Shown here: one piece after another, positions 1-64,000 of the stretch
How the letters are laid out: each line of letters begins with the position of its first letter
Numbering within the stretch: the first letter of the stretch is position 1
Assembly: GCF_000017505.1 (NCBI RefSeq)
Contig: NC_009675.1
Coordinates: 2,728,001 to 2,792,000 of the forward strand
From: Anaeromyxobacter sp. Fw109-5
GTDB taxonomy: Bacteria; Myxococcota; Myxococcia; Myxococcales; Anaeromyxobacteraceae
DNA: 64,000 nt
Direction: 5' to 3'
The notes under the pieces: generated by a model
The model's database searches: none
What the model saw: the letters and a program-made list of their open reading frames with translations, nothing else
What the model was told of the DNA's origin: nothing
Translations under genes and position numbers: made by a program

Positions 1-147
1 CTCGGCGCCTGAAGGCGTGGATGTGGACCGGCTCGCTCCACATCCGGGGACCGGTCGACGGCTTGCGACCCCGTGTCGCGAACCCCAAGAGCCACGAACG
101 GCTCGTACCGTTCGGCGCGACGATCCGGGGACTTCCTGGAGGCGAAC

Positions 148-333
148 ATGGTCCCGGTGGCGAAGCAGGTGACCCTGGAGCTCTCTCCGAGAGACCTCAG
201 GATCATGGTCCAGTCGCTCGTGAACTGTCTCGCGACGTGCCAGACGCACGCGGTGAAGCCGGACGCACCGTGCGAGGACTGCGACGCCGCCCGTGCGCTG
301 AAGGAGAAGATCGAGTCCCACCTCGAGAGCTGA
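148..333 (+). CDS. Small Cys-containing protein of unknown function (61 aa)
   Basis: I do not recognise the family. The ATG at 148 follows a good ribosome binding site (CTGGAGG, 136-142). The product is 61 residues, soluble, without signal peptide or membrane segment. It has four cysteines: two in an NCLATC segment and two in a CEDC segment, with a histidine between them, an arrangement that could bind a metal or form disulfides. A charged helical tail follows. The next gene begins 11 bases downstream and a thioredoxin/thioredoxin reductase pair follows, so a thiol or metal role is a reasonable guess. An upstream in-frame ATG at 73 has no visible binding site and was not chosen. Confidence 0.6.
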   Translation: MVPVAKQVTLELSPRDLRIMVQSLVNCLATCQTHAVKPDAPCEDCDAARALKEKIESHLES

Positions 334-344
334 AGGAACGCGCC

Positions 345-449
345 ATGAAGCTGCTCACCAAGCTCAAGAAGCCCGCCTGCTGCGCCCCCGAGAAGGCCGC
401 GCAGTGCTGCGCCAAGGCGTCCCGGCTCGTGTCGGGCTGCCACGACTGA
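345..449 (+). CDS. Very small Cys-rich basic peptide (34 aa)
   Basis: A 34-residue reading frame starts at ATG 345 behind a GAAGGAA ribosome binding site (332-338). It encodes a lysine-rich N-terminus followed by two CC pairs and a final Cys-His near the C-terminus. Five cysteines in 34 residues suggests metal or metalloid binding, or a thiol buffer; there is no signal peptide. It starts 11 bases after the stop of the preceding gene and lies 87 bases before the thioredoxin start, in the same direction. The length is near the limit of what can be called by eye; the binding site, operon position and cysteine pattern are the support. Confidence 0.5.
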   Translation: MKLLTKLKKPACCAPEKAAQCCAKASRLVSGCHD

Positions 450-536
450 ACCCGCGGCGGGATCCGTCCCGCCTTCCCCCACTCCTCCCCCGCGACCGGC
501 ATCGGCCGGCACGGGAGGGGCTTGCCCGGAGATCCG

Positions 537-872
537 ATGTCCGCGTCCGTCGAGGAGATCAGCGCAGAGAGATACGACGAGCAGGTGCTCGGGGCCGAGA
601 CCCCGGTGGTGCTCGACTTCTACTCCACCGAGTGCCCGCCGTGCGAGGCGCTCGCGCCCAAGCTCGAGGCCGTCGCGGAGCAGTTCGCGGGCAAGGTGCG
701 GTTCCTCAAGATCTTCCGGCAAGCCAACCGCGAGCTCGCGACGCGGCTCGGCGTCACCGGCAGCCCCACCCTGCTGTTCTTAAAGCGTGGCCGCGAGGCC
801 GCGGGGCGCATGACGGGTGAGGAGATCAAGCGCTCCGCCCTGAAGGCGGCCGTCGAGCAGCTCCTCGCCTAG
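537..872 (+). CDS. Thioredoxin-family protein with CPPC active site
   Basis: A 111-residue single-domain thioredoxin. The active-site motif CPPC lies at residues 33-36, preceded by the usual strand and aromatic residue (VVLDFYSTE). The cis-proline loop GVTGSPTLLFLKRG is present. CPPC in place of the standard CGPC usually shifts the redox potential, so the natural substrate may differ from that of the housekeeping thioredoxin. There is no signal peptide, so it should be cytoplasmic. ATG 537 is preferred over TTG 522 because GGAG is correctly spaced upstream. The thioredoxin reductase gene starts 16 bases downstream, so this is probably its partner. Confidence 0.93.
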   Translation: MSASVEEISAERYDEQVLGAETPVVLDFYSTECPPCEALAPKLEAVAEQFAGKVRFLKIFRQANRELATRLGVTGSPTLLFLKRGREAAGRMTGEEIKRSALKAAVEQLLA

Positions 873-888
873 CGGACGGACCGACGCC

Positions 889-1809
889 ATGAACGAGTGC
901 TACGACATCGTGGTGATCGGCGCGGGGCCCGCGGGGCTCACCGCCGCCATCTACGCCGCGCGTGCCCGGCTCCGGACGCTGGTGCTGGACGAGAGCATCC
1001 CGGGCGGCCAGGTGAAGACGACGCACAAGGTGTCGAACTACCCCGGCTTCCCCGAGGACATCCACGGCGCGGAGCTCGCGACGGCGTTCTCGCTGCAGGC
1101 CGGGCGGTTCGGGGCCAAGATCCGGCGCTCCGTCGAGATCACGGACCACGAGCTCTCCGGGTTCGTGAAGACGCTCGAGCTCGACGAGTCCGAGACGATC
1201 GAGGCGCGCGCCGTCATCGTCGCCACCGGGGCGAAGCCGCGTCCCCTCGGACTCCCCGGCGAGGACACGTTCAAGGGGCGAGGGATCTCGTACTGCGCGA
1301 CGTGCGACGGCGCCTACTTCGAGGGCAAGGACATCCACGTCATCGGCGGCGGCAACTCCGCCGTGGAGGAGGCGCTGTTCCTCACGCAGTTCGCGCGCAG
1401 CGTCACGATCGTCCACCAGTTCGAGCAGTTCCAGGCCGAGCCGGCCTCCGCGCACGAGGCGCTCGGCAACCCGAAGATCCGCGTCCTGTTCGGCCACGAG
1501 CCGCGGGCGTTCCACGGCGAGACCGCGCTCGAACGGCTGGAGGTCGAGGCGCTGCGGACGAAGGAGCGGAAGGTGCTCCGCACCGACGGCGTGTTCGTCT
1601 TCGTCGGGATGGTGCCGCGGACGGATCTGCTCGCGAAGTACGTCGAGCTCGCGCCCGGCGGCTACGTGAAGACGACCGACGACATGGAGACCGAGGTCTC
1701 GGGCCTCTACGCGGCGGGAGACATCCGCGTGAAGAAGTTCCGGCAGATCACGACGGCCGTGTCCGACGGCACGATCGCCGCGCTGGCCGCCCAGAAGTAC
1801 CTCCGCTGA
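889..1809 (+). CDS. trxB: Thioredoxin reductase
   Basis: NADPH-dependent flavoprotein that reduces thioredoxin; 306 residues, close to the usual family size. The N-terminal FAD-binding motif GAGPAG is at residues 11-16, the redox-active CATC at 136-139 and the second nucleotide-binding motif GGGNSAVEEA shortly after. The C-terminal segment with LYAAGDIR closes the FAD site. The gene starts at ATG 889 behind ACGGA, 16 bases after the CPPC thioredoxin, and the two probably form one reduction system. The family assignment is firm. The preference for this thioredoxin over others in the genome is inferred from position. Confidence 0.96.
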   Translation: MNECYDIVVIGAGPAGLTAAIYAARARLRTLVLDESIPGGQVKTTHKVSNYPGFPEDIHGAELATAFSLQAGRFGAKIRRSVEITDHELSGFVKTLELDESETIEARAVIVATGAKPRPLGLPGEDTFKGRGISYCATCDGAYFEGKDIHVIGGGNSAVEEALFLTQFARSVTIVHQFEQFQAEPASAHEALGNPKIRVLFGHEPRAFHGETALERLEVEALRTKERKVLRTDGVFVFVGMVPRTDLLAKYVELAPGGYVKTTDDMETEVSGLYAAGDIRVKKFRQITTAVSDGTIAALAAQKYLR

Positions 1810-1853
1810 CGCCCGGCGCAGGCGGCGCGGACGCCCGCGCGGCCCGGCGCCGG

Positions 1854-2447
1854 TCAGAGCTCGACCCGCACCCCGAGCGCGACGCTCAGCACCTCCGACG
1901 CCCGGACGGTGCCGAGGTTCGAGACGAGATACGCGAGCGGGAGATCCACCGCCACCACCTCCGCGTACGCCCCGAGGTGCTCGAGCCTCCCGACCGGCCG
2001 CCCGAGCGCCGCGCCGAGGGCGAGGCCCGCGCGGAGCGCCGTCGGCAGCGGGTAGTACTCGGGCCCGTAGCGGTCCGGCAGGAACACGAAGAAGCGATCG
2101 CCGAAGGTGTACGTCAGCTGGACCGCGGCGTAGAGCGGCCGCGCCGTCCACCCCCGGCCGAGGCCGACGCGCCACGGGAGCCAGGACGCCTTCCCGGTGA
2201 CGCTCCAGAGGTCCACTCCGGCGAGCGACTCCGGCGCGTAGCCGAGGAAGAGGTCCAGCTCGACGCGGCGGCCCAGGAGCGCGTACCCGACCCCCGGCGA
2301 GAGGAACCCGATCGCCCCCGCGAGCTGCAGCTTGGCGTGGTCCGGCGCGAACCAGGCGCGCCGATCCTCGTCCTCCGCGGCCCGCCCCTGCCCGAAGGGC
2401 GCGAGCAGGGCCGACGCGACGACGAGCGCGCGCGCGGCCACCCTCAT
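1854..2447 (-). CDS. Secreted, probably outer-membrane beta-barrel protein
   Basis: A 197-residue protein starting with a signal peptide ([20 protein letters not shown], cleaved near GRAA). The remainder is rich in alternating aromatic and glycine residues typical of transmembrane beta strands, and it ends in a hydrophobic VRVEL terminus of the outer-membrane type. I do not recognise a named family. The start codon overlaps the stop of the upstream phosphoesterase lipoprotein by one base (TGATG), so the two are translationally coupled and probably act in the same envelope process. It runs tail to tail with trxB, 44 bases apart. Confidence 0.72.
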   Translation of the reverse strand: MRVAARALVVASALLAPFGQGRAAEDEDRRAWFAPDHAKLQLAGAIGFLSPGVGYALLGRRVELDLFLGYAPESLAGVDLWSVTGKASWLPWRVGLGRGWTARPLYAAVQLTYTFGDRFFVFLPDRYGPEYYPLPTALRAGLALGAALGRPVGRLEHLGAYAEVVAVDLPLAYLVSNLGTVRASEVLSVALGVRVEL

Positions 2448-3241
2448 CAGAACCCCACCCGCTCGTGGACGAACCCGCCGCCCTCGGCGGCCGTCACGAC
2501 GAGATAGCTCCGCCCCGCCACGTCGTCGGCGGTGACCACCTCCACGCCGCCGTCCCGCGCCGCCTGGTAGACGTGCGAGTGGCCGTGCAGCGACAGCGTC
2601 GCGCCGCCCTCGCGCAGCACGCGGAAGTAGTCGGCGCGGAGGTCGGGATCGAAGTCCGGGTTGTCCGGCGGGGCGTGCGAGATCACCACGGCCCGATCGT
2701 GCTCGGGGGACGGCGCGAGCTGCTCGGCGAGCCAGGCGAGGTCCGGCACGGTGCCGTCGAAGTCGTACTCGCGCGAGTTGCTGTCCAGCAGGGCGAACCG
2801 GACGCCGCCGTGGGTGAACGCGAAGTTCAAGGGGCCGAACATCTCCTCGTACACGAGCCGCCCGGTACCGAGCAGGTCGTGGATCCCGACCACGACGAAG
2901 TACGGCACCGGCAGCTCCCGGAAGATCCGGTTCATGATCCGGAACTCGTCGGCGAGGCCCCAGTGGGTGAAGTCGCCGACCTGGACCACGAACGCGAGAT
3001 CGTCCCGGGCCTTCAGCGCGCGCACCGCGTCCTCGGCGTCCTCGAACTGCATCTGCGTGTCGCCGACCACCGCGAAGCGGAGCGGCTGCACCGGCGGGGC
3101 CGCGCGCAGCGTGGCGAGGGCCCTCTCGTGGAGGTCCCGCTCGTGGGAGTCGAGGCGGACCTCGTGCGGGCTGTACTGCAGGCAGGCTGCGCCGGCGACG
3201 AGGACCGCGACGAAGGCCGCGGGCCGCATGCCTCGGCTCAT
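2447..3241 (-). CDS. Calcineurin-like metallophosphoesterase lipoprotein
   Basis: A lipoprotein of about 264 residues with a calcineurin-like phosphoesterase fold. The signal ends in a lipobox (VAGAAC). The metal-ligand motifs are visible in order: [15 protein letters not shown], a GIHD segment where many members have GNHD, VISHAPP, and LHGHSHVYQ. Substitution of Asn by Ile in the GNHD motif removes a metal-bridging and catalytic residue and may lower or change activity. The substrate cannot be told from sequence. The start is uncertain: ATG 3241 gives a typical lipoprotein signal, while ATG 3229 and 3271 are alternatives. It is coupled to the downstream barrel-like gene. Confidence 0.82.
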
Positions 3242-3393
3242 GGCGCGCGCCGCGGCGCCGCGCGACACCATTGTGGGCACCGCCCGGCCTGCCTCGCGGA
3301 CGCCCGCCGGGCGAGGGCCTTCGCGCACCGCGCGCGTCGCGCGCGTCCGTGTTAAGCGAGAGCCGCCGCGCGCCGTCGCGGCGAGGAGACGAC

Positions 3394-3780
3394 TTGCGCA
3401 TCCTGCACACCATGATCCGCGTGGGCGACCTCGAGCGGTCGATCGCGTTCTACACCGAGGTCCTCGGGATGAAGCTCCTGCGCCGCCAGGACTACCCGGA
3501 CGGCCGCTTCACGCTCGCGTTCGTCGGCTTCGGGCCCGAGTCCGAGCACGCGGCGCTCGAGCTGACGCACAACTGGGACACGCCGGCGTACGATCTCGGC
3601 AACGGCTTCGGCCACGTCGCGGTGGAGGTGGCGGACGCGCGGGCCGCCTGCGACGAGATCCGGCGCCGCGGCGGCGTGGTCACCCGCGAGGCGGGGCCGA
3701 TGAAGCACGGCACCACGGTCATCGCCTTCGTGCAGGACCCGGACGGCTACAAGATCGAGCTCATCCAGCGCGGGACCTGA
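3394..3780 (+). CDS. gloA: Lactoylglutathione lyase (glyoxalase I)
   Basis: A 128-residue single-domain vicinal oxygen chelate protein that isomerises the methylglyoxal-glutathione hemithioacetal to S-lactoylglutathione. The family pattern is complete: [22 protein letters not shown] at the start, ALELTHNWD in the middle, GFGHVAVEV, and the C-terminal [15 protein letters not shown]. The metal ligands (His near the N-terminus, Glu of LEL, His of GHVAV, Glu of IEL) are all present. The start is TTG 3394, chosen because GAGGAG (3382-3388 region) is well placed and the signature begins a few residues later. It converges with the chemosensory operon, 6 bases apart. Confidence 0.94.
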
Positions 3781-3786
3781 CGGCCC

Positions 3787-5991
3787 TCACCCTCCTCCGG
3801 CCCGCGCCGGCAAGCTCACGCTGAAGGTCGTGCCGCTCCCGGCGTCCGAGGCGACCGCCACGCTCCCGCCGTGAGCGCGCACGATCTCCCGCACGATGAA
3901 GAGCCCGAGCCCGGTGCCGCCGCTCGCGGCGGTGCGCCCGCGCTCGAATGGCTCGAACAGGTTCGCGAGGAGCGCCTGGTCGATGGGCGGCCCCTCGTTG
4001 TGCACCGAGATCACCCGCCGGTCGTCGAGGGCATGCCACGCGACCGACACCGCCGCGTCCTCGGGGCTGTAGCGCACCGCGTTGGTGAGCAGGTTCGAGA
4101 GGACCTGTCCGATGCGATCGGGGTCCCACTCCCCCGCTCCGTCGACGCCGGGCTGGTACGCGATCCTCCGGCCGCCGTGCGCGCTGCTCACCTCCTCGAT
4201 GATGTCGCGGCAGATCGCGTCGAGGTCGCTCGGCCGCGGCGCGATCGGGATCCCCTTCCCGAGCCGGGCCCGCGAGTAGTCGAGCAGGTCGTTGACGAGC
4301 CGGGACATCCGCGCCGCCGCCCCCGCGGCGCGCGACAGCACCCGCCGGTTCCGCTCGGACAGCTGCGCGTCGCGCAGCGCCACGTCGACGGAGACGCGCA
4401 CCACCGAGATCGGCGTGCGCAGATCGTGGCCGGTGATGCCGAGCAGGTGCGCCTGCACCTCCTGCGTGCGGCGGCGCTCGGTCACGTCGCGCAGGTAGGC
4501 CGTGAGGCCGTCCCGGTGCGGGAAGGCGCGCACCTCGATCCAGCGGTCGCCCGGCCCGCGCGCCTCGAACGTCACCGGCACCTGGCTGTCGATCGCGCGC
4601 TCCAGCTCGGCCCGCGCCCCGCCGCCGCGCGCCAGGAACGGGCACTGATCCCAGAGGGTCGTGCCGGCGATCGCGTCGCGCTCCGCGCGCACCATGCTCT
4701 CCAGCGCGTGGTTCACGTAGACGAAGCGCCAGTCGCGATCGACCGCGAAGAACGCGTCCGAGATCGTCTCCAGGATCGCGGCGCTCCGCACGTATCCCTC
4801 TCGCGTGCGGTTCTCGTCCTCGAACTGGCTGCGGCGCAGCTGCGCGTTCACCCGCGCTCGCGCCACGAGCGGCCCGCTCGCCACCGGCACGTAGTCGTCC
4901 GCCCCGCCGGCGAGCGCCTCCACGGTCGCCTCGGGCTCGGCGCGCGCGCCGAGGACGAGCACCGGCAGGTGCCGCCACCGGCCGTCGCCGCGGATGCGCA
5001 GGCACGCCGCGGCGCCCTCCTCTCCGGCGCGGGTCGACTCCACCAGGATCGCGTCGACGCGATCGACGGCGAGCAGCGCGAGGGCCTCCTCGGGAGAGGT
5101 GGCCGACACGACGTCGTGCCCCTCCTGGCGGAGCGCCTCCGCCACGTCGGAGAGCAACGTCGAGGCTCCGGCGGAGACGACGAGGATCCGCCGCGGCGCG
5201 GGCAGGGCTCCGGGGGCGGCCACCGAGGTCGCCGAGGTCGCGGACCGGAGGAGCGCCTGCAGGCGCGCGAGCACGAGCTCGTTCCCGTCCTCGTCCTTCC
5301 GGACGTAGGCGTCGGCGCCCGCGTCGAGCGCGCGGAGCTCCCCCACGGATCCGGAGGCGGTGAGCAGGATGCAGGGCGTCGTGCGGAGGGCGGCGTCGGC
5401 GCGGATCGCCTGGACGAACGCGGCCCCGTCCATCCCGGGCATCACCCCGTCGACGACGATCGCGCGCGGCCGCAGCTCCGCCGCGAGGAGGAGCCCCTCC
5501 TCCGCGCTGCCGGCGGTGACGACCTCGAGCCCCGCGTGCTCCAGCGCGGCGCGCAGCTCCTCGCGCGCGGTGACGCTGTCGTCCACGACGAGCACGGGCC
5601 GGGAGGCGCCCCCCGCGGCGTCGCCCCGGCGGCGGACCAGCTCGCGGGCGCGCGCCACGACCTGCGCCGAGTCGTACGGCTTTCCGACGTACTCGTCGGC
5701 GCCGGTCTGCAGGCCGCGGACGCGGTGCTGGACCTCCGCCTCGGTGGAGAGCAGCACCACGGGGACGGCGCCGTGCTCCGGGGACCGCTTGATCTCGGCG
5801 AGCAGCTCGAGGCCGTCGCCGTCCGGGAGGAGCACGTCCAGCACCGCGAGCCCGAAGCGGCGGGCCGCCAGCGCGCGGCGGGCGCTCGCGACGTCGGCGG
5901 CGAGCACCGTCTCGAACCCCGCCGAGGAGAACGCCTCCTCGAGGTCCATCCGCACGGTGAGGCTGTCGTCCACCACGAGGACGGCGGTCAT
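3787..5991 (-). CDS. Hybrid histidine kinase with three N-terminal receiver domains and a PAS domain
   Basis: A 734-residue cytoplasmic protein. Receiver 1 covers about residues 3-120 (phospho-acceptor Asp52, KP at 104-105) and receiver 2 about 132-250 (Asp181, Lys232). Receiver 3, about 268-390, has Glu318 where the Asp should be, lacks the acidic pair near its start and lacks the conserved Lys. A PAS domain spans about 402-505, then a HisKA domain with His522 (GHDLRTP) and an HATPase domain with NLLTNAVRY, NEGPP and GTGLGLF. ATG 5991 overlaps the cheB stop (ATGA). It is the last gene of the chemosensory operon, where Wsp-type systems carry their output regulator, so it is probably phosphorylated by the upstream CheA. 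Confidence 0.93.
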   Translation of the reverse strand: MTAVLVVDDSLTVRMDLEEAFSSAGFETVLAADVASARRALAARRFGLAVLDVLLPDGDGLELLAEIKRSPEHGAVPVVLLSTEAEVQHRVRGLQTGADEYVGKPYDSAQVVARARELVRRRGDAAGGASRPVLVVDDSVTAREELRAALEHAGLEVVTAGSAEEGLLLAAELRPRAIVVDGVMPGMDGAAFVQAIRADAALRTTPCILLTASGSVGELRALDAGADAYVRKDEDGNELVLARLQALLRSATSATSVAAPGALPAPRRILVVSAGASTLLSDVAEALRQEGHDVVSATSPEEALALLAVDRVDAILVESTRAGEEGAAACLRIRGDGRWRHLPVLVLGARAEPEATVEALAGGADDYVPVASGPLVARARVNAQLRRSQFEDENRTREGYVRSAAILETISDAFFAVDRDWRFVYVNHALESMVRAERDAIAGTTLWDQCPFLARGGGARAELERAIDSQVPVTFEARGPGDRWIEVRAFPHRDGLTAYLRDVTERRRTQEVQAHLLGITGHDLRTPISVVRVSVDVALRDAQLSERNRRVLSRAAGAAARMSRLVNDLLDYSRARLGKGIPIAPRPSDLDAICRDIIEEVSSAHGGRRIAYQPGVDGAGEWDPDRIGQVLSNLLTNAVRYSPEDAAVSVAWHALDDRRVISVHNEGPPIDQALLANLFEPFERGRTAASGGTGLGLFIVREIVRAHGGSVAVASDAGSGTTFSVSLPARAGGG

Positions 5992-7046
5992 GGCGGCCTC
6001 CCCGCCGAGCCGGCGCGCGCGGCGATCGCCGCCCCGATCTCATGGACCGGGAGGACCCGCTCCGCCGCGCCCAGGAGGATCGCCTCGCGGGGCATGCCGA
6101 ACACCACCGACGTCGCCTCGTCCTGGGCGATCGTGGCGCCGCCCGCCTGCCGGATCGCGAGGAGCCCCTGCGCGCCGTCCCGCCCCATCCCGGTGAGCAG
6201 GCAGGCGAGCGCGTCGGCCCCGCAGTCGCGGGCCACCGACTCGAACAGCACGTCCACGGATGGCTTGCAGCTGTGCCGCTCGGGCCCGTCGGACAGGCGG
6301 AGCGCGCCGCGCTCCACGGTGAGGTGACGGCCCGGCGGCGCCATGAGCACCGTCCCGCGGCCGCGCTCGGAGAGCCGCTCGCCGTCGCGAGCGTACCGGA
6401 CGCGGACCGGGGAGAGCCCGTCCAGCCACTCCGCGAACGCGGTGCCGAACGGCTCGTTGATGTGGACGACGAGCAGGATGGGGTGCGGGTAATCCGCCGG
6501 CACGCGCCGCAGGATCTCGACGACCGCCGCGGGCGAGCCGGTGGAGCCGCCGATGGCGACGAGGCTCGTGCGGGCCGCCGCCTCGCGCCCGGGCAGCGGC
6601 AACGGTCGCATGGCGCCGAGCCTGCCGCGGGGGTGGGTGATGACCTTGATGTGCGAGATGAGCTTCAGCGTGCTGCGGAGGCGCTCCTCCCAGACGCCGT
6701 CGGGCTCGGAGCCGAACGGCTTGTCGAGCACGTCGATGGCGCCCGCGGCGAGGGCGTCGTAGGTCCGGAAGAGCTCGCCGCGGTTCGTCGAGGCCGACAC
6801 GACCAGGATGGGCGTCGGGCAGTACGCCATGATGTACTCGGCGGCGGCCACCCCGGTCATCACCGGCATCATCATGTCGAGGGTCACGACGTCCGGCCGC
6901 AGGCGCTGGCACAGCTCGATGCCTCGCCGCCCGTCCTCCGCCTCGCCCACCACCCGGAGCTCGGGATCCGCGGAGATCACCTCCACGAGGCGCTTCCGCA
7001 CCGTCAGCGAGTCCTCCACCACCAGCACGCGGATCGGTCCGGTCAC
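5988..7046 (-). CDS. cheB: CheB protein-glutamate methylesterase
   Basis: 352 residues: an N-terminal receiver domain (VVEDSLTVRK, phospho-acceptor in TLDMMMP, KPF) followed by a CheB methylesterase domain. The catalytic triad is visible as Ser in GGSTGSP, His in VVHINEPFG and Asp in TGMGRDGA. It removes methyl groups from chemoreceptor glutamates and sets adaptation, opposing the CheR of the same operon. Its start overlaps the cheA stop by 4 bases and its stop overlaps the start of the hybrid kinase by 4 bases, so expression is tightly coupled. The signalling substrate is probably the MCP encoded at 9115-10584. Confidence 0.96.
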   Translation of the reverse strand: MTGPIRVLVVEDSLTVRKRLVEVISADPELRVVGEAEDGRRGIELCQRLRPDVVTLDMMMPVMTGVAAAEYIMAYCPTPILVVSASTNRGELFRTYDALAAGAIDVLDKPFGSEPDGVWEERLRSTLKLISHIKVITHPRGRLGAMRPLPLPGREAAARTSLVAIGGSTGSPAAVVEILRRVPADYPHPILLVVHINEPFGTAFAEWLDGLSPVRVRYARDGERLSERGRGTVLMAPPGRHLTVERGALRLSDGPERHSCKPSVDVLFESVARDCGADALACLLTGMGRDGAQGLLAIRQAGGATIAQDEATSVVFGMPREAILLGAAERVLPVHEIGAAIAARAGSAGRPP

Positions 7047-9118
7047 CTCAGCAGCTCCTCGATGGTCGCCAGCAGGCGCCCCTGGTCGAACTCGCCCTTC
7101 ACGACGTACGCGCTCGCCCCGGCGGCGAGGCCGCGCTCGCGATCCTCCTGGGCGCTCCGCGACGTCACGAGGATGGCCGGCACGCCCGCGAGCCGCGGCT
7201 CCGCGCGCGTGACGCGCACGAACTCGAAGCCGTCCATGCCCGGCATCTCCACGTCCACCAGGAAGAGCCCGAACCGGCGCGCCCGGGCCTTGTCGAGCGC
7301 CTCCTCCGCCGAGACGGCCACCTCCACCTCGTAGCCCGCGGACTCGAGGATGCTCTGCTCGAGCATGCGCGTCGTCAGCGAGTCGTCCACGACGAGGATG
7401 GGCGCGCGCGGCGCGGGGGCCTCCTCCTCGTCGTACGACCCGCGGCGACGCGCGCCCGCCACGAGCCCCGCTGGATCCAGCACCAGGCGGGGGTTCCCCT
7501 CGCCGTCGAGCGCCGCCCCCGCCACCGCCGGGTCGAGGCCCAGGTACGCCGGCAGCGGGCGCACCACGACCTCGGCCGTGCCCACCAGCCGGTCGGCCCC
7601 TACCACCACGCGCCCCGCCCCCGCCTCCACCACGACGGCGGACCAGGCGCGCCGCGGTCCCGGCGCGCGGGGCCGTCCCAGCACGTCCGCGAGCGGGACG
7701 AACGGGACGAGAGCGCCGCGGTGGGCGACGGCGGCGCCTTCCGCCGTGCGCACCACCCGGGTCCCCTCGAGGAACGCGGCGCTCCGGACGGCGTCGAGGG
7801 GGAGCGCCGCCACCGCGCCGGAGGCCTCGACGTGGAGCGCCGTGAGCGCCGTGAGCGACACCGGCACGACCACCTCCACCTCGGTGCCGCGTCCGCGCTC
7901 GGTGCGGACCGCGACCTCCGCGTGCAGCCGGGCGGCGACGTCGCGCACGACGTCGAGCCCGACCCCCCGCCCGGAGACGTCGGTCACGGTCGTGCTCGTC
8001 GAGATCCCGCCGCGGAGCAGCAGCGCGGTCAGCGCCGCGTCGTCGAGGCCGGCGGCCGCACCGGCGGGCACGAGCCCCCTGCGCGCCGCGGCCGCCCGCA
8101 CCGCCTCGAGGTCCACGCCGCGGCCGTCGTCGCGGCAGCGGAACACGACCCGGGTCCCGCGCCGCTCCACCTCCACGCGCACCCGGCCCGACGCCGGCTT
8201 CCCGCGCGCGGCGCGCTCCGCCGCCGGCTCGACCCCGTGCGCCACCGCGTTCCGGACCGCGTGCAGCAGCGCCTCCCGCATGGACGTGAGCACGTTCGCG
8301 TCCACGCGCACGCCGCCGCCCTCGAGCTCGAACGTCACCGCCCGGTCGAGGGCGCGCGCCGCGTCGCGGGTCGCGCGCTCGAGCGGCCCCGCGATGGCGC
8401 GCGCCGGGAGGAGCCGCAGCCGGTCGGCGACCCGCCGGACCTCGCCGATCTCCCGCTCCGCCTGGTCCGCCCGGGCGTCGAGCGCCCGCTGCGCCCCGTC
8501 GAGCGCGCGGGAGAGCTCGTCCACGAGCGGGCGGAGCCGCGCCGGGGACGGCGGCGGCGCCCCGTCGCGCCGCGCCGAGAGCTGATCGGCGAGGGCCCGC
8601 GCGATCTCCTTCGCATGATCGAGCCGGCCGAGCTGCCGGCGCAGCGACGCGACGTGCACCCCCGCCTCGAGCGTCGTCTCCACCACCGCGTCCACCTCGT
8701 GGAGGTCGACGCGCACCGTCCGGATGGGCTCCTCGCTCCTCGCCGCGGGAGGGCTCTCGCCGGCCGGCGCGGGCGCCGCCGCGGTCGGGGGCGGCGCGTC
8801 GAGCGCGGCGACCGCGGCGGCCATCTCGTCCACCAGGCGCAGCAGCTCGTCGATCCGCTCGCGCGGCACGGGCGGGGCGCCCTGGTCGCGGTGCGGCTCG
8901 AGCGCGTCCTCCGCGGCGTGCGCACGATCGCCGATGCCCTGCTGCTGCACCACGCGCGCCGCCCCCTTCAACGTGTGGGCGACCCGCAGCAGCCGAGCCA
9001 CGACGGCGCGGTCCCCGGGAGACCGGTCGAGCTCGAGCAGCCCGCGCGAGAGCCCCTCGAGCAGCTCGCGGGCCTCGATGCGGAAGTACTTGTAGCGATC
9101 CCGGGCCATCGCGCTCAC
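7043..9118 (-). CDS. cheA: CheA-type histidine kinase with C-terminal receiver domain
   Basis: 691 residues. An N-terminal HPt domain carries the phospho-accepting His48 (AHTLKGAA). A Pro/Ala-rich linker and dimerisation region lead to the HATPase domain ([29 protein letters not shown]), then a CheW-like regulatory domain and a receiver domain ([24 protein letters not shown]). A CheA fused to a receiver is the WspE/FrzE arrangement, found in alternative-function chemosensory systems and not in the flagellar type. GTG 9118 overlaps the MCP stop by 4 bases; ATG 9109 is an alternative start. Likely phosphate acceptors are its own receiver, CheB and the downstream triple-receiver kinase. Confidence 0.95.
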
Positions 9119-10584
9119 GCGGCTTCGCGCGTCTGGACCAGGCGGGCGAGGTCGCGCGACATGGTGGCGAGCTCGGAGGCCGTCTGGAGCGACTGGCCGG
9201 AGCTCGCCTCCGCCTCGCGCGTCGCCTGCGCCACGTTCGCGATCGCCTCGTTCACCTGCTCGACGGCGGTCGCCTGCTGCTTGGTGGAGAGCTCGATCTC
9301 GCGCGCGGAGTCGGTGGTCATCCCGACGAGGCGCGCGATCTGCGAGAACGCCGCCGCGAGCTCGGCGAACTGACGCGCGCCTGACTCGGCGGCCTTGGAG
9401 CCGCTCTCGGTCGCCATCACCGTGGTGTTCACCGAGGCGCGGATCTCGTCGACCAGCACCCGGACGTCCTTCGTGGACCCGGCCACCCGATCGGCGAGCT
9501 TGCGGATCTCCTCCGCCACCATCTGGAACCGGCGGCCCGCCTCGCCCGCGCCCGCCGCCTCGATGGTGGCGTTGATGGCGAGGATGTTGGTCTGCTCCGC
9601 CAGCTCGTTGATGATCTCGACGACGCCGCCGATCTGCTGCGACCGGCGCCCGAGGTCGAGCATGTGGTTCACGATCAGCTCGACCTGCCGGCGGATGCCG
9701 CCCACCGCCTCCTGGCTGCGCTGCACCGCGTGGTCCCCGGTCCGCGCGGCGGCGGCGGTGTCGGAGGCGATCGAGGCGACGCGCTGCGCGCTCTCCGAGA
9801 TCTGCCGCGAGGTGGCGAGCAGCTCGTTGATGGTGGTCGTGATCTCGGCCATCGCGCTCGCCTGCTGCTTGGCGCCGGTGGCCTGCTGGCCGGCGGCGGC
9901 CTTGAGCTCCGCGGAGGAGGTCTCCACGTGCCGCACCGCGCCGGCGATCTGCCGCGCCAGGGTCCTCCCCAGCAACCAGGCCAGGGCGCCCGCGAGCGCC
10001 ACGCCCGCGAGCGAGAGCGCCATCACCAGCCGGATGGCGTCGGAGACGGCCTCGGTGGAGGCCCGGCGCCGCGCGTCCAGCAGCTCGCGCTGCTGGGCGA
10101 TGTAGCTCTCCACGGCCGCGTTGAGCCGCTCGCGGAGCGGCCGCACCTCCTGCTCGAGCCGCGCCGCGGAGAAGTCCAGCTTCGTCCTGGGCGCCTCGGC
10201 GAGGATCCGGTCCACGGCGCCGCCGTGCTGCTCCTCGATGCGTCCCACGTCCTCGAGCAAGCGCCGCAGCCGCTCGTCGTCCTCCTGGGCGAGCAGCCCG
10301 TCGAGGACGCGGCGCATCTCGGTGCGCGCCGCCTGCATCGCCTCGAGGTACCGCGCGTCGCTCGACATGAGGTAGGCGCGGGCCTCCGCCGCCTTCCGGA
10401 AGCTCATGGCGTTCAACCGCTCGGCGTTGACCAGGTGCTGGACCGCGAGGTCGATGACCTCGTCCTTGCGCGCCACCGCCTCGCGCAGCGCGAACACCGC
10501 GACGCCCGCGATGGCCAGGGCGACGGCGACGACGAGCGCGAACGCCAGCGTGAGCTTCTGCGAGAACGTGAACCTCGAGTTCAT
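9115..10584 (-). CDS. Methyl-accepting chemotaxis protein
   Basis: 489 residues. The first membrane segment lies near residues 10-32, then a mainly helical periplasmic four-helix-bundle-like sensor, and a second membrane segment near 185-207. A long cytoplasmic coiled coil follows, with the conserved hairpin tip [19 protein letters not shown]. The C-terminus lacks a clear pentapeptide tether for CheR/CheB, in keeping with a CheR that carries TPRs. It lies between the second cheW and cheA and is the only receptor in the operon, so it is the probable WspA-like sensor. The ligand cannot be predicted. Confidence 0.95.
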
Positions 10585-10585
10585 G

Positions 10586-11104
10586 TCACTCTCCGCGTGT
10601 GTAACCCGTCACGGCGCGCAGGACCGATGGGACGCTCACCACCGGGCGGCCGGCGCCCTCGATCTCCACGACCTCGGCGAGGTGGCCCACGGCCTCCCCC
10701 GCGTTCCGCTGGAGCGCCGAAGGGGGCACGAGCAGGTGCCCGTCCAGCGCGCCGAACGCCAGCGCGACCCGCTCCTCCCGGCCGGCGAGCAGCATCCAGC
10801 GCGGGGCCTCGCCCTCCTCGGCGAGCCCGAGCAGCCGGGCGAGGCTGAAGACGGGGAGCACCGCGCCCCGATGGCCGCACACCCCGAGCACCTCCGGACG
10901 GCGGCTCGGCGCGGGCACGATCGCCTTCGCCGGGAGGAGGCCCGCGGTCTCGAGCAGGCGCACCGCGACGGCCTCGCCGCCCGCGCGGATCGCGAGCAGC
11001 GGGACGAGGTCGCGCCGCGCCCCGCGCGCCGGGGCGGCGAAGGTCGCGTCGAAGGCGGCGCGCAGGGCCGCCGCCGTCCGCTCGAGGCTCGCGTCGTCGC
11101 TCAC
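10586..11104 (-). CDS. cheW: CheW-like coupling protein (second in operon)
   Basis: 172 residues with a CheW-type beta-barrel domain over about residues 40-165 ([40 protein letters not shown]) after an acidic/alanine-rich N-terminus. It links the receptor to CheA. GTG 11104 overlaps the cheR stop (GTGA), and its stop is one base from the MCP start. In Wsp systems two CheW proteins flank the CheR-TPR gene, and that is the case here: this is the WspD-like copy by position. The assignment to CheW is clear; the individual role of the two copies is inferred. Confidence 0.9.
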
Positions 11105-12642
11105 GGGATCCCTCCGCAGGCGTTCAGCTCGGCGCGGCAGACGTCGAGGAGCGCGTCGCGCGTGAAGCCCCCGCCGAGCATCAGGATCCGCGAGCCCTCC
11201 TCGCCGGCGAGCAGCACGAGGGCGCGGGAGAGCTCCCGCCGCGCGGCCTCGAGGTCGCCGCCGCGCTTCGCGAGCAGGCCGAGGTGCAGGCGCGGCATGG
11301 CGAACGTCGGGTCGAGGTAGAGCGCGTAGCGATCGTGGTCCGCCGCCGCGGCGAGGTCCCCGGCGTGCTCGCGGCAGAGCGCGCGCAGGTAGTGCGCCTC
11401 CGCGTTGAGCTCGTCGCGCTCGAGGATGCGCGCGCACACGCCCTCCGCGCCCTCGAGGTCGCCGCTGCTGGTGAGGAGGACGGCGCGGAGCAGCAGCGCG
11501 TCCACGTCCTCCCCGCCGGCCGGCGCCCGCCCGCCGAGCGCGGCGAGCGCGTCGGCGAACCGCTCGCGCCTGAGGAGCTCGAGCGCGAGCGCCACCCGGG
11601 CGCCGTCCTCGCGCGGGGCGGCGCCGCTCCGCGGAAGGGCCTCCTCGCGGAGGGACGGCTGCGCGGCGGCCGCGTGCGCCGCCGCGCTGACCTTCGCGAC
11701 CCGCTCCGACGCGTCCTGGATCGCCTGCACCCAGGCGGTCCGGGCGTCGGGGGGCGGCGTGGGCGCGGGCCCCTCGCGCTCGGGGACGGCGGCGGCCTCC
11801 CCGGCCTCCTCCTCGCCCCTCGACTGGTAGTAGAACGTCCCGTGGGACTGGCGCAGGTGGAACTCGGTCGACACGCCGCGCAGGGTCTCGGCGTGGCCCA
11901 GGAACAGGTAGCCGCCCGGCACGAGCGCACCGGCGATCCGCGCCACCACGCGGCGGAACACCTCCGGCGCGAAGTACATGACGACGTTCCGGCAGAACAC
12001 GACGTCGAAGCTGCCCGGCGCCCACAGCTCCGGGTCCTCCTCGACCAGGTTGCGCTCCTCGAAGGAGACCAGGGCGCGCACGTCGTCCACCACGCGCGCG
12101 TCTCGGCCCTCCGAGCGGAAGAAGCGGGCCCGCAGCGCGGGCGTGGTCTGGCGGAGCGACCACGGCGAGTAGCGGCCCTCCCGAGCGCGGGCGATGGCGG
12201 CCGGGTTCACGTCGATCCCGAGGACGCGCACGTCCCACCCGGCGAGCTGCGGCGCCGAGCGGACGAGCATCGCGAGCGTGTAGGGCTCCTCGCCCGAGGC
12301 GCACCCCGCCGACAGGATGCGCAGCCGGCGGTCGGCGCCGCGGCGCCGCACGCGCTCGGGGAGCACGAGGCCCGAGAAGGCCTCCATGTCGTTCGCGTTC
12401 CGGAAGAAGTAGGTCTCGCCGACGGTGAGCCGCGCCGCCAGCGGCCGGATCTCGTCGCGCCCCGCCTCCCCGGAGAGCCGCGCGACGTACGCGTCGAGCG
12501 ACCGCGCGCCGGTCGCCTCGACGCGCTCCGCGGCGACCTCCGCGAGGAGCTCGAGCTTGTCGTCCTCGAAGCGCAGCCCGAGCCTCGCGCCCACCGCGCG
12601 GCGGAAGCGCTCGAGCTGCTCGGTGCGGTCGCGCGCCGTCAC
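11101..12642 (-). CDS. cheR: CheR methyltransferase with C-terminal TPR region (WspC-like)
   Basis: 513 residues. Residues about 1-265 form a CheR: the N-terminal helical domain, the GETYFFRN segment, the AdoMet site SAGCASGEEPYTLAM, GIDVNP and CRNVVMYF. It methylates receptor glutamates. A Pro/Ala/Glu-rich linker leads to three or more tetratricopeptide repeats (ALELLRRERFADALAAL, AEAHYLRALCREHAGD, MPRLHLGLLAKRGGD). The TPR extension is the WspC architecture. GTG 12642 overlaps the upstream cheW stop (GTGA). A reading frame open further upstream is a shadow of cheW; the CheR homology begins just after this GTG. Confidence 0.94.
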   Translation of the reverse strand: MTARDRTEQLERFRRAVGARLGLRFEDDKLELLAEVAAERVEATGARSLDAYVARLSGEAGRDEIRPLAARLTVGETYFFRNANDMEAFSGLVLPERVRRRGADRRLRILSAGCASGEEPYTLAMLVRSAPQLAGWDVRVLGIDVNPAAIARAREGRYSPWSLRQTTPALRARFFRSEGRDARVVDDVRALVSFEERNLVEEDPELWAPGSFDVVFCRNVVMYFAPEVFRRVVARIAGALVPGGYLFLGHAETLRGVSTEFHLRQSHGTFYYQSRGEEEAGEAAAVPEREGPAPTPPPDARTAWVQAIQDASERVAKVSAAAHAAAAQPSLREEALPRSGAAPREDGARVALALELLRRERFADALAALGGRAPAGGEDVDALLLRAVLLTSSGDLEGAEGVCARILERDELNAEAHYLRALCREHAGDLAAAADHDRYALYLDPTFAMPRLHLGLLAKRGGDLEAARRELSRALVLLAGEEGSRILMLGGGFTRDALLDVCRAELNACGGIP

Positions 12643-13100
12643 GCGAGGTCCTCCCGGCCCGCCGCCGCGCGCCACGCGTCGTCGGGGACGATCCGCGCGG
12701 CGCGGAGCACGACGAGCAGCTCGCCGTCGAGCGCGCCGAGCGCCTCCGCCGCAGCGCCTTCCGCCACGCCGAGCAGCGGCCTCGCCGCCCGATCCACCCG
12801 CTCGAGCGGCACGACCCCCGAGACCTCCTCCACCGCCAGGACCGCGGCGCGCGCGCCGCACCGGACGAGCACGAAGCGCTCGGCAGCCGCCGCCTCGGCG
12901 GTGCCGAGGAAGGCGGAGAGCTTCACGACGGGTACCGCGGCGCCGCGCACCACCGAGGCGCCCAGCACGAACGGAGGGAGACCTGCGACCGGAGTGGTCG
13001 GCAGCGGACGCATGATCTCCATCACGTCCGCCAGCGGGAGCGCGCAGACGCGCCCGCCCGCGCGGACGAGCAGGACGGGAGCACGCGTTTCCTCGCTCAA
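12639..13100 (-). CDS. cheW: CheW-like coupling protein (first gene of chemosensory operon)
   Basis: 153 residues, one CheW domain (VCALPLADVMEIMRP, VLGASVVRGAAVPVVKLSAFL, VLAVEEVSGVV). TTG 13100 was chosen because GGAGG sits five bases upstream and the CheW domain starts a few residues later. Longer in-frame starts up to 13286 would add an arginine/proline-rich stretch without domain features. It is the promoter-proximal gene of the seven-gene operon running to 3787; a candidate sigma-70-like promoter lies just upstream. By position it corresponds to WspB. Confidence 0.88.
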   Translation of the reverse strand: MSEETRAPVLLVRAGGRVCALPLADVMEIMRPLPTTPVAGLPPFVLGASVVRGAAVPVVKLSAFLGTAEAAAAERFVLVRCGARAAVLAVEEVSGVVPLERVDRAARPLLGVAEGAAAEALGALDGELLVVLRAARIVPDDAWRAAAGREDLA

Positions 13101-13437
13101 CGACGCCTCCGGATGGGGACCAACCTTGTTAGGCGACCTGGGGCCCTGATCGCAAGCTTCCGGCGGCGCTCGCCCGGGCTGGCCCTGAACCTGCGCGAGG
13201 CTGGCCGCTCGCCGTGCCGGCGTACGGGCAACTCCCCGCCGCGAGCGCGCCGGGGGAGGTCCGGCCATCCGACACGGAGCGTGCAAGGGCCTAAGCGGTG
13301 CGCGCGAGGGCGCCTCGTTGGTGAGCCGTCACGCCGCGGCAGTTGCTGCCGGGCGCAGCCACCCGCAGCGTCCCAACGGAAACCCGCTCGTCCGTCCACA
13401 GGGCGAGCGCCGGGATGGGTGAGAAAGGGGCAGCGGC
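13101..13437. other. Divergent intergenic region, 337 bases
   Basis: This stretch separates the leftward chemosensory operon from the rightward lipoprotein gene. Apart from the candidate promoter at 13126-13155 and the ribosome binding site GAAAGGGG (13422-13430) before the GTG at 13438, I see no RNA gene, repeat or convincing reading frame. Confidence 0.6.
13126..13155 (-). promoter_or_regulatory. Candidate sigma-70-type promoter of the chemosensory operon
   Basis: On the minus strand TTGCGA (13155-13150) and TAACAA (13131-13126) are separated by 18 bases and lie about 26 bases upstream of the TTG start of the first cheW. The match is partial and the surrounding DNA is GC-rich, which makes the TAACAA box stand out. 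It is a suggestion only. Confidence 0.3.
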
Positions 13438-14982
13438 GTGATCGGAAGGTTCGGCAAGAAGGCTTGCTTCGTGGCGGCGGTGCTGTTGGCAGCGTGCGGG
13501 GGAGGCGGCGGCTCGACGACCGCGCCGGTGGATCAGCCACCGCCGGTGCAGCCGCCCCCGGTGCAGCCGCCGCCGGAGGACCCGCCCATCGTCGTGCCGC
13601 CGCCGGAGGAGCAGCCCGCGGTGACGCTCGGCGCGCCGGCGACGATCGGGAGCTGGACGTTCTACGCGGCGGAGGGCCAGGCGGTCGGCGTGTACGACGC
13701 ATCCGCCGACGAGGACGGCAACGTGTACGTCGCCGCGGGCGCGGCGGTGTTCGCGAAGGCCCGCGGGGACGCAGAGTTCAAGGCCTTCGACGCGAAGAGC
13801 GCCGGACTCACGACGAACTGCGACGAGGCGCAGACCCTCATGTGCCCGGTCATCTCCGTCGCCGGCGCCCAGCCCGGGCGCGCGGTGATCGGCTTCATGG
13901 GCATGGGGACCGACGGCGACCTGGATCCGGAGTGGTGGATGTCCTCCGGCGGCGCGGACGTGGTCGCGTTCGACCCGGCGGCGGGGACGCTCGCGCGGGA
14001 GCGGCACGTGTTCATCGCGGCGCCGCCCGAGCGCGTCGATCCGCTCCAGGAGAGCGGCGCCTACGACTTCTGGAACCTCGGCCGGAAGAAGGTCCGGCAG
14101 GTCCACCGCATCGCCGTCGAGCACGACCAGGGCCGCGGCCTGCACTACGGCGACGTCTGGTTCGCGGGCTCGCACGGGACGTTCTCGCTGCTCCTCGCCA
14201 ACGCGACGGAGCGAGGCTGGGGCGTCGACGCCACGCGCTTCCCGGGGTTCGAGGCGGCGCAGGACGTGTGGGAGCACGACCACCCGGATCTGTACGGCGT
14301 CCTCCGCGGCGACCGCGCCGAGATGATCACCGGCACCTCGACGGCCCTGGCCATCGATCCCACGACGGGCGATCCCTGGGGCGCCAACTCCATCCGCCTC
14401 GCCGTGAAGAAGGGCGCGGGCGCGCGCCCGGACTCCTGGCGCGCCGCGATGTTCCCGCCGAAGACGAGCAGCTGGACGGGCTTCTACGACCTGTGGCCCG
14501 ACCCCATCGTCGCCTCGGCGTCGGAGTTCATGGCGCTCGACCACACCTACCAGGACGCGGTGAACTCGCTGTCGTTCTGCACGGACGGGACGCTCTGGGT
14601 CGGCTCGGGCATCCACGGGCTCGCGCGGCGCGCGCCCGGGGAGCCGCTGCCGGAGGACGTGTTCGAGAAGGTCGCCATCCCGGCCGAGTACTGCTGGGCC
14701 GACGAGCTCGACAACCCCATCTGCCCCGTCTACTCGGTCGCGTGCGATCCGCTCGACGGATCGGTCTGGGCCGGGCTCGGCTACGGCGTCATCGGCCGGT
14801 ACAAGGGGGGCGCGTGGACGTTCCCCGTCCCGGGCGCGTCACCGCTCTTTGCCCGGCAGAACCCGGTGAGCTCCATCCAGATCGACGCCTTCGCGGGGGC
14901 GGACCAGCGCATCGTGTACTTCAGCCACATGCCGACGTGGAAGGGCGCGAACGGCGGGCTGACGGTGTACCGCGGGCCGTAG
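13438..14982 (+). CDS. Proline-linker lipoprotein, probable beta-propeller
   Basis: 514 residues. A short signal ends in a lipobox (LLAAC) followed by a glycine run and a Pro-rich linker with repeats of PPPVQ and PPPE. The rest resembles a two-component-regulator-type propeller: repeated blocks such as ASADEDGNVYVAAG, TDGTLWVGSGIHGLAR and DPLDGSVWAGLGYGVIG. Cys residues in pairs (NCDEAQTLMC) suggest export and disulfides. It is paralogous in layout to the lipoprotein at 50528-52123. The GTG start has a good binding site (GAAAGGGG). The cellular role is unknown; by structure it would be a surface or periplasmic sensor or binding protein. Confidence 0.8.
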   Translation: MIGRFGKKACFVAAVLLAACGGGGGSTTAPVDQPPPVQPPPVQPPPEDPPIVVPPPEEQPAVTLGAPATIGSWTFYAAEGQAVGVYDASADEDGNVYVAAGAAVFAKARGDAEFKAFDAKSAGLTTNCDEAQTLMCPVISVAGAQPGRAVIGFMGMGTDGDLDPEWWMSSGGADVVAFDPAAGTLARERHVFIAAPPERVDPLQESGAYDFWNLGRKKVRQVHRIAVEHDQGRGLHYGDVWFAGSHGTFSLLLANATERGWGVDATRFPGFEAAQDVWEHDHPDLYGVLRGDRAEMITGTSTALAIDPTTGDPWGANSIRLAVKKGAGARPDSWRAAMFPPKTSSWTGFYDLWPDPIVASASEFMALDHTYQDAVNSLSFCTDGTLWVGSGIHGLARRAPGEPLPEDVFEKVAIPAEYCWADELDNPICPVYSVACDPLDGSVWAGLGYGVIGRYKGGAWTFPVPGASPLFARQNPVSSIQIDAFAGADQRIVYFSHMPTWKGANGGLTVYRGP

Positions 14983-15006
14983 CGGGCCGGGGCCCCGGGC
15001 CGGCGA

Positions 15007-16797
15007 CTAACGGGATCGCCGGCTCGCGGGCCCGCCCCCGTGGGCGAGGATCTCGGCGCTGCCGACCAGCGCCATGTGGCTGAACGCCTGCGGGAAGTTC
15101 CCGACGAACCGCCGGGCGCGAGGGTCGTACTCCTCGGAGAGCAGGCCCACGTCGTTCGCGAGGCCCGCCACGCGCCTGAAGAGGCGCACCGCCTCCTCGT
15201 GCCTCCCGGCGAGCGCGAGGGCGTCCACCATCCAGAACGAGCAGGCGAGGAAGATCCCCTCCCCGGCCGGCAGCCCGTCCGGAGTCTTCGCGGAGTCGTA
15301 GCGGCGCACCAGGCCCCCGTCGTCCACCAGCTCTCGCGCGATGGCGTCGATGGTCCCGAGCACGCGCGGGTCGCGCGGCGGGAGGAACCCCACCGCCGGG
15401 ATGAGGAGCAGGCTCGCGTCGAGCTCCTTCGCGCCGTAACGCTGCACGAAGGCGCCTCGCTCGGCGTCGTAGCCGCGGCGGCACACGTCCTCGTGGATCT
15501 CGTGGCGCAGCGCCCGCCAGCGGTCCACTGGGCCCTCCAGGCCGAAGCGGCGCACGGTGCGGATGGCGCGATCGAAGGCGACCCACGCCATCACCTTCGA
15601 GTGGGTGAACTGCTGCCGCTCGGCGCGCACCTCCCAGATCCCCTCGTCGGGCTCGTGCCAGCAGCCCTCGAGGAAGTCGAGCAGCGCCCGCTGCAGCCGC
15701 CAGCCCTCCGGCACCGGCGCGAGGCCCGCCTCCTCCGCCTGGAAGAGGCAGTCCATCACCTCCCCGTACACGTCGAGCTGGAGCTGCTGATACGCGGCGT
15801 TCCCCACGCGCACCGGCCGCGAGCGCTCGTAGCCGTCGAGCCACGGCAGCTCGCGCTCCTCGAGGTGCCGCTCGCCCGCGAGGCCGTACATGATCTGCAT
15901 CTCCGCGGGATCCCCCGCGACGGCGCGCAGGAGCCAGTCGCGCCACGCAGCCGCCTCCTCGCCATACCCGGCGTCGACGAGGGCCGTGAGCACGAGCGTC
16001 GCGTCGCGCAGCCAGCAGAACCGGTAATCCCAGTTGCGGACACCCCCGACGTGCTCGGGCAGCGAGGTGGTCGCCGCCGCGACGACGCCCCCGGTCGGCG
16101 CGTAGGTGAGCGCCTTCAGCGTCACGAGGGACCGCACGACCTCGTCGTGCCACGGCCCGGTGTGCGTGCAGCGCGACGACCACTTTGCCCAGAACCGCTC
16201 GGTGTGCTCGACCTCGACGAATGGGTCGATCGGCTCCGGCGGCGCCCGGTGCGATGGGAACCAGGTGAGCGTGAACGGGACGCGCTGCCCCGCCTCGATC
16301 TCGAAGGCGTGGCGGGCACAGTCCGGCTCGACCTCGCAGGGCGTAGGCGAGCGAAGGAGCACCGCGTCCGGCCCCGCCAGCGCGGCCATCCCGCCGTCGA
16401 GCCGCCGCAGCCAAGGTCGCCGGGTGCCGTACTCCATCCGGAGCCGCAGGTCGAAGTCCATCCCGACGCGGCCTTCGACCCCCTCCACCACGCGCACGAG
16501 ATCCGGGACGTCGTGGCGCGGTGGCATGAAGTCGACGAGCCGGACGCGCCCGCCCTCCACCTCGAACTCCGTCTCGAGGACGAGGGTGCCGGGCCGGTAC
16601 CGGCGGGTCACGCTCCGCGGCTCGAGCCGTGGCGCGATGCGCCAGCGCCCGTTCTCCGGACTTCCGAGCAGCGCCGCGAAGCAGGCGTCCGAGTCGAAGC
16701 GTGGCCAGCACAGCCAGTCGATGGAGCCGTCGCGCCCGACGAGCGCGGCGCTCTGCATGTCGCCGACGAGCGCGTAGTCCTCGATGCGGAGCGCCAT
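15007..16797 (-). CDS. Glycoside hydrolase family 15 protein (glucoamylase/trehalase-like)
   Basis: 596 residues, the usual length for cytoplasmic bacterial GH15 enzymes. It begins with the family signature IEDYALVGDMQSAALVGRDG, SIDWLCWPRFDS, followed by the N-terminal beta-sandwich, then an (alpha/alpha)6 barrel with NWDYRFCWLRDA, the first catalytic-glutamate region HEPDEGIWEVR and HSKVMAWVAFDRAI, and the late segment GIFLACSFWMVDAL. It hydrolyses alpha-glucosidic bonds; some members are trehalases. With otsB and otsA elsewhere in the window, trehalase activity is possible, but sequence alone does not decide between trehalose and malto-oligosaccharides. There is no signal peptide. Confidence 0.92.
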   Translation of the reverse strand: MALRIEDYALVGDMQSAALVGRDGSIDWLCWPRFDSDACFAALLGSPENGRWRIAPRLEPRSVTRRYRPGTLVLETEFEVEGGRVRLVDFMPPRHDVPDLVRVVEGVEGRVGMDFDLRLRMEYGTRRPWLRRLDGGMAALAGPDAVLLRSPTPCEVEPDCARHAFEIEAGQRVPFTLTWFPSHRAPPEPIDPFVEVEHTERFWAKWSSRCTHTGPWHDEVVRSLVTLKALTYAPTGGVVAAATTSLPEHVGGVRNWDYRFCWLRDATLVLTALVDAGYGEEAAAWRDWLLRAVAGDPAEMQIMYGLAGERHLEERELPWLDGYERSRPVRVGNAAYQQLQLDVYGEVMDCLFQAEEAGLAPVPEGWRLQRALLDFLEGCWHEPDEGIWEVRAERQQFTHSKVMAWVAFDRAIRTVRRFGLEGPVDRWRALRHEIHEDVCRRGYDAERGAFVQRYGAKELDASLLLIPAVGFLPPRDPRVLGTIDAIARELVDDGGLVRRYDSAKTPDGLPAGEGIFLACSFWMVDALALAGRHEEAVRLFRRVAGLANDVGLLSEEYDPRARRFVGNFPQAFSHMALVGSAEILAHGGGPASRRSR

Positions 16798-16909
16798 CGT
16801 CTCCTAGCTAACCGGGAGGTCCCCGGCGCGCCGGGCCGCCCTCAGGGACCGCCGGCGCAGCGAACGTCGCGCTGGCGCTCGCGGCCGTCAGGCGCGATAA
16901 GGGCGGCGA

Positions 16910-17728
16910 ATGGATCCCGACGCCACCGCGCAGCTCCGGACCGTCTTCACCGTCCCGAGGATGGACTGCCCCTCCGAGGAGCGGCTCGTTCGCATGGCCC
17001 TCGAGGGCGCCGAGCTCGCCGAGCTCCGGTTCGACCTCGTCGCGCGGCAGGTGACGGTGGTGCACCGCGGCCCAGCCTCGACGCTCCTCTCGCGGCTCGA
17101 GCCGCTCGGCCTCGGCGCGGCCGTGCTCGAGAGCGCGGCCGTCCCGGTGGGTGCGCCCACCCGGGGGGCGCCGGTCTCGGCCGCCGCCGAGCGCACCACG
17201 CTCCGGGTGGTGCTCGCGGTGAACGCCCTGATGTTCGCCGTGGAGCTGTCCGCGGGCTGGATGGCCGAGTCGACGGGGCTCGTGGCCGACTCGCTCGACA
17301 TGCTCGCGGACGCGGGCGTGTACGGGCTCTCACTCTACGCCGTGGGCCGGAGCCGCGCGCTCGAGCTGCGCGCCGCTCACCTCTCCGGTTGGCTACAGGC
17401 CGCGCTCGCCCTCGGCGCGCTCGCCGACGTGACCCGGCGGCTGCTCCTCGGAAGCGCGCCCGAGGCGCCCGCGATGGTGGGCGTCTCGCTCCTGGCCCTC
17501 GCCGCGAACGTCCTGACGCTCGTGCTGGTGTCGCGCCACCGGGACGGCGGCGCTCACATGCGGGCGAGCGTCATCTTCTCCACGAACGACGTGCTCGCGA
17601 ACGTGGGGGTCCTGCTCGCGGGCTCCCTCGTCGCGATCACCGGCTCGCGCCTCCCCGACCTGGCCATCGGCGCCGCGGTGGCGTCGATGGTGCTGGCCGG
17701 CGCCCTCCGCATCCTGCGCCTCCGGTGA
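16910..17728 (+). CDS. Cation diffusion facilitator-like transporter with N-terminal HMA-like domain
   Basis: 272 residues. Residues 1-80 look like a heavy-metal-associated ferredoxin-like domain but with MDCPSEE where the CxxC would be, so only one Cys is kept. A membrane region with about six segments starts near residue 98: NALMFAVELSAGW, then ESTGLVADSLDMLADAG (SLDMLAD in place of HxxxD), and late STNDVLANVGVLLAG where the usual HxxxD is altered. There is no C-terminal cytoplasmic domain. These changes in the two metal-site motifs suggest different or reduced zinc specificity. It is a single gene between GH15 and the lipoprotein at 17779. Confidence 0.82.
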   Translation: MDPDATAQLRTVFTVPRMDCPSEERLVRMALEGAELAELRFDLVARQVTVVHRGPASTLLSRLEPLGLGAAVLESAAVPVGAPTRGAPVSAAAERTTLRVVLAVNALMFAVELSAGWMAESTGLVADSLDMLADAGVYGLSLYAVGRSRALELRAAHLSGWLQAALALGALADVTRRLLLGSAPEAPAMVGVSLLALAANVLTLVLVSRHRDGGAHMRASVIFSTNDVLANVGVLLAGSLVAITGSRLPDLAIGAAVASMVLAGALRILRLR

Positions 17729-17778
17729 GGACGAAGCGCCGGTCCGCGGGATGCCGGCGCCTCGTCCTCGGGCACGGC

Positions 17779-18477
17779 TCAGAGCGCCGTCGGCGCGGCG
17801 GCGGCCGTCGATCCGCTGCCGTCGCAGCCGTAGGGGCAGTCACCCGCGCTGCCGCCGCAGGTCCCCTGGCAGGCCCCGGGCTCCTGTCCGAGCGGACAGG
17901 TGCCATCGCCCGTCCCGGAGCACGTCCCATTCATGCAGCCCATCCAGTCCTCCTCGCCGCAGTGCATCCCGTACGTGCCGTCGTCGTTGGCGTGGCAGGC
18001 CCACTGGGCGGCGCCGTCGCCATCCATCGCCTGGCAGCGCTGCCGCTGCTGCTCGAGCCAGCCGCCCATCTGACCGGTGTGATGCTCCGCCTCGGCGCGG
18101 TTCTGGATGGCATCGCCGGCGCACGCGATGCCCTGGTGCCGCGCCAGCTCGCCCGCCATCGCCTCGACGCCGCAGGCGAGATCGGCCCCTGCCATCATCC
18201 GCATGCGGTGACCGCCGCCCGACAGCTCTCCGCTCAGCTGCCGCATCCGCTCGAGCGCCGGGCCCGCGGCCGCGCCGTACCGGCCCTCCGCGGCGCGGCA
18301 GTCCTCGGTCGCCTGCGCCGCGCCAGCCTCCGCCTGGTATGCCGTCACGGCGTCGGCGAGCTCGGCCCGGGCGGCCTGGTACGCCTGGACCTCGGCCCCC
18401 AGCGCGCTCTCCTCGGTCCCGCCACACGCGGTCGCCAGCGTGGCGGCCACCACCCACACCAAGTTCCTCGTCGTCAA
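17779..18477 (-). CDS. Cys-rich lipoprotein of unknown function
   Basis: 232 residues, no recognised family. TTG 18477 has AGGAG seven bases upstream. The short signal ends in a lipobox (TLATAC). Residues about 20-150 are helical with spaced Met and His residues (GGHRMRMMAGADLAC, EAEHHTGQMGG). The last 80 residues carry about ten cysteines in short CxxxxC-type spacings among Gly, Asp and Ser, which suggests disulfides or metal binding. It is transcribed away from the His/Met-rich protein at 18798, and the shared upstream region holds candidate sigma-54 promoters for both, so the two may respond to the same signal, perhaps a metal. Confidence 0.72.
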   Translation of the reverse strand: MTTRNLVWVVAATLATACGGTEESALGAEVQAYQAARAELADAVTAYQAEAGAAQATEDCRAAEGRYGAAAGPALERMRQLSGELSGGGHRMRMMAGADLACGVEAMAGELARHQGIACAGDAIQNRAEAEHHTGQMGGWLEQQRQRCQAMDGDGAAQWACHANDDGTYGMHCGEEDWMGCMNGTCSGTGDGTCPLGQEPGACQGTCGGSAGDCPYGCDGSGSTAAAAPTAL

Positions 18478-18570
18478 AGCTCTTCTCCTGCGAGCGCTGG
18501 GCTGCGCGGGCCTCGCTCGCCTCCGGCTCCGCGCCGCGGCGCGCTCCGGCACGCCGCACCCTCCCGCCTC

Positions 18571-18585
18571 GCAGTCCGCGTGCCA
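18571..18585 (-). promoter_or_regulatory. Candidate sigma-54 promoter for the leftward lipoprotein gene
   Basis: Read on the minus strand the site is TGGCACGCGGACTGC: the complete TGGCACG block, four spacer bases and CTGC, with GG and GC separated by exactly ten bases as in the -24/-12 class. It lies about 95 bases upstream of the TTG at 18477. A 23-base relative of this site occurs at 23890-23912 with the -12 GC lost, which slightly weakens the case. Confidence 0.5.
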
Positions 18586-18660
18586 GCGCGCGATCCCGCC
18601 GGATTCCGGCGTTTCGGCGGGAGCAACCGACCTCGGCGCCGCGAGGCTCCCCCGAACCGA

Positions 18661-18691
18661 CGTACCAGCCGGTACGGTCGTGCGTACGGTC
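18661..18691. promoter_or_regulatory. Candidate activator-binding sites between the two sigma-54 promoters
   Basis: The segment contains the inverted repeat GTACC-AGCC-GGTAC and two direct copies of GTACGGTC (18672-18679 and 18684-18691) spaced 12 bases apart. It is about 75 bases upstream of the leftward promoter and about 50 bases upstream of the rightward one, a normal position for an enhancer bound by an NtrC-type activator. The obvious candidate protein is the regulator encoded at 22499-23839. Confidence 0.4.
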
Positions 18692-18739
18692 CGGGACGTC
18701 TCCGAGCGGCCCGCCGCCTGTCGGCACGGGTTTCACCGC

Positions 18740-18753
18740 GGCACGGAAGATGC
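18740..18753 (+). promoter_or_regulatory. Candidate sigma-54 promoter for the 18798-23839 operon
   Basis: GGCACGGAAGATGC matches the -24/-12 consensus with GG and GC exactly ten bases apart, the full GGCACG block and a T after GC. Transcription would start near 18765, giving a leader of about 33 bases before ATG 18798. The operon encodes its own sigma-54 activator, which fits autoregulation. Confidence 0.5.
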
Positions 18754-18797
18754 TCCGTCTCCATTGCGCCTTCCGCGGCTCTCAGGAGAATGCAGCC

Positions 18798-19247
18798 ATG
18801 CGCCACGTCCCCCTCGTAGCCCTCGCAGCGTCGCTCGCGCTCGGGCCCTGCACGGCCGCGCCCAGCGACCACTCCAGGCGTGAGGCCCACGAGGCCGTGC
18901 GGGCGGCGCTGATGGAGCGCGCGACCCTGCCGGCCAGCTCCCCTTCTCTTCCCGAAGCGGGCGAGGCGATGGACGCGGCCACCCGCGCCGACCGCGCGCG
19001 CCGCGCCGAGGCCGAGCAGCGCGCCGCTCACGAGCGCGCCGTGCGGCGGGGCGAGCAGCACCGGGCACGCCATGGAGCCCGTGATCACGCCGGAGAGGAC
19101 CCGCGGCGCGCGGGGATGCACGACGGAGACGCGTCGGGGGAGTGCCGGGACGCGGCGGGGACCATGCGCACGCGGGAGATGCGCGGGGACATGGACGGCG
19201 GACACACGGGCGGCTCGGATCACGGGCCGCACCAGGGCGGGAGATGA
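18798..19247 (+). CDS. Exported His/Met/Asp-rich protein
   Basis: 149 residues, no known family. ATG 18798 follows CAGGAG. It has an N-terminal signal (MRHVPLVALAASLALGPC), a helical Arg/Ala/Glu middle section, and a C-terminal third dense in His, Met, Asp and Gly (RHGARDHAGEDP, GMHDGD, MRGDMDGGHTGGSDHGPH), as in periplasmic metal-binding proteins. Whether the Cys at residue 18 is lipidated is unclear because proline precedes it. Its stop overlaps the next start (ATGA). It is the first gene of a five-gene operon with TPR proteins and a two-component pair. A metal-chelating or sensing role is inferred from composition. Confidence 0.7.
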   Translation: MRHVPLVALAASLALGPCTAAPSDHSRREAHEAVRAALMERATLPASSPSLPEAGEAMDAATRADRARRAEAEQRAAHERAVRRGEQHRARHGARDHAGEDPRRAGMHDGDASGECRDAAGTMRTREMRGDMDGGHTGGSDHGPHQGGR

Positions 19248-19849
19248 TCGGAGGCGCGATCGCGCTGCGTGGCGCCGGGATCGCCCTGGCCCTCGCCCTC
19301 GCGGCGGCGGGGAGCGGGGCCGACGCGCACCTGCTCGCGGGCGCGGCCCACTTCCGCGAGGCCCGCTACGCGGACGCCCTGATCGAGTTCCGGGTGGCGG
19401 AGCGGCTCGGCGAGCCGGAGGCCGCCGCGTACGCCGGCGCCGCCCTCGTCAAGCTGGAGCGGTGGGAGGAGGCGGTCGAGACGTTCGAGGCGGCGGCGCC
19501 GGGCGAACACCCGCTCCACGACTACTACCGGGCGCTCGCCTGCTACGGCGCCCGGCTCTACGGATGCGCCGACCGGCTCCTCGCCGGGATCGGGGAGCGG
19601 TCGGGCCCGCGCATCGCCGAGCAGGCCCGTGCGCTGCGCGCCGAGCTCGCTCGCGCGCTCGCCGCACCCGCTTCGGAGGCGAACCTCGCGTGGTATCGCG
19701 CACGGTGCGAGGCGCGTCGCGCGGAGGGGCGTGCGGCGCTCGCCGCGGCGTACTGCCGGGAGGCGGAGGCGCTCGCGGCGCGGCGCGGCGCCGCCACGCG
19801 CGCGGCCGGCGCCGATGACTCCGCGCTTGCGCCGGGGAACGGAGGGTGA
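19244..19849 (+). CDS. Exported TPR-repeat protein
   Basis: 201 residues. A signal peptide (ALALALAAAGSGADA) is followed by tetratricopeptide-like helices (AHFREARYADALIEFRVAERL, ALVKLERWEEAVETFEAAAP) and a helical Arg/Ala-rich tail. It probably acts in the periplasm as a binding scaffold. ATG 19244 overlaps the preceding stop by 4 bases, and its own stop lies just before the barrel-bearing TPR protein, so the two TPR proteins are expected to work together. I do not recognise a named family. Confidence 0.75.
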   Translation: MIGGAIALRGAGIALALALAAAGSGADAHLLAGAAHFREARYADALIEFRVAERLGEPEAAAYAGAALVKLERWEEAVETFEAAAPGEHPLHDYYRALACYGARLYGCADRLLAGIGERSGPRIAEQARALRAELARALAAPASEANLAWYRARCEARRAEGRAALAAAYCREAEALAARRGAATRAAGADDSALAPGNGG

Positions 19850-19854
19850 CGTCC

Positions 19855-21246
19855 ATGGCGCCGCTGCTCGCGCTCGTCCTGGCCGCGGTCGATCCGTGCG
19901 CTCCGGTGGAGGCGGTCGCGCTCGATCCGCTGGCGGCGCGGGCGTACCGGGAGGTCGGCGACGCCGAGCTCGCCGCCGGCGCCCGCGACAGCGCGGTGGC
20001 GGCGTATCGCGAGGCGCTGGCGCGCGATCCCGGCGACGCGGCGTCGCGCGACGCGCTCCAGCGGCTCTGCAGCGACGGGCGCGCGCCCGATCCCTTCCAG
20101 GAAGGCCTGCGCCGCATGGACGCGGAGGACCTCGGCGGCGCGGCCCGCGCGTTCGAGGCCGCGCACGCCTCCGAGGGGAGCCCCTCGGCGGCGCTCCTCG
20201 CGGGCATCGCGCGCTACGAGCTCGGCGACGACGCCGCGGCCGAGCGGCTCCTGCGCGCGGCCGAGCGCGACCCGGTGCACCGCGAGGAGGCCCGCTTCTA
20301 CCTCGGCCTGCTCGCGCTCCGCGCCGGTGACGGCGGGCGCGCGGCCTCGCTCCTCGAGAGCGCCGCCGCGAACCCGGCGCTCGCGAGCCCCGCGAGCGAT
20401 CTCGCGCGGCTCGCGCGGCGCGACGGGCGGGTGATCCTCTCGCTCCTGGCCGAATCGGGCTGGGACTCGAACGTGAACCTGGGCCCCGGCGGACCGCAGG
20501 GCGCGGCCGAGTCGGACGGGACCGCGGGGCTGTCGGCCGCGGCCCTGTGGCGGCCGAGGGGCTCGCGAGGCCCCTACCTCCGCGCGGCCGGGCTCCTGCA
20601 CCAGCTCGCGCAGATGGACGAATACGACGTGGCCGGCGTCGAGGCGGCCGCCGGCTGGCAGCTCCGCGCCGGGCGCACCGGCGCGGCCGCCGAGTACGAG
20701 TACGCGCACCGTGCGCTGGGGGGCGACGACTACCTGGGCGCCCATCGCCTGCTCGCCACGGGCTGGACGCGACGCGGCCGCGCGGCCGCGAGCGCCTCCT
20801 ACGCGGTGCGCTTCGAGTCCTACGCCGGCGACTGGTCGCCGTTCTCGGGCGTGCTGCACCGGGCCGAGGCGCGCGCAGCGGTCGACGCCACGCCGCGGCT
20901 ACGCCTCAGCCTCGCCTACGCCGGCGCTCGCGACGTCACCGACGAGCCCCTCCTCTCGTACTGGGAGCACGGCCCGCGCGGGGAGGCCCGGGTCCTGCTG
21001 GGGCGCGCTCGCCTGGGCGTCGATCTCGGCCTCACGTGGCGCGCGTACGACCACTTCGACGAGGACCTCGGGGCGCAGCGGAGCGACACCTACCTCGACG
21101 GGGCCGCCTTCGTGGAGCTGGACGTCGCCGACCGCTGGACGGCGCGGGTGGGGGTCGTCGGCCGGTACGCTGCGTCCAACGTGGACGCCCTCGCCTACGA
21201 CAAGCTCGCGCCCTCCGTGGCGATCGGCTACACGCTGGGGCTGTAG
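19855..21246 (+). CDS. TPR protein with C-terminal outer-membrane beta-barrel
   Basis: 463 residues. Signal peptide, then TPR-like repeats to about residue 190 (YREVGDAELAAGARDSAVAAYREAL, GIARYELGDDAAAERLLRAAE, FYLGLLALRAGDGGRAASLLE). From about 200 the protein becomes a beta-barrel: VILSLLAESGWDSNVNL, then many amphipathic strands ending in SVAIGYTLGL with a terminal hydrophobic residue. This TPR-barrel layout resembles outer-membrane export or assembly proteins such as the Slam/DUF560 group, but I cannot confirm membership. ATG 19855 is eight bases after GGAGGG; GTG 19846 overlaps that site and is less likely. The histidine kinase gene overlaps its stop. Confidence 0.8.
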   Translation: MAPLLALVLAAVDPCAPVEAVALDPLAARAYREVGDAELAAGARDSAVAAYREALARDPGDAASRDALQRLCSDGRAPDPFQEGLRRMDAEDLGGAARAFEAAHASEGSPSAALLAGIARYELGDDAAAERLLRAAERDPVHREEARFYLGLLALRAGDGGRAASLLESAAANPALASPASDLARLARRDGRVILSLLAESGWDSNVNLGPGGPQGAAESDGTAGLSAAALWRPRGSRGPYLRAAGLLHQLAQMDEYDVAGVEAAAGWQLRAGRTGAAAEYEYAHRALGGDDYLGAHRLLATGWTRRGRAAASASYAVRFESYAGDWSPFSGVLHRAEARAAVDATPRLRLSLAYAGARDVTDEPLLSYWEHGPRGEARVLLGRARLGVDLGLTWRAYDHFDEDLGAQRSDTYLDGAAFVELDVADRWTARVGVVGRYAASNVDALAYDKLAPSVAIGYTLGL

Positions 21247-22502
21247 TGTCGCTCGCGCGGATCCCGCTCGCGGCCGCCGCCCTCGGCCTCGCCGTCGCCC
21301 TCACCGCGACGTTCTCGCTCCACCGCTCCGCGACCGGCGCGCTGGACCGCGTGCTCGAGGAGCGGCTGAGGGGCGCGGGGACCGCCGCCGCCCAGCTCCT
21401 CACCGACCTGGAGCCCACGCCAGCGCGGCTGCGCGGGATCATGGCGGCCAACGCGCTGGAGGGCGCCTACGTGCTCTCACCCGAGCTCGTGGTGCTCGCC
21501 GACGCGACGGGCCCCTCGGGCGGTCGCGCGGACCTCCTGCGCGTGGACGCGGCCCGGGTGGAGCGGGCGCTCCGCGGACAGGCCTCCGTGGCCTTCGGGT
21601 ACGCCGTCGGCGAGGTCCCGGTCGCGAGCGGCTACTTCCCAATCCCGGGCTCGGCCGGCGCGCCGCGCGCGGTGCTCGCCCTCGAGGCGGGAGAGTCCTT
21701 CGCCGAGGCCCGGGCGGGCGTGCGGCGCGCGCTCCTCGTCGCGGTGCTCGTGTCGGCGCTCGGGGCGGCGAGCCTCGCCGGGCTCGGGATCCACTGGGGG
21801 CGCGCGGAGGCGGCGCGGCGATCGGACGCGGAGCGCGCCGCCCGCGGCGACGCGCTGGCGCGGATGGGGGCGATGGTCGCGCACGAGATCCGCAACCCGC
21901 TGGGCGTCATCCGGGGCGCGGTCGAGCTCGTGCGCGAGCGCTCTGCGGGCGCGCTCGTCCCGCGCGACCGTGAGGCCCTCGAGGACGTGCTCGGCGAGGT
22001 CGAGCGGCTCCGGCGGCTGACCGACGACTTCCTCGACCTCGCGCGCGAGCCCTCGATCGCGCCGGCCGAGGTGGACGCGGCGGCGATCGCGGAGGAGGCG
22101 GCCCGCGCGCTGGCGCGCTCCCACCCGCGGGTGGACGTCCGCCTCGCCCTGCCGGCGCTGCCGGTCCACGCCGACCCCGCGCGGCTGCGGCAGGTGCTGT
22201 CGAACCTGCTGCAGAACGCGGCCGAGGCCGGAGCCGGCTGCGTCGAGATCCGCGGCGCCGCCCGCGACGGGAACGTGCTCCTCGAGGTGCGAGACGACGG
22301 CCGCGGGATCGATCCCGCCGTCCGGGCGCGCCTCTTCGAGCCCTTCGCGACGGGCCGCAAGGACGGCGCCGGACTCGGCCTCGCCATCGCGCGCCGCATC
22401 GTGGAGCGGCACGGCGGCGAGCTGCGCCTGGTCGCGCGCCCGGGGCCGGGCGCGGCGTTCGAGGTGCGGCTGCCGCGGCCTCGTGGACGGGAGCTCGCAT
22501 GA
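21246..22502 (+). CDS. Membrane sensor histidine kinase
   Basis: 418 residues. Membrane segments near residues 6-26 and 161-183 enclose a periplasmic sensor of about 135 residues. The HisKA domain has His213 (MVAHEIRNPLG) and the HATPase domain has NLLQNAAEAG, DDGRGID, and GAGLGLAIARRI. GTG 21246 overlaps the previous stop by one base (TAGTG), and the stop overlaps the response regulator start by 4 bases (ATGA), so sensor and regulator form a cognate pair. The signal is unknown; the neighbouring exported His/Met-rich and TPR proteins could present it. NtrB/AtoS-type kinases of this form normally act on sigma-54 activators, as here. Confidence 0.93.
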   Translation: MSLARIPLAAAALGLAVALTATFSLHRSATGALDRVLEERLRGAGTAAAQLLTDLEPTPARLRGIMAANALEGAYVLSPELVVLADATGPSGGRADLLRVDAARVERALRGQASVAFGYAVGEVPVASGYFPIPGSAGAPRAVLALEAGESFAEARAGVRRALLVAVLVSALGAASLAGLGIHWGRAEAARRSDAERAARGDALARMGAMVAHEIRNPLGVIRGAVELVRERSAGALVPRDREALEDVLGEVERLRRLTDDFLDLAREPSIAPAEVDAAAIAEEAARALARSHPRVDVRLALPALPVHADPARLRQVLSNLLQNAAEAGAGCVEIRGAARDGNVLLEVRDDGRGIDPAVRARLFEPFATGRKDGAGLGLAIARRIVERHGGELRLVARPGPGAAFEVRLPRPRGRELA

Positions 22503-23839
22503 CGCGCATCCTGGTGGTGGACGACGAGCCCAAGCTCGGCAAGGTGGTCGCCCAGATGCTGGAGCTCGATGGGCACGAGGTCGAGCGCGCCGCCGGTGGG
22601 CGCGACGCGCTCGTCCGTCTCGCCGCCTCCCGCTTCGACGTGGTGGTCACCGACCTGCGCATGCCCGACGTGGACGGGCTCGCCGTCCTCCGCGCCGCGC
22701 GCGCCGTGCCCCAGCCGCCCGAGGTGGTGGTGATGACCGCCTACGCGACGGCCGAGTCGGCCGTCGAGGCGATGAAGGCGGGCGCGGTCGACTACGTGAC
22801 GAAGCCGTTCTCGATGGACGAGCTGCGGCTCCGCGTCCGGCGCCTCGCCGCGCAGCGCGGCGCCGAGGTCCGGGAGGCGCGGCTCGTCGCGCGGCTGACC
22901 CCGGAGCTCGTGGCCGAGAGCCCGGCCATGCGCGCGGCGCTCCAGGCGGCGCGGCAGGTCGCAGCGACCGACGCGACCGTGCTCCTCCTCGGCGAGAGCG
23001 GCACCGGGAAGTCGCAGCTCGCGCGGTTCATCCATTACCAGGGACGCCGGGCGGCGGGGCCGCTCGTGGAGGTCCACTGCGCGGCGCTCCCCGAGACGCT
23101 CCTCGAGGGCGAGCTGTTCGGCCACGAGAAGGGAGCGTTCACGGGCGCGACCCAGCGGAAGGCGGGCCACCTCGCCGCCGCGGATCGCGGCACCCTCTTC
23201 CTCGACGAGATCGGCGAGATCACGCCGGCCACGCAGGTGAAGCTCCTGCGCTTCCTCCAGGATCGCCGCTTCGTGCCGCTCGGCGCGACCGAGGAGCGCT
23301 CGGTGGACGTGCGCGTCGTCTCCGCGACCAACCGCGACCTCGCGGCGGCGGTGGCGGAGGGCACCTTCCGGGAGGACTTCTACTACCGCCTGAACGTGTT
23401 CGCGATCCCGGTGCCGCCGCTGCGCGAGCGCCCGGAGGACGTGCTCCCGCTCGCGGAGCGCTTCCTGGCCGCACGCGGGCTGCCGCCCTCGAAGCTCGGC
23501 GCCTCGGCGCGCGAGCGGCTCCTCGCGCACCGGTGGCCCGGCAACGTGCGCGAGCTCGAGAACGCGCTCGAGCGAGCGCTGATCCTCGCTGGGGAGGAGG
23601 AGATCCGCGCCGACCAGCTGGCCAGCGGGGGCGCGCAGCGGGGTCGCCGGGCGACCGACCTCCTCGTGGAGGGCTTCAGCCTCGACGCGTTCGAGCGCGA
23701 GCTGCTCCACGCCGCCCTCGAGCGCGCCGGCGGGAACAAGACGCACGCCGCCCGCATGCTGGGGATCACGCGCCGGCGCCTCTACTCGCTCCTCGCGAGC
23801 CACGAGGGCGGCGGGGACCTGGCGCCCGACGACGCCTGA
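22499..23839 (+). CDS. NtrC-family sigma-54-dependent response regulator
   Basis: 446 residues. Receiver domain at 1-120 with Asp52 (TDLRMP) and TKPF; AAA+ domain with Walker A GESGTGKS at 165-172, the sigma-54-contacting GAFTGA loop at 212-217 and Walker B LFLDEIGE; arginine-finger region and a C-terminal Fis-type helix-turn-helix (AGGNKTHAARMLGITRRRLYSLL). It activates sigma-54 promoters after phosphorylation by the kinase encoded just upstream. Candidate targets are the two promoters at 18571 and 18740 at the head of its own locus, which would give positive autoregulation. Confidence 0.96.
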   Translation: MTRILVVDDEPKLGKVVAQMLELDGHEVERAAGGRDALVRLAASRFDVVVTDLRMPDVDGLAVLRAARAVPQPPEVVVMTAYATAESAVEAMKAGAVDYVTKPFSMDELRLRVRRLAAQRGAEVREARLVARLTPELVAESPAMRAALQAARQVAATDATVLLLGESGTGKSQLARFIHYQGRRAAGPLVEVHCAALPETLLEGELFGHEKGAFTGATQRKAGHLAAADRGTLFLDEIGEITPATQVKLLRFLQDRRFVPLGATEERSVDVRVVSATNRDLAAAVAEGTFREDFYYRLNVFAIPVPPLRERPEDVLPLAERFLAARGLPPSKLGASARERLLAHRWPGNVRELENALERALILAGEEEIRADQLASGGAQRGRRATDLLVEGFSLDAFERELLHAALERAGGNKTHAARMLGITRRRLYSLLASHEGGGDLAPDDA

Positions 23840-23938
23840 CCGCGCCGGGCGCGAGCGACCGCGCCCCCGCGCGGCGCTGCGCCCACCGAGCCTCGAACTG
23901 CGCGTGCCAGCGGGCGCCGGCTCTGCTAAGCAGCGGTG

Positions 23939-24892
23939 ATGCGCATCGTCGTCGTCGGAGCGGGAGGGGTCGGCGGTCTCCTGGCGGGGCTCCTCGCCCG
24001 CGCGGGAGTCCAGGTCGGGGTCGTCGCGAGGGGCGCACACCTCGAGGCGATCCGGAGCGAGGGGATCGCCGTCGAGTCCCCGCTCGGCACCTTCACCGCG
24101 CGCGTCGCCGCGGAGCCCGCGCCGGGCGCGCTCGGGCCCGCCGATGCGGTGCTCGTCGCGGTGAAGTCCTGGCAGGTGCCCGAGGTCGCGCCGTCCCTCA
24201 CGCCGCTCCTCGCCGGCGGTGGCGTCGCCGTCCCGCTGCAGAACGGGGTGGAGGCGGCCGGCCAGCTCGCCCAGGTGCTCGGGCCGGAGCGCGTCGCCGG
24301 GGGGACGATCGCCGTGCTGGCGTGGATCGCGGGCGCAGGGCGCGTGCAGCACGTGGGGTCGACGCCGCGCCTGGCGCTCGGCGAGCGGGGCGACCTCGCG
24401 CGCGCGCCCTCCCCCCGCCTGGAGGCGCTCGCCGCCGCGCTCCGGGCCGCCGGGGCGGAGGCCGCGGTGACGCCCGACATCGAGGCGGCCGTCTGGGAGA
24501 AGTTCCTCTTCGTGGAGCCGCTCGGGGCGATCGGCGCCGTGTCGCGCGCGCCGATCGGGGTCGTCCGCAGCGTCCCGGAGACACGCCAGCTCCTCGCCCT
24601 CGCGCAGGAGGAGGTCGCCGCGCTGGCGCGCGCCCGCGGGGTCGCGCTCCCTCCCGACGCCGCGGCCCGCGCGCTCGCCCGCGTCGACACGGTGCAGGCG
24701 GACGGGACCATCTCGATGCAGCGCGACCTCGGCGCGGGGCGCGCGTCCGAGCTCGCGGACCAGACCGGCGCGGTGGTCCGCCTCGCGCGCGCCGCCGGGG
24801 TGGCGGCGCCGGTCCACGAGACGCTGCTCGCGGCGCTGCTCCCGCAGGAGCTGGCGGCGCGGGGGCGGATCGAGCCGTTCGCGCGGACGTGA
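23939..24892 (+). CDS. panE: 2-Dehydropantoate 2-reductase (ketopantoate reductase)
   Basis: 317 residues. NADPH-dependent reduction of ketopantoate to pantoate in coenzyme A synthesis. The dinucleotide-binding motif GAGGVGG starts near residue 8, VKSWQ contains the conserved Lys, and PLQNGVE carries the catalytic Asn region. The C-terminal helical domain has the conserved segment EKFLFVEPLGAIGAVSR and the late SMQRDLGAGRASELADQTGAV with the ketopantoate-binding Ser/Asp. ATG 23939 is preferred to GTG 23936, one codon earlier. Paralogues of this family act on other 2-oxoacids, so the physiological substrate is likely but not certain. Confidence 0.88.
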   Translation: MRIVVVGAGGVGGLLAGLLARAGVQVGVVARGAHLEAIRSEGIAVESPLGTFTARVAAEPAPGALGPADAVLVAVKSWQVPEVAPSLTPLLAGGGVAVPLQNGVEAAGQLAQVLGPERVAGGTIAVLAWIAGAGRVQHVGSTPRLALGERGDLARAPSPRLEALAAALRAAGAEAAVTPDIEAAVWEKFLFVEPLGAIGAVSRAPIGVVRSVPETRQLLALAQEEVAALARARGVALPPDAAARALARVDTVQADGTISMQRDLGAGRASELADQTGAVVRLARAAGVAAPVHETLLAALLPQELAARGRIEPFART

Positions 24893-24910
24893 GGCGGATC
24901 CGACCGACCG

Positions 24911-26155
24911 TCAGCGCCCCGGCTGCTCCCCCGTCACCCTCCCCAGCTCCGCCTCGGCGCGCGCGAGCCGCTCGACGGCGTCGATCCGATCGCGCCGCGC
25001 GTCGAGGAGCTGGCCCCGCAGGAGCGCGACCTCGACGAAGCCGAGGCGCCCCTCCGCGTGGGCGCGCTCGACGAGCGCGGCGTTCTCCTCGACGGCCGCG
25101 ATCGCGCCGTCCCCGAGCGCCTCGACGGCAGCGCGCGCGCTACGGACGCGTCCGGCCGCGAGCCGCACCTCCTGCCGAACGCGGCGCACGAGGCCGGCGA
25201 GGTGGGCCTCCGCGGTGGACGCCCGCGCGGACGCCTCCGCCCGCGCCACCTCGTTGCGCCGGAAGAGGGGCAGCTCGACGGCGAGCGTCCCCTGCACGAT
25301 GTCCTCGCCCTCCTCGCGCGCCCAGGCCACGCCGAGCGCGGGCGAGGGGATGGCCTCGCGCCCGGCGAGGCGCGAGCCGGCGCGGGCGGCCTCCGCGTCC
25401 GCGCGGGCGGCGGCGACGTCGGCGCGTCGCTCCAGCGCCTGGTCCGCGAGCGCCGCCTCGTCCGCGGGCGTGATCGCCGCGCGCGGCGTGCCAGGCGCGA
25501 GGGCGAGCTCACGCAGCGCGCCCGGCTCGAGCCCCAGGGCGAGCTCCAGCGCCGCCTCCGCGGCGGCGCGGTCCTCCTCGGCGACGAGCCGTCCGCGACC
25601 CGCGCGGCCGCTCGCCACCCGCGCGGCGATCACCTCGAGCCGGGACACGTCCCCCGCCCGCTCCCGCGCCACGGACGCCCGCTCGGCGTCGACGGCGATC
25701 CGCGCCGCCTCCGCCTCGACCGCGGCCCGCTCCCGCGCGGCGCGCACCCCGGCGAAGAGCGTCCTCACCTCCGCGAGCACCTCTCCGCGCCGCACCGCGC
25801 GCCGGGCCTCCGCCGCGCGGAGCGCCGCCTCCGCCGCGTCTGCCCGGGCGCCGCGCTGCCCCCACGGCTCGAGCCGCTGCGAAAGGGCCGCCTCGTACTC
25901 GGCCGTCCCGTCGCGCCGCCCGGCCGCGGCCTCGACCATGGGGTTGTCCGCGAGCAGCCGGCCCGCGACGCGACGCGTCTCCGCCGCCGCGCGCACCTCG
26001 GCCTCGGCCGCCCGCACCTCGGCGCTCGCCGCGAGCGCGCGCTGCACGGCGTCGGCGAGCGCGAGCTCCTCCGCGCCCCGCGCCTCCGAGGCGAGCGCCG
26101 CGATCGACGCCGCCGCGAGCGCGCGGCACCAGGCCCCGGGATCACGGAGAGACAC
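24911..26155 (-). CDS. czcC: TolC-type outer-membrane factor of metal efflux system (CzcC-like)
   Basis: 414 residues. A signal peptide (ending SEARGAEE) precedes two outer-membrane efflux repeats made of long Ala/Glu/Arg-rich coiled coils, with the conserved NPMVEAAAG segment in the first half. It forms the outer-membrane exit of the tripartite pump. GTG 26155 overlaps the end of the inner-membrane pump gene by 14 bases, so it is the last gene of the operon. The metal cannot be assigned from this subunit. Confidence 0.9.
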   Translation of the reverse strand: MSLRDPGAWCRALAAASIAALASEARGAEELALADAVQRALAASAEVRAAEAEVRAAAETRRVAGRLLADNPMVEAAAGRRDGTAEYEAALSQRLEPWGQRGARADAAEAALRAAEARRAVRRGEVLAEVRTLFAGVRAARERAAVEAEAARIAVDAERASVARERAGDVSRLEVIAARVASGRAGRGRLVAEEDRAAAEAALELALGLEPGALRELALAPGTPRAAITPADEAALADQALERRADVAAARADAEAARAGSRLAGREAIPSPALGVAWAREEGEDIVQGTLAVELPLFRRNEVARAEASARASTAEAHLAGLVRRVRQEVRLAAGRVRSARAAVEALGDGAIAAVEENAALVERAHAEGRLGFVEVALLRGQLLDARRDRIDAVERLARAEAELGRVTGEQPGR

Positions 26156-29100
26156 GCGCCACCTCCTCCTCGCGCTCGTCCGCCGCGAGGACCTCGGCGT
26201 CGCGGCCGCGGCCCATCGAGGCGTACAGCACCGGCAGCACCACCAGGGTGAGGAGCGTCGACGACAGCACGCCCCCGATGACCACCGTCGCGAGCGGCCG
26301 CTGCACCTCCGCGCCCACGCCGGTGTTCACCGCCATGGGCACGAAGCCGATGGCGGCGACGGCCGCCGTCATGAGCACCGGCCGCAGGCGCGTGATCGCC
26401 GCCTCCCGCACCGCCTCCGCGAGCGGGCGGCCGCGCGCGAGGAGCTGCCGCACGCGCGAGACGAGCACCATGTCCCCGAGCACCGACACGCCCGAGAGCG
26501 CGATGAAGCCGACGGCCGCCGAGATCGAGAACGGCATCCCGCGCGCGAGGAGCGCCACGACCCCGCCGATCATCGCGAACGGCACCCCCGCGAAGATGCG
26601 CAGCGCGTCGAGGGCGCGCCGGTAGGTGAGGTAGAGCAGCCCGAAGATCAGCAGCAGCGCCGCAGGGACCACGACGAGCAGCCGCGAGCGCGCCCGCTCC
26701 AGGTTCTCGAACTGGCCGCCGTAGCGGAGCCAGTAGCCCTCCGGGAGCTCCAGCTCGGCGTCGAGCCGCCGGCGCACCTCGGACACGAAGCCGCCCAGAT
26801 CCCGCCCCCGGACGTTGGCCTGCACCACCACCCGGCGCTTCCCCCACTCGCGCTGGATGGTGGTCGGCCCGCTCACCTCCCGGATCGTGGCGAGGCGGCC
26901 GAGCGGGACCCGGTCTCCGCTCGGCGTGCGCACCGGCACGGTGGCGAGCTTCTCCGGATCTTCGCGGTAGGGCGCGCGCAGCCGGACGGCGAGCGGGAAG
27001 CGGCGCTCCCCCTCGCGCACCTCGCCGGCCACCCGCGTGCCGACCGCCTCGACGACGTCGAGCACGTCGCGGGCGGCGACGCCGTGCCGCGCGACGGCGG
27101 CGCGGTCCACGCGGACCTCGAGCACCGGCTGGCCGGTGATCTGCTCGACCGACACGTCCGCCGCGCCGGGCACCTCCCGGACGATGCGCTCCACCTCCCG
27201 GGCGGTCGCCTTCAGCACGTCGAGATCGTCGCCGAACACCTTCACGCCGAGATCCCCGCGGACGCCGGCGATCATCTCGTTCACCCGCATCTCGATGGGC
27301 TGCAGGAACGAGAGCCGCATCCCCGGCAGCGACGCGAGCGCCTCCTGCATGCGCGCCGCGAGCTCCTCCTGCGTCTCCGCCCGCGTCCAGCGCTCCCGCG
27401 GCTGGAGCGTGACGAACACGTCGGTCAGCTCGACCCCCATCGGATCGGTGGCGACCTCGGCGGTGCCGGTGCGCGACCAGACCCGCTTCACCTCGTCCGG
27501 GAACCGCGCCCGCAGCACCTGCTCGATGCGCGTGCCGTAGCGGAGCGACTCCTCCAGGGACACGTCCGCGAGCCGGACCGTGTTCACCACGATCGTCCCC
27601 TCGGACAGGCGCGGGATGAACTCGCTGCCGAGCCGCGTGGCGAGGAGCCCCGCCGCCGCCACCGCGGCGACGGCGCCGGCGAGCACGGCGCGCCGGTGCG
27701 CGAGCGCCCAGTCGAGGAGCGGACGGTAAGCGGCCGCGAGCTTCCGCGCCAGCCACGGCTCACGGCGCGGGACGTCGTGACCGCCCCGGCGCAGCACGTA
27801 CGAGGCCAGCACCGGCATCACCGTCAGCGACACGAGCGCCGAGCCCAGCAGCGCGAGCACCACGGTCAGCGCCATGGGGCGGAAGAGCTTCCCCTCCACG
27901 CCCTCGAGCGCGAGGATCGGGAGGTACACGACGAGGATCACGAGCTCGCCGAAGAGGGTGGGACGCCGCACCTCGAGCGTCGCGTCGCGCACCACGTCGA
28001 GCACGCTCCGCCGCCCGCCCGCCTCCGACAGCCGCCGCTCGGCGTTCTCGACCAGGATGACCGAGCTGTCCACCACGAGCCCGAAGTCGATCGCCCCGAG
28101 CGACATGAGGGACGCGGCGATCCCGAGCCGCAGCATGCCGTGGAAGGCGAACAGCATGGAGAGCGGGATGGCCGCCGCGACCACGAGCCCCGCCCGCCAG
28201 CTCCCCAGCAGCGCGAACAGCACCGCCACGACCAGCAGCGCGCCCTCCACCAGGTTCGTGCGCACCGTGCGCAGCACGAGGTCCACCAGCTCGGTGCGCT
28301 CGTAGACGGGCTCCACCTCGACGCCCGCCGGGAGGCGTGCCTTCACCTCCTCGAGCCGCAGCGCGAGCGCGTCGGTGACCTGGTGGGCGTTCTCGCCGAC
28401 CAGCATGAAGCCGAGCCCGAGGATCGCCTCCCCCTCCCCGTCCGCGGTGGTCGCGCCGCGGCGGATCTCGTGGCCCGCCTCCACGCGGGCGAGATCGCGC
28501 AAGCGCACGGGGACGCCGCCGCGCGCCGCCACCACCACGTCCGCCACCGCTCGGGGCCCGTCCAGCGCGCCGACGCCCAGCACGAGGCTGGCCGCTCCAC
28601 CCCGCGAGATCACCCCGCCGCCCACGTTCGCGTTGTTCGCCTCGAGGGCCGTGTACACGTCCGCGAGGGCGAGATCGAACTGCTGCAGCCGCAGCGGATC
28701 CACCACCACGTGCCACTGCTTCTCGAGCCCTCCCCAGGCGTTCACCTCCGCGACGCCGGGGACGGTCCGGAGCTGGGGGGCGATGACCCAGTCGTGGAGC
28801 GTGCGCAGCTCCTCGAGCGGCACGGTCCGGCTCTTCACGACGTAGTGGAAGATCTCGCCGAGCCCGGTCGCGACCGGCCCGAGCGTGGGGCGCTCCACGC
28901 CCGGCGGGAGCTCCACGGTCCCGAGCCGCTCCGCCACCTGCTGCCGTGCAAACCAGAGATCGGTGCCGTCGGCGAAGCGGACCGTCACCTGCGAGAGGCC
29001 GAACTTCGAGATGGACCGCACCTCCCCCACGCGCGGCAGCCCGGAGAGCGCGGCCTCGACGGGCACGGTGAGCTGGCGCTCGACCTCCTCCGGGGTGAGC

Positions 29101-29264
29101 GCGGGCGCGGTCCCGTTCACCTGCACCTGGACGTCCGTCGTATCGGGGAAGGCGTCCACCGGGAGCGCGCGGAACGCGAGCGCGCCCGAGACGGCGAGCG
29201 CCGCCGTCGCGACGAGCACCGCGCCGCGGTGCGCCAGGGACCAGCCGACGATGTGGGCGAGCAT
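26142..29264 (-). CDS. czcA: Heavy-metal efflux RND pump (CzcA-like)
   Basis: 1040 residues, the normal length for the HME branch of RND pumps. Twelve membrane segments are expected; TM4 carries DFGLVVDSSVILVEN, in which the two aspartates and the glutamate match the proton-relay signature of CzcA-type exporters. The N-terminal FPDTTDVQVQV and late FIALSGVSVLGDMVLVS segments are typical. The DFG-x3-D pattern favours divalent cations (zinc, cobalt, cadmium, nickel) over copper/silver. It abuts the adaptor gene and overlaps the outer-membrane gene, forming one transcription unit with them. Confidence 0.95.
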   Translation of the reverse strand: MLAHIVGWSLAHRGAVLVATAALAVSGALAFRALPVDAFPDTTDVQVQVNGTAPALTPEEVERQLTVPVEAALSGLPRVGEVRSISKFGLSQVTVRFADGTDLWFARQQVAERLGTVELPPGVERPTLGPVATGLGEIFHYVVKSRTVPLEELRTLHDWVIAPQLRTVPGVAEVNAWGGLEKQWHVVVDPLRLQQFDLALADVYTALEANNANVGGGVISRGGAASLVLGVGALDGPRAVADVVVAARGGVPVRLRDLARVEAGHEIRRGATTADGEGEAILGLGFMLVGENAHQVTDALALRLEEVKARLPAGVEVEPVYERTELVDLVLRTVRTNLVEGALLVVAVLFALLGSWRAGLVVAAAIPLSMLFAFHGMLRLGIAASLMSLGAIDFGLVVDSSVILVENAERRLSEAGGRRSVLDVVRDATLEVRRPTLFGELVILVVYLPILALEGVEGKLFRPMALTVVLALLGSALVSLTVMPVLASYVLRRGGHDVPRREPWLARKLAAAYRPLLDWALAHRRAVLAGAVAAVAAAGLLATRLGSEFIPRLSEGTIVVNTVRLADVSLEESLRYGTRIEQVLRARFPDEVKRVWSRTGTAEVATDPMGVELTDVFVTLQPRERWTRAETQEELAARMQEALASLPGMRLSFLQPIEMRVNEMIAGVRGDLGVKVFGDDLDVLKATAREVERIVREVPGAADVSVEQITGQPVLEVRVDRAAVARHGVAARDVLDVVEAVGTRVAGEVREGERRFPLAVRLRAPYREDPEKLATVPVRTPSGDRVPLGRLATIREVSGPTTIQREWGKRRVVVQANVRGRDLGGFVSEVRRRLDAELELPEGYWLRYGGQFENLERARSRLLVVVPAALLLIFGLLYLTYRRALDALRIFAGVPFAMIGGVVALLARGMPFSISAAVGFIALSGVSVLGDMVLVSRVRQLLARGRPLAEAVREAAITRLRPVLMTAAVAAIGFVPMAVNTGVGAEVQRPLATVVIGGVLSSTLLTLVVLPVLYASMGRGRDAEVLAADEREEEVARVSP

Positions 29265-30856
29265 CAGCGCTCCTCGAGATCGCAGCAGCCCGCGCCGATG
29301 GACTCCTTCGAGATCTCGGTCTTGAGCAAGAAGGCGCCGGTGGTGACGACCTCGGCGCCCGCGGGGAGGCCGCCCCGGATCTCGACCGCGCCGCCCTCCG
29401 CCTCACCCAGCTCCACCGCCACCGGCTCGAACACGCGCGGCTCGCGGCGCGCGAACACGACCGCGCGCCCCTCGACGTGCTGCACGGCCTCGCGCGGGAC
29501 GAGCAGCGCCGAGTGCGGCTCGGAGACCCGGATCTCCGCGCGGAGGAAGGTTCCCGCCTTCAAGGCGCGCCTCGGGTTGGGGAGCTCGACGCGCGCGCGC
29601 ACCGTGCGCGAGGCCGGATCGACCCGCGGCGAGACCCGCGCGATCTTCCCCTCCAGCGGGCCGCCCGGGACCCCCTCGAGCGTGACCCGCACCGGCTGTC
29701 CGGGCTGGACCCGTCCTGCGGTCGCCTCGGGCACCTCGAGCTCCGCCCACATCCGCGAGAGGTCCGCGATCTCCATGAGCACCTGCCCGGCCGAGACGGA
29801 GCGGCCGGCGACCGCGTCGCGCGACACGACCGTGCCGTCCAGCGGCGCGCGCAGCACGTGCCGGCCCGCGGCCGCACCGGGGGCGGCCCCCGCGGCCACC
29901 AGCGAGCCGCGGGCGGCGTCGTGCTCCGCCTGCGCAGCCGCGAGCTCCCGGCGCGCCTCCTCCGCCTCCTTGCGCGGCGCGAGCCCGTCCTGCACCAGCG
30001 CGTCCGCGCGTGACGCCGCGGCGCGGGCGGCGGCGAGGCGCGCCTGCGCCGCCGCGAGGCGCGCCTGCTCCTCGCCCACCGAGGCCGAGGCGAGCACCAC
30101 GAGGGGATCGCCCGCCCGGACGTCGTCGCCCAGGTCGGCCTTCACCTCGAGCACCCGCGCCTCCGCGCGCGGGGAGAGCTGGGCCAGACGGTTCCCGTCG
30201 AACGCGAGCTGGCCTACCACCTCCAGCGTCCGCGCGAGCTCGCGCGGCTCGACGCGCGCGGTCTCGATGCCCGCCTCGTCGGCGACCCGCGCGGAGGCGA
30301 GCACCACGCGGGTGCCCGGCTCCGGAAACGGGGGCGGCGCGGCGCCGGCCGCCGCGAGGCGCTCGGGGTGACAGCGCGGGCAGTCGGACTCGGGGAAGCC
30401 GTGCTCGCGGCAGTAGTCGTTCGCCGCCACGAACTTCGCGACGAGGCGCGGGTCGCACTTCGTGCACCTCGACTCGGGCACGCCGTGCTCCCTGCACCAG
30501 TCGGCGGGCGCAGGCGCGGCCGCGAACGTGAGCTTCGGGTTGCACTCCAGGCACTGCGACTCCGGCACGCCGTGCTCCGCGCACCAGTCGCCCTGCGCCT
30601 GGAACACGGGCGCGAGATCGGGGTTGCAGCGCGTGCAGAGCTCGGCGGGCACGCGGTGCGCGCAGCGCGCCGGGGCGGGGGCCTCACCCCCGTGGCCGTG
30701 CCCGTCGTCCGGCCCGTGACCGCGCTGCGCGCCCGTCGCGTCGGAGCCACGCTCGGCGCTGACGCCCTCGGCCTTCGGCCCGGACGGGGTGGCGCTCGAC
30801 GCCCCGCCGCAGCCCACGGCGAGCGCCGCCGCGAGCGCGATGGCGCGGCGGCTCAC
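29264..30856 (-). CDS. czcB: RND periplasmic adaptor with four N-terminal Cys/His repeats (CzcB-like)
   Basis: 530 residues. A lipobox (LAVGC, Cys16) anchors it. Residues about 46-57 are His/Gly/Asp-rich (GHGPDDGHGHGG). Residues 65-163 hold four copies of a module of the form CxEHGxPExxCxxCxP (cysteines 92/102/105, 121/131/134, 149/159/162; the first copy is divergent at 65/74/77). From about 180 the usual adaptor follows: barrel-sandwich hybrid halves, a helical hairpin rich in Ala/Arg, VVSRDAVAGRSVSAGQVLMEIADLS and the C-terminal membrane-proximal domain. The extreme C-terminus has a CC pair. GTG 30856 overlaps the preceding small gene by 4 bases. The repeats are probably metal-binding. Confidence 0.93.
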   Translation of the reverse strand: MSRRAIALAAALAVGCGGASSATPSGPKAEGVSAERGSDATGAQRGHGPDDGHGHGGEAPAPARCAHRVPAELCTRCNPDLAPVFQAQGDWCAEHGVPESQCLECNPKLTFAAAPAPADWCREHGVPESRCTKCDPRLVAKFVAANDYCREHGFPESDCPRCHPERLAAAGAAPPPFPEPGTRVVLASARVADEAGIETARVEPRELARTLEVVGQLAFDGNRLAQLSPRAEARVLEVKADLGDDVRAGDPLVVLASASVGEEQARLAAAQARLAAARAAASRADALVQDGLAPRKEAEEARRELAAAQAEHDAARGSLVAAGAAPGAAAGRHVLRAPLDGTVVSRDAVAGRSVSAGQVLMEIADLSRMWAELEVPEATAGRVQPGQPVRVTLEGVPGGPLEGKIARVSPRVDPASRTVRARVELPNPRRALKAGTFLRAEIRVSEPHSALLVPREAVQHVEGRAVVFARREPRVFEPVAVELGEAEGGAVEIRGGLPAGAEVVTTGAFLLKTEISKESIGAGCCDLEER

Positions 30857-31134
30857 TTCACGCCCTTTCGCGCCAGCTCCGGGTGGCAGAGTGCGCACTG
30901 CGACTCCGGCCGGTCGTGCTCGGCGCACCAGTCGCCCTTCGCCTTGAACACCGGCGCGAGCTTCGGGTTGCAGCGGGTGCAGAGCGGCTTCGCGACGCCG
31001 TGCGCGCACGCCTCCGCCTTCTGCTGGACGGAGGGGGCCTCGGCGGCCTTCGGCGCGGACGTGTCGGCGGCGAGGGCGGGCGTGGCGAAGAGGGTGGAGA
31101 GGGCGAGCAGCGACGGGGCGAGCTTCGAGATCAT
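30853..31134 (-). CDS. Small exported protein with two Cys/His repeats shared with CzcB
   Basis: 93 residues. ATG 31134 follows GGAGGA. It has a signal peptide (LLALSTLFATPALAAD), a short linker, and then two modules like those in the adjacent adaptor: CAHGVAKPLCTRCNP and DWCAEHDRPESQCALCHP. Each module offers Cys, His, Cys, Cys as potential ligands. It is probably a periplasmic metal-binding protein that supplies or buffers metal for the pump. Its stop overlaps the czcB start by 4 bases, so expression is coupled. The similarity to the adaptor N-terminus suggests one arose from the other by duplication. Confidence 0.83.
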   Translation of the reverse strand: MISKLAPSLLALSTLFATPALAADTSAPKAAEAPSVQQKAEACAHGVAKPLCTRCNPKLAPVFKAKGDWCAEHDRPESQCALCHPELARKGVK

Positions 31135-31244
31135 GGGGTCCTCCGCGCGTCCGCATCGCGGACGCCGGATCAGGGACGACAGGTGGCGATGGATCGGGTG
31201 CCCGCGGCGTCGCGTGGACGCACCTCGGGCGCGAGCGGCGCTCG

Positions 31245-31553
31245 CTAGCGTCGCGGAGGATGGAAGATGTCGGCGGGCGCCGTGCGCCCGGCGAGCGCGG
31301 CGTCCACGAACGCCACGTCGACCCCGGCCGTCGAGACCGGAGCGAGCGCGGCGGTGCCCGCCGGCTCGATGCCGCGCACGGCGCAGCAGCCGCAGGCGAG
31401 GCCCGGCGGGCAGTCCGGGCACGGCACGTCGTCGCGCTCCGGCGCCCTCTCCTCCGAGCAGCACGCGTCGTCGCCCCCGGCGAGCGGGAGCGCCGGGGCG
31501 GCGGTCGTCGCGAGCGCGAGGGCGGCGCAGAGGGCGCGGAACCAGGCGGGCAT
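31245..31553 (-). CDS. Small exported Cys-rich protein at head of metal efflux operon
   Basis: 102 residues with a signal peptide (RALCAALALATTAAPALP). The mature part has a CC pair, a CPDC and a CGCC cluster, and ends in a FHPPRR motif. The cysteine clusters suggest metal binding outside the cytoplasm. It is the first gene of the czc-type operon; 110 bases separate it from the next small gene. The start at 31553 has no visible ribosome binding site but sits only about 10 bases from a good promoter, which would give a nearly leaderless message. I do not recognise a named family. Confidence 0.75.
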   Translation of the reverse strand: MPAWFRALCAALALATTAAPALPLAGGDDACCSEERAPERDDVPCPDCPPGLACGCCAVRGIEPAGTAALAPVSTAGVDVAFVDAALAGRTAPADIFHPPRR

Positions 31554-31563
31554 GCGGACCAGC

Positions 31564-31593
31564 CGATTACCGCGGTACGCGCCGACCCGTCAA
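31564..31593 (-). promoter_or_regulatory. Promoter of metal efflux operon with palindrome in the spacer
   Basis: On the minus strand TTGACG (31593-31588) and TAATCG (31569-31564) are 18 bases apart. The perfect 10-base palindrome TACCGCGGTA (31568-31577) overlaps the -10 end of the spacer, an arrangement reminiscent of MerR-type or ArsR-type operator sites. Transcription would start within a few bases of the ATG at 31553. Confidence 0.45.
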
Positions 31594-31709
31594 CCTGCGC
31601 AGTGTCCTACCTGCCCCCCTGCTGGAGCAGGGACCGTGGGGACGGACGCGCGACGGACCGCTCGTGTCGTTGTAGAAGGGGACGCCCAACCCCGAGATCT
31701 GGAGGCTCC

Positions 31710-33104
31710 GTGATCTGCAGAACCCAGCGCTTCACCCCGCTCGTCCTCGCCGCTGCCCTCGCGACCGGCGGGTGCGGCTCGGACGACGACAAGTCCTGCG
31801 ACGTGGCGAGGCAGACCGGCTGCGGCACCGGGCTCGTGTGCGAGCCGGTCGAGGGCGGCCGCAGCGTCTGCGCGCAGCCGGTCGTCATCAGCGGCAACGT
31901 GTTCGACCTCGCGACCGCGATGGGCATCGAGAAGGCGCGCGTGGTCGCCCTCGACGCCAACCGCTCGCCCATCAGCACGGTCGCGATCACCGACGCCGCC
32001 GGCGACTTCAGCATCCAGGTGTCGAACCCGCGCACGAGGGACGGCGCGCCCGTCGCCCGCGACGTCTTCCTCCGCGCGGACGCGCAGGGCTACGCGACCT
32101 TCCCCTCCGGCATCCGCCAGGCGCTGCCCGTCAACACGGCGGGGGGCGTCAGCCTCGACGGCAAGCTCGTGGTCGCGGATCCGCAGACCACCGACGTCGG
32201 CCTCATCGAGATCCCCTCCGCCGGCACCGGCACCATCTCCGGCACCGCCGCGGTGCCCGCGAACCAGCCGGGGGTGCTCGTGGTGGCAGAGACGGCCGAC
32301 GGCCAGGCCTTCAGCGCCCTCGCGGACCGGAACGGCGACTACGCGATCTTCAACCTCGCGCCCGGTGATTACTCCGTGCGGGCCTACGCGCGCGGCGCGG
32401 TTCACCCGGCCGCGAGCGCGGCCGTGATCGCGGACCAGGTGACGGACGTGGATCTCGCCATGGGCGGCAACGCCACCGGGACGGTCAGCGGCCAGGTCCA
32501 GGTCGTCAACCCCGGCACGGGCAAGGAGACCTCGGTCATCCTCGTCGTCGAGTCCACGTTCGACGAGGCCCTCGCGCGCGGCGAGACGCCCCCCGGCCTG
32601 CGCGCGCCGGAGGCCGGCGCCCCCTCGATCACGGGCGCGTGGCAGATCACCGGCGTGCCGCCCGGCCGCTACGTCGCGCTCGCCGCGTTCGAGAACGACC
32701 TGCTCGTGAGGGATCCCGACGTCTGCATCTCCGGCACGGACATCCAGCACCTCGAGGTCGTCGCGGGCGTCCCGACGGGCGCCGTCGACTTCAAGGTCAC
32801 CGGCGCCCTGGACGTGATCTCGCCGGGCGCCAACGGCCCGGAGCTGCTGACGACGGCGACCCCGAAGCTCGTCTGGGAGGACGACAGCTCGGAGGATGCG
32901 TACGAGATCACGATCGTCGACGCGTTCGGCGTCCCGGTCTTTCCCGAGCCGGTGATCATCGCCGGAGCGAGCGGCGGGAACCCGGAGTACCAGGTCGTCG
33001 ATCCCCTTCCTCCGGGGTATTACCAGTTCAAGGTCAAGTCGGCGAAGGCCGGCTGCTATCTGTCCCAGACCGAGGATCTGAAGGGCGTCTTCATCGTCCC
33101 GTAG
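31710..33104 (+). CDS. Lipoprotein with carboxypeptidase-regulatory-like repeats
   Basis: 464 residues. GTG 31710 follows GGAGG. A signal and lipobox (ATGGC) precede a small Cys-rich stretch (KSCDVARQTGCGTGLVC) like those that open many myxobacterial surface lipoproteins. Then come several beta-sandwich repeats of the carboxypeptidase regulatory type: VISGNVFDLATAMGIEKARVVALD, GTISGTAAVPANQPGVLVVAE, GTVSGQVQVV, each followed by DRNGDYAIFNLAPGDYSVRAYA-like turns. A C-terminal fibronectin-like segment (TPKLVWEDDSSEDAYEITIVD) ends the protein. It is a probable cell-surface adhesin or carbohydrate-contacting protein; no catalytic motif is seen. Confidence 0.85.
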   Translation: MICRTQRFTPLVLAAALATGGCGSDDDKSCDVARQTGCGTGLVCEPVEGGRSVCAQPVVISGNVFDLATAMGIEKARVVALDANRSPISTVAITDAAGDFSIQVSNPRTRDGAPVARDVFLRADAQGYATFPSGIRQALPVNTAGGVSLDGKLVVADPQTTDVGLIEIPSAGTGTISGTAAVPANQPGVLVVAETADGQAFSALADRNGDYAIFNLAPGDYSVRAYARGAVHPAASAAVIADQVTDVDLAMGGNATGTVSGQVQVVNPGTGKETSVILVVESTFDEALARGETPPGLRAPEAGAPSITGAWQITGVPPGRYVALAAFENDLLVRDPDVCISGTDIQHLEVVAGVPTGAVDFKVTGALDVISPGANGPELLTTATPKLVWEDDSSEDAYEITIVDAFGVPVFPEPVIIAGASGGNPEYQVVDPLPPGYYQFKVKSAKAGCYLSQTEDLKGVFIVP

Positions 33105-33160
33105 CGCCGCTCCCGCAGTCCGCCGGCCGCGCTCGCCGCCTCCACAGGGCCGTTCAGAAT

Positions 33161-33175
33161 TCCCCCGAGAGGGGA
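33161..33175. terminator. Possible weak bidirectional terminator
   Basis: TCCCC and GGGGA form a five-base stem with a five-base loop between two convergent genes (stops at 33104 and 33190). There is no T-run. The position fits a terminator; the sequence evidence is slight. Confidence 0.25.
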
Positions 33176-33189
33176 GCTCTGGACCGCCC

Positions 33190-34602
33190 TCACGGCGCGG
33201 GCGCGGCCGGCGTGCTCTCCGGCACGAGCTGCGGTGCGTCGTGCGCGAGCGGCAGCCGGACCGTGAAGATCGTCCCCACCCCCTCCATGCTCGCGACGCT
33301 GATGCTGCCCGCGTGCGCCTCGACGAGCCGCCTGACCACGTACAGGCCCAGCCCGGCCCCCGCGACCGCCGAGCGCAGGTTGCCGGTGCGCCGGAACGGT
33401 TCGAAGATCGCGGTCCGATCGCGCTCGGCGATGCCGATGCCGTGGTCGGCCACCTGGATCACGGCCTCCCCCTTCGAGGTGCGGAGCGAGGCCCGCACCT
33501 CGCCGCCGGCGGGCGAGTACTTGATGGCGTTCGAGAGCAGGTTGGCGAGCACCTGCTCGATGCGCAGCGGGTCGCAGTACACCGGCACCGCGTGATCCGG
33601 GACCTCCGAGACGAGGCGGTGGCGCGACGAGGTGCCCTCGAAGAGCTCGAGCGCGCTCCGGACGAGGTCCCGCAGGTCCACCCGCTCGACGCGCATCTCG
33701 ACCTCGCCGGCCTCGATCCGTGCGGTGTCGAGCAGGTCGTTCAGCATCCGCTCGAGCTTCGCCGCCTGGCGTCGCACCACGTCCACCGCCCGGCGAAGCC
33801 GGGGCTCGGGTGGGAGGGGTGTGCCCGGCGGGATCGCCGCGGCCGTGAGCTTGAGCGCGGAGACCGGGTTGCGGAGGTCGTGCGCGACGCTCGCGAGGAA
33901 CGCTGCTTGCCCCTGCCGCTGCCGCGCCAGCGCGTCGGCCATGCGGTTGAAGTCCCGCGCCATGCGCGCGACCTCCTCGGGCCCCTCCTCGTTCGCGCGG
34001 ACGTTGGGATCTCCGCCGCCGAAGCGCGCGAGGGCGTTCGACAGCTCGAGCACGGGCCGTAGCGCCCTGGCCCGGAGCCACCAGACCAGCACCGAGGACG
34101 CCGCGACGATCGCGAGCGCGACGGCGATGCCGGCGGCGTCCGCGACCGTCTGCCAGCGGACCGCGCGGGCACGAGCGGCGCGCGCGTGCGCGATGTTCAC
34201 GTTCACCAGCTCGCCGACCGAGGCGTAGGCCTGCTCGAGGGCGGCCTCCTCGCCGGGCTGGCCCAGCCGGCTGGCGATCAGGTACTGCCCGACCGCGTCG
34301 ACGGCCTCCCGCGCCGCCTCGTGCTCCTCCGGCGACGAGAGGCCCCGGTCGGCGTCCACGAGGTGAGACGCGAGACGCCGCTCGTGATCCATCCGCACGA
34401 CCGGGTCGCTGCTGCGCGCGTGCACGAGCAGATCGATCGCCGCCTCCTCGGCCAGCCGGACGCTCTCGGCGGACGCGAGGATCCCGGCGTTCGCGCGTTG
34501 CAGCGCCGAGGTGATGACGGCGAGCGCGACGGCCGCGAGGATCCCGATGCCGGCGAATCCCGCCAGGACGGCTATGAGGCTCGCCTGCAGGCTCGTTTTC
34601 GT
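33190..34602 (-). CDS. Membrane sensor histidine kinase, apparent ACG start codon
   Basis: 470 residues if begun at ACG 34602. This start gives KTSLQASLIAVLAGFAGIG, a normal membrane-anchor N-terminus, and is preceded by GAGGAG seven bases upstream. No ATG, GTG or TTG exists in frame upstream, and the next usual start (GTG 34425) would remove the first membrane segment. Layout: TM1 about 5-30, a four-helix periplasmic sensor, TM2 about 147-170, HAMP, HisKA with His in VAHDLRNPVSALK, HATPase with NLLSNAIKYS, DHGIGI and GAGLGLYVV. No response regulator is adjacent, so it is an orphan kinase here. Domain identity is firm; the start is an inference. Confidence 0.85.
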   Translation of the reverse strand, partial: TKTSLQASLIAVLAGFAGIGILAAVALAVITSALQRANAGILASAESVRLAEEAAIDLLVHARSSDPVVRMDHERRLASHLVDADRGLSSPEEHEAAREAVDAVGQYLIASRLGQPGEEAALEQAYASVGELVNVNIAHARAARARAVRWQTVADAAGIAVALAIVAASSVLVWWLRARALRPVLELSNALARFGGGDPNVRANEEGPEEVARMARDFNRMADALARQRQGQAAFLASVAHDLRNPVSALKLTAAAIPPGTPLPPEPRLRRAVDVVRRQAAKLERMLNDLLDTARIEAGEVEMRVERVDLRDLVRSALELFEGTSSRHRLVSEVPDHAVPVYCDPLRIEQVLANLLSNAIKYSPAGGEVRASLRTSKGEAVIQVADHGIGIAERDRTAIFEPFRRTGNLRSAVAGAGLGLYVVRRLVEAHAGSISVASMEGVGTIFTVRLPLAHDAPQLVPESTPAAPAP

Positions 34603-34615
34603 GGGGAAGCTCCTC
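34600..34615 (-). promoter_or_regulatory. Ribosome binding site followed by ACG at the expected start
   Basis: On the minus strand GAGGAG (34615-34610) is followed by seven bases and then ACG AAA ACG AGC. Everything about the site is typical except that ATG is replaced by ACG. The out-of-frame ATG about 40 bases upstream cannot start this protein. Confidence 0.5.
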
Positions 34616-34973
34616 GTCCACCAACGGATAGGGATCTCCCATCCGCTGCGTGAAGCGACCCCGGCCGTTTTGGTGGGGGCCGGGCGCCCTGCCGCACGTT
34701 TGCTCGGGTACCCCCTTCACGATGCGACCGATCGCCGCAGCTGCGAGCTCCAGCTCCGCGGTCCTTCGAGCGTCACCGTAGCTCCTCGAGTAGGCCGCGA
34801 GGGATCGCGCGGGGCTCGCGCCTGCGTGACGCTTCCCGGGTGGCGAGCCCGTCCCACGCGGCGACCGGGACGATCGTTGGAATGCCAACCGTCTCGGAGC
34901 GCCCCCGCGCTCGCTCGTCACGGTCCTGCCGGTGCGCGCTGGACGCACCCGCTGCGCCGGGTATCCTGCGCCC
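34603..34973. other. Divergent intergenic region, 371 bases
   Basis: This stretch lies between the sensor kinase (leftward) and the ClC channel (rightward). It contains an imperfectly placed short dyad GTTGG-AATG-CCAAC (34876-34889) that could be an operator. I see no RNA gene and no convincing reading frame, and no strong promoter match. Confidence 0.5.
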
Positions 34974-36926
34974 GTGACCGAGCCCTCCGGCGACCCTTCC
35001 CCGTGGCGGGCCCTGCGCGGAGCGCTCTCGCGCTGGATGGACGCGGCCGGCACGACGGGCCGGGCGCTACAGGGCGGGCTCGCGCTGCTCGTCCCGGAGG
35101 CCCCGCTCGAGCTGCGCATCGCGGGGCGCGTGCTCCTCCACGCCGCCGTCGTCGGCCTCCTCGCCGGCGCCGTCGGGGCCGCGTTCTTCGCGGCCCTCGA
35201 GCTCGGACAGCACCTGCTGCTCCACGGCCTCGCGGGGTTCGAGCCCGCGCGCGCGCGAGGCGAGGCAGTCGTCGCCGGCGGGGGCGAGGCGGCGTTCCGG
35301 CCCTGGCTCCTCGCGCTCCTCCCCGCAGTCGGCGGGCTCGTGAGCGGCCTCATCACCACCCGGCTCGCGCCGGAGGCGGCGGGCGGCGGCGGGGACGCCA
35401 CCATCGAGGCCTACCACCGCGGCGGGCTGTTCCGCTGGCGGGTCGCGCCGGTGAAGTTCGCGGCCGCCTTCGCGGCGCTGTCGTCGGGCGGCTCGGGCGG
35501 CAGGGAGGGCCCGACGATGCAGATCGGCGCCGCCATCGGCTCCCTCGCGGCCCGGCTCCTCCCCACGACCCGCCGGGAGCGGCGGGTGCTCTTCGTCGCG
35601 GGCGTCGCCGCCGGGATCTCGGCGGTCTTCCGCACGCCGCTCGGCGCCGCCCTGCTCGCGACGGAGATGCTCTACCGCGACGACTTCGAGGCCGACGCCC
35701 TCGTCCCCTCGATCCTCGCGAGCGTCGTCGCCTACTCGGTCGTGATCGCCGCCTTCGGCGAGACGACGCTCCTCGGCTTCAGGGCGCGCTTCCCCTTCGA
35801 CCCGCGCCAGCTCCCGCTCTTCGCGGGGCTCGCGCTGCTGGTCTCGCTCGCCGCGGTCGCGTTCGTCCGCCTGCTGAGGGCGGTGCAGGCGGCGGCCCGC
35901 AAGCTGCCCGGGCCCACCTGGCTGCGCCCCGCGCTGGGGGGCCTCGCCGCCGGCCTCCTCGGCGCCGGGATGGCGATCGCGCTCGGCTCCTGGCGCGGTC
36001 CCGAGGCGCGCGGGTTCACCGTCCTCGGAGGGGGCTACGGCACCGCGCAGGTCGCGATGGACGGCGCGCCCTGGTTTCCCGGCGGCTGGCAGCTCGTCGC
36101 CCTCCTGCTCGCGGTGGCGGCGGCGAAGGCGCTCGCCTCCGCCCTCACCATCGGCTGCGGCGCGGCGGTGGGGGACTTCGCGCCGTCGCTGGTCATCGGG
36201 GGCCTCGTGGGCACCGCCTTCGGGCACGCCGCGCGCGCCGCGCTCGGAGATCCCGCGATCGAGCCCGCCGCCTTCGCGCTCGTCGGGATGGGCGCGTTCT
36301 ACGGCGGGGTCGCGCACGTGCCCCTCTCCGCGCTCGTGCTCGTCGCGGAGCTGGCGGGGAGCTACGACCTGCTCGTCCCGATGATGCTCACCGTGGGGAT
36401 CTCCTACGTCGTGCTCCGTCGCTGGTCGCTGTACCCGACGCAGCCGACGAGCCGGGCCGAGGCGTCCGGCGCCCCGGGCGAGGCGCTGCGTGCCGCGCTC
36501 GCGCGCCCCGTGGCGGAGCTCCTCGTGGCGCCCGAGCTGCCGGACTTCCGCGAGGACGCGCCGCTCGCGGCCGTCGCGGCGGCGAGCGCCGGGGCCGCGC
36601 AGCGCGTCGCGCTGGTCCGCGGCGCCGACGGCCGTCCGCGCGGGCTCGTGGATCTCGGCCTGCTCGGCGCGCTCGCCCCCGCCGAGCTCGGCTGGACGCG
36701 CGCGGCCGACGCGATGGTCCCCTTCGTGACGCTGGTTCCCTCCGCCACCTGGCGGGAGGCGATCGCGGCGCTCCATCGCCGCGGGTTGCCGCAGCTCCCG
36801 GTCGTCCAGGCCGGCACGACCACCGTGCTCGGCTGGGTGGGGGAGCGAGAGCTGGCGCGCGCGGCGCTGGCGCTCGAGCTGGGGGGCGAAGGCCAGGGCG
36901 CGGCCGTCCAGCCCGACCGCGGCTAG
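34974..36926 (+). CDS. ClC-type chloride channel/transporter with C-terminal CBS domains
   Basis: 650 residues. The selectivity motifs are present: GSGGREGP (173-180, with the gating glutamate at 179) and GAAVGDFAPSLVIGG in place of the usual GxFxP motif, where Asp precedes Phe. Around ten to twelve membrane helices fill residues 50-490. The C-terminal 130 residues look like two CBS domains (VAELLVAPELPDFREDAPLAAV and ADAMVPFVTLVPSATWREAIAALH, LPQLPVVQ). It probably moves chloride or another anion across the inner membrane. GTG 34974 is chosen; GTG 34932 is an alternative. Its stop codon overlaps that of otsB on the other strand in a CTAG tetranucleotide. Confidence 0.93.
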   Translation: MTEPSGDPSPWRALRGALSRWMDAAGTTGRALQGGLALLVPEAPLELRIAGRVLLHAAVVGLLAGAVGAAFFAALELGQHLLLHGLAGFEPARARGEAVVAGGGEAAFRPWLLALLPAVGGLVSGLITTRLAPEAAGGGGDATIEAYHRGGLFRWRVAPVKFAAAFAALSSGGSGGREGPTMQIGAAIGSLAARLLPTTRRERRVLFVAGVAAGISAVFRTPLGAALLATEMLYRDDFEADALVPSILASVVAYSVVIAAFGETTLLGFRARFPFDPRQLPLFAGLALLVSLAAVAFVRLLRAVQAAARKLPGPTWLRPALGGLAAGLLGAGMAIALGSWRGPEARGFTVLGGGYGTAQVAMDGAPWFPGGWQLVALLLAVAAAKALASALTIGCGAAVGDFAPSLVIGGLVGTAFGHAARAALGDPAIEPAAFALVGMGAFYGGVAHVPLSALVLVAELAGSYDLLVPMMLTVGISYVVLRRWSLYPTQPTSRAEASGAPGEALRAALARPVAELLVAPELPDFREDAPLAAVAAASAGAAQRVALVRGADGRPRGLVDLGLLGALAPAELGWTRAADAMVPFVTLVPSATWREAIAALHRRGLPQLPVVQAGTTTVLGWVGERELARAALALELGGEGQGAAVQPDRG

Positions 36927-37729
36927 GCCTCGCGCGAGGACCTCACGGCGCGAGCGAGCGACTCCGCGCGGGCGCGCTGCCCGTCGAGCCGGCTGCGCTC
37001 CTCGACGAGCAGGCGCAGGAGCTCGTCGATCCCCTCCTGCGACGCGAGCCGGTAAGCGGCGGCGCTCCCGGCACCCTCCCCGATCCGGACGCCCATCACG
37101 CCGGGCGCGCGGAACGCGTCCTCGTCGGTGGTGTCGTCCCCCACGTAGAGCGCGGTCCGGCAGCCGCTCCGCTCGAGCAGCTCCGCGATGGCGTCCCCCT
37201 TGGTCGGGGCGTCGCCCGGGACGGCGTTCACCACGCAGTGCCCGCCGAACACGCGCGCGCCGGGGAGCTCCAGGGTGGCCGCGCGGATGTCGCGCTCGGC
37301 CGCGACCGGGTCGGGGGCGCGGCGGTAGTGGACGGCGAGCGAGAGCCCCTTGTCCTCGACCTCGACGCCGGGCATGGCGCCGAGTCGCGCCGCGAGCGCG
37401 CCGCGCCAGGCGAGCACGGCGGAGCGCGGCGAGCGATCCACCGGACCGAAGCCCGCCTCGGCGCCGTGGTTGCCGACCCAGGCGACGAGCGGGATGCCTT
37501 CGAGGCGCGGCGCGAGATCCGCCCGCGAGCGCCCGGAGACGACGACGCACGGGTAGAGCAGCGCCGCGACGCGCAGGAGCGCGCGGGTGTCCGGGCGCAT
37601 CGCCGCGCGCGCGGGATCCTCGACGATGGGCGCGAGCGTGCCGTCGAAGTCGAAGGCGAGGAGCGCGCGGTCGTGGGCGAAGGCGGCGACGGCGGCGCGC
37701 GAGGCGGGGGCGAGCAGGTCGGGGATCAT
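36923..37729 (-). CDS. otsB: Trehalose-6-phosphate phosphatase
   Basis: 268 residues of the HAD superfamily. Motif I is AFDFDGTLAP (Asp nucleophile and acid/base), motif II VVSGRS, the cap region includes WVGNHGAE, and the late motif is YVGDDTTDEDAF. A KGDAI segment supplies the conserved Lys. It converts trehalose-6-phosphate to trehalose, the second step after the synthase encoded immediately upstream; ATG 37729 overlaps the otsA stop by 4 bases. The order otsA-otsB and coupling indicate a two-step pathway. It runs tail to tail into the ClC gene. Confidence 0.96.
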   Translation of the reverse strand: MIPDLLAPASRAAVAAFAHDRALLAFDFDGTLAPIVEDPARAAMRPDTRALLRVAALLYPCVVVSGRSRADLAPRLEGIPLVAWVGNHGAEAGFGPVDRSPRSAVLAWRGALAARLGAMPGVEVEDKGLSLAVHYRRAPDPVAAERDIRAATLELPGARVFGGHCVVNAVPGDAPTKGDAIAELLERSGCRTALYVGDDTTDEDAFRAPGVMGVRIGEGAGSAAAYRLASQEGIDELLRLLVEERSRLDGQRARAESLARAVRSSREA

Positions 37730-39996
37730 GGCTTCACCTCGTGGACGCTGCGGAGGCCCAGGTTGAGCCGGGTGGAGAGGCGGTCCCGCTGGCGGAGGCG
37801 CGCCGCGTCCACGAGCATGCGCCCCGCCCACCGGTACACGTTGAAGTCGGCGACGAACGCGCGCATCGCGCGCATCCGCGCCGCCTGCTCGTCGGGCGGC
37901 ATGGCGAGCGCCGTCGCGAGGGCCGCGCTCGCCTCCTCGAGATCGTACGGGTTGACGAGGAGCGCCTCGGTGAGCTCGCGGGCCGCGCCGGTGAAGCGCG
38001 ACAGCACGAGCACGCCGCGCTCGTCGTCCCGCGCGGCCACGAACTCCTTGGCCACGAGGTTCATGCCGTCGTGCAGCGAGGAGACGTAGCAGACGTCGGC
38101 GGCGCGGAGATACCGGAAGATGGCGGGCGGCTCGTGGTGCGCGCGCAGCAGCACGATGGGCCGCCACGTCCCCTCCGCGAAGCGGGCGTTCACCCGCGCG
38201 GCGATGGCGTCCACGCGCTCGGAGAGCTCCCGGTAGCGGTCGATGATCGTCCGGCTCGGAGCGGAGAGCTGCACGAAGGTGAACCGGCCGCGCTGGTGCG
38301 GGAAGCGCTCGAGGAGCCGCTCCACCGCGAGCAGCCGCTCCTCGATCCCCTTCGTGTAGTCGAGCCGGTCCACCCCGACGCCGATCTTCGCGTCGGGCGG
38401 CAACCCCAGCTCGGCGAGCACCTTCGCCCGGCACTCCACCGCCGGCGGGGTCTCGGTCGCCCAGCGGTTCGGCCAGTCGATGGAGATGGGGTACGGGCGC
38501 ACGAGCGACTCGCGCCCGCCGAGCACGATGGACTGCCGCTCGCGGTCGATCCTCGCCTCGAGGAAGCGGTCCACGCCGTCGAGGAAGTTGTTGCAGTGGA
38601 GCTGCGTGTGGAAGCCCACCACGCTCGAGCCCAGCATCCCTTCCAGCAGCTCGTTCGCCCACGGGCAGATCCCGAACCGCTCCGCGTTGGGCCACGGGAC
38701 GTGCCAGAAGCTGATGATGGTCGCGCGGGGCAGCCGCTCGCGGATCATCCGGGGCGCGAGCGCGAAGTGGTAGTCCTGCACGAGGACGATGGGATCCGGT
38801 CCGTCGACCTCCTCGCAGACCGCGTCCGCGAAGCGCCGGTTCACGCGCTGGTACTCGCGCCAGTCCTGGGCGCGGAACACGGGGCGCGTGTGCGCGACGT
38901 GGCAGAGCGGCCAGAGCCCCTCGTTCGAGAAGCCGTAGTAGTAGCCGCGCTCCTCCTCGGGGGTGAGCCACACGCGGCGCATCGCGTACGACTCCTCGCC
39001 GGGGGGGACGCGCACGCGGTCGTTCCTGTCCACCGCCTCCCGATCGGCGGTCCCGCTGCCGTGCGCGACCCACACGCCGGAGCAGGCCCGCATCACGGGC
39101 TCGAGGGCCGTGACGAGGCCGCTCGCCGGGTGGAGCACGCGGACCCCGCCGTCGGGAGCGCGATCGTGGATGTAGGGCTCCCGGTTCGCCACGATGACGA
39201 TCCCCTCGCCCTGGAGCGTCTCGGTGAGGGTGCGGTGGAGCCGCTCCGCCGACCAGCGCCCGCCCATCGCGCCCTGCCCCTGCTCCACCGCGAGCTCCGA
39301 GACGAGCTGCCGCACGTCGGAGAGCAGCGGCTGGAACTCCTTGCGCGGGGAGCGCCCGTCCGCGGGCGAAGCGCGCCCGAGCGTCAGGACCCGCCGCAGC
39401 TCGTCGTTCCAGCTGCGCCAGGAGAGGCGGCGCACCAGCACGGTCAGGATCGAGGCGAGGATCGCGACCACGGCGAACGCGCCCGCCGTGTAGCGCCTCA
39501 GGGCCGCCTCGCGGCGGGCCACGAAGCTGAGATCGTGGACGACGACGACGTGGGCGAGCAGCCCGCCCTCCTCGGTGAGGAGCGGCTGCACGGTCAGGTG
39601 GATGAGCCCGCCCTCCGCGTCCTCGATGCGGTCGATCTCCACCCGCTCTTCCGCGTCGGTCGGGTCCAGGCGCTCCGCCAGCGCCTCGCACTCGTACGCG
39701 CGCGGCCCCACACCCGTCCGGGCGACGGTCCGCATCCCGCGGCCGCACACCGACGCGGCCATGATGCGGTCGTCGCGGGCGATGTCGGCGAGCACCGCCG
39801 CCGCCCGCCGCCGGTCTCCACCCGACAGGTGCGTGACGAGCGCCTCGCGTGCTCCGGCGACGACGAGGTGCCCCCTGAGGCTGACGTCCTTCTCGTACCA
39901 GGCGCGCGCCGTCCCGTTCAACAGGGCGGCGGCCGCCCAGGCGAGCCCTGCCAGGACGGCGACCAGCGGGAGAAGGACCCTGACGAAGGCTCTCAC
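37726..39996 (-). CDS. otsA: Membrane-anchored trehalose-6-phosphate synthase with N-terminal sensor-like module
   Basis: 756 residues. The C-terminal part, from about residue 264, is a full GT20 synthase: IVIVANREPYIH, VWVAHGSG, FWHVPWPNAERF, GFHTQLHCNNFL, DRLDYTKGIEERL, and DGMNLVAKEFVA. The N-terminal 260 residues are unusual: TM1 at about 7-28, a periplasmic region of about 140 residues, TM2 at about 170-188 and a juxtamembrane helix. That layout matches sensor histidine kinases, but the output is a biosynthetic enzyme. It makes trehalose-6-phosphate from UDP-glucose and glucose-6-phosphate. The anchoring suggests regulation by an envelope or osmotic signal, which is inferred. Confidence 0.95.
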   Translation of the reverse strand: MRAFVRVLLPLVAVLAGLAWAAAALLNGTARAWYEKDVSLRGHLVVAGAREALVTHLSGGDRRRAAAVLADIARDDRIMAASVCGRGMRTVARTGVGPRAYECEALAERLDPTDAEERVEIDRIEDAEGGLIHLTVQPLLTEEGGLLAHVVVVHDLSFVARREAALRRYTAGAFAVVAILASILTVLVRRLSWRSWNDELRRVLTLGRASPADGRSPRKEFQPLLSDVRQLVSELAVEQGQGAMGGRWSAERLHRTLTETLQGEGIVIVANREPYIHDRAPDGGVRVLHPASGLVTALEPVMRACSGVWVAHGSGTADREAVDRNDRVRVPPGEESYAMRRVWLTPEEERGYYYGFSNEGLWPLCHVAHTRPVFRAQDWREYQRVNRRFADAVCEEVDGPDPIVLVQDYHFALAPRMIRERLPRATIISFWHVPWPNAERFGICPWANELLEGMLGSSVVGFHTQLHCNNFLDGVDRFLEARIDRERQSIVLGGRESLVRPYPISIDWPNRWATETPPAVECRAKVLAELGLPPDAKIGVGVDRLDYTKGIEERLLAVERLLERFPHQRGRFTFVQLSAPSRTIIDRYRELSERVDAIAARVNARFAEGTWRPIVLLRAHHEPPAIFRYLRAADVCYVSSLHDGMNLVAKEFVAARDDERGVLVLSRFTGAARELTEALLVNPYDLEEASAALATALAMPPDEQAARMRAMRAFVADFNVYRWAGRMLVDAARLRQRDRLSTRLNLGLRSVHEVKP

Positions 39997-40122
39997 CCGG
40001 GCATGGTGCGATCGATCCGTTTGTGTTGCAACCGTCCCCCCGCGCCCTCGGCTCGCCCGCGGCCGCTCGCGCCGGCTCGCGGGGGGTCGCCCGGGCGGCG
40101 CGCCCCAGGCGGCGCGGCGGGC

Positions 40123-40545
40123 TCACCACACGGGGGGTGCGACCCCCGGCGCCGACCCCCTTCCGCGGGGAGCCGCCTCGGAGGAGCGGCAGTGCGGCAG
40201 GACCACCTCCCGGAGCCGCTCGAAAGCGAACGGCTTCTCGAGGTGGCCGTCGGCGCCGGGCGGCGTCTCCTTCACCGCGGCGCTCATCGTCACGACGGAG
40301 AGGGAGCGGAAGCGCGCGTCCGCGCGCAGCCGCCCCAGCAGCGCGAGGCCGTCGAGCCGGGGCAGGAAGAGATCGAGCAGCACCAGCCCGGGACGTAGCC
40401 CTTCGTCCGCGAGCAACCCCCACGCGGCCTCTCCGTCGGCGGCGAGCTCGACGCGCGCGCCCAGGTGCACGAGCAGCTCGGCGAGAGCGTCGCGGATCGC
40501 CGGTTCGTCCTCGACGAGCAGGATCGGTTTGCGCTCGACGTCCAT
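40123..40545 (-). CDS. Orphan single-domain response regulator
   Basis: 140 residues. The receiver domain fills residues 1-120: VEDEPAIRD, the phospho-acceptor in LVLLDLFLP, VTMSA and LEKPFAF. A short basic/proline-rich tail follows with no output domain. ATG 40545 lacks a strong binding site. No kinase adjoins it, so the partner is unknown; it is upstream of otsA in the same direction, 126 bases before that gene, and divergent from the ligase gene. Confidence 0.85.
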   Translation of the reverse strand: MDVERKPILLVEDEPAIRDALAELLVHLGARVELAADGEAAWGLLADEGLRPGLVLLDLFLPRLDGLALLGRLRADARFRSLSVVTMSAAVKETPPGADGHLEKPFAFERLREVVLPHCRSSEAAPRGRGSAPGVAPPVW

Positions 40546-40734
40546 CTGCGCCAAATCTTCGCTCCCATCCCGGTAAGGGCTACCCCGGCGCAGGGATTTT
40601 TCCGCCGGCACCCTGCGAGCCCTCGTCTCCTGGTTCGCCCGGGCCACGCGGGGGTCCCGCGCGCCTGCCCGCCTCGGCCGTCGACGCACGTCGCGTGCAT
40701 CGACACGACCCCACAAGCATGGTCTTCTCCGCGC

Positions 40735-43700
40735 ATGTTCCAGGTGAGGCACGACTCTCCGTACCCAGCCCTCCTCGCGGCCTGGCGCACCCCCGGCGCG
40801 CCCGATCCGCAGCTGCTCGACTCCACCCGCGAGTCGCTCTCCTCGGTCCGACCCGACGACCTGCCCACCGTCCGCCCGCTCGTCGAGCACCTCCTCGCCC
40901 ACCTGGGCGACGCGCAGTCGGGTCGCGCCGCACGGCGCTCACTCCACGCGCTGCTCGACGGAGCCCGGCGCCGCTTCTTCACGAGCTCGCTCCCCCCGGC
41001 GGACGCGGACGCGTGGCTCGCCGTGCTCATGCCGGTCCTCACCGCGACCGACTACACGCTCGGCGAGCTGCTGCGCTCCCGCGAGGAGACCGATCCGAAG
41101 ACGGTCGCGTTCCGGGTGCTCGGGGAGGACGCGGCGGACGTGACGGTGGCGGAGGTCGCCCGCCGCACGCGCGCCATCGCGCGCGGCATCCTCGCGCTCG
41201 TCGAGGGCGACGCCGGCGCGAAGGTGGCCATCCTCGCGGAGAACTCGCTCGAGGCCGCCCTCTGCGATCTCGCCTGCCTGACGAACGGCATCGTGGACTT
41301 CCCGCTCCCGGCCAACGCGGTCGCCGAGCAGATCGTCTTCATGCTGAAGCACTCGGGGGCGACCGTGCTGCTCGTCTCGGACGAGGAGCAGGTGGCGAAG
41401 GTGCTGCCCTCCCTGCCCGCCCTCCCCGAGCTGCGCGAGATCGTCGTCTTCTCGAAGACGGCCGCCGAGCGGAACGGGCTGCTCACGCTCGAGCAGATGG
41501 TCGGACAGGGGGCCGAGTTCGACGACGGCGACCGGGCCGCGCGCGCCGGGGCCGTGCGCGCGCGCGACGTCGCGACGGTGATGTACACCTCCGGCACCAC
41601 CGGCAAGCCGAAGGGCATCGTCTTCACGCACGAGAACCTGGTCTCGAAGCGCTTCTGCCGGGCGTTCGCGCTGCGCGAGGTGAACGAGGGCGACGTCTTC
41701 CTGTGCTACCTGCCGCTCTACCACACGTTCGGGCGCTGGCTGGAGATGACGGGGACGCTGTTCTGGGGCGCCACGTACGTCTTCGCGCGCTCGACCGCGC
41801 AGGCGCAGCTGCTCGAGGACTTCCGCCGCGTGAAGCCCACCGTGTTCATCTCGGTGCCGAAGAAGTGGATGGAGGTCCACGAGGCGGCGGTCTGGGAGGC
41901 CGCCTCCGACGACCCCGACGACGTCGCGGCGCACCTGCGCGGCATCACCGGCGGCCGCCTGCGCTTCGGCCTCTCCGCCGCCGGCTACCTCGATCCGGGC
42001 GTCTTCCGCGCCTTCCATCGCGCCGGCACCGAGCTCTGCTCCGGCTACGGGATGACGGAAGCGACGGGCGGCATCACCATGACGCCGCCGGGGCAGTACC
42101 TGGACGACTCCATCGGCCTGCCGCTGCCGGGCGTCGAGTGCCGCCGCGCCGACGACGGAGAGCTCCTCATCCGCGGTCCCTACGTGTCCCCCGGCTACTA
42201 CCAGCCGGGCCCCGAGGACCAGGCCGCGCACGAGGAGGGCTGGTTCCACACCGGCGATCTCGTCTCGATCGACCCGGCGGGCCACTTCCGCATCACCGGC
42301 CGCAAGAAGGAGATCTACAAGAACCGCCAGGGGCAGACCATCGCGCCCCAGCGCGTCGAGAACCTGTTCCGCGACTTCGAGGCGGTGGCCCAGGCCTTCC
42401 TCGTCGGCGATCACCGCGAGTACAACACGCTGCTGGTCTGGCCGAACCACGCCTCGCCCGCCGTGCAGGACCGCTCGCCGGAGGAGCTGCGCGAGCTGCT
42501 GTCGTCGCTCGTGGCGAGCGCGAACCGCTTCCTCGCGCCCTTCGAGCGCGTCGTGGCGTTCCAGGTGCTGCCGCGGGCGCTCGACCTCGAGCACGGCGAG
42601 CTCACCCACAAGCACACCTTCAAGCGCGAGGTCGTCGAGCAGAGCTGGAGGGAGCTCATCGACAAGATGTACGAGCAGAAGCACCTCGCGCTCGCGCTGG
42701 ACGGCAGCTTCCTGCGCATCCCGAACTGGGTGCTCCGCGAGATCGGCGTCCTGCAGCACGAGGTCGCGCTGACGGGCGGGAGCCTGCGCGCGCGCGATCG
42801 CTCGCTGCCGGTGGGCCCGGCCGCCGACGCCCCGGGGGCCACCCTCATCGGCGACCTCGCCTACGCGACGGAGGGCGCAGTGATCGACCTCGGCGCCCTC
42901 CTCTCCCGGCCCGCCCTGTGGCTCGGAAACGAGTCGCTGCGGCGCTTCCTCGGTGACGAGGCGTTCGTCTCGCTCGTGTCGCGCCGCCGCAGGGGCGCCG
43001 CCGACCTCCGCCTGGACGCGCGCCTGTGGCCACCGCCCGAGCCGGAGCGGCTGAAGCCGCTGCTCGACGTCGTCGACCGCGGCGAGGTGAGCTTCTGGTC
43101 GATCCACGTGGCCGGCGAGCTCTTGCGGGCCGAGCGCCCCGAGGCGCGGCGCGCCATCAGCCACCTGCACATCGGCCTCGCCGTGGCGGAGAGCGAGCAC
43201 GCCGCCCTCTGCCGCGCGCTGCTCCGGCGCGCCGCCGAGGCGCCGGACGAGGACGTGCGCCGCCGCGCGTTCCGCGTCCTGCTCCCGAACGAGGAGCCCG
43301 ACGAGACGCTCCGCACGCTGCAGCTCTTCCTCGATCGGATGGGGGCGCTCGCGCTCCGCGACGAGGACCTCGCCGATCTCGGCGAGCGCGGCCTCACGGA
43401 CGCGCAGGTGCAGGTCCTCCTCGCGCACCTGTCCTCGGACAAGGTCCGCTTCGAGCTCTCGGATCCCTCCGACCGGCGGCTGCTCGTCGGCGCGATGCGC
43501 CTCCTCACCGCCACCGCCGTCGCCCACCCGCACTACTTCGCCCGCGTGCGCATCCCGCTCGCGCGCCTGACCCTCCACGAGGACCCCGAGATCTCGGCGC
43601 GCGCGGGCGAGGAGCTCGACCGGCTCCGCCGCGGCTTCTCGAATTGGGTGGGGCCGAACCTCCGCCTGGCCATCGATCCGCTCACCGGCGCCGAGTACGG

Positions 43701-45384
43701 GTGGAAGGACGTCCTCGTCTTCGACGAGAGCGTGCCGGCCGAGGGGCGCACCCACCTGCTGCAGGCCCTCGCCGACGCCACCATCGTGCGCGCCTCGGTG
43801 TTCGTGCTCGGCAGAGGGGTGCTGCTCTCCCTGGCGGACATCCCGCCCGGAGGCGCCACGGTGTCGCTCCTCGGGCGGCAGCACGGCAAGAGCGTCTACC
43901 GGCTCTCCATCCACACCCGCGCGAAGGAGATCTTCGACGTCGCCATCAACGTCGCCGAGGAGATGAACTTCTACGAGCTGAGGCAGGAGGTCTCGTGGCT
44001 GCTCGCGGCGGGAGCCCCGCCGCCGCTCGTGGAGCAGTTCGGCGGGTACTTCGCCGAGTGGGGGATCTTCACCGAGGAGTTCATCCCAGGCTCGGACGTC
44101 GAGCGCCAGGCGGCGCGGCTGCTGCGCCAGGGCGAGGCGCAGCGGCTGAAGCTGCTCTGGCCGTTCCTCGTCTGGACGGCGCTCGAGCTGCACGTGCGCT
44201 TCTGGGGCCGCACCGGCCGGCGCCTGGCGCTGCGGGAGCCCTCCCCCGCCGCGTTCATCGTGCCGTCCCACGACTACCACGCGGGCGCGCGCCTCGTGTC
44301 CATCTCGGACCGGTCGCAGTGCCTGACCTTCGACGAGCTCATCGAGCGGTTCGAGCGCTCGTTCATCCAGCGCATCGAGGCGCAGCGGCCGGACCTGCGG
44401 GGCGAGATCGACGACCACCTCCTGCTCTCGGCGGTCGTCGAGGCGCTCGGGTACGAACGCGGGGTGGCGCTGCTCGAGGACGCCGCGCAGAGCTCGCGCC
44501 GCGCGGTCGCCATCGAGACCTTCCTGGAGCGGCTGCGGGAGCGCGGCTTCACGCCCCAGCGCGTCTCGTTCGCGGCCCGCCGCTATCGGCGCTGGCTCGA
44601 GGCGACGCCCGGCGCGACGGTGGAGGCGAAGGGCAAGATGCTCGGGGAGCTGTGGGGCACGTACCGGCTGTCGGAGGTGGAGCAGTCCTGGCCCGACACC
44701 CGCCTCCGCTTCTTCCGCCGCACCGTGTTCGCGGACGGGCGGGCGGAGCTCGGCGCCGCCCTCGACCGCCTCATGAACCGCGCGCGCGCCCTCCCCCCCG
44801 GCGGCCTCGATCTGGAGGAGCAGGTCGCGGCGGTGCGCGCCGCGGTGCGCCCCTCCGCCGAGGAGGACTACTTCCTCGCGCGCATGACCTACCGGTACCT
44901 CGCGCCCACCGACGAGGTCGCGCTCATCTCGATGCCCTCCGGCGGCCACTACGTCACCGAGGTCGTGGTGGCGCTCACCGACGAGGAAGGGAACCGCTTC
45001 GCGGTGCGCGGGCCCATCTCGCCGCGCGAGGTGGCGCGCCTCCTGCACATGTTCCACGAGGCGAACCTGCAGGTGACCTTCACGACCGAGCACGAGTTCC
45101 TCATCGCGCTCGACGCGAAGGACACGCCCATCGCCGGCCTCTTCTACAGGCAGGTGAGCCCGGATCGCGTGCACATGGAGAAGATCGTGGTGGCCCGGCG
45201 TCACCGGGCGAAGGGGGTGTCGGAGGGGCTCATGCGCGAGTTCTACCGGCGCCTGCGGGCCCGCGGGGTGAAGCGGCTCGAGACCGGCTACTTCCAGCCC
45301 GAGTACCTCCGCCGCTACGGCTTCCGCACCGACCCCACCTCCGGCGGCCTCGTCTGCGACCTCGACCACGACGGCAGCTTCTAG
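40735..45384 (+). CDS. Giant adenylate-forming ligase fused to uncharacterised region and GNAT-like domain
   Basis: 1549 residues. Residues 1-100 are a helical segment. About 105-690 is an acyl-CoA synthetase-type adenylating domain with MYTSGTTGKPKG (283-294), GYGMTEATGG, WFHTGDL and GRKKEIYKNRQG. About 700-1400 is uncharacterised: helical repeat-like stretches, then a segment (SVYRLSIHTRAKEIFDVAI, and HDYHAGARLVSISD) faintly like an aminoglycoside-phosphotransferase-type kinase lacking key residues. The last 150 residues resemble a GNAT acetyltransferase (EKIVVARRHRAKGVSEGLM). A homocitrate-synthase-like gene starts 10 bases after the stop, so they probably share a pathway. ATG 40735 is chosen; the binding site is weak. 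The substrate is unknown. Confidence 0.85.
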   Translation: MFQVRHDSPYPALLAAWRTPGAPDPQLLDSTRESLSSVRPDDLPTVRPLVEHLLAHLGDAQSGRAARRSLHALLDGARRRFFTSSLPPADADAWLAVLMPVLTATDYTLGELLRSREETDPKTVAFRVLGEDAADVTVAEVARRTRAIARGILALVEGDAGAKVAILAENSLEAALCDLACLTNGIVDFPLPANAVAEQIVFMLKHSGATVLLVSDEEQVAKVLPSLPALPELREIVVFSKTAAERNGLLTLEQMVGQGAEFDDGDRAARAGAVRARDVATVMYTSGTTGKPKGIVFTHENLVSKRFCRAFALREVNEGDVFLCYLPLYHTFGRWLEMTGTLFWGATYVFARSTAQAQLLEDFRRVKPTVFISVPKKWMEVHEAAVWEAASDDPDDVAAHLRGITGGRLRFGLSAAGYLDPGVFRAFHRAGTELCSGYGMTEATGGITMTPPGQYLDDSIGLPLPGVECRRADDGELLIRGPYVSPGYYQPGPEDQAAHEEGWFHTGDLVSIDPAGHFRITGRKKEIYKNRQGQTIAPQRVENLFRDFEAVAQAFLVGDHREYNTLLVWPNHASPAVQDRSPEELRELLSSLVASANRFLAPFERVVAFQVLPRALDLEHGELTHKHTFKREVVEQSWRELIDKMYEQKHLALALDGSFLRIPNWVLREIGVLQHEVALTGGSLRARDRSLPVGPAADAPGATLIGDLAYATEGAVIDLGALLSRPALWLGNESLRRFLGDEAFVSLVSRRRRGAADLRLDARLWPPPEPERLKPLLDVVDRGEVSFWSIHVAGELLRAERPEARRAISHLHIGLAVAESEHAALCRALLRRAAEAPDEDVRRRAFRVLLPNEEPDETLRTLQLFLDRMGALALRDEDLADLGERGLTDAQVQVLLAHLSSDKVRFELSDPSDRRLLVGAMRLLTATAVAHPHYFARVRIPLARLTLHEDPEISARAGEELDRLRRGFSNWVGPNLRLAIDPLTGAEYGWKDVLVFDESVPAEGRTHLLQALADATIVRASVFVLGRGVLLSLADIPPGGATVSLLGRQHGKSVYRLSIHTRAKEIFDVAINVAEEMNFYELRQEVSWLLAAGAPPPLVEQFGGYFAEWGIFTEEFIPGSDVERQAARLLRQGEAQRLKLLWPFLVWTALELHVRFWGRTGRRLALREPSPAAFIVPSHDYHAGARLVSISDRSQCLTFDELIERFERSFIQRIEAQRPDLRGEIDDHLLLSAVVEALGYERGVALLEDAAQSSRRAVAIETFLERLRERGFTPQRVSFAARRYRRWLEATPGATVEAKGKMLGELWGTYRLSEVEQSWPDTRLRFFRRTVFADGRAELGAALDRLMNRARALPPGGLDLEEQVAAVRAAVRPSAEEDYFLARMTYRYLAPTDEVALISMPSGGHYVTEVVVALTDEEGNRFAVRGPISPREVARLLHMFHEANLQVTFTTEHEFLIALDAKDTPIAGLFYRQVSPDRVHMEKIVVARRHRAKGVSEGLMREFYRRLRARGVKRLETGYFQPEYLRRYGFRTDPTSGGLVCDLDHDGSF

Positions 45385-46524
<1,140 letters not shown>

Positions 46525-46565
46525 TGCCCGCCGCGCCCGCGTGATAAAAGGCACGGCCGCTCGGC

Positions 46566-46592
46566 CCGAGCGTGGCGCCTCGCCACGCTCGG
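46566..46592 (+). terminator. Perfect 12-base-pair hairpin after the homocitrate synthase-like gene
   Basis: CCGAGCGTGGCG and CGCCACGCTCGG flank a three-base loop (CCT). It starts 42 bases after the stop at 46524 and 18 bases before the GTG at 46610. No T-run follows, so it may be a terminator, an mRNA-stabilising stem or an attenuator for the transporter gene. Confidence 0.55.
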
Positions 46593-46609
46593 CGCGAGTC
46601 GAGGGACCC

Positions 46610-47455
46610 GTGCTCGGAAGCCGCCTCCTCATCCTCGCCGCCGCGGTCCTCTGGTCGACCGCGGGGGCCGCCATCAAGAGCTCCGGGCTCGACGCCTGGC
46701 AGATCGCCGGCGGCCGCTCCCTCGTCGCCGGCCTGTTCCTGCTCGCCGTCGTCCGAGAGACCCGGCGCCTCCCGACCCTGCGCGTGCTGCTCGTCTCGGT
46801 CGCCTACGCCTTCACGGTGGTGATGTTCGTCGTCGCGACCAAGCTCACCACCGCGGCGAACGCCATCTTCATCCAGGACGCGGCGCCGCTCTTCGTGCTC
46901 GTCCTCTCGCCGCTGCTCCTCCGCGAGCTCCCCACGCGCGGCGAGCTCCTCGCCGTGCCGGTCTACGCCCTCGGCCTCGGCCTGTTCTTCCTCGACGAGC
47001 TCTCGGCCGGCCAGGTGACGGGGAACCTCGTGGCGCTGGGCTCCGGCGTCGCCTTCGCGTTCTCGATCATCGGGCTGCGGCTGCTGCGCCACGACGGCCC
47101 CGCCGCGCTGGTGTACGGGAACCTGATCGCGGCGGCGGCGACCCTCCCGCTGGCCCTCGCCGGTCCGGCGCCGACGCCGCTCGACGTGGGGCTCGTCGTC
47201 TACCTCGGCGTCTTCCAGCTCGGCCTCGCGTACCTCTGCTTCTCGCGGGGCCTCCTGCACACGCCGGCGGTCGAGGCGTCGCTGCTCATGCTGCTCGAGC
47301 CGGTGCTGAATCCGATCTGGACCTTCCTCGTCGCCGGCGAGCGGCCCGGCCCGTGGGCGCTCGCGGGGGGCGCGGTGGTGCTCGCCGCCACCGCCTGGCG
47401 CACGCTCGCCCCGGTCGTCGCCGCGCGCGCGGCGGCGTGGGGGTCGCGGGGGTAG
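46610..47455 (+). CDS. EamA/DMT-family transporter
   Basis: 281 residues with ten predicted membrane segments in two EamA repeats (ILAAAVLWSTAGAAIKSSG opening the first; LVALGSGVAFAFSIIGLRLL opening the second). Such inner-membrane permeases export or import amino acids and other metabolites. GTG 46610 follows GAGGGA and lies just after the perfect hairpin; the longer frame from 46541 would run through that hairpin and is less likely. It is in the same direction as the ligase/homocitrate synthase pair, 85 bases downstream, so it may export their product, but this is a guess. Confidence 0.9.
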   Translation: MLGSRLLILAAAVLWSTAGAAIKSSGLDAWQIAGGRSLVAGLFLLAVVRETRRLPTLRVLLVSVAYAFTVVMFVVATKLTTAANAIFIQDAAPLFVLVLSPLLLRELPTRGELLAVPVYALGLGLFFLDELSAGQVTGNLVALGSGVAFAFSIIGLRLLRHDGPAALVYGNLIAAAATLPLALAGPAPTPLDVGLVVYLGVFQLGLAYLCFSRGLLHTPAVEASLLMLLEPVLNPIWTFLVAGERPGPWALAGGAVVLAATAWRTLAPVVAARAAAWGSRG

Positions 47456-47464
47456 CTCTCGCGG

Positions 47465-48640
47465 CTACCCCCGCGCCCGCTCGCGCTGCGGCTGCGGCGC
47501 GCCGAGGAAGAACTCCTCGATCTCGTCGCGGCGCGCGAGCGTGTCGGCGTAGCCGAGGTCCATCACGCGCTTCAGGTAGATCGGCTCGAAGGCGAGGTAC
47601 GAGAGCAGGTCCTCGCCGGCGTGGCCGCTCGCGCCGACGCCCTTCAGGAGATAGCGGAGCATCGCGGGGAACCGCTCGTACTCGTCGGCGGCGAGCTTGC
47701 CGAGGTCCTGGGACGGGCGCAGGACGAGCGCGGGCACCTGCCGCATCTCGACGTCGCCCGAGTTCAGCCTCTCCCGCGGGATGAGCGCGAGGGTCTTGTT
47801 GATCCGCTCCAGCCGCTCCAGGTCCGCGTCGAGCGAGTCGAGGAACACGGCGTTGAGCAGCACCCCGGCGATCTCGGAGAGCGGCAGGGTGTCGTCCTTC
47901 TCCTTCGCCTGCTTCCGGAGCGTGTCGCCGGGAGGGCGCAGGTAGCGAACGCTCACCGCCAGGATCCGCTCCGCCCCGAGGTGGATCGCGGGGCTCATGG
48001 GGTGGTTCATCCGCACGCAGCCGTCGCCGTAGAAGGTGCCGTCGATGCGGATGGGCGGGAAGAAGACCGGGATCGCCGCGGACGCCATCACGTGGTCGAG
48101 CGTGATGCGCGAGCGGATGCCGAGACGCGTCGAGCGGAGCCACGGCTGGATGTCCGCGGCGCCCTCGTAGAAGGTGACCCCGGCGCCCGTGTGGTAATTC
48201 GTGGCGGAGACGGCGACGCCGCGGAGCCGCCCGGAGCGGAGGTGCCGCCGCATCCGGCCGACCGGCACCTCGCTCTCCAGGAGCCGCCGCAGGGGCGCCG
48301 GGTCGAGCAGGTAGTTGATGCCGGACTTGCCGATGAGGCCGCCCGCGGAGAGGTCGCGGATCCACCGTCCTCCGATCGTCGCCAGCCGCAGGGTGCCCGT
48401 CCGGAACACCCGATCGGGCGCGAGCGACTCCCATGTGGCACGGAGCCGCTGCGTGACACGGATGAAGTCCTCGGCCCCGGTCGCGACGACGAGCGAGTTG
48501 ATCGCCCCCGCGCTGATCCCCGCGATGATGTCGAACGGCATCGGGCCCGGGCCGAGCACGTCGGCCAGGGCGCGGAGTGCCCCGACCTGGTACGCGGCAC
48601 GGGCGCCTCCGCCCGTCAGCACGAGGCCCGTGTGGCCCAC
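47465..48640 (-). CDS. Patatin-like phospholipase
   Basis: 391 residues. The patatin features are present: the oxyanion segment LTGGGARAAYQVGAL near the N-terminus, the nucleophile serine in GISAG and the catalytic Asp in YGDGCVRMNHP. It hydrolyses acyl esters of phospholipids or lysophospholipids. There is no signal peptide; a C-terminal helical region of about 120 residues follows the catalytic domain. GTG 48640 is the only in-frame start near the motif; no good binding site is visible. It converges with the transporter gene, stops 9 bases apart. Confidence 0.92.
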   Translation of the reverse strand: MGHTGLVLTGGGARAAYQVGALRALADVLGPGPMPFDIIAGISAGAINSLVVATGAEDFIRVTQRLRATWESLAPDRVFRTGTLRLATIGGRWIRDLSAGGLIGKSGINYLLDPAPLRRLLESEVPVGRMRRHLRSGRLRGVAVSATNYHTGAGVTFYEGAADIQPWLRSTRLGIRSRITLDHVMASAAIPVFFPPIRIDGTFYGDGCVRMNHPMSPAIHLGAERILAVSVRYLRPPGDTLRKQAKEKDDTLPLSEIAGVLLNAVFLDSLDADLERLERINKTLALIPRERLNSGDVEMRQVPALVLRPSQDLGKLAADEYERFPAMLRYLLKGVGASGHAGEDLLSYLAFEPIYLKRVMDLGYADTLARRDEIEEFFLGAPQPQRERARG

Positions 48641-48741
48641 ACACCCATGGTAGCGCGGCCTACGCGGCGCGGCATCCTGCCCGCCCTGTATGCCGCACCA
48701 GGACGGCGCGCCCGGTCACGGGCCACGGCGGCTTGCTCGCT

Positions 48742-49131
48742 TCATCGCAGCGCCTTCAGCGCGGCCTTCACGTCCGGGACGGCCAGGTAGAGGTTCATCG
48801 TCCGCGCGCTGCCGGCCGACCCTACGTAGGCGTACTGGACGTTGATGCCGGCCTCCCCGAGGCGATCGGCCACCTTGCCCACCGCGCCGGGCTTGTCGGG
48901 GACCGTCACCTCGACCACCTCGTCCACGGTGGTCTCCCAGCCGTGAGCCGTGAGCACCCGCTTCGCCGCGCCCGGACGGTCCACCACGAGCCGGACGAAG
49001 CCGCGCCCGTCCATCGACGCCGCCATGAACGCCCGGATCGTGACGCCCTTCTCCCCGAGCGCGTCCGCGAGCTTCCCGAGGGTTCCTGGCCGATCCTCCA
49101 CCCACGCCGAGATCTGCTTCGCCCTGGGCAT
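48742..49131 (-). CDS. Tandem ACT-domain protein
   Basis: 129 residues made of two ACT-type domains: VEDRPGTLGKLADALGEKGVTIRAF and VTVPDKPGAVGKVADRLGEAGINVQYAYVG. The Gly in each turn is the usual ligand contact, so it probably binds an amino acid and regulates another protein. No catalytic domain is attached. It lies 97 bases downstream of the D-cysteine desulfhydrase-like gene in the same direction, and may sense a related amino acid; the link is positional only. Confidence 0.88.
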   Translation of the reverse strand: MPRAKQISAWVEDRPGTLGKLADALGEKGVTIRAFMAASMDGRGFVRLVVDRPGAAKRVLTAHGWETTVDEVVEVTVPDKPGAVGKVADRLGEAGINVQYAYVGSAGSARTMNLYLAVPDVKAALKALR

Positions 49132-49228
49132 GGCTCGCCTCCTGGCCGCGACGCCTCCGCGATCCGTGAAGAGCTATAACCAGCGGCGCCGGGGCGACCA
49201 GCCTCCGTTCGCCGGGCGGCGCACTCCG

Positions 49229-50242
49229 TCACGGACCGGCGAGCCGCTGCGCGAAGGGGAACAGGCCGAAGGCGCCGCCGGTGTGCAGGAAGACGACGCG
49301 GGACGAGGGCAGCCCGCCCGGCTCGGACGCGCGGCGCGCGAGGCCCAGCATCGCCTTGCCGGTATAGACCGGATCCAGGAGCACGCCGTCGAGCCGCGCG
49401 GCGCGGCGGATGAGCGCGAGGCCGTCGTCGGTCGCGAGCGCATACCCCGGACCGATCGAGCCGTCGTCCAGGGAGATCTCCTCCGCCGGCACGGCGGGGA
49501 GCTCGGGCCAGCGCCGGTGGGCGTCCGCGCAGATCCGGGCGATCGTCTCCCGGAAGTAGTGCGCGTCGTTGCAGACCGCGAATCCGAGCGGCCGCGCCCC
49601 TTCCCACCCGGTGGCGCGGACCCCGAGCTCGATCCCCGCGCCCGTCCCGCCCGACCCGGCCGCGTAGGCGATGGTCACGGGTCCGCTGCGCCAGGCGTCC
49701 GGCAGCTGCGCGCGGAGCTCGGCCACGGCGGCCACGTACCCCAGGCTACCGAGCTCGCTCGACCCTCCCTCCGGGATGACGTAGGGGCGCCGGCCGGCCG
49801 CGCGCAGCTCGTCGGCGGCCGACCGCATGAGCTCGCCGCGCCGGCGGTACTCGTCGTGGGACACCCAGCGGATCTGCGCGCCCGCGAGCCGATCGAGGAG
49901 GGCGTTCGCCTCGAGCGGCGGCGGCCGCGAGGGATCCGTCACCCGCAGCAGCACCACCGCCGAGAGGCCGCGCTTCGCCGCCGCGAACGCGGTCGCGCGG
50001 CAGTGGTTCGACTGCACGCCACCACAGGTGACGAGCGTGTCGGCCTGCGTCTCCTCCGCTTCCGCCAGCAGGTACTCGAGCTTGCGCGCCTTGTTGCCGG
50101 ACAGCTCGAGGCCGGTGAGGTCGTCCCGCTTGTACAGGAGCTCGAGGCCGAGCTCGCGGCCGAGGCGGGGCGATCGCTCGAGCGGCGTCGGCAGGCAGGC
50201 GAGCGCGACGCGTGGAACGCGGTTCACGGAGAGCGGGGCCAT
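49229..50242 (-). CDS. dcyD: PLP-dependent D-cysteine desulfhydrase/ACC deaminase family enzyme
   Basis: 337 residues, fold type II PLP enzyme. The Schiff-base Lys is in ELSGNKARKLEYLL, the YKRDDLTG segment precedes it, the CGGVQSNHCRATA loop binds substrate and phosphate contacts come from AAGSGGTGAG. The C-terminal LLDPVYTGKAMLGL is typical. Members deaminate D-cysteine to pyruvate, sulfide and ammonia, or 1-aminocyclopropane-1-carboxylate; the two are hard to separate by eye, and D-cysteine desulfhydrase is more common in such bacteria. ATG 50242 was chosen. Confidence 0.85.
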   Translation of the reverse strand: MAPLSVNRVPRVALACLPTPLERSPRLGRELGLELLYKRDDLTGLELSGNKARKLEYLLAEAEETQADTLVTCGGVQSNHCRATAFAAAKRGLSAVVLLRVTDPSRPPPLEANALLDRLAGAQIRWVSHDEYRRRGELMRSAADELRAAGRRPYVIPEGGSSELGSLGYVAAVAELRAQLPDAWRSGPVTIAYAAGSGGTGAGIELGVRATGWEGARPLGFAVCNDAHYFRETIARICADAHRRWPELPAVPAEEISLDDGSIGPGYALATDDGLALIRRAARLDGVLLDPVYTGKAMLGLARRASEPGGLPSSRVVFLHTGGAFGLFPFAQRLAGP

Positions 50243-50527
50243 GGCGTGAGCCTAGCACCGCCGCCCCCGTCCTCCGGCAGGTCCGGCCCGCCGCGGGCGA
50301 GGCCGCCCGAACCAGGCGCGTGCGGGCGAGCGCGCCGTCCCCCGCCCGGTGGGGCGGCGGGTCGTCCTCGCGATGGCACCTCGAGTGGAATCCACCTTCC
50401 ACGAAGGCGCACGCGCTTGCCGCGCGAGGGCCGGGATCCGCCGGGATTCGTGGTGGCCCATGGCTCGCAACTCTCCGCAGTGGCACACGTGCGCCCGCCG
50501 GGGATCTGGGTGGGCACGGGAGAACGG

Positions 50528-52123
50528 ATGACGAGACACGGGGTGATGGGGCTCGGCGCGCTGACGGCCGTCCTGCTCGTGGCGTGCGGGGGAGGATCGG
50601 GGAGCGGCGAGCCGGCCCCGTCGGGCGGACCCGGGAGCGACGGCGGCGGGGCGGGGACTCCTCCGCCTCAGGAGCCGCCGCAGCAGCCCCCGCCGCAGCA
50701 GCCGCCGGGCTTCCAGTTCGGGACGCAGGGCCCGTGGCCGGTCGCGAACGTGATCTACGGGCCGGCCGACGGGATCCAGGAGTCGCCGGTCGTGGCGATG
50801 ACCACCGACGAGGCGCAGAACCGCTGGATCGCGACGCCGCGGGCGCTGTACCTCCTCCGCCCCGGCGAGACGGCGCCGAAACGCTTCGACGAGACGGACG
50901 GCCTGCACCTCGGCGCCGCCACGGGGCGGAGCCCGCCGGGACCGGTGGGCTGGGCGAAGTACTGCGACATGGCGCCGATCCCGGACGACCGCCCCTGCAA
51001 CGGCGAGGTCGTGTGGGGTGGCGCAGCGTCGGGAGGAATCCTGGCCATCGTCGGCGGCGGCCCGAACGAGGTGTTCATCGGGTACGACGGCGATCGGACC
51101 GTCGGCGCCGACGGCGAGCCGATCCCCTGCATCGACGCCGACGACCCGGTGGGCTGGAAGGGCTTCGACTACTGCGACCCGCTTCGCCACAGCGGGAAGG
51201 TCGACTGGGTGCGGCTCGAGGCGGACGGAACGCTCACGGTCGTGCGCTTCGACCTCCTCTCGAACCAGTACGGCGGCAAGTACTGGCACGACCGCACCAT
51301 CCACCGGCTCGCGTACGACCACTTCGTCCACCCCGGCACGCTCTACACGGGCGCGAATCACGGAGTGTCGGTGCTGTTCCCCGGCAAGTACCGCGAGCCG
51401 CGCCCGGGCGAGTGGTTCGACCTCGCCTACTCCGAGTACATGGGCGATCACCACCACGCGCGCGTCTGCTACCACGAGGTCTGCGGCCCGGACGGCGAGA
51501 GCGCGAGCATGCGCGTCGGGGACTGGCTCGGGCTCACCGTGGACGACGAGGGGCGGCTCTGGCACGCCGGCAAGTGGACGGCCGGGCGGATCACCTGGGT
51601 GGACGACGCGCTCCAGTGGCACAAGCGCTACGGCGCGGCGTTCGACGCGTCGTTCGGAGATCCGTGGATGGACGGCGCGCGGACCAGCCCGCCGGTCTTC
51701 GACGTCACGGAGTCGGGAGATCCGGTCTACCTCACCGCCGTCACGGTCTGCCCCGACGGACGCGTCTGGTTCGGCAGCCGGGGCCCGACGAGCGGGGACG
51801 CGGCCGCGCGGCGGGACGCGGTCGCCGTCTGGGACGAGGCGACGGAGCGGTTCACCTACTTCACGGCGGCGCAGGTCGGCCTCTCCGGCGCCGGGGTCGG
51901 CGGGCTGGCGTGCCTGCCCGATGGCCGTCTCGCCGTCGCGGGGTACACGACGGGCCTCACGCTCTTCGACCCGGCGACCGGGACGTCGACGCCGATCCGG
52001 GCCGCCTCGGGGCTCATCCCGAGCGACCGGGTGAGCCGGCTCGAGGTGGATCGCATGGTGGTTCCACCCGCGCTCCACGTCGCGACGCCGGCGGGCGCCG
52101 CGGTGCTGCGCGACCTCCCGTGA
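50528..52123 (+). CDS. Proline-linker lipoprotein, probable beta-propeller (paralogue of 13438-14982)
   Basis: 531 residues. A signal and lipobox (VLLVAC) are followed by a Gly/Ser run and a PPP/PPQQ linker, as in the gene at 13438. Repeats such as EAQNRWIATPRALYLLRPGE, VCPDGRVWFGSRG and CLPDGRLAVAGYTTGLTLFDPATG have the two-component-regulator propeller pattern. Aligned blocks with the first lipoprotein include the segment around HDRTIHRLAYDH and GANHGVSVLF. Pairs of Cys (YCDMAPIPDDRPC) suggest an exported protein with disulfides. Its function is unknown. Confidence 0.8.
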   Translation: MTRHGVMGLGALTAVLLVACGGGSGSGEPAPSGGPGSDGGGAGTPPPQEPPQQPPPQQPPGFQFGTQGPWPVANVIYGPADGIQESPVVAMTTDEAQNRWIATPRALYLLRPGETAPKRFDETDGLHLGAATGRSPPGPVGWAKYCDMAPIPDDRPCNGEVVWGGAASGGILAIVGGGPNEVFIGYDGDRTVGADGEPIPCIDADDPVGWKGFDYCDPLRHSGKVDWVRLEADGTLTVVRFDLLSNQYGGKYWHDRTIHRLAYDHFVHPGTLYTGANHGVSVLFPGKYREPRPGEWFDLAYSEYMGDHHHARVCYHEVCGPDGESASMRVGDWLGLTVDDEGRLWHAGKWTAGRITWVDDALQWHKRYGAAFDASFGDPWMDGARTSPPVFDVTESGDPVYLTAVTVCPDGRVWFGSRGPTSGDAAARRDAVAVWDEATERFTYFTAAQVGLSGAGVGGLACLPDGRLAVAGYTTGLTLFDPATGTSTPIRAASGLIPSDRVSRLEVDRMVVPPALHVATPAGAAVLRDLP

Positions 52124-52275
52124 AGCGGGCACGCCCCGCCCTCCCGTGCCCGGAAGCGCCGGACGCGGGGGGCGCCGCGGGGGGCCGCACACCCGGACGC
52201 ACAGCCGCCACCGATTGGCCGACCCGCGGGGATCCGGGGTAGAACGGCGCAACGCTCTCGAGCGGGAGGCTCTCG

Positions 52276-53454
52276 GTGCGCCTTTCCATGCGGCTCAAGA
52301 TCGCGGGGCTGGTCGGAGTCGCGACCGGCCTGACCGCGACGCTCAACACCATCGTGTTCCACCTGCTCCACGAGGACGCACCGGCCGGGGAGCTGGCGCG
52401 CGGCCTCGGCGCCGCCTTCCTCATCGGCGCCGTGGCCGCGGGCGTCGCCTACCTCGTGGCGCGCCGGCTCACGCAGCCGCTCGAGCGGCTCCGCGACGCC
52501 GCCGTGGCGATCGCCGCGGGCGACCTGACCCGCCACATCGACGTGGACGCCACCGCCGAGACCGCCGATCTCGCCGCGAGCTTCGGCGCCATGATCGAGG
52601 GGCTCCAGGCGACCATCGGCGAGCTGCGCGGGGCGGCGCTCACGCTGGACGGGCGCTCGGGGGACATCCTCGGCTCCGTCACGCGACAGGCCGCCATGGC
52701 GGCGCAGCAGGCCGCCGCGATCAACGAGACGTCCACGACCGCCTCCGAGATCGCGCAGACCTCGAAGCAGGCGACGCAGCACGCCGACTCCGTCATCGAG
52801 ATGACGCGCCGCTCGGACGACCTCTCTCAGGAGGGGCTCCAGACGGTGGAGGAGGCGGTGAGGTCGAGCGCCAGCCTCGGCGAGCAGGTCAACGCGATCG
52901 CGGCCACCATGACCGGCCTCAGCGAGCGCACGCTCCAGATCGGCGAGATCATCGCGTCGGTGAAGGACCTCGCGGAGCAGTCGAACCTGCTCGCGCTGAA
53001 CGCGTCGATCGAGGCCTCGAAGGCGGGCGAGCACGGGCGCGGCTTCGCGGTCGTCGCGATGGAGATGCGCAACCTCGCCGAGCAGTCGCGGCAGGCCGCG
53101 GTGCAGATCCGCGGCATCCTCCAGGAGATCCAGCGGAGCGCCCGGGACGCCGCCGCCGCCACCGACGAGGGCGCAAAGCGCGCCGCCGCGGCCATGGGGC
53201 TCGCGCGCAGCGCGGGCGAGGCCATCGAGGGGCTCGCGATGGTCATCCGGGAGTCGGCCGTGGCGGCCCGGCAGATCGCCAACAACACCCGCCAGCAGAC
53301 GATCGGCGTGGATCAGATGGTCGCCGCGATCTCGGAGCTCTCCCAGGCCATCAACGAGAGCGCCGAGGGCACGCGCTCCATCGAGAAGGGCACCGCCGCG
53401 CTCTCGGAGATCTCCAGGCAGCTCTCCGCGGCCGTGCAGCGCTACCGCGTGTAG
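52276..53454 (+). CDS. Methyl-accepting chemotaxis protein with minimal periplasmic part
   Basis: 392 residues. GTG 52276 follows GGGAGG. Two membrane helices (about 8-28 and 43-62) are joined by only about 15 residues, so there is no room for a periplasmic ligand-binding domain. HAMP follows ([26 protein letters not shown]), then a signalling coiled coil with the tip [24 protein letters not shown]. It probably senses a membrane or internal state, or works with a partner. It is far from the chemosensory operon and could signal to another CheA. Confidence 0.94.
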
Positions 53455-53478
53455 CCGAGCGCTCGGGATCGCGGGCGT

Positions 53479-54114
53479 CTATCGCTCGTCCCGCCGGCGC
53501 GCGCCGGCCCTGCGCGCCGCGTCGGAGAGCACCTCGTAGGGCTGGCAGCCCACGACGCGCGTCACCGGCCGCGCCCCTGCCGCCGGGGCGAAGTCGAAGG
53601 TGGGCACCCCCGTGACCCCCGCCTCGCGCGCCGCGCGCCGCGCCGCGTCCACCCGGGAGAGCGCCCCGGGATCGTCCGCCGCCGCGAGCGCCGCGCCCGG
53701 CTCGAGCCCCACCGCCCGGGCCACCTGCGCGAGGTCCTCGTCGCGGGACAGATCGCGCCCCTCCCGCCAGTAGGCGTCGAAGGCCGCGGCCCGGAATCGA
53801 TCGAGCTTCCCGGCGTCCCGGGCGTGCTGCGCGACGGCGAGCGCCCGGCGCGTGCTGGCGAGCCGCTCCGGGTTGCGCAGGTCGCGGATGCCGAAGCGGG
53901 CGGCGAAGCTCTTCACGTAGCCCAGCATGGCCTCGGGATCGGGCAGGTAGGACGCGAGCGGGACGCCGGCGCGCGGCGTCTCGGGGTGCAGCTCGTAGCC
54001 GACCCAGTCGATCTCGATGTCGTACTCCGCCTGCAGCCTGACCAGGCTGCTCCGCTCCGCGACGAAGCAGAACGGTCAGACGAAGTCGGAGAAGAGCCGC
54101 ACGATCGCGCCCAT
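53479..54114 (-). CDS. DsbA/FrnE-like thiol oxidoreductase, probable selenoprotein (in-frame UGA at the active site)
   Basis: 211 residues if UGA at 54078-54076 is read as selenocysteine (residue 13). The active site is then FV-U-PFC, where cysteine homologues have CPFC, with Cys16 as the resolving thiol. Sequence on both sides stays in one frame: MGAIVRLFSDFV before, PFCFVAERSSLVRLQAEYDI after, continuing through ELHPETP and the late cis-proline loop GVTGVPTFDF. A hairpin with a GGUC loop starts 25 bases after the UGA. A conventional call would begin at ATG 53928 and miss the active site. It is probably a cytoplasmic disulfide oxidoreductase. Sequencing error or a pseudogene remain possible. 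Confidence 0.82.
54033..54050 (-). promoter_or_regulatory. Candidate bacterial SECIS hairpin
   Basis: In the mRNA GCAGCCU and AGGCUGC form a perfect 7-base-pair stem with loop GGUC. Thirty-two bases separate the UGA from the loop, and the loop begins with GG, both within the usual bacterial SECIS limits as I remember them. It lies inside the coding sequence, as bacterial elements do. Confidence 0.6.
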
Positions 54115-54214
54115 GGTTCGGGCGTGTAACGGGGACGGGCGGCGGACTCCACTCCCGGCGCGGGTACGGCGGGGCGCGGCGCGCGGGCGCGCGCCGTGAT
54201 AGATCGGGCAGCCC

Positions 54215-54832
54215 GTGCCCGCCCACCCCGCGCGCTGCCCGCGCTGCCGCTTCCCGCCCGAGTTCTGCCTCTGCCCCGCCATCCCCCGGCTCGCGGCGCC
54301 CTTCCGGCTCGTGGTGGTGCGCCACGCGAGCGAGCGCGAGCGCATGTCGAACACGGCGCGCTGGGCCGCCCTGGCGCTGGAGGGGGCGGAGATCCTCGAG
54401 CACGCGCTGCCCGGCGTCCCGCTCGACGAGACGCTGCTGCGGGCGCCCGGCGCGGTGGTGCTCTTCCCCTCCCCGCGCGCCGAGGACGCGGCGGTCCCCG
54501 CGTCGACGCCCCCTGTCCTCGTCGTCCCGGACGGCACGTGGACCCAGGCGCGTCGCATGATGCAGCGCCTCCCCGCGCTCCAGCGGCTCCCGCGCCTGTC
54601 GCTCCCGGGCCCGCCCGCCGGGCTGAGGCTCCGCCGCCCGCCGCGGCCCGAGGGCATGTCCACCCTCGAGGCCGTCGCCGGCGCCCTCGCGGCGTTCGGC
54701 GCGGGCGCCGCGGCGGAGCGCCTGCTCGGGCTGCACGACGAGGGCGTGGAGCGCGTGCTGCGCCTCAAGGGGATGTGGGACGACGAGTCGGCCGCGGCCG
54801 TGGCCCGGCGCCGGGCGCTCGCGGCGCCCTAG
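54215..54832 (+). CDS. DTW-domain protein (tRNA-uridine aminocarboxypropyltransferase-like)
   Basis: 205 residues. N-terminal Cys cluster (CPRCRFPPEFCLC), the segment RHASERERMSNTARWAALAL, the signature DGTWTQARRM, and a C-terminal helical half. DTW proteins such as TapT/TuaA transfer an aminocarboxypropyl group from AdoMet to tRNA uridine, giving acp3U. GTG 54215 is the start. The following gene, 12 bases downstream, also encodes tRNA modification enzymes, which supports a tRNA role. It is divergent from the DsbA-like gene. Confidence 0.87.
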   Translation: MPAHPARCPRCRFPPEFCLCPAIPRLAAPFRLVVVRHASERERMSNTARWAALALEGAEILEHALPGVPLDETLLRAPGAVVLFPSPRAEDAAVPASTPPVLVVPDGTWTQARRMMQRLPALQRLPRLSLPGPPAGLRLRRPPRPEGMSTLEAVAGALAAFGAGAAAERLLGLHDEGVERVLRLKGMWDDESAAAVARRRALAAP

Positions 54833-58092
<3,260 letters not shown>

Positions 58093-58099
58093 TGAGGCC

Positions 58100-59281
58100 C
58101 TACTGCCCCTCGGGCTCCACGCCGCCCGCGCCTCGAACGGCGGCGAGCTGGCCCCACGCCGCGCGGGCGGCCGCGACCGCGTGCCGCCGCGCGAGCTGGA
58201 AGACCACGTGGAGCGCGAAGCTCACCGCGAGCACCGCGGTCGCGACGAGGAGCGCCCGGCCGATCCCGAGCTGGGGCCCGATGCGGTTGATGAGCCCGAC
58301 GTGCGTGGACCAGCCGTAGACGATCGGCACGTGGATGGCGTAGACGCCCAGCGACGCCCGCCCGACGGGCGCGAGCTTGGCCGCGGCGACGGCGGGCACC
58401 GCGGACAGCGCCGCCAGGACGAGCAGCACGACGCCGCTGCGGAAGGTGAACAGGAGCGGGTGTCCCATCGGCATCTCGCCGACGCCGGTCCCGAAGGTCG
58501 CCGCCACCAGGACGGCGCCGGCGAGCGCCATGGCGAGGGCGCTCCGCCCTCCGCCGGCGCCCGCCACGAGGCCGACCAGCCCGCCGAGGAAGAAGTAGGC
58601 CGCCCAGGGGAACACCGGGAACGGCGAGGTGCCGCCCAGCGCCTGCGTGAGGGCGAGCGCCGGACCGGATCGCGGCAGCTCGGCGACCGACGCCGGGAGC
58701 GGCGCGGGCGCGAGCATGCCGAGCGCCACGCACAGGACCACGAGGGCGCCGAAGGCCCCGGCCTGCTCGCGACGGCTCCAGGGCAGCGCCAGCACGAGCG
58801 AGGCGACGAGCAGCGCGACGGCGATGGTGTGCAACGCGTCGAACGAGAGGAGGTGCGCCCACACCTCCGCGTCCCCGGCGGCGAGCCGGTCGAGGCCCCA
58901 CCCCGGCCAGCGGAGGGTGTACCCGATGGCGAGGAGCAGGAGGACCCGCCCCAGCCTGCCGCGCGGGATGTCGAGCCCGCGGAGCCTTCCGCGCGAGATG
59001 GCCACGCTGACGGCCCAGCCGGACACCATGAGGAACAGCGGCGCGGTGAAGCCGCGCGCTTTCCAGTAGAGGTCGACCGCCGCGGTGGCGCGGATCTCGG
59101 TGGAGAGCAGGGCGTCGAGCGTGTGGCCGAACACCATCGCGAGCACGCCGAGCGCGCGCGCGGCGTCCAGGGCTCCGATGCGGGAGCGCGGTGCGGGCGT
59201 ACCGGCGCCGGGGACGGCGCGCAGCGAGGGCACGGCTGGATGGGGCGGCGGGCAGGCGGTCGGCTGGGAGGTCGCTTGCAA
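58100..59281 (-). CDS. Multi-pass membrane protein of the DUF1624/heparan-alpha-glucosaminide N-acetyltransferase type
   Basis: 393 residues with about ten membrane segments. The first domain has the family signature RIGALDAARALGVLAMVFGHTLDALL with a conserved His, followed by APLFLMVSGWAVSVAISRGR and later FPWAAYFFLGGLVGL. Members are thought to acylate periplasmic glycans or other surface molecules, by analogy with acyltransferase 3 and lysosomal HGSNAT. TTG 59281 is used; the surrounding region is low complexity, so the start is uncertain. It lies alone between the hydrolase and the cytochrome operon. Confidence 0.82.
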   Translation of the reverse strand: MQATSQPTACPPPHPAVPSLRAVPGAGTPAPRSRIGALDAARALGVLAMVFGHTLDALLSTEIRATAAVDLYWKARGFTAPLFLMVSGWAVSVAISRGRLRGLDIPRGRLGRVLLLLAIGYTLRWPGWGLDRLAAGDAEVWAHLLSFDALHTIAVALLVASLVLALPWSRREQAGAFGALVVLCVALGMLAPAPLPASVAELPRSGPALALTQALGGTSPFPVFPWAAYFFLGGLVGLVAGAGGGRSALAMALAGAVLVAATFGTGVGEMPMGHPLLFTFRSGVVLLVLAALSAVPAVAAAKLAPVGRASLGVYAIHVPIVYGWSTHVGLINRIGPQLGIGRALLVATAVLAVSFALHVVFQLARRHAVAAARAAWGQLAAVRGAGGVEPEGQ

Positions 59282-59423
59282 ATCGATCGGCTCGCGGGCG
59301 GGTGCGCGCTCGCCCGGTACACCGGCGTCGGCGCGCGGCCAAAATCTATAGCACGGCGCTCCCCCCTGCGCTCCCCGTCCGAGCCGTCTCGCTCGGCGCG
59401 GGACGGCCCGGGCGGTCGGATGC

Positions 59424-59726
59424 CTACTTCAGGCCACCCTTCACGAACTTGGCGACCGACTTGATCTCCTCGTCGGTCATCTTGCCCTTGAAGGAGGTCA
59501 TCTTGCCCTTGCCGTTGGCGATCACCTCGGCGATCTCGGCCTCGCTCGCCTTCAGCGCGCTGATGTCCTTCGCGCCGAGCTTCTGGGCCATGGGCGTGTC
59601 GCCCTTCCCTTCCTTGCCGTGGCAGGCGGCGCAGCGCTTCGCGAAGATCTCAGCGGGCGCCGCGGCCTCCGCGGACGCGGCGGTTGCGGCGAAGAGGACG
59701 GCGAGGGCGACGACGATGCGCTTCAT
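59424..59726 (-). CDS. Monohaem c-type cytochrome
   Basis: 100 residues. A signal peptide (ending ASAEAAAP) directs it to the periplasm, where haem is attached at CAACH near residue 32. The distal Met ligand is probably in MTSFKGKMTDEE. The size and pattern are of small class I cytochromes c. It is the last gene of the operon starting at 62612 and probably accepts electrons from the NrfC/NrfD module encoded upstream. Confidence 0.93.
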   Translation of the reverse strand: MKRIVVALAVLFAATAASAEAAAPAEIFAKRCAACHGKEGKGDTPMAQKLGAKDISALKASEAEIAEVIANGKGKMTSFKGKMTDEEIKSVAKFVKGGLK

Positions 59727-59744
59727 GGTGCTTCCTCCCTTGGG

Positions 59745-60998
59745 TCAGTGCGCCGGCAGCCCGGCGGTGCTCGAGCCCGGCGCGGCCATCCGCTCCGGGG
59801 CTCGGAAGGTTCCGACGAGGATCGGCACCGCGATCTTCACGAGCACCGTGAACACCAGGAAGCCGATCCCGAAGACGCCCGCGGCGATGGCCCATTCCGT
59901 CGCCGTCGGCGTGTACTCGTAGATCTCGCCCAGGGTGTCGGGGGTGAAGCCCGGAATGATGAGGCCCATCCCCTTCTCGATGTAGACGCCCGCCCAGATG
60001 AGGAGGCAGCCGAGGTTCAGCGTGACGTAGTTCCTGCGCGTGCGCGGGATGAGGAACAGCACGAACGCGGCGACGCTGCACGTCAGCGAGATCCACGCGT
60101 ACGGCACCAGCGCCCGGTGGCCCCCCAGCCCCTGCCAGAAGTACTGCGTGTACAGGAGGTGCTCGGTGGCCGAGTAGTACTCCTTGAACAGCTCGGCGCC
60201 GAGGAGGAACAGGTTGAGGAACATCGCGTAGCTCATGAGCTCCGCGATCTTCCAGATCGCCTCGTCCTTGATCGGGAACCGGTTCGTGCGGCGCAGGATC
60301 TGGAACAGGATGATCATCACCGCCGGGCCCGAGCAGAACGCGGAGGCGATGAAGCGCGGCGCGAGGATGGAGGCGTTCCAGTACGGGCGCGCCGCCATGC
60401 CGTTGTAGAGGAACGCCGTCACCGTGTGGGTCGAGATGGCCACCGGGATGGAGAGCAGCACGAGCGGGAGGAAGATCCGCTTGTCGTAGCGCTCGCCGCG
60501 ATAGGTCTTCACGAGCAGGTAGAGGACGAGCGCGAGGTTCAGGAGCAGGTAGGCGTTGAGGACGAGCGCGTCCCAGGCGAGCAGCGAGCGCGGCCAGTTG
60601 GGCGTGCCGAGCAGCGGCACGATGTGGAGGAACCGGTCCGGTCGCCCCATGTCCACGAGGATGAACAGGAGGCACATGGTGAGGGCGCTGATGGCGAGGA
60701 GCTCGCCCAGCACCGCCACCTCCTTGATGGGCTTCCACTGGTACACGTAGGCGGGGATGACGAGCAGCACCGCCGCCGCCGCGACGCCCACCAGGAAGGT
60801 GAAGTTCCCGATGTAGAAGGCCCACGAGACCTGATCGCGCATGTTCGTGGCGATGAGGCCCGCGCGCATCTGGTGGGCGTACGCCGTCGCGCCGATCGCG
60901 ACGAGCGCGAGGAGCGCGGCCATCCACGCCTTGTAGGCGCGTCCCCCGGTGAGGACGAGGCGCGCGCAGCCCTTCACGAACTCGACGACTCCGCTCAT
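59745..60998 (-). CDS. NrfD/PsrC-type quinone-interacting membrane subunit
   Basis: 417 residues with nine or ten membrane helices and the NrfD/PsrC family layout (e.g. VSWAFYIGNFTFLVGVAAAAVLL, LLFILVDMGRPDRFLHI, SIPVAISTHTVTAFLYNG). It exchanges electrons with the membrane quinone pool and passes them to or from the attached iron-sulfur subunit. It is between the FeS gene (10 bases upstream) and the monohaem cytochrome. No catalytic molybdopterin or nitrite reductase gene is present in the window, so this is probably a menaquinol-oxidising electron transfer module. Confidence 0.94.
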   Translation of the reverse strand: MSGVVEFVKGCARLVLTGGRAYKAWMAALLALVAIGATAYAHQMRAGLIATNMRDQVSWAFYIGNFTFLVGVAAAAVLLVIPAYVYQWKPIKEVAVLGELLAISALTMCLLFILVDMGRPDRFLHIVPLLGTPNWPRSLLAWDALVLNAYLLLNLALVLYLLVKTYRGERYDKRIFLPLVLLSIPVAISTHTVTAFLYNGMAARPYWNASILAPRFIASAFCSGPAVMIILFQILRRTNRFPIKDEAIWKIAELMSYAMFLNLFLLGAELFKEYYSATEHLLYTQYFWQGLGGHRALVPYAWISLTCSVAAFVLFLIPRTRRNYVTLNLGCLLIWAGVYIEKGMGLIIPGFTPDTLGEIYEYTPTATEWAIAAGVFGIGFLVFTVLVKIAVPILVGTFRAPERMAAPGSSTAGLPAH

Positions 60999-61008
60999 CG
61001 GCGCCTCG

Positions 61009-61932
61009 CTAGGTCGCGTAGAAGTAGTAGAACTGCGGGTGCGTGGCGAGCTCCTCCTTGAAGACGAACACCCGCTTCGTCTCCATCACCCTGCGGATCT
61101 CGCTCTCCGGGTCGAGGAGGTTACCGAACTTGCGGGCGCCGACCGGGCAGACCTCCACGCAGGCCGGGTAGCGGCCCGCGCGCGTGCGCTGGATGCAGAA
61201 GGTGCACTTCTCCACCACGCCCTTGGGCCGCGGCCGGTTGCCGAGGTAGTGCTGGTTCGGGTTCAGCTCGCCGGCGGGCAGGTTCGGCGTGGCCCAGTTG
61301 AAGTGGCGCGCGCCGTAGGGGCAGGCGGACATGCAGCAGCGGCAGCCGATGCACCAGTCGTAGTCGATGACGACGATGCCGTCCGGCTCCTTCCACGTCG
61401 CCTGCGTCGGGCACGCCTTCACGCAGGGTGGGTTGCGGCACTGCTGGCACTGCACCGGCATGTAGAACTTGCCCGGCCGCGGCACCGCGTCCGCCTCGTA
61501 GTAGTGGTTCGCGTGGGCGAGGTCGACGCCCCGCTCCTTCTCCATCTCGAGCACCCGGATCCAGTGGATCTGCGGGCTCTGCCGCGACTGGTTGTTCTCC
61601 TCCACGCAGGCGTACACGCAGCGGCGGCAACCGACGCAGCGCGACAGGTCGAGGCCGTAGCCGAACTCGACGCCCGGGCGCGGCCCGGTGGCCGCGACCG
61701 TGGTCTTCTTGCCGAAGCGCTCGAGGTTCTTCTTCTCCACCTTGGCGAGCACGCCCCGGAGCTCGTCCGGCGAGAGCTCCTTGAAGTGGCCGCGGAGGAA
61801 GTCCTCCATCTCCACGCCGCAGGAGGACAGCGCCGCCACGGCGGCGCCGGCGGCGGCCGTCCGCATGAAGGCGCGGCGCGAGGGATCCGCGGGCTCGTCC
61901 GCGACCACGGGCAGGCTCTTCCGATCGGTCAT
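61009..61932 (-). CDS. NrfC/DmsB-like iron-sulfur protein with Tat signal
   Basis: 307 residues. A twin-arginine signal (SRRAFMRTAAAGAAVAAL) ends near a Ser-Cys pair. Four ferredoxin-type cysteine sets follow: CVGCRRCVYAC, CQQCRNPPCVKACP, CIGCRCCMSACP and CTFCIQ...CVEVCP, enough for four [4Fe-4S] clusters. It would sit on the periplasmic face bound to the NrfD protein encoded next. The operon order tetrahaem cytochrome, FeS, NrfD, monohaem cytochrome recalls the Nrf-type and alternative complex III modules, though the usual extra subunits are absent. Confidence 0.94.
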   Translation of the reverse strand: MTDRKSLPVVADEPADPSRRAFMRTAAAGAAVAALSSCGVEMEDFLRGHFKELSPDELRGVLAKVEKKNLERFGKKTTVAATGPRPGVEFGYGLDLSRCVGCRRCVYACVEENNQSRQSPQIHWIRVLEMEKERGVDLAHANHYYEADAVPRPGKFYMPVQCQQCRNPPCVKACPTQATWKEPDGIVVIDYDWCIGCRCCMSACPYGARHFNWATPNLPAGELNPNQHYLGNRPRPKGVVEKCTFCIQRTRAGRYPACVEVCPVGARKFGNLLDPESEIRRVMETKRVFVFKEELATHPQFYYFYAT

Positions 61933-61934
61933 GG

Positions 61935-62612
61935 CTACTTCCCCCCGGCGCCGGCGGTGGCGGTCGCGCGCTTCGCGGCTCCGGGAGGTGGCCCGCGCAT
62001 CTCCTCGGGGCGGAGCGGGCGGGGCTCGGGCCGGAGCAGCTGCAGCGTGGGGGCGGTGGTCCTCTTCCCGTCCACCTCGATCTCCTTCACGCCCTTGAAG
62101 CTCGGCGTGTGCGGGTTGTGGCAGTTCACGCACAGGAAATAGGTCTTCTCGGCGTCCCACTGACCGACCCGCTTGCCGTGCACGCCGGCCCGCCAGTCGC
62201 GGTACTTGTCGCCGTGGCACTGCCCGCACAGCCGGTACGACTCGGTGAACGGCACGGTGTCGCCGCTCGCGAGCTTCAGGACGTCGCGGTTGGCGGCGTC
62301 GTGGCAGTCGAGGCACCAGCGGTGGTCGGAGTCGTGGTCGAAGACCTCCTGGATCTCCTCGTGGAAGCCGAGCTGGCGCCGCGTCCGGTCGCCCGGATCC
62401 GAGTGGCAGCCGCTGCAGGGGAAGATCCCCTCGGAGAACGGCGGCGGCTGGGCCTGCACGAGCGGCGCCTCGGCCTTCGCTCGGGCCGGCTCCGGCGCGT
62501 GGCTGGCTTTGGCCTCGGGCGCCGAGAGGCTCTGCTCCGCGGCGCGCACGGCGAGCGCCGCGAGGCTGAGTGCGACCGCGACGATCGGGACGGCGTGGGT
62601 GGCAAGGCGCAT
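61935..62612 (-). CDS. Tetrahaem c-type cytochrome
   Basis: 225 residues. A signal peptide (ALSLAALAVRA) is followed by a Pro/Ala-rich stretch and four haem-binding motifs: CSGCH, CLDCH, CGQCH and CVNCH. Spare histidines (HDSDHRW, GVHGKR, HNPH) can be distal ligands. The C-terminal 40 residues are Pro/Arg-rich and probably disordered. It is the first gene of the operon (a good spacing of 2 bases to the next gene) and likely relays electrons between the NrfC/NrfD module and other periplasmic carriers. Confidence 0.93.
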   Translation of the reverse strand: MRLATHAVPIVAVALSLAALAVRAAEQSLSAPEAKASHAPEPARAKAEAPLVQAQPPPFSEGIFPCSGCHSDPGDRTRRQLGFHEEIQEVFDHDSDHRWCLDCHDAANRDVLKLASGDTVPFTESYRLCGQCHGDKYRDWRAGVHGKRVGQWDAEKTYFLCVNCHNPHTPSFKGVKEIEVDGKRTTAPTLQLLRPEPRPLRPEEMRGPPPGAAKRATATAGAGGK

Positions 62613-62720
62613 GGTGTCTCCCGCTCTCGGGGGAAACTACTCCGCGCCTTGATCTGTCGTTTGACGCCGGTCAATTTCGCGCTCGCTCGCTTGGGGCGTG
62701 AGCGCCCACTGACCTCGGCG

Positions 62721-63977
62721 CTACGCACCCTTGCGCGTCATGCCGAGCGGGCCCCGCTCCTGCCTCCGCCATTGACCGTGGGCCGCTCCCGAGGCCGCCA
62801 GGCGGCCCAGCAGCGCCCTCGTCGTCCCGTCGATCCGCCCGGGGGCCGCGCCGCCCCAGGGCGTGCCGGGCAGTGGCATGAAGGCGTGCGCGTGGACCCG
62901 CGCTCCCATCGCCGCGAGCCCCTGCATCTGCCCCCGCGTGGCGATTCGGTCGTCCTCCGTCTCGCCCGGGAGGCCGAAGATGAAGTCCACGGACGGCGTG
63001 AACCCCGCCTCGAGCGCCAGGCGCGCGGCCCGCGTGACGCTCTCCGCGTCGTGGCCCCGCCGCATCGAGACGAGCAGCCGGTCGGAGCCGGACTGACCTC
63101 CGATGACGAGCGTGCGGTTGTCGCAGTAGCGGCGGAGGAGCGCGAGCGCCTCGGCAGACACGTGCTCCGGCCGGAGCTCCGACGGAAAGGACCCCACGAA
63201 GAGCCGACGATCGGGTCCGATGGCCTCCCGCAACGTCGCGAGCAGCGCCTCGATCGCGGCGAGATCGCAGCCCCCGTCCGGCGAGCCCCACGAGAGCGCG
63301 GAGGGCGTCAGGACGCGCAGGTCGCGCGTCTCGAGGGCGGCGAGGTGGCGCGCCCAGCGGCGGATCGATTCGAGCGATCGGTGCCGGAATCGGGCGCGGA
63401 AGAGGAACGGCGTCTGGCAGAAGCGGCAGGCCCACGCGCAGCCGCGCGTGACCTCCAGCGGCCCGATGCGCGCCGCGCGCGGCGCGAAGGGCGGGAGCGC
63501 GTCGAGGTCCACCGGAGCGGCGCGTCCGCTCGTGCGCACTCCGCCGCCGTCGAGCCAGGCGAGGCCAGGGCCGGCGCGGGGATCGTCGCCGACGGAGAGC
63601 CGCGCGAGCAACGCGGGCAGCGTCTCCTCCCCTTCTCCTACCGCCACGAGGTCGAAGCCGGCCCCGAGCGTGGCCGCCGGCTCCGCGCTCGCGTGCGGCC
63701 CGCCCGCGACGTGCAGCACGCGCCCGTCCGGCAGCGCCGCGCGGACGCGGGCGAGCTCGGCGGCCACCTCGTCGAAGCTCGCGGTGTAGAAGGACCACGC
63801 CACCACCGGGCACCGCCCGCTCGCCAGCGCCGCAGCGGCGGCGTCGATCACCGCCTCGGGCGAGGTCGCGACGACCGCCGGGATCTCCGCGGTGGCGGGG
63901 TGTGCCTCGACCGCGCCGAGCAGCACGTTGAGCGCGTGCCGCGCCGTCCGGCGGTAATGGAGGACGAGGGTCGTCAC
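62721..63977 (-). CDS. B12-binding radical SAM protein
   Basis: 418 residues. The N-terminal half is a cobalamin-binding Rossmann-like domain (VVAWSFYTASFDEV, VAGGPHASAEPAATLGAGFD). The radical SAM motif is CAWACRFC (CxxxCxxC) near residue 180, followed by GGQSGSDRLLVSMRRGH and FIFGLPGETEDD. It most resembles the archaeal-type TIGR04013 group of B12-binding radical SAM proteins, whose substrate is unknown. ATG 63977 is near the end of the window, but the protein appears complete. Confidence 0.9.
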   Translation of the reverse strand: MTTLVLHYRRTARHALNVLLGAVEAHPATAEIPAVVATSPEAVIDAAAAALASGRCPVVAWSFYTASFDEVAAELARVRAALPDGRVLHVAGGPHASAEPAATLGAGFDLVAVGEGEETLPALLARLSVGDDPRAGPGLAWLDGGGVRTSGRAAPVDLDALPPFAPRAARIGPLEVTRGCAWACRFCQTPFLFRARFRHRSLESIRRWARHLAALETRDLRVLTPSALSWGSPDGGCDLAAIEALLATLREAIGPDRRLFVGSFPSELRPEHVSAEALALLRRYCDNRTLVIGGQSGSDRLLVSMRRGHDAESVTRAARLALEAGFTPSVDFIFGLPGETEDDRIATRGQMQGLAAMGARVHAHAFMPLPGTPWGGAAPGRIDGTTRALLGRLAASGAAHGQWRRQERGPLGMTRKGA

Positions 63978-64000
63978 GGCGAGGCCGAGGTTCCCCCGGG

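Follow-up and report, generated by a model that had tools for sequence, protein, structure and literature searches.

Anaeromyxobacter is a soil bacterium. In the window, a stretch of 64,000 nucleotides from Anaeromyxobacter sp. Fw109-5, the reverse-strand frame running from 54114 to 53479 comprises 211 codons, and its sole interruption is a TGA at 54078-54076. When this UGA is taken as a residue, the protein starts with MGAIVRLFSDFV-U-PFCFVAERSSLVRL, and the UGA occupies the position of the first active-site cysteine of a DsbA/FrnE-type protein, giving the motif UPFC. The features of the locus are:

53479..54114, reverse strand: coding sequence of the predicted DsbA/FrnE-like selenoprotein, 211 amino acids (ATG at 54114-54112, TAG at 53481-53479)
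54076..54078, reverse strand: in-frame UGA, predicted to be read as Sec13 (first residue of UPFC); TGA or TGC/TGT in all homologues examined
54067..54069, reverse strand: putative resolving Cys16 of the UPFC motif; an invariant column in alignment A1
54033..54050, reverse strand: predicted SECIS hairpin of 18 nt with a 7-bp stem and a GGUC loop (GCAGCCU-GGUC-AGGCUGC)
53479..53928, reverse strand: truncated table-11 ORF of 149 amino acids with its ATG at 53928, the frame left under the standard code
53602..53610, reverse strand: Gly169-Val170-Pro171, the loop bearing the expected cis-Pro; P171 is invariant in alignment A1
53545..53547, reverse strand: Cys190 in a GCQPY motif, the third cysteine position; common in Sec forms but not universal

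The original prediction had placed the UGA at the first cysteine of a CPFC motif with an open frame on either side, and had argued that gene callers start at 53928 and lose the active site. Re-reading the sequence agrees with the former, and all the coordinates given earlier proved correct. The latter was borne out by the recovery of the 149-aa ORF (53928-53479), which is the longest table-11 ORF remaining in the frame and does not contain the active site. Automatic gene callers thus likely cut this selenoprotein gene short. This ORF is exactly what the standard code leaves in frame, as would be expected if the UGA were a plain stop and the 149-aa protein from the ATG at 53928 were the sole product. 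However, such a product would begin only after the first beta strand and first helix and would be devoid of the entire redox motif, and conservation is among the highest in the N-terminal 62 residues, which include the active site. We therefore regard the plain-stop explanation as improbable in the extreme. Conservation of the protein extends to either side of the UGA, across the genomes of the order and likewise in alignment A1.

The assignment to the DsbA/FrnE-like proteins that had been made from the sequence was confirmed by domain and structure searches. The PF01323 (DSBA) profile matches residues 5-199 (E 1.9e-29, 103 bits against a cut-off of 25.6), and the AlphaFold2 model of the 211-aa protein has a mean pLDDT of 95.9 and a pTM of 0.91. 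Residue 13 immediately precedes the first helix of the model, as in DsbA, and P171 is presumably the expected cis-Pro facing the active site, as known for thioredoxin folds. The model has a DsbA-like thioredoxin fold carrying a helical insert. Its best PDB match is Deinococcus radiodurans FrnE (Foldseek E 1.4e-12, TM 0.83); the other closest solved structure is Streptomyces coelicolor SCO1869, and the next matches are YjbH, kappa-class glutathione transferases, and HCCA isomerases. The profile of the Rcas_1661 (DsbG-like) seleno-lipoprotein family, NF041057, gave only 23.7 bits, below its curated cut-off of 190. Besides Sec13, the only cysteines of the protein are Cys16 and Cys190. The 211-aa sequence shows no obvious signal peptide, the beta strand of the fold beginning already at residue 3. 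The flanking genes point to no pathway: they are a convergent gene for a chemotaxis receptor, a divergent gene for a DTW protein, and an ORF containing a queuine tRNA-ribosyltransferase (TGT) domain. In the latter ORF (54845-57025, forward strand), the TGT domain is connected through a low-complexity linker rich in Thr and Pro to a SAM-dependent methyltransferase domain of the kind present in MnmC (PF05430), and the ORF is possibly a fusion of 2 tRNA-modification enzymes.

To assess the UGA across genomes, we surveyed the 145 genomes of the order, 110 of which have a homologue. Each of the 8 congeners with a match has the active-site UGA; 2 of these 8 loci carry one extra stop, located at the C-terminal end. 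Among 151 homologous loci, a number that includes some duplicates (one gene fetched twice), the active-site codon is TGA in 122, TGC in 19, and TGT in 10, with no other codon, so that the alignment of homologues proposed in the original prediction returned only UGA or a Cys codon at this position. TGC and TGA differ by one base, and a sequencing error or a pseudogene, in which an ancestral TGC became TGA and the full protein is no longer made, could in principle produce such a frame. This explanation is refuted by the presence of the same UGA in many independent genomes, namely the 8 matching congeners as well as other families and orders, with an open frame on both sides; the synonymous constraint on the codons under the hairpin, described below, also argues against it, and we accord it very little probability.

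The 7-bp hairpin with a GGUC loop that had been predicted 25 bases past the UGA was located at 54050-54033, with 25 nt between the UGA and the stem and 32 nt between the UGA and the loop. The bSECIS rules (PMC13188914) call for a loop of 3-9 nt, a stem of 4-16 bp, a UGA distance of 16-37 nt, a G within the first 2 loop positions, and an MFE of at most -7.5 kcal/mol, and the hairpin agrees with this model (GGUC loop, 7 bp, 32 nt, -11.3 kcal/mol). To estimate how often such a structure arises by chance, synonymous codons were resampled: a stem of at least 7 bp appeared anywhere in the SECIS range in 7.5% of the resamplings, and at the exact place of the hairpin in 120 of 200,000. Because the DNA is G+C-rich and 7.5% of the resamplings give a comparable stem, the hairpin alone is weak evidence, and we rejected it as proof on its own. 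An Rfam search of 53900-54250 returned no relevant match. A second stem, 9 bp long here, directly follows the UGA; it was left out of the SECIS element because it is variable or lost among homologues.

Comparison of the homologues was more informative. GGTC is found at the loop position in all 27 distinct UPFC/UPYC Sec homologues; the stem has 7 bp in 22 of these genes and at least 5 bp in 26, and 24 of them comply with the bSECIS energy rule. In contrast, this hairpin is missing at that position from every one of the 22 Cys homologues that carry a PFC or PYC motif. Codons +11, +12, and +13 past the UGA are CTG, GTC, and AGG in 31 of 31 UGA genes, although AGG accounts for 4% of the remaining Arg codons in the same genes. 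The mean frequency of the top synonymous codon is 0.92 under the hairpin versus 0.60 at 46 other conserved 4- or 6-fold codons. The fixed synonymous codons, together with the contrast in hairpins between the Cys and UGA forms, indicate that selection acts on the RNA sequence itself as well as on the protein, and does so only in the genes with UGA at this position. Changes in the stem are mostly one-sided (C-G to U-G, G-C to G-U, A-U to G-U) and double changes are almost nil; since the stem is nearly invariant, covariation gives no proof of structure. Altogether, it is the conservation across genomes, more than the hairpin alone, that makes the selenoprotein case. Two further groups of sequences were noted in the survey. 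A sister subgroup with the motif UPWC (L061-L096 and L120-L179), present in Myxococcaceae and in numerous Gammaproteobacteria, shares the position of the UGA but has very different hairpins, and 26 of its 71 distinct sequences pass the -7.5 kcal/mol rule as coded here. In addition, a contig of a Chloroflexi MAG (L104) bears a UPFC gene with a nearly identical GGUC hairpin and a protein 50-53% identical, reflecting either horizontal transfer or a mis-binned contig.

The selenocysteine machinery was searched for in the genome, a single contig of 5,277,990 bases. A tRNA-Sec with a UCA anticodon was detected (75 bits, cut-off 47; ARAGORN concurs), as were selB (325 bits, cut-off 242), selA (545 bits, cut-off 268), and selD (397 bits, cut-off 125). 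All 4 genes whose search had been proposed are hence present above their curated cut-offs, including selB and selC, the absence of which had been named as counting against a selenoprotein. Read-through of the UGA mainly by a near-cognate tRNA (Trp or Cys) rather than by Sec-tRNA would be compatible with the sequence of the gene taken alone, but it accounts neither for the full Sec machinery in the genome nor for a SECIS-like hairpin that is tied to the UGA forms and missing from the Cys forms, and we consider it highly improbable. The initial selenoprotein reading is thus supported by the machinery genes, by homologues having only UGA or Cys at this codon, and by the fit to the bSECIS rules. 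Within the order, selA occurs in 67 of the 68 genomes with the UGA form, the exception being an assembly of 87% completeness. Because selA is also present in most Cys-bearing genomes, the association between selA and UGA is weak though consistent (p 0.011, a modest value from a statistic that ignores relatedness). One genome (G076, locus L035) has lost selA, carries TGT (Cys) at the active site, and lacks the GGUC hairpin, and its congeners G077-G079 have Cys at the active site and retain selA; these 4 genomes likely form a Sec-to-Cys conversion series. The selD gene itself (L056, G000:C1:4028582-4029508, outside the window) contains an in-frame UGA (SHGAG-U-ACK) with hairpins downstream of it, which makes the selenophosphate synthetase of this genome a predicted selenoprotein too.

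We therefore propose, with a probability of about 0.95, that the product of the gene is a cytosolic thiol-disulfide oxidoreductase belonging to the DsbA/FrnE family, with a catalytic Sec13 (U13-P-F-C16), and that it is translated only through reading of the UGA by SelB. The ribosome would pause at the UGA at 54078-54076, SelB carrying Sec-tRNA-Sec would bind the GGUC hairpin downstream, and insertion of Sec would allow translation to continue to the TAG. In the protein, the Sec/Cys pair may alternate between selenenylsulfide and reduced forms, reducing or isomerising disulfides. The UGA, hairpin, conservation, machinery genes, and predicted fold were observed or computed; the insertion of selenium, the redox direction, the substrate, and the cytosolic location are inferred. 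By analogy, the chemistry is likely of the thiol-disulfide kind of D. radiodurans FrnE (drFrnE), with the selenolate as the probable nucleophile.

drFrnE (DR_0659; PDB 5CNW), reported to be a cytoplasmic disulfide reductase/isomerase linked to tolerance to cadmium, diamide, and oxidative stress (PMC8945050), shares with this protein the fold, the position of the active site, and the predicted cytosolic location. It is longer, the 2 proteins being 26% identical in the structural alignment, and carries out disulfide reduction and isomerisation with 2 cysteines, whereas a Sec/Cys pair is proposed here. Moreover, the C-terminal CxxxxC regenerating motif of drFrnE is absent from the 211-aa sequence, as is also the case in some FrnE proteins (PMC8945050). 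That the UPFC gene with its GGUC SECIS is a unit transferred between lineages, as the hairpin in the Chloroflexi contig L104 would suggest, and that Cys190 is a third redox centre next to the Sec/Cys pair, giving the subgroup a regeneration route other than that of drFrnE, is a speculative combination that we think improbable.

This gene adds to the redox enzymes whose active site would be lost to a standard gene caller. UGA with a hairpin versus Cys without one, within a single order, offers a natural contrast usable for tests of SECIS function; general knowledge of selenoproteins is left unchanged. In 2 genomes of the survey (G013 and G014), which we take to be strains of Anaeromyxobacter dehalogenans, a single DSBA-family (PF01323) match contains an in-frame TGA, namely the orthologue of the gene described here, 63-64% identical, with the same hairpin, and from a species different from the source of the window. 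Zhang et al. (2006, PMC1794560) reported 11 selenoproteins in A. dehalogenans, including a DsbA-like one, which is almost surely this orthologue. At the family level, DsbA-like selenoproteins (COG2761/PF01323, UxxC) were described in 2005 in Sargasso Sea data (PMC1088965) and in 2008 as 'DsbA 1' in the Global Ocean Sampling (PMC2398784), and a 2016 study counted 45 such proteins in 41 organisms (PMC5029168). Since both the family and an instance from the genus were already published, the finding is a correct rediscovery. The gene resembles this family in its PF01323 domain, its UxxC motif (here UPFC), the bacterial SECIS past the UGA, and the existence of Cys homologues; whereas the gammaproteobacterial and distant Myxococcaceae members have UPWC and other hairpins, it belongs to a UPFC subgroup with a GGUC hairpin of its own.
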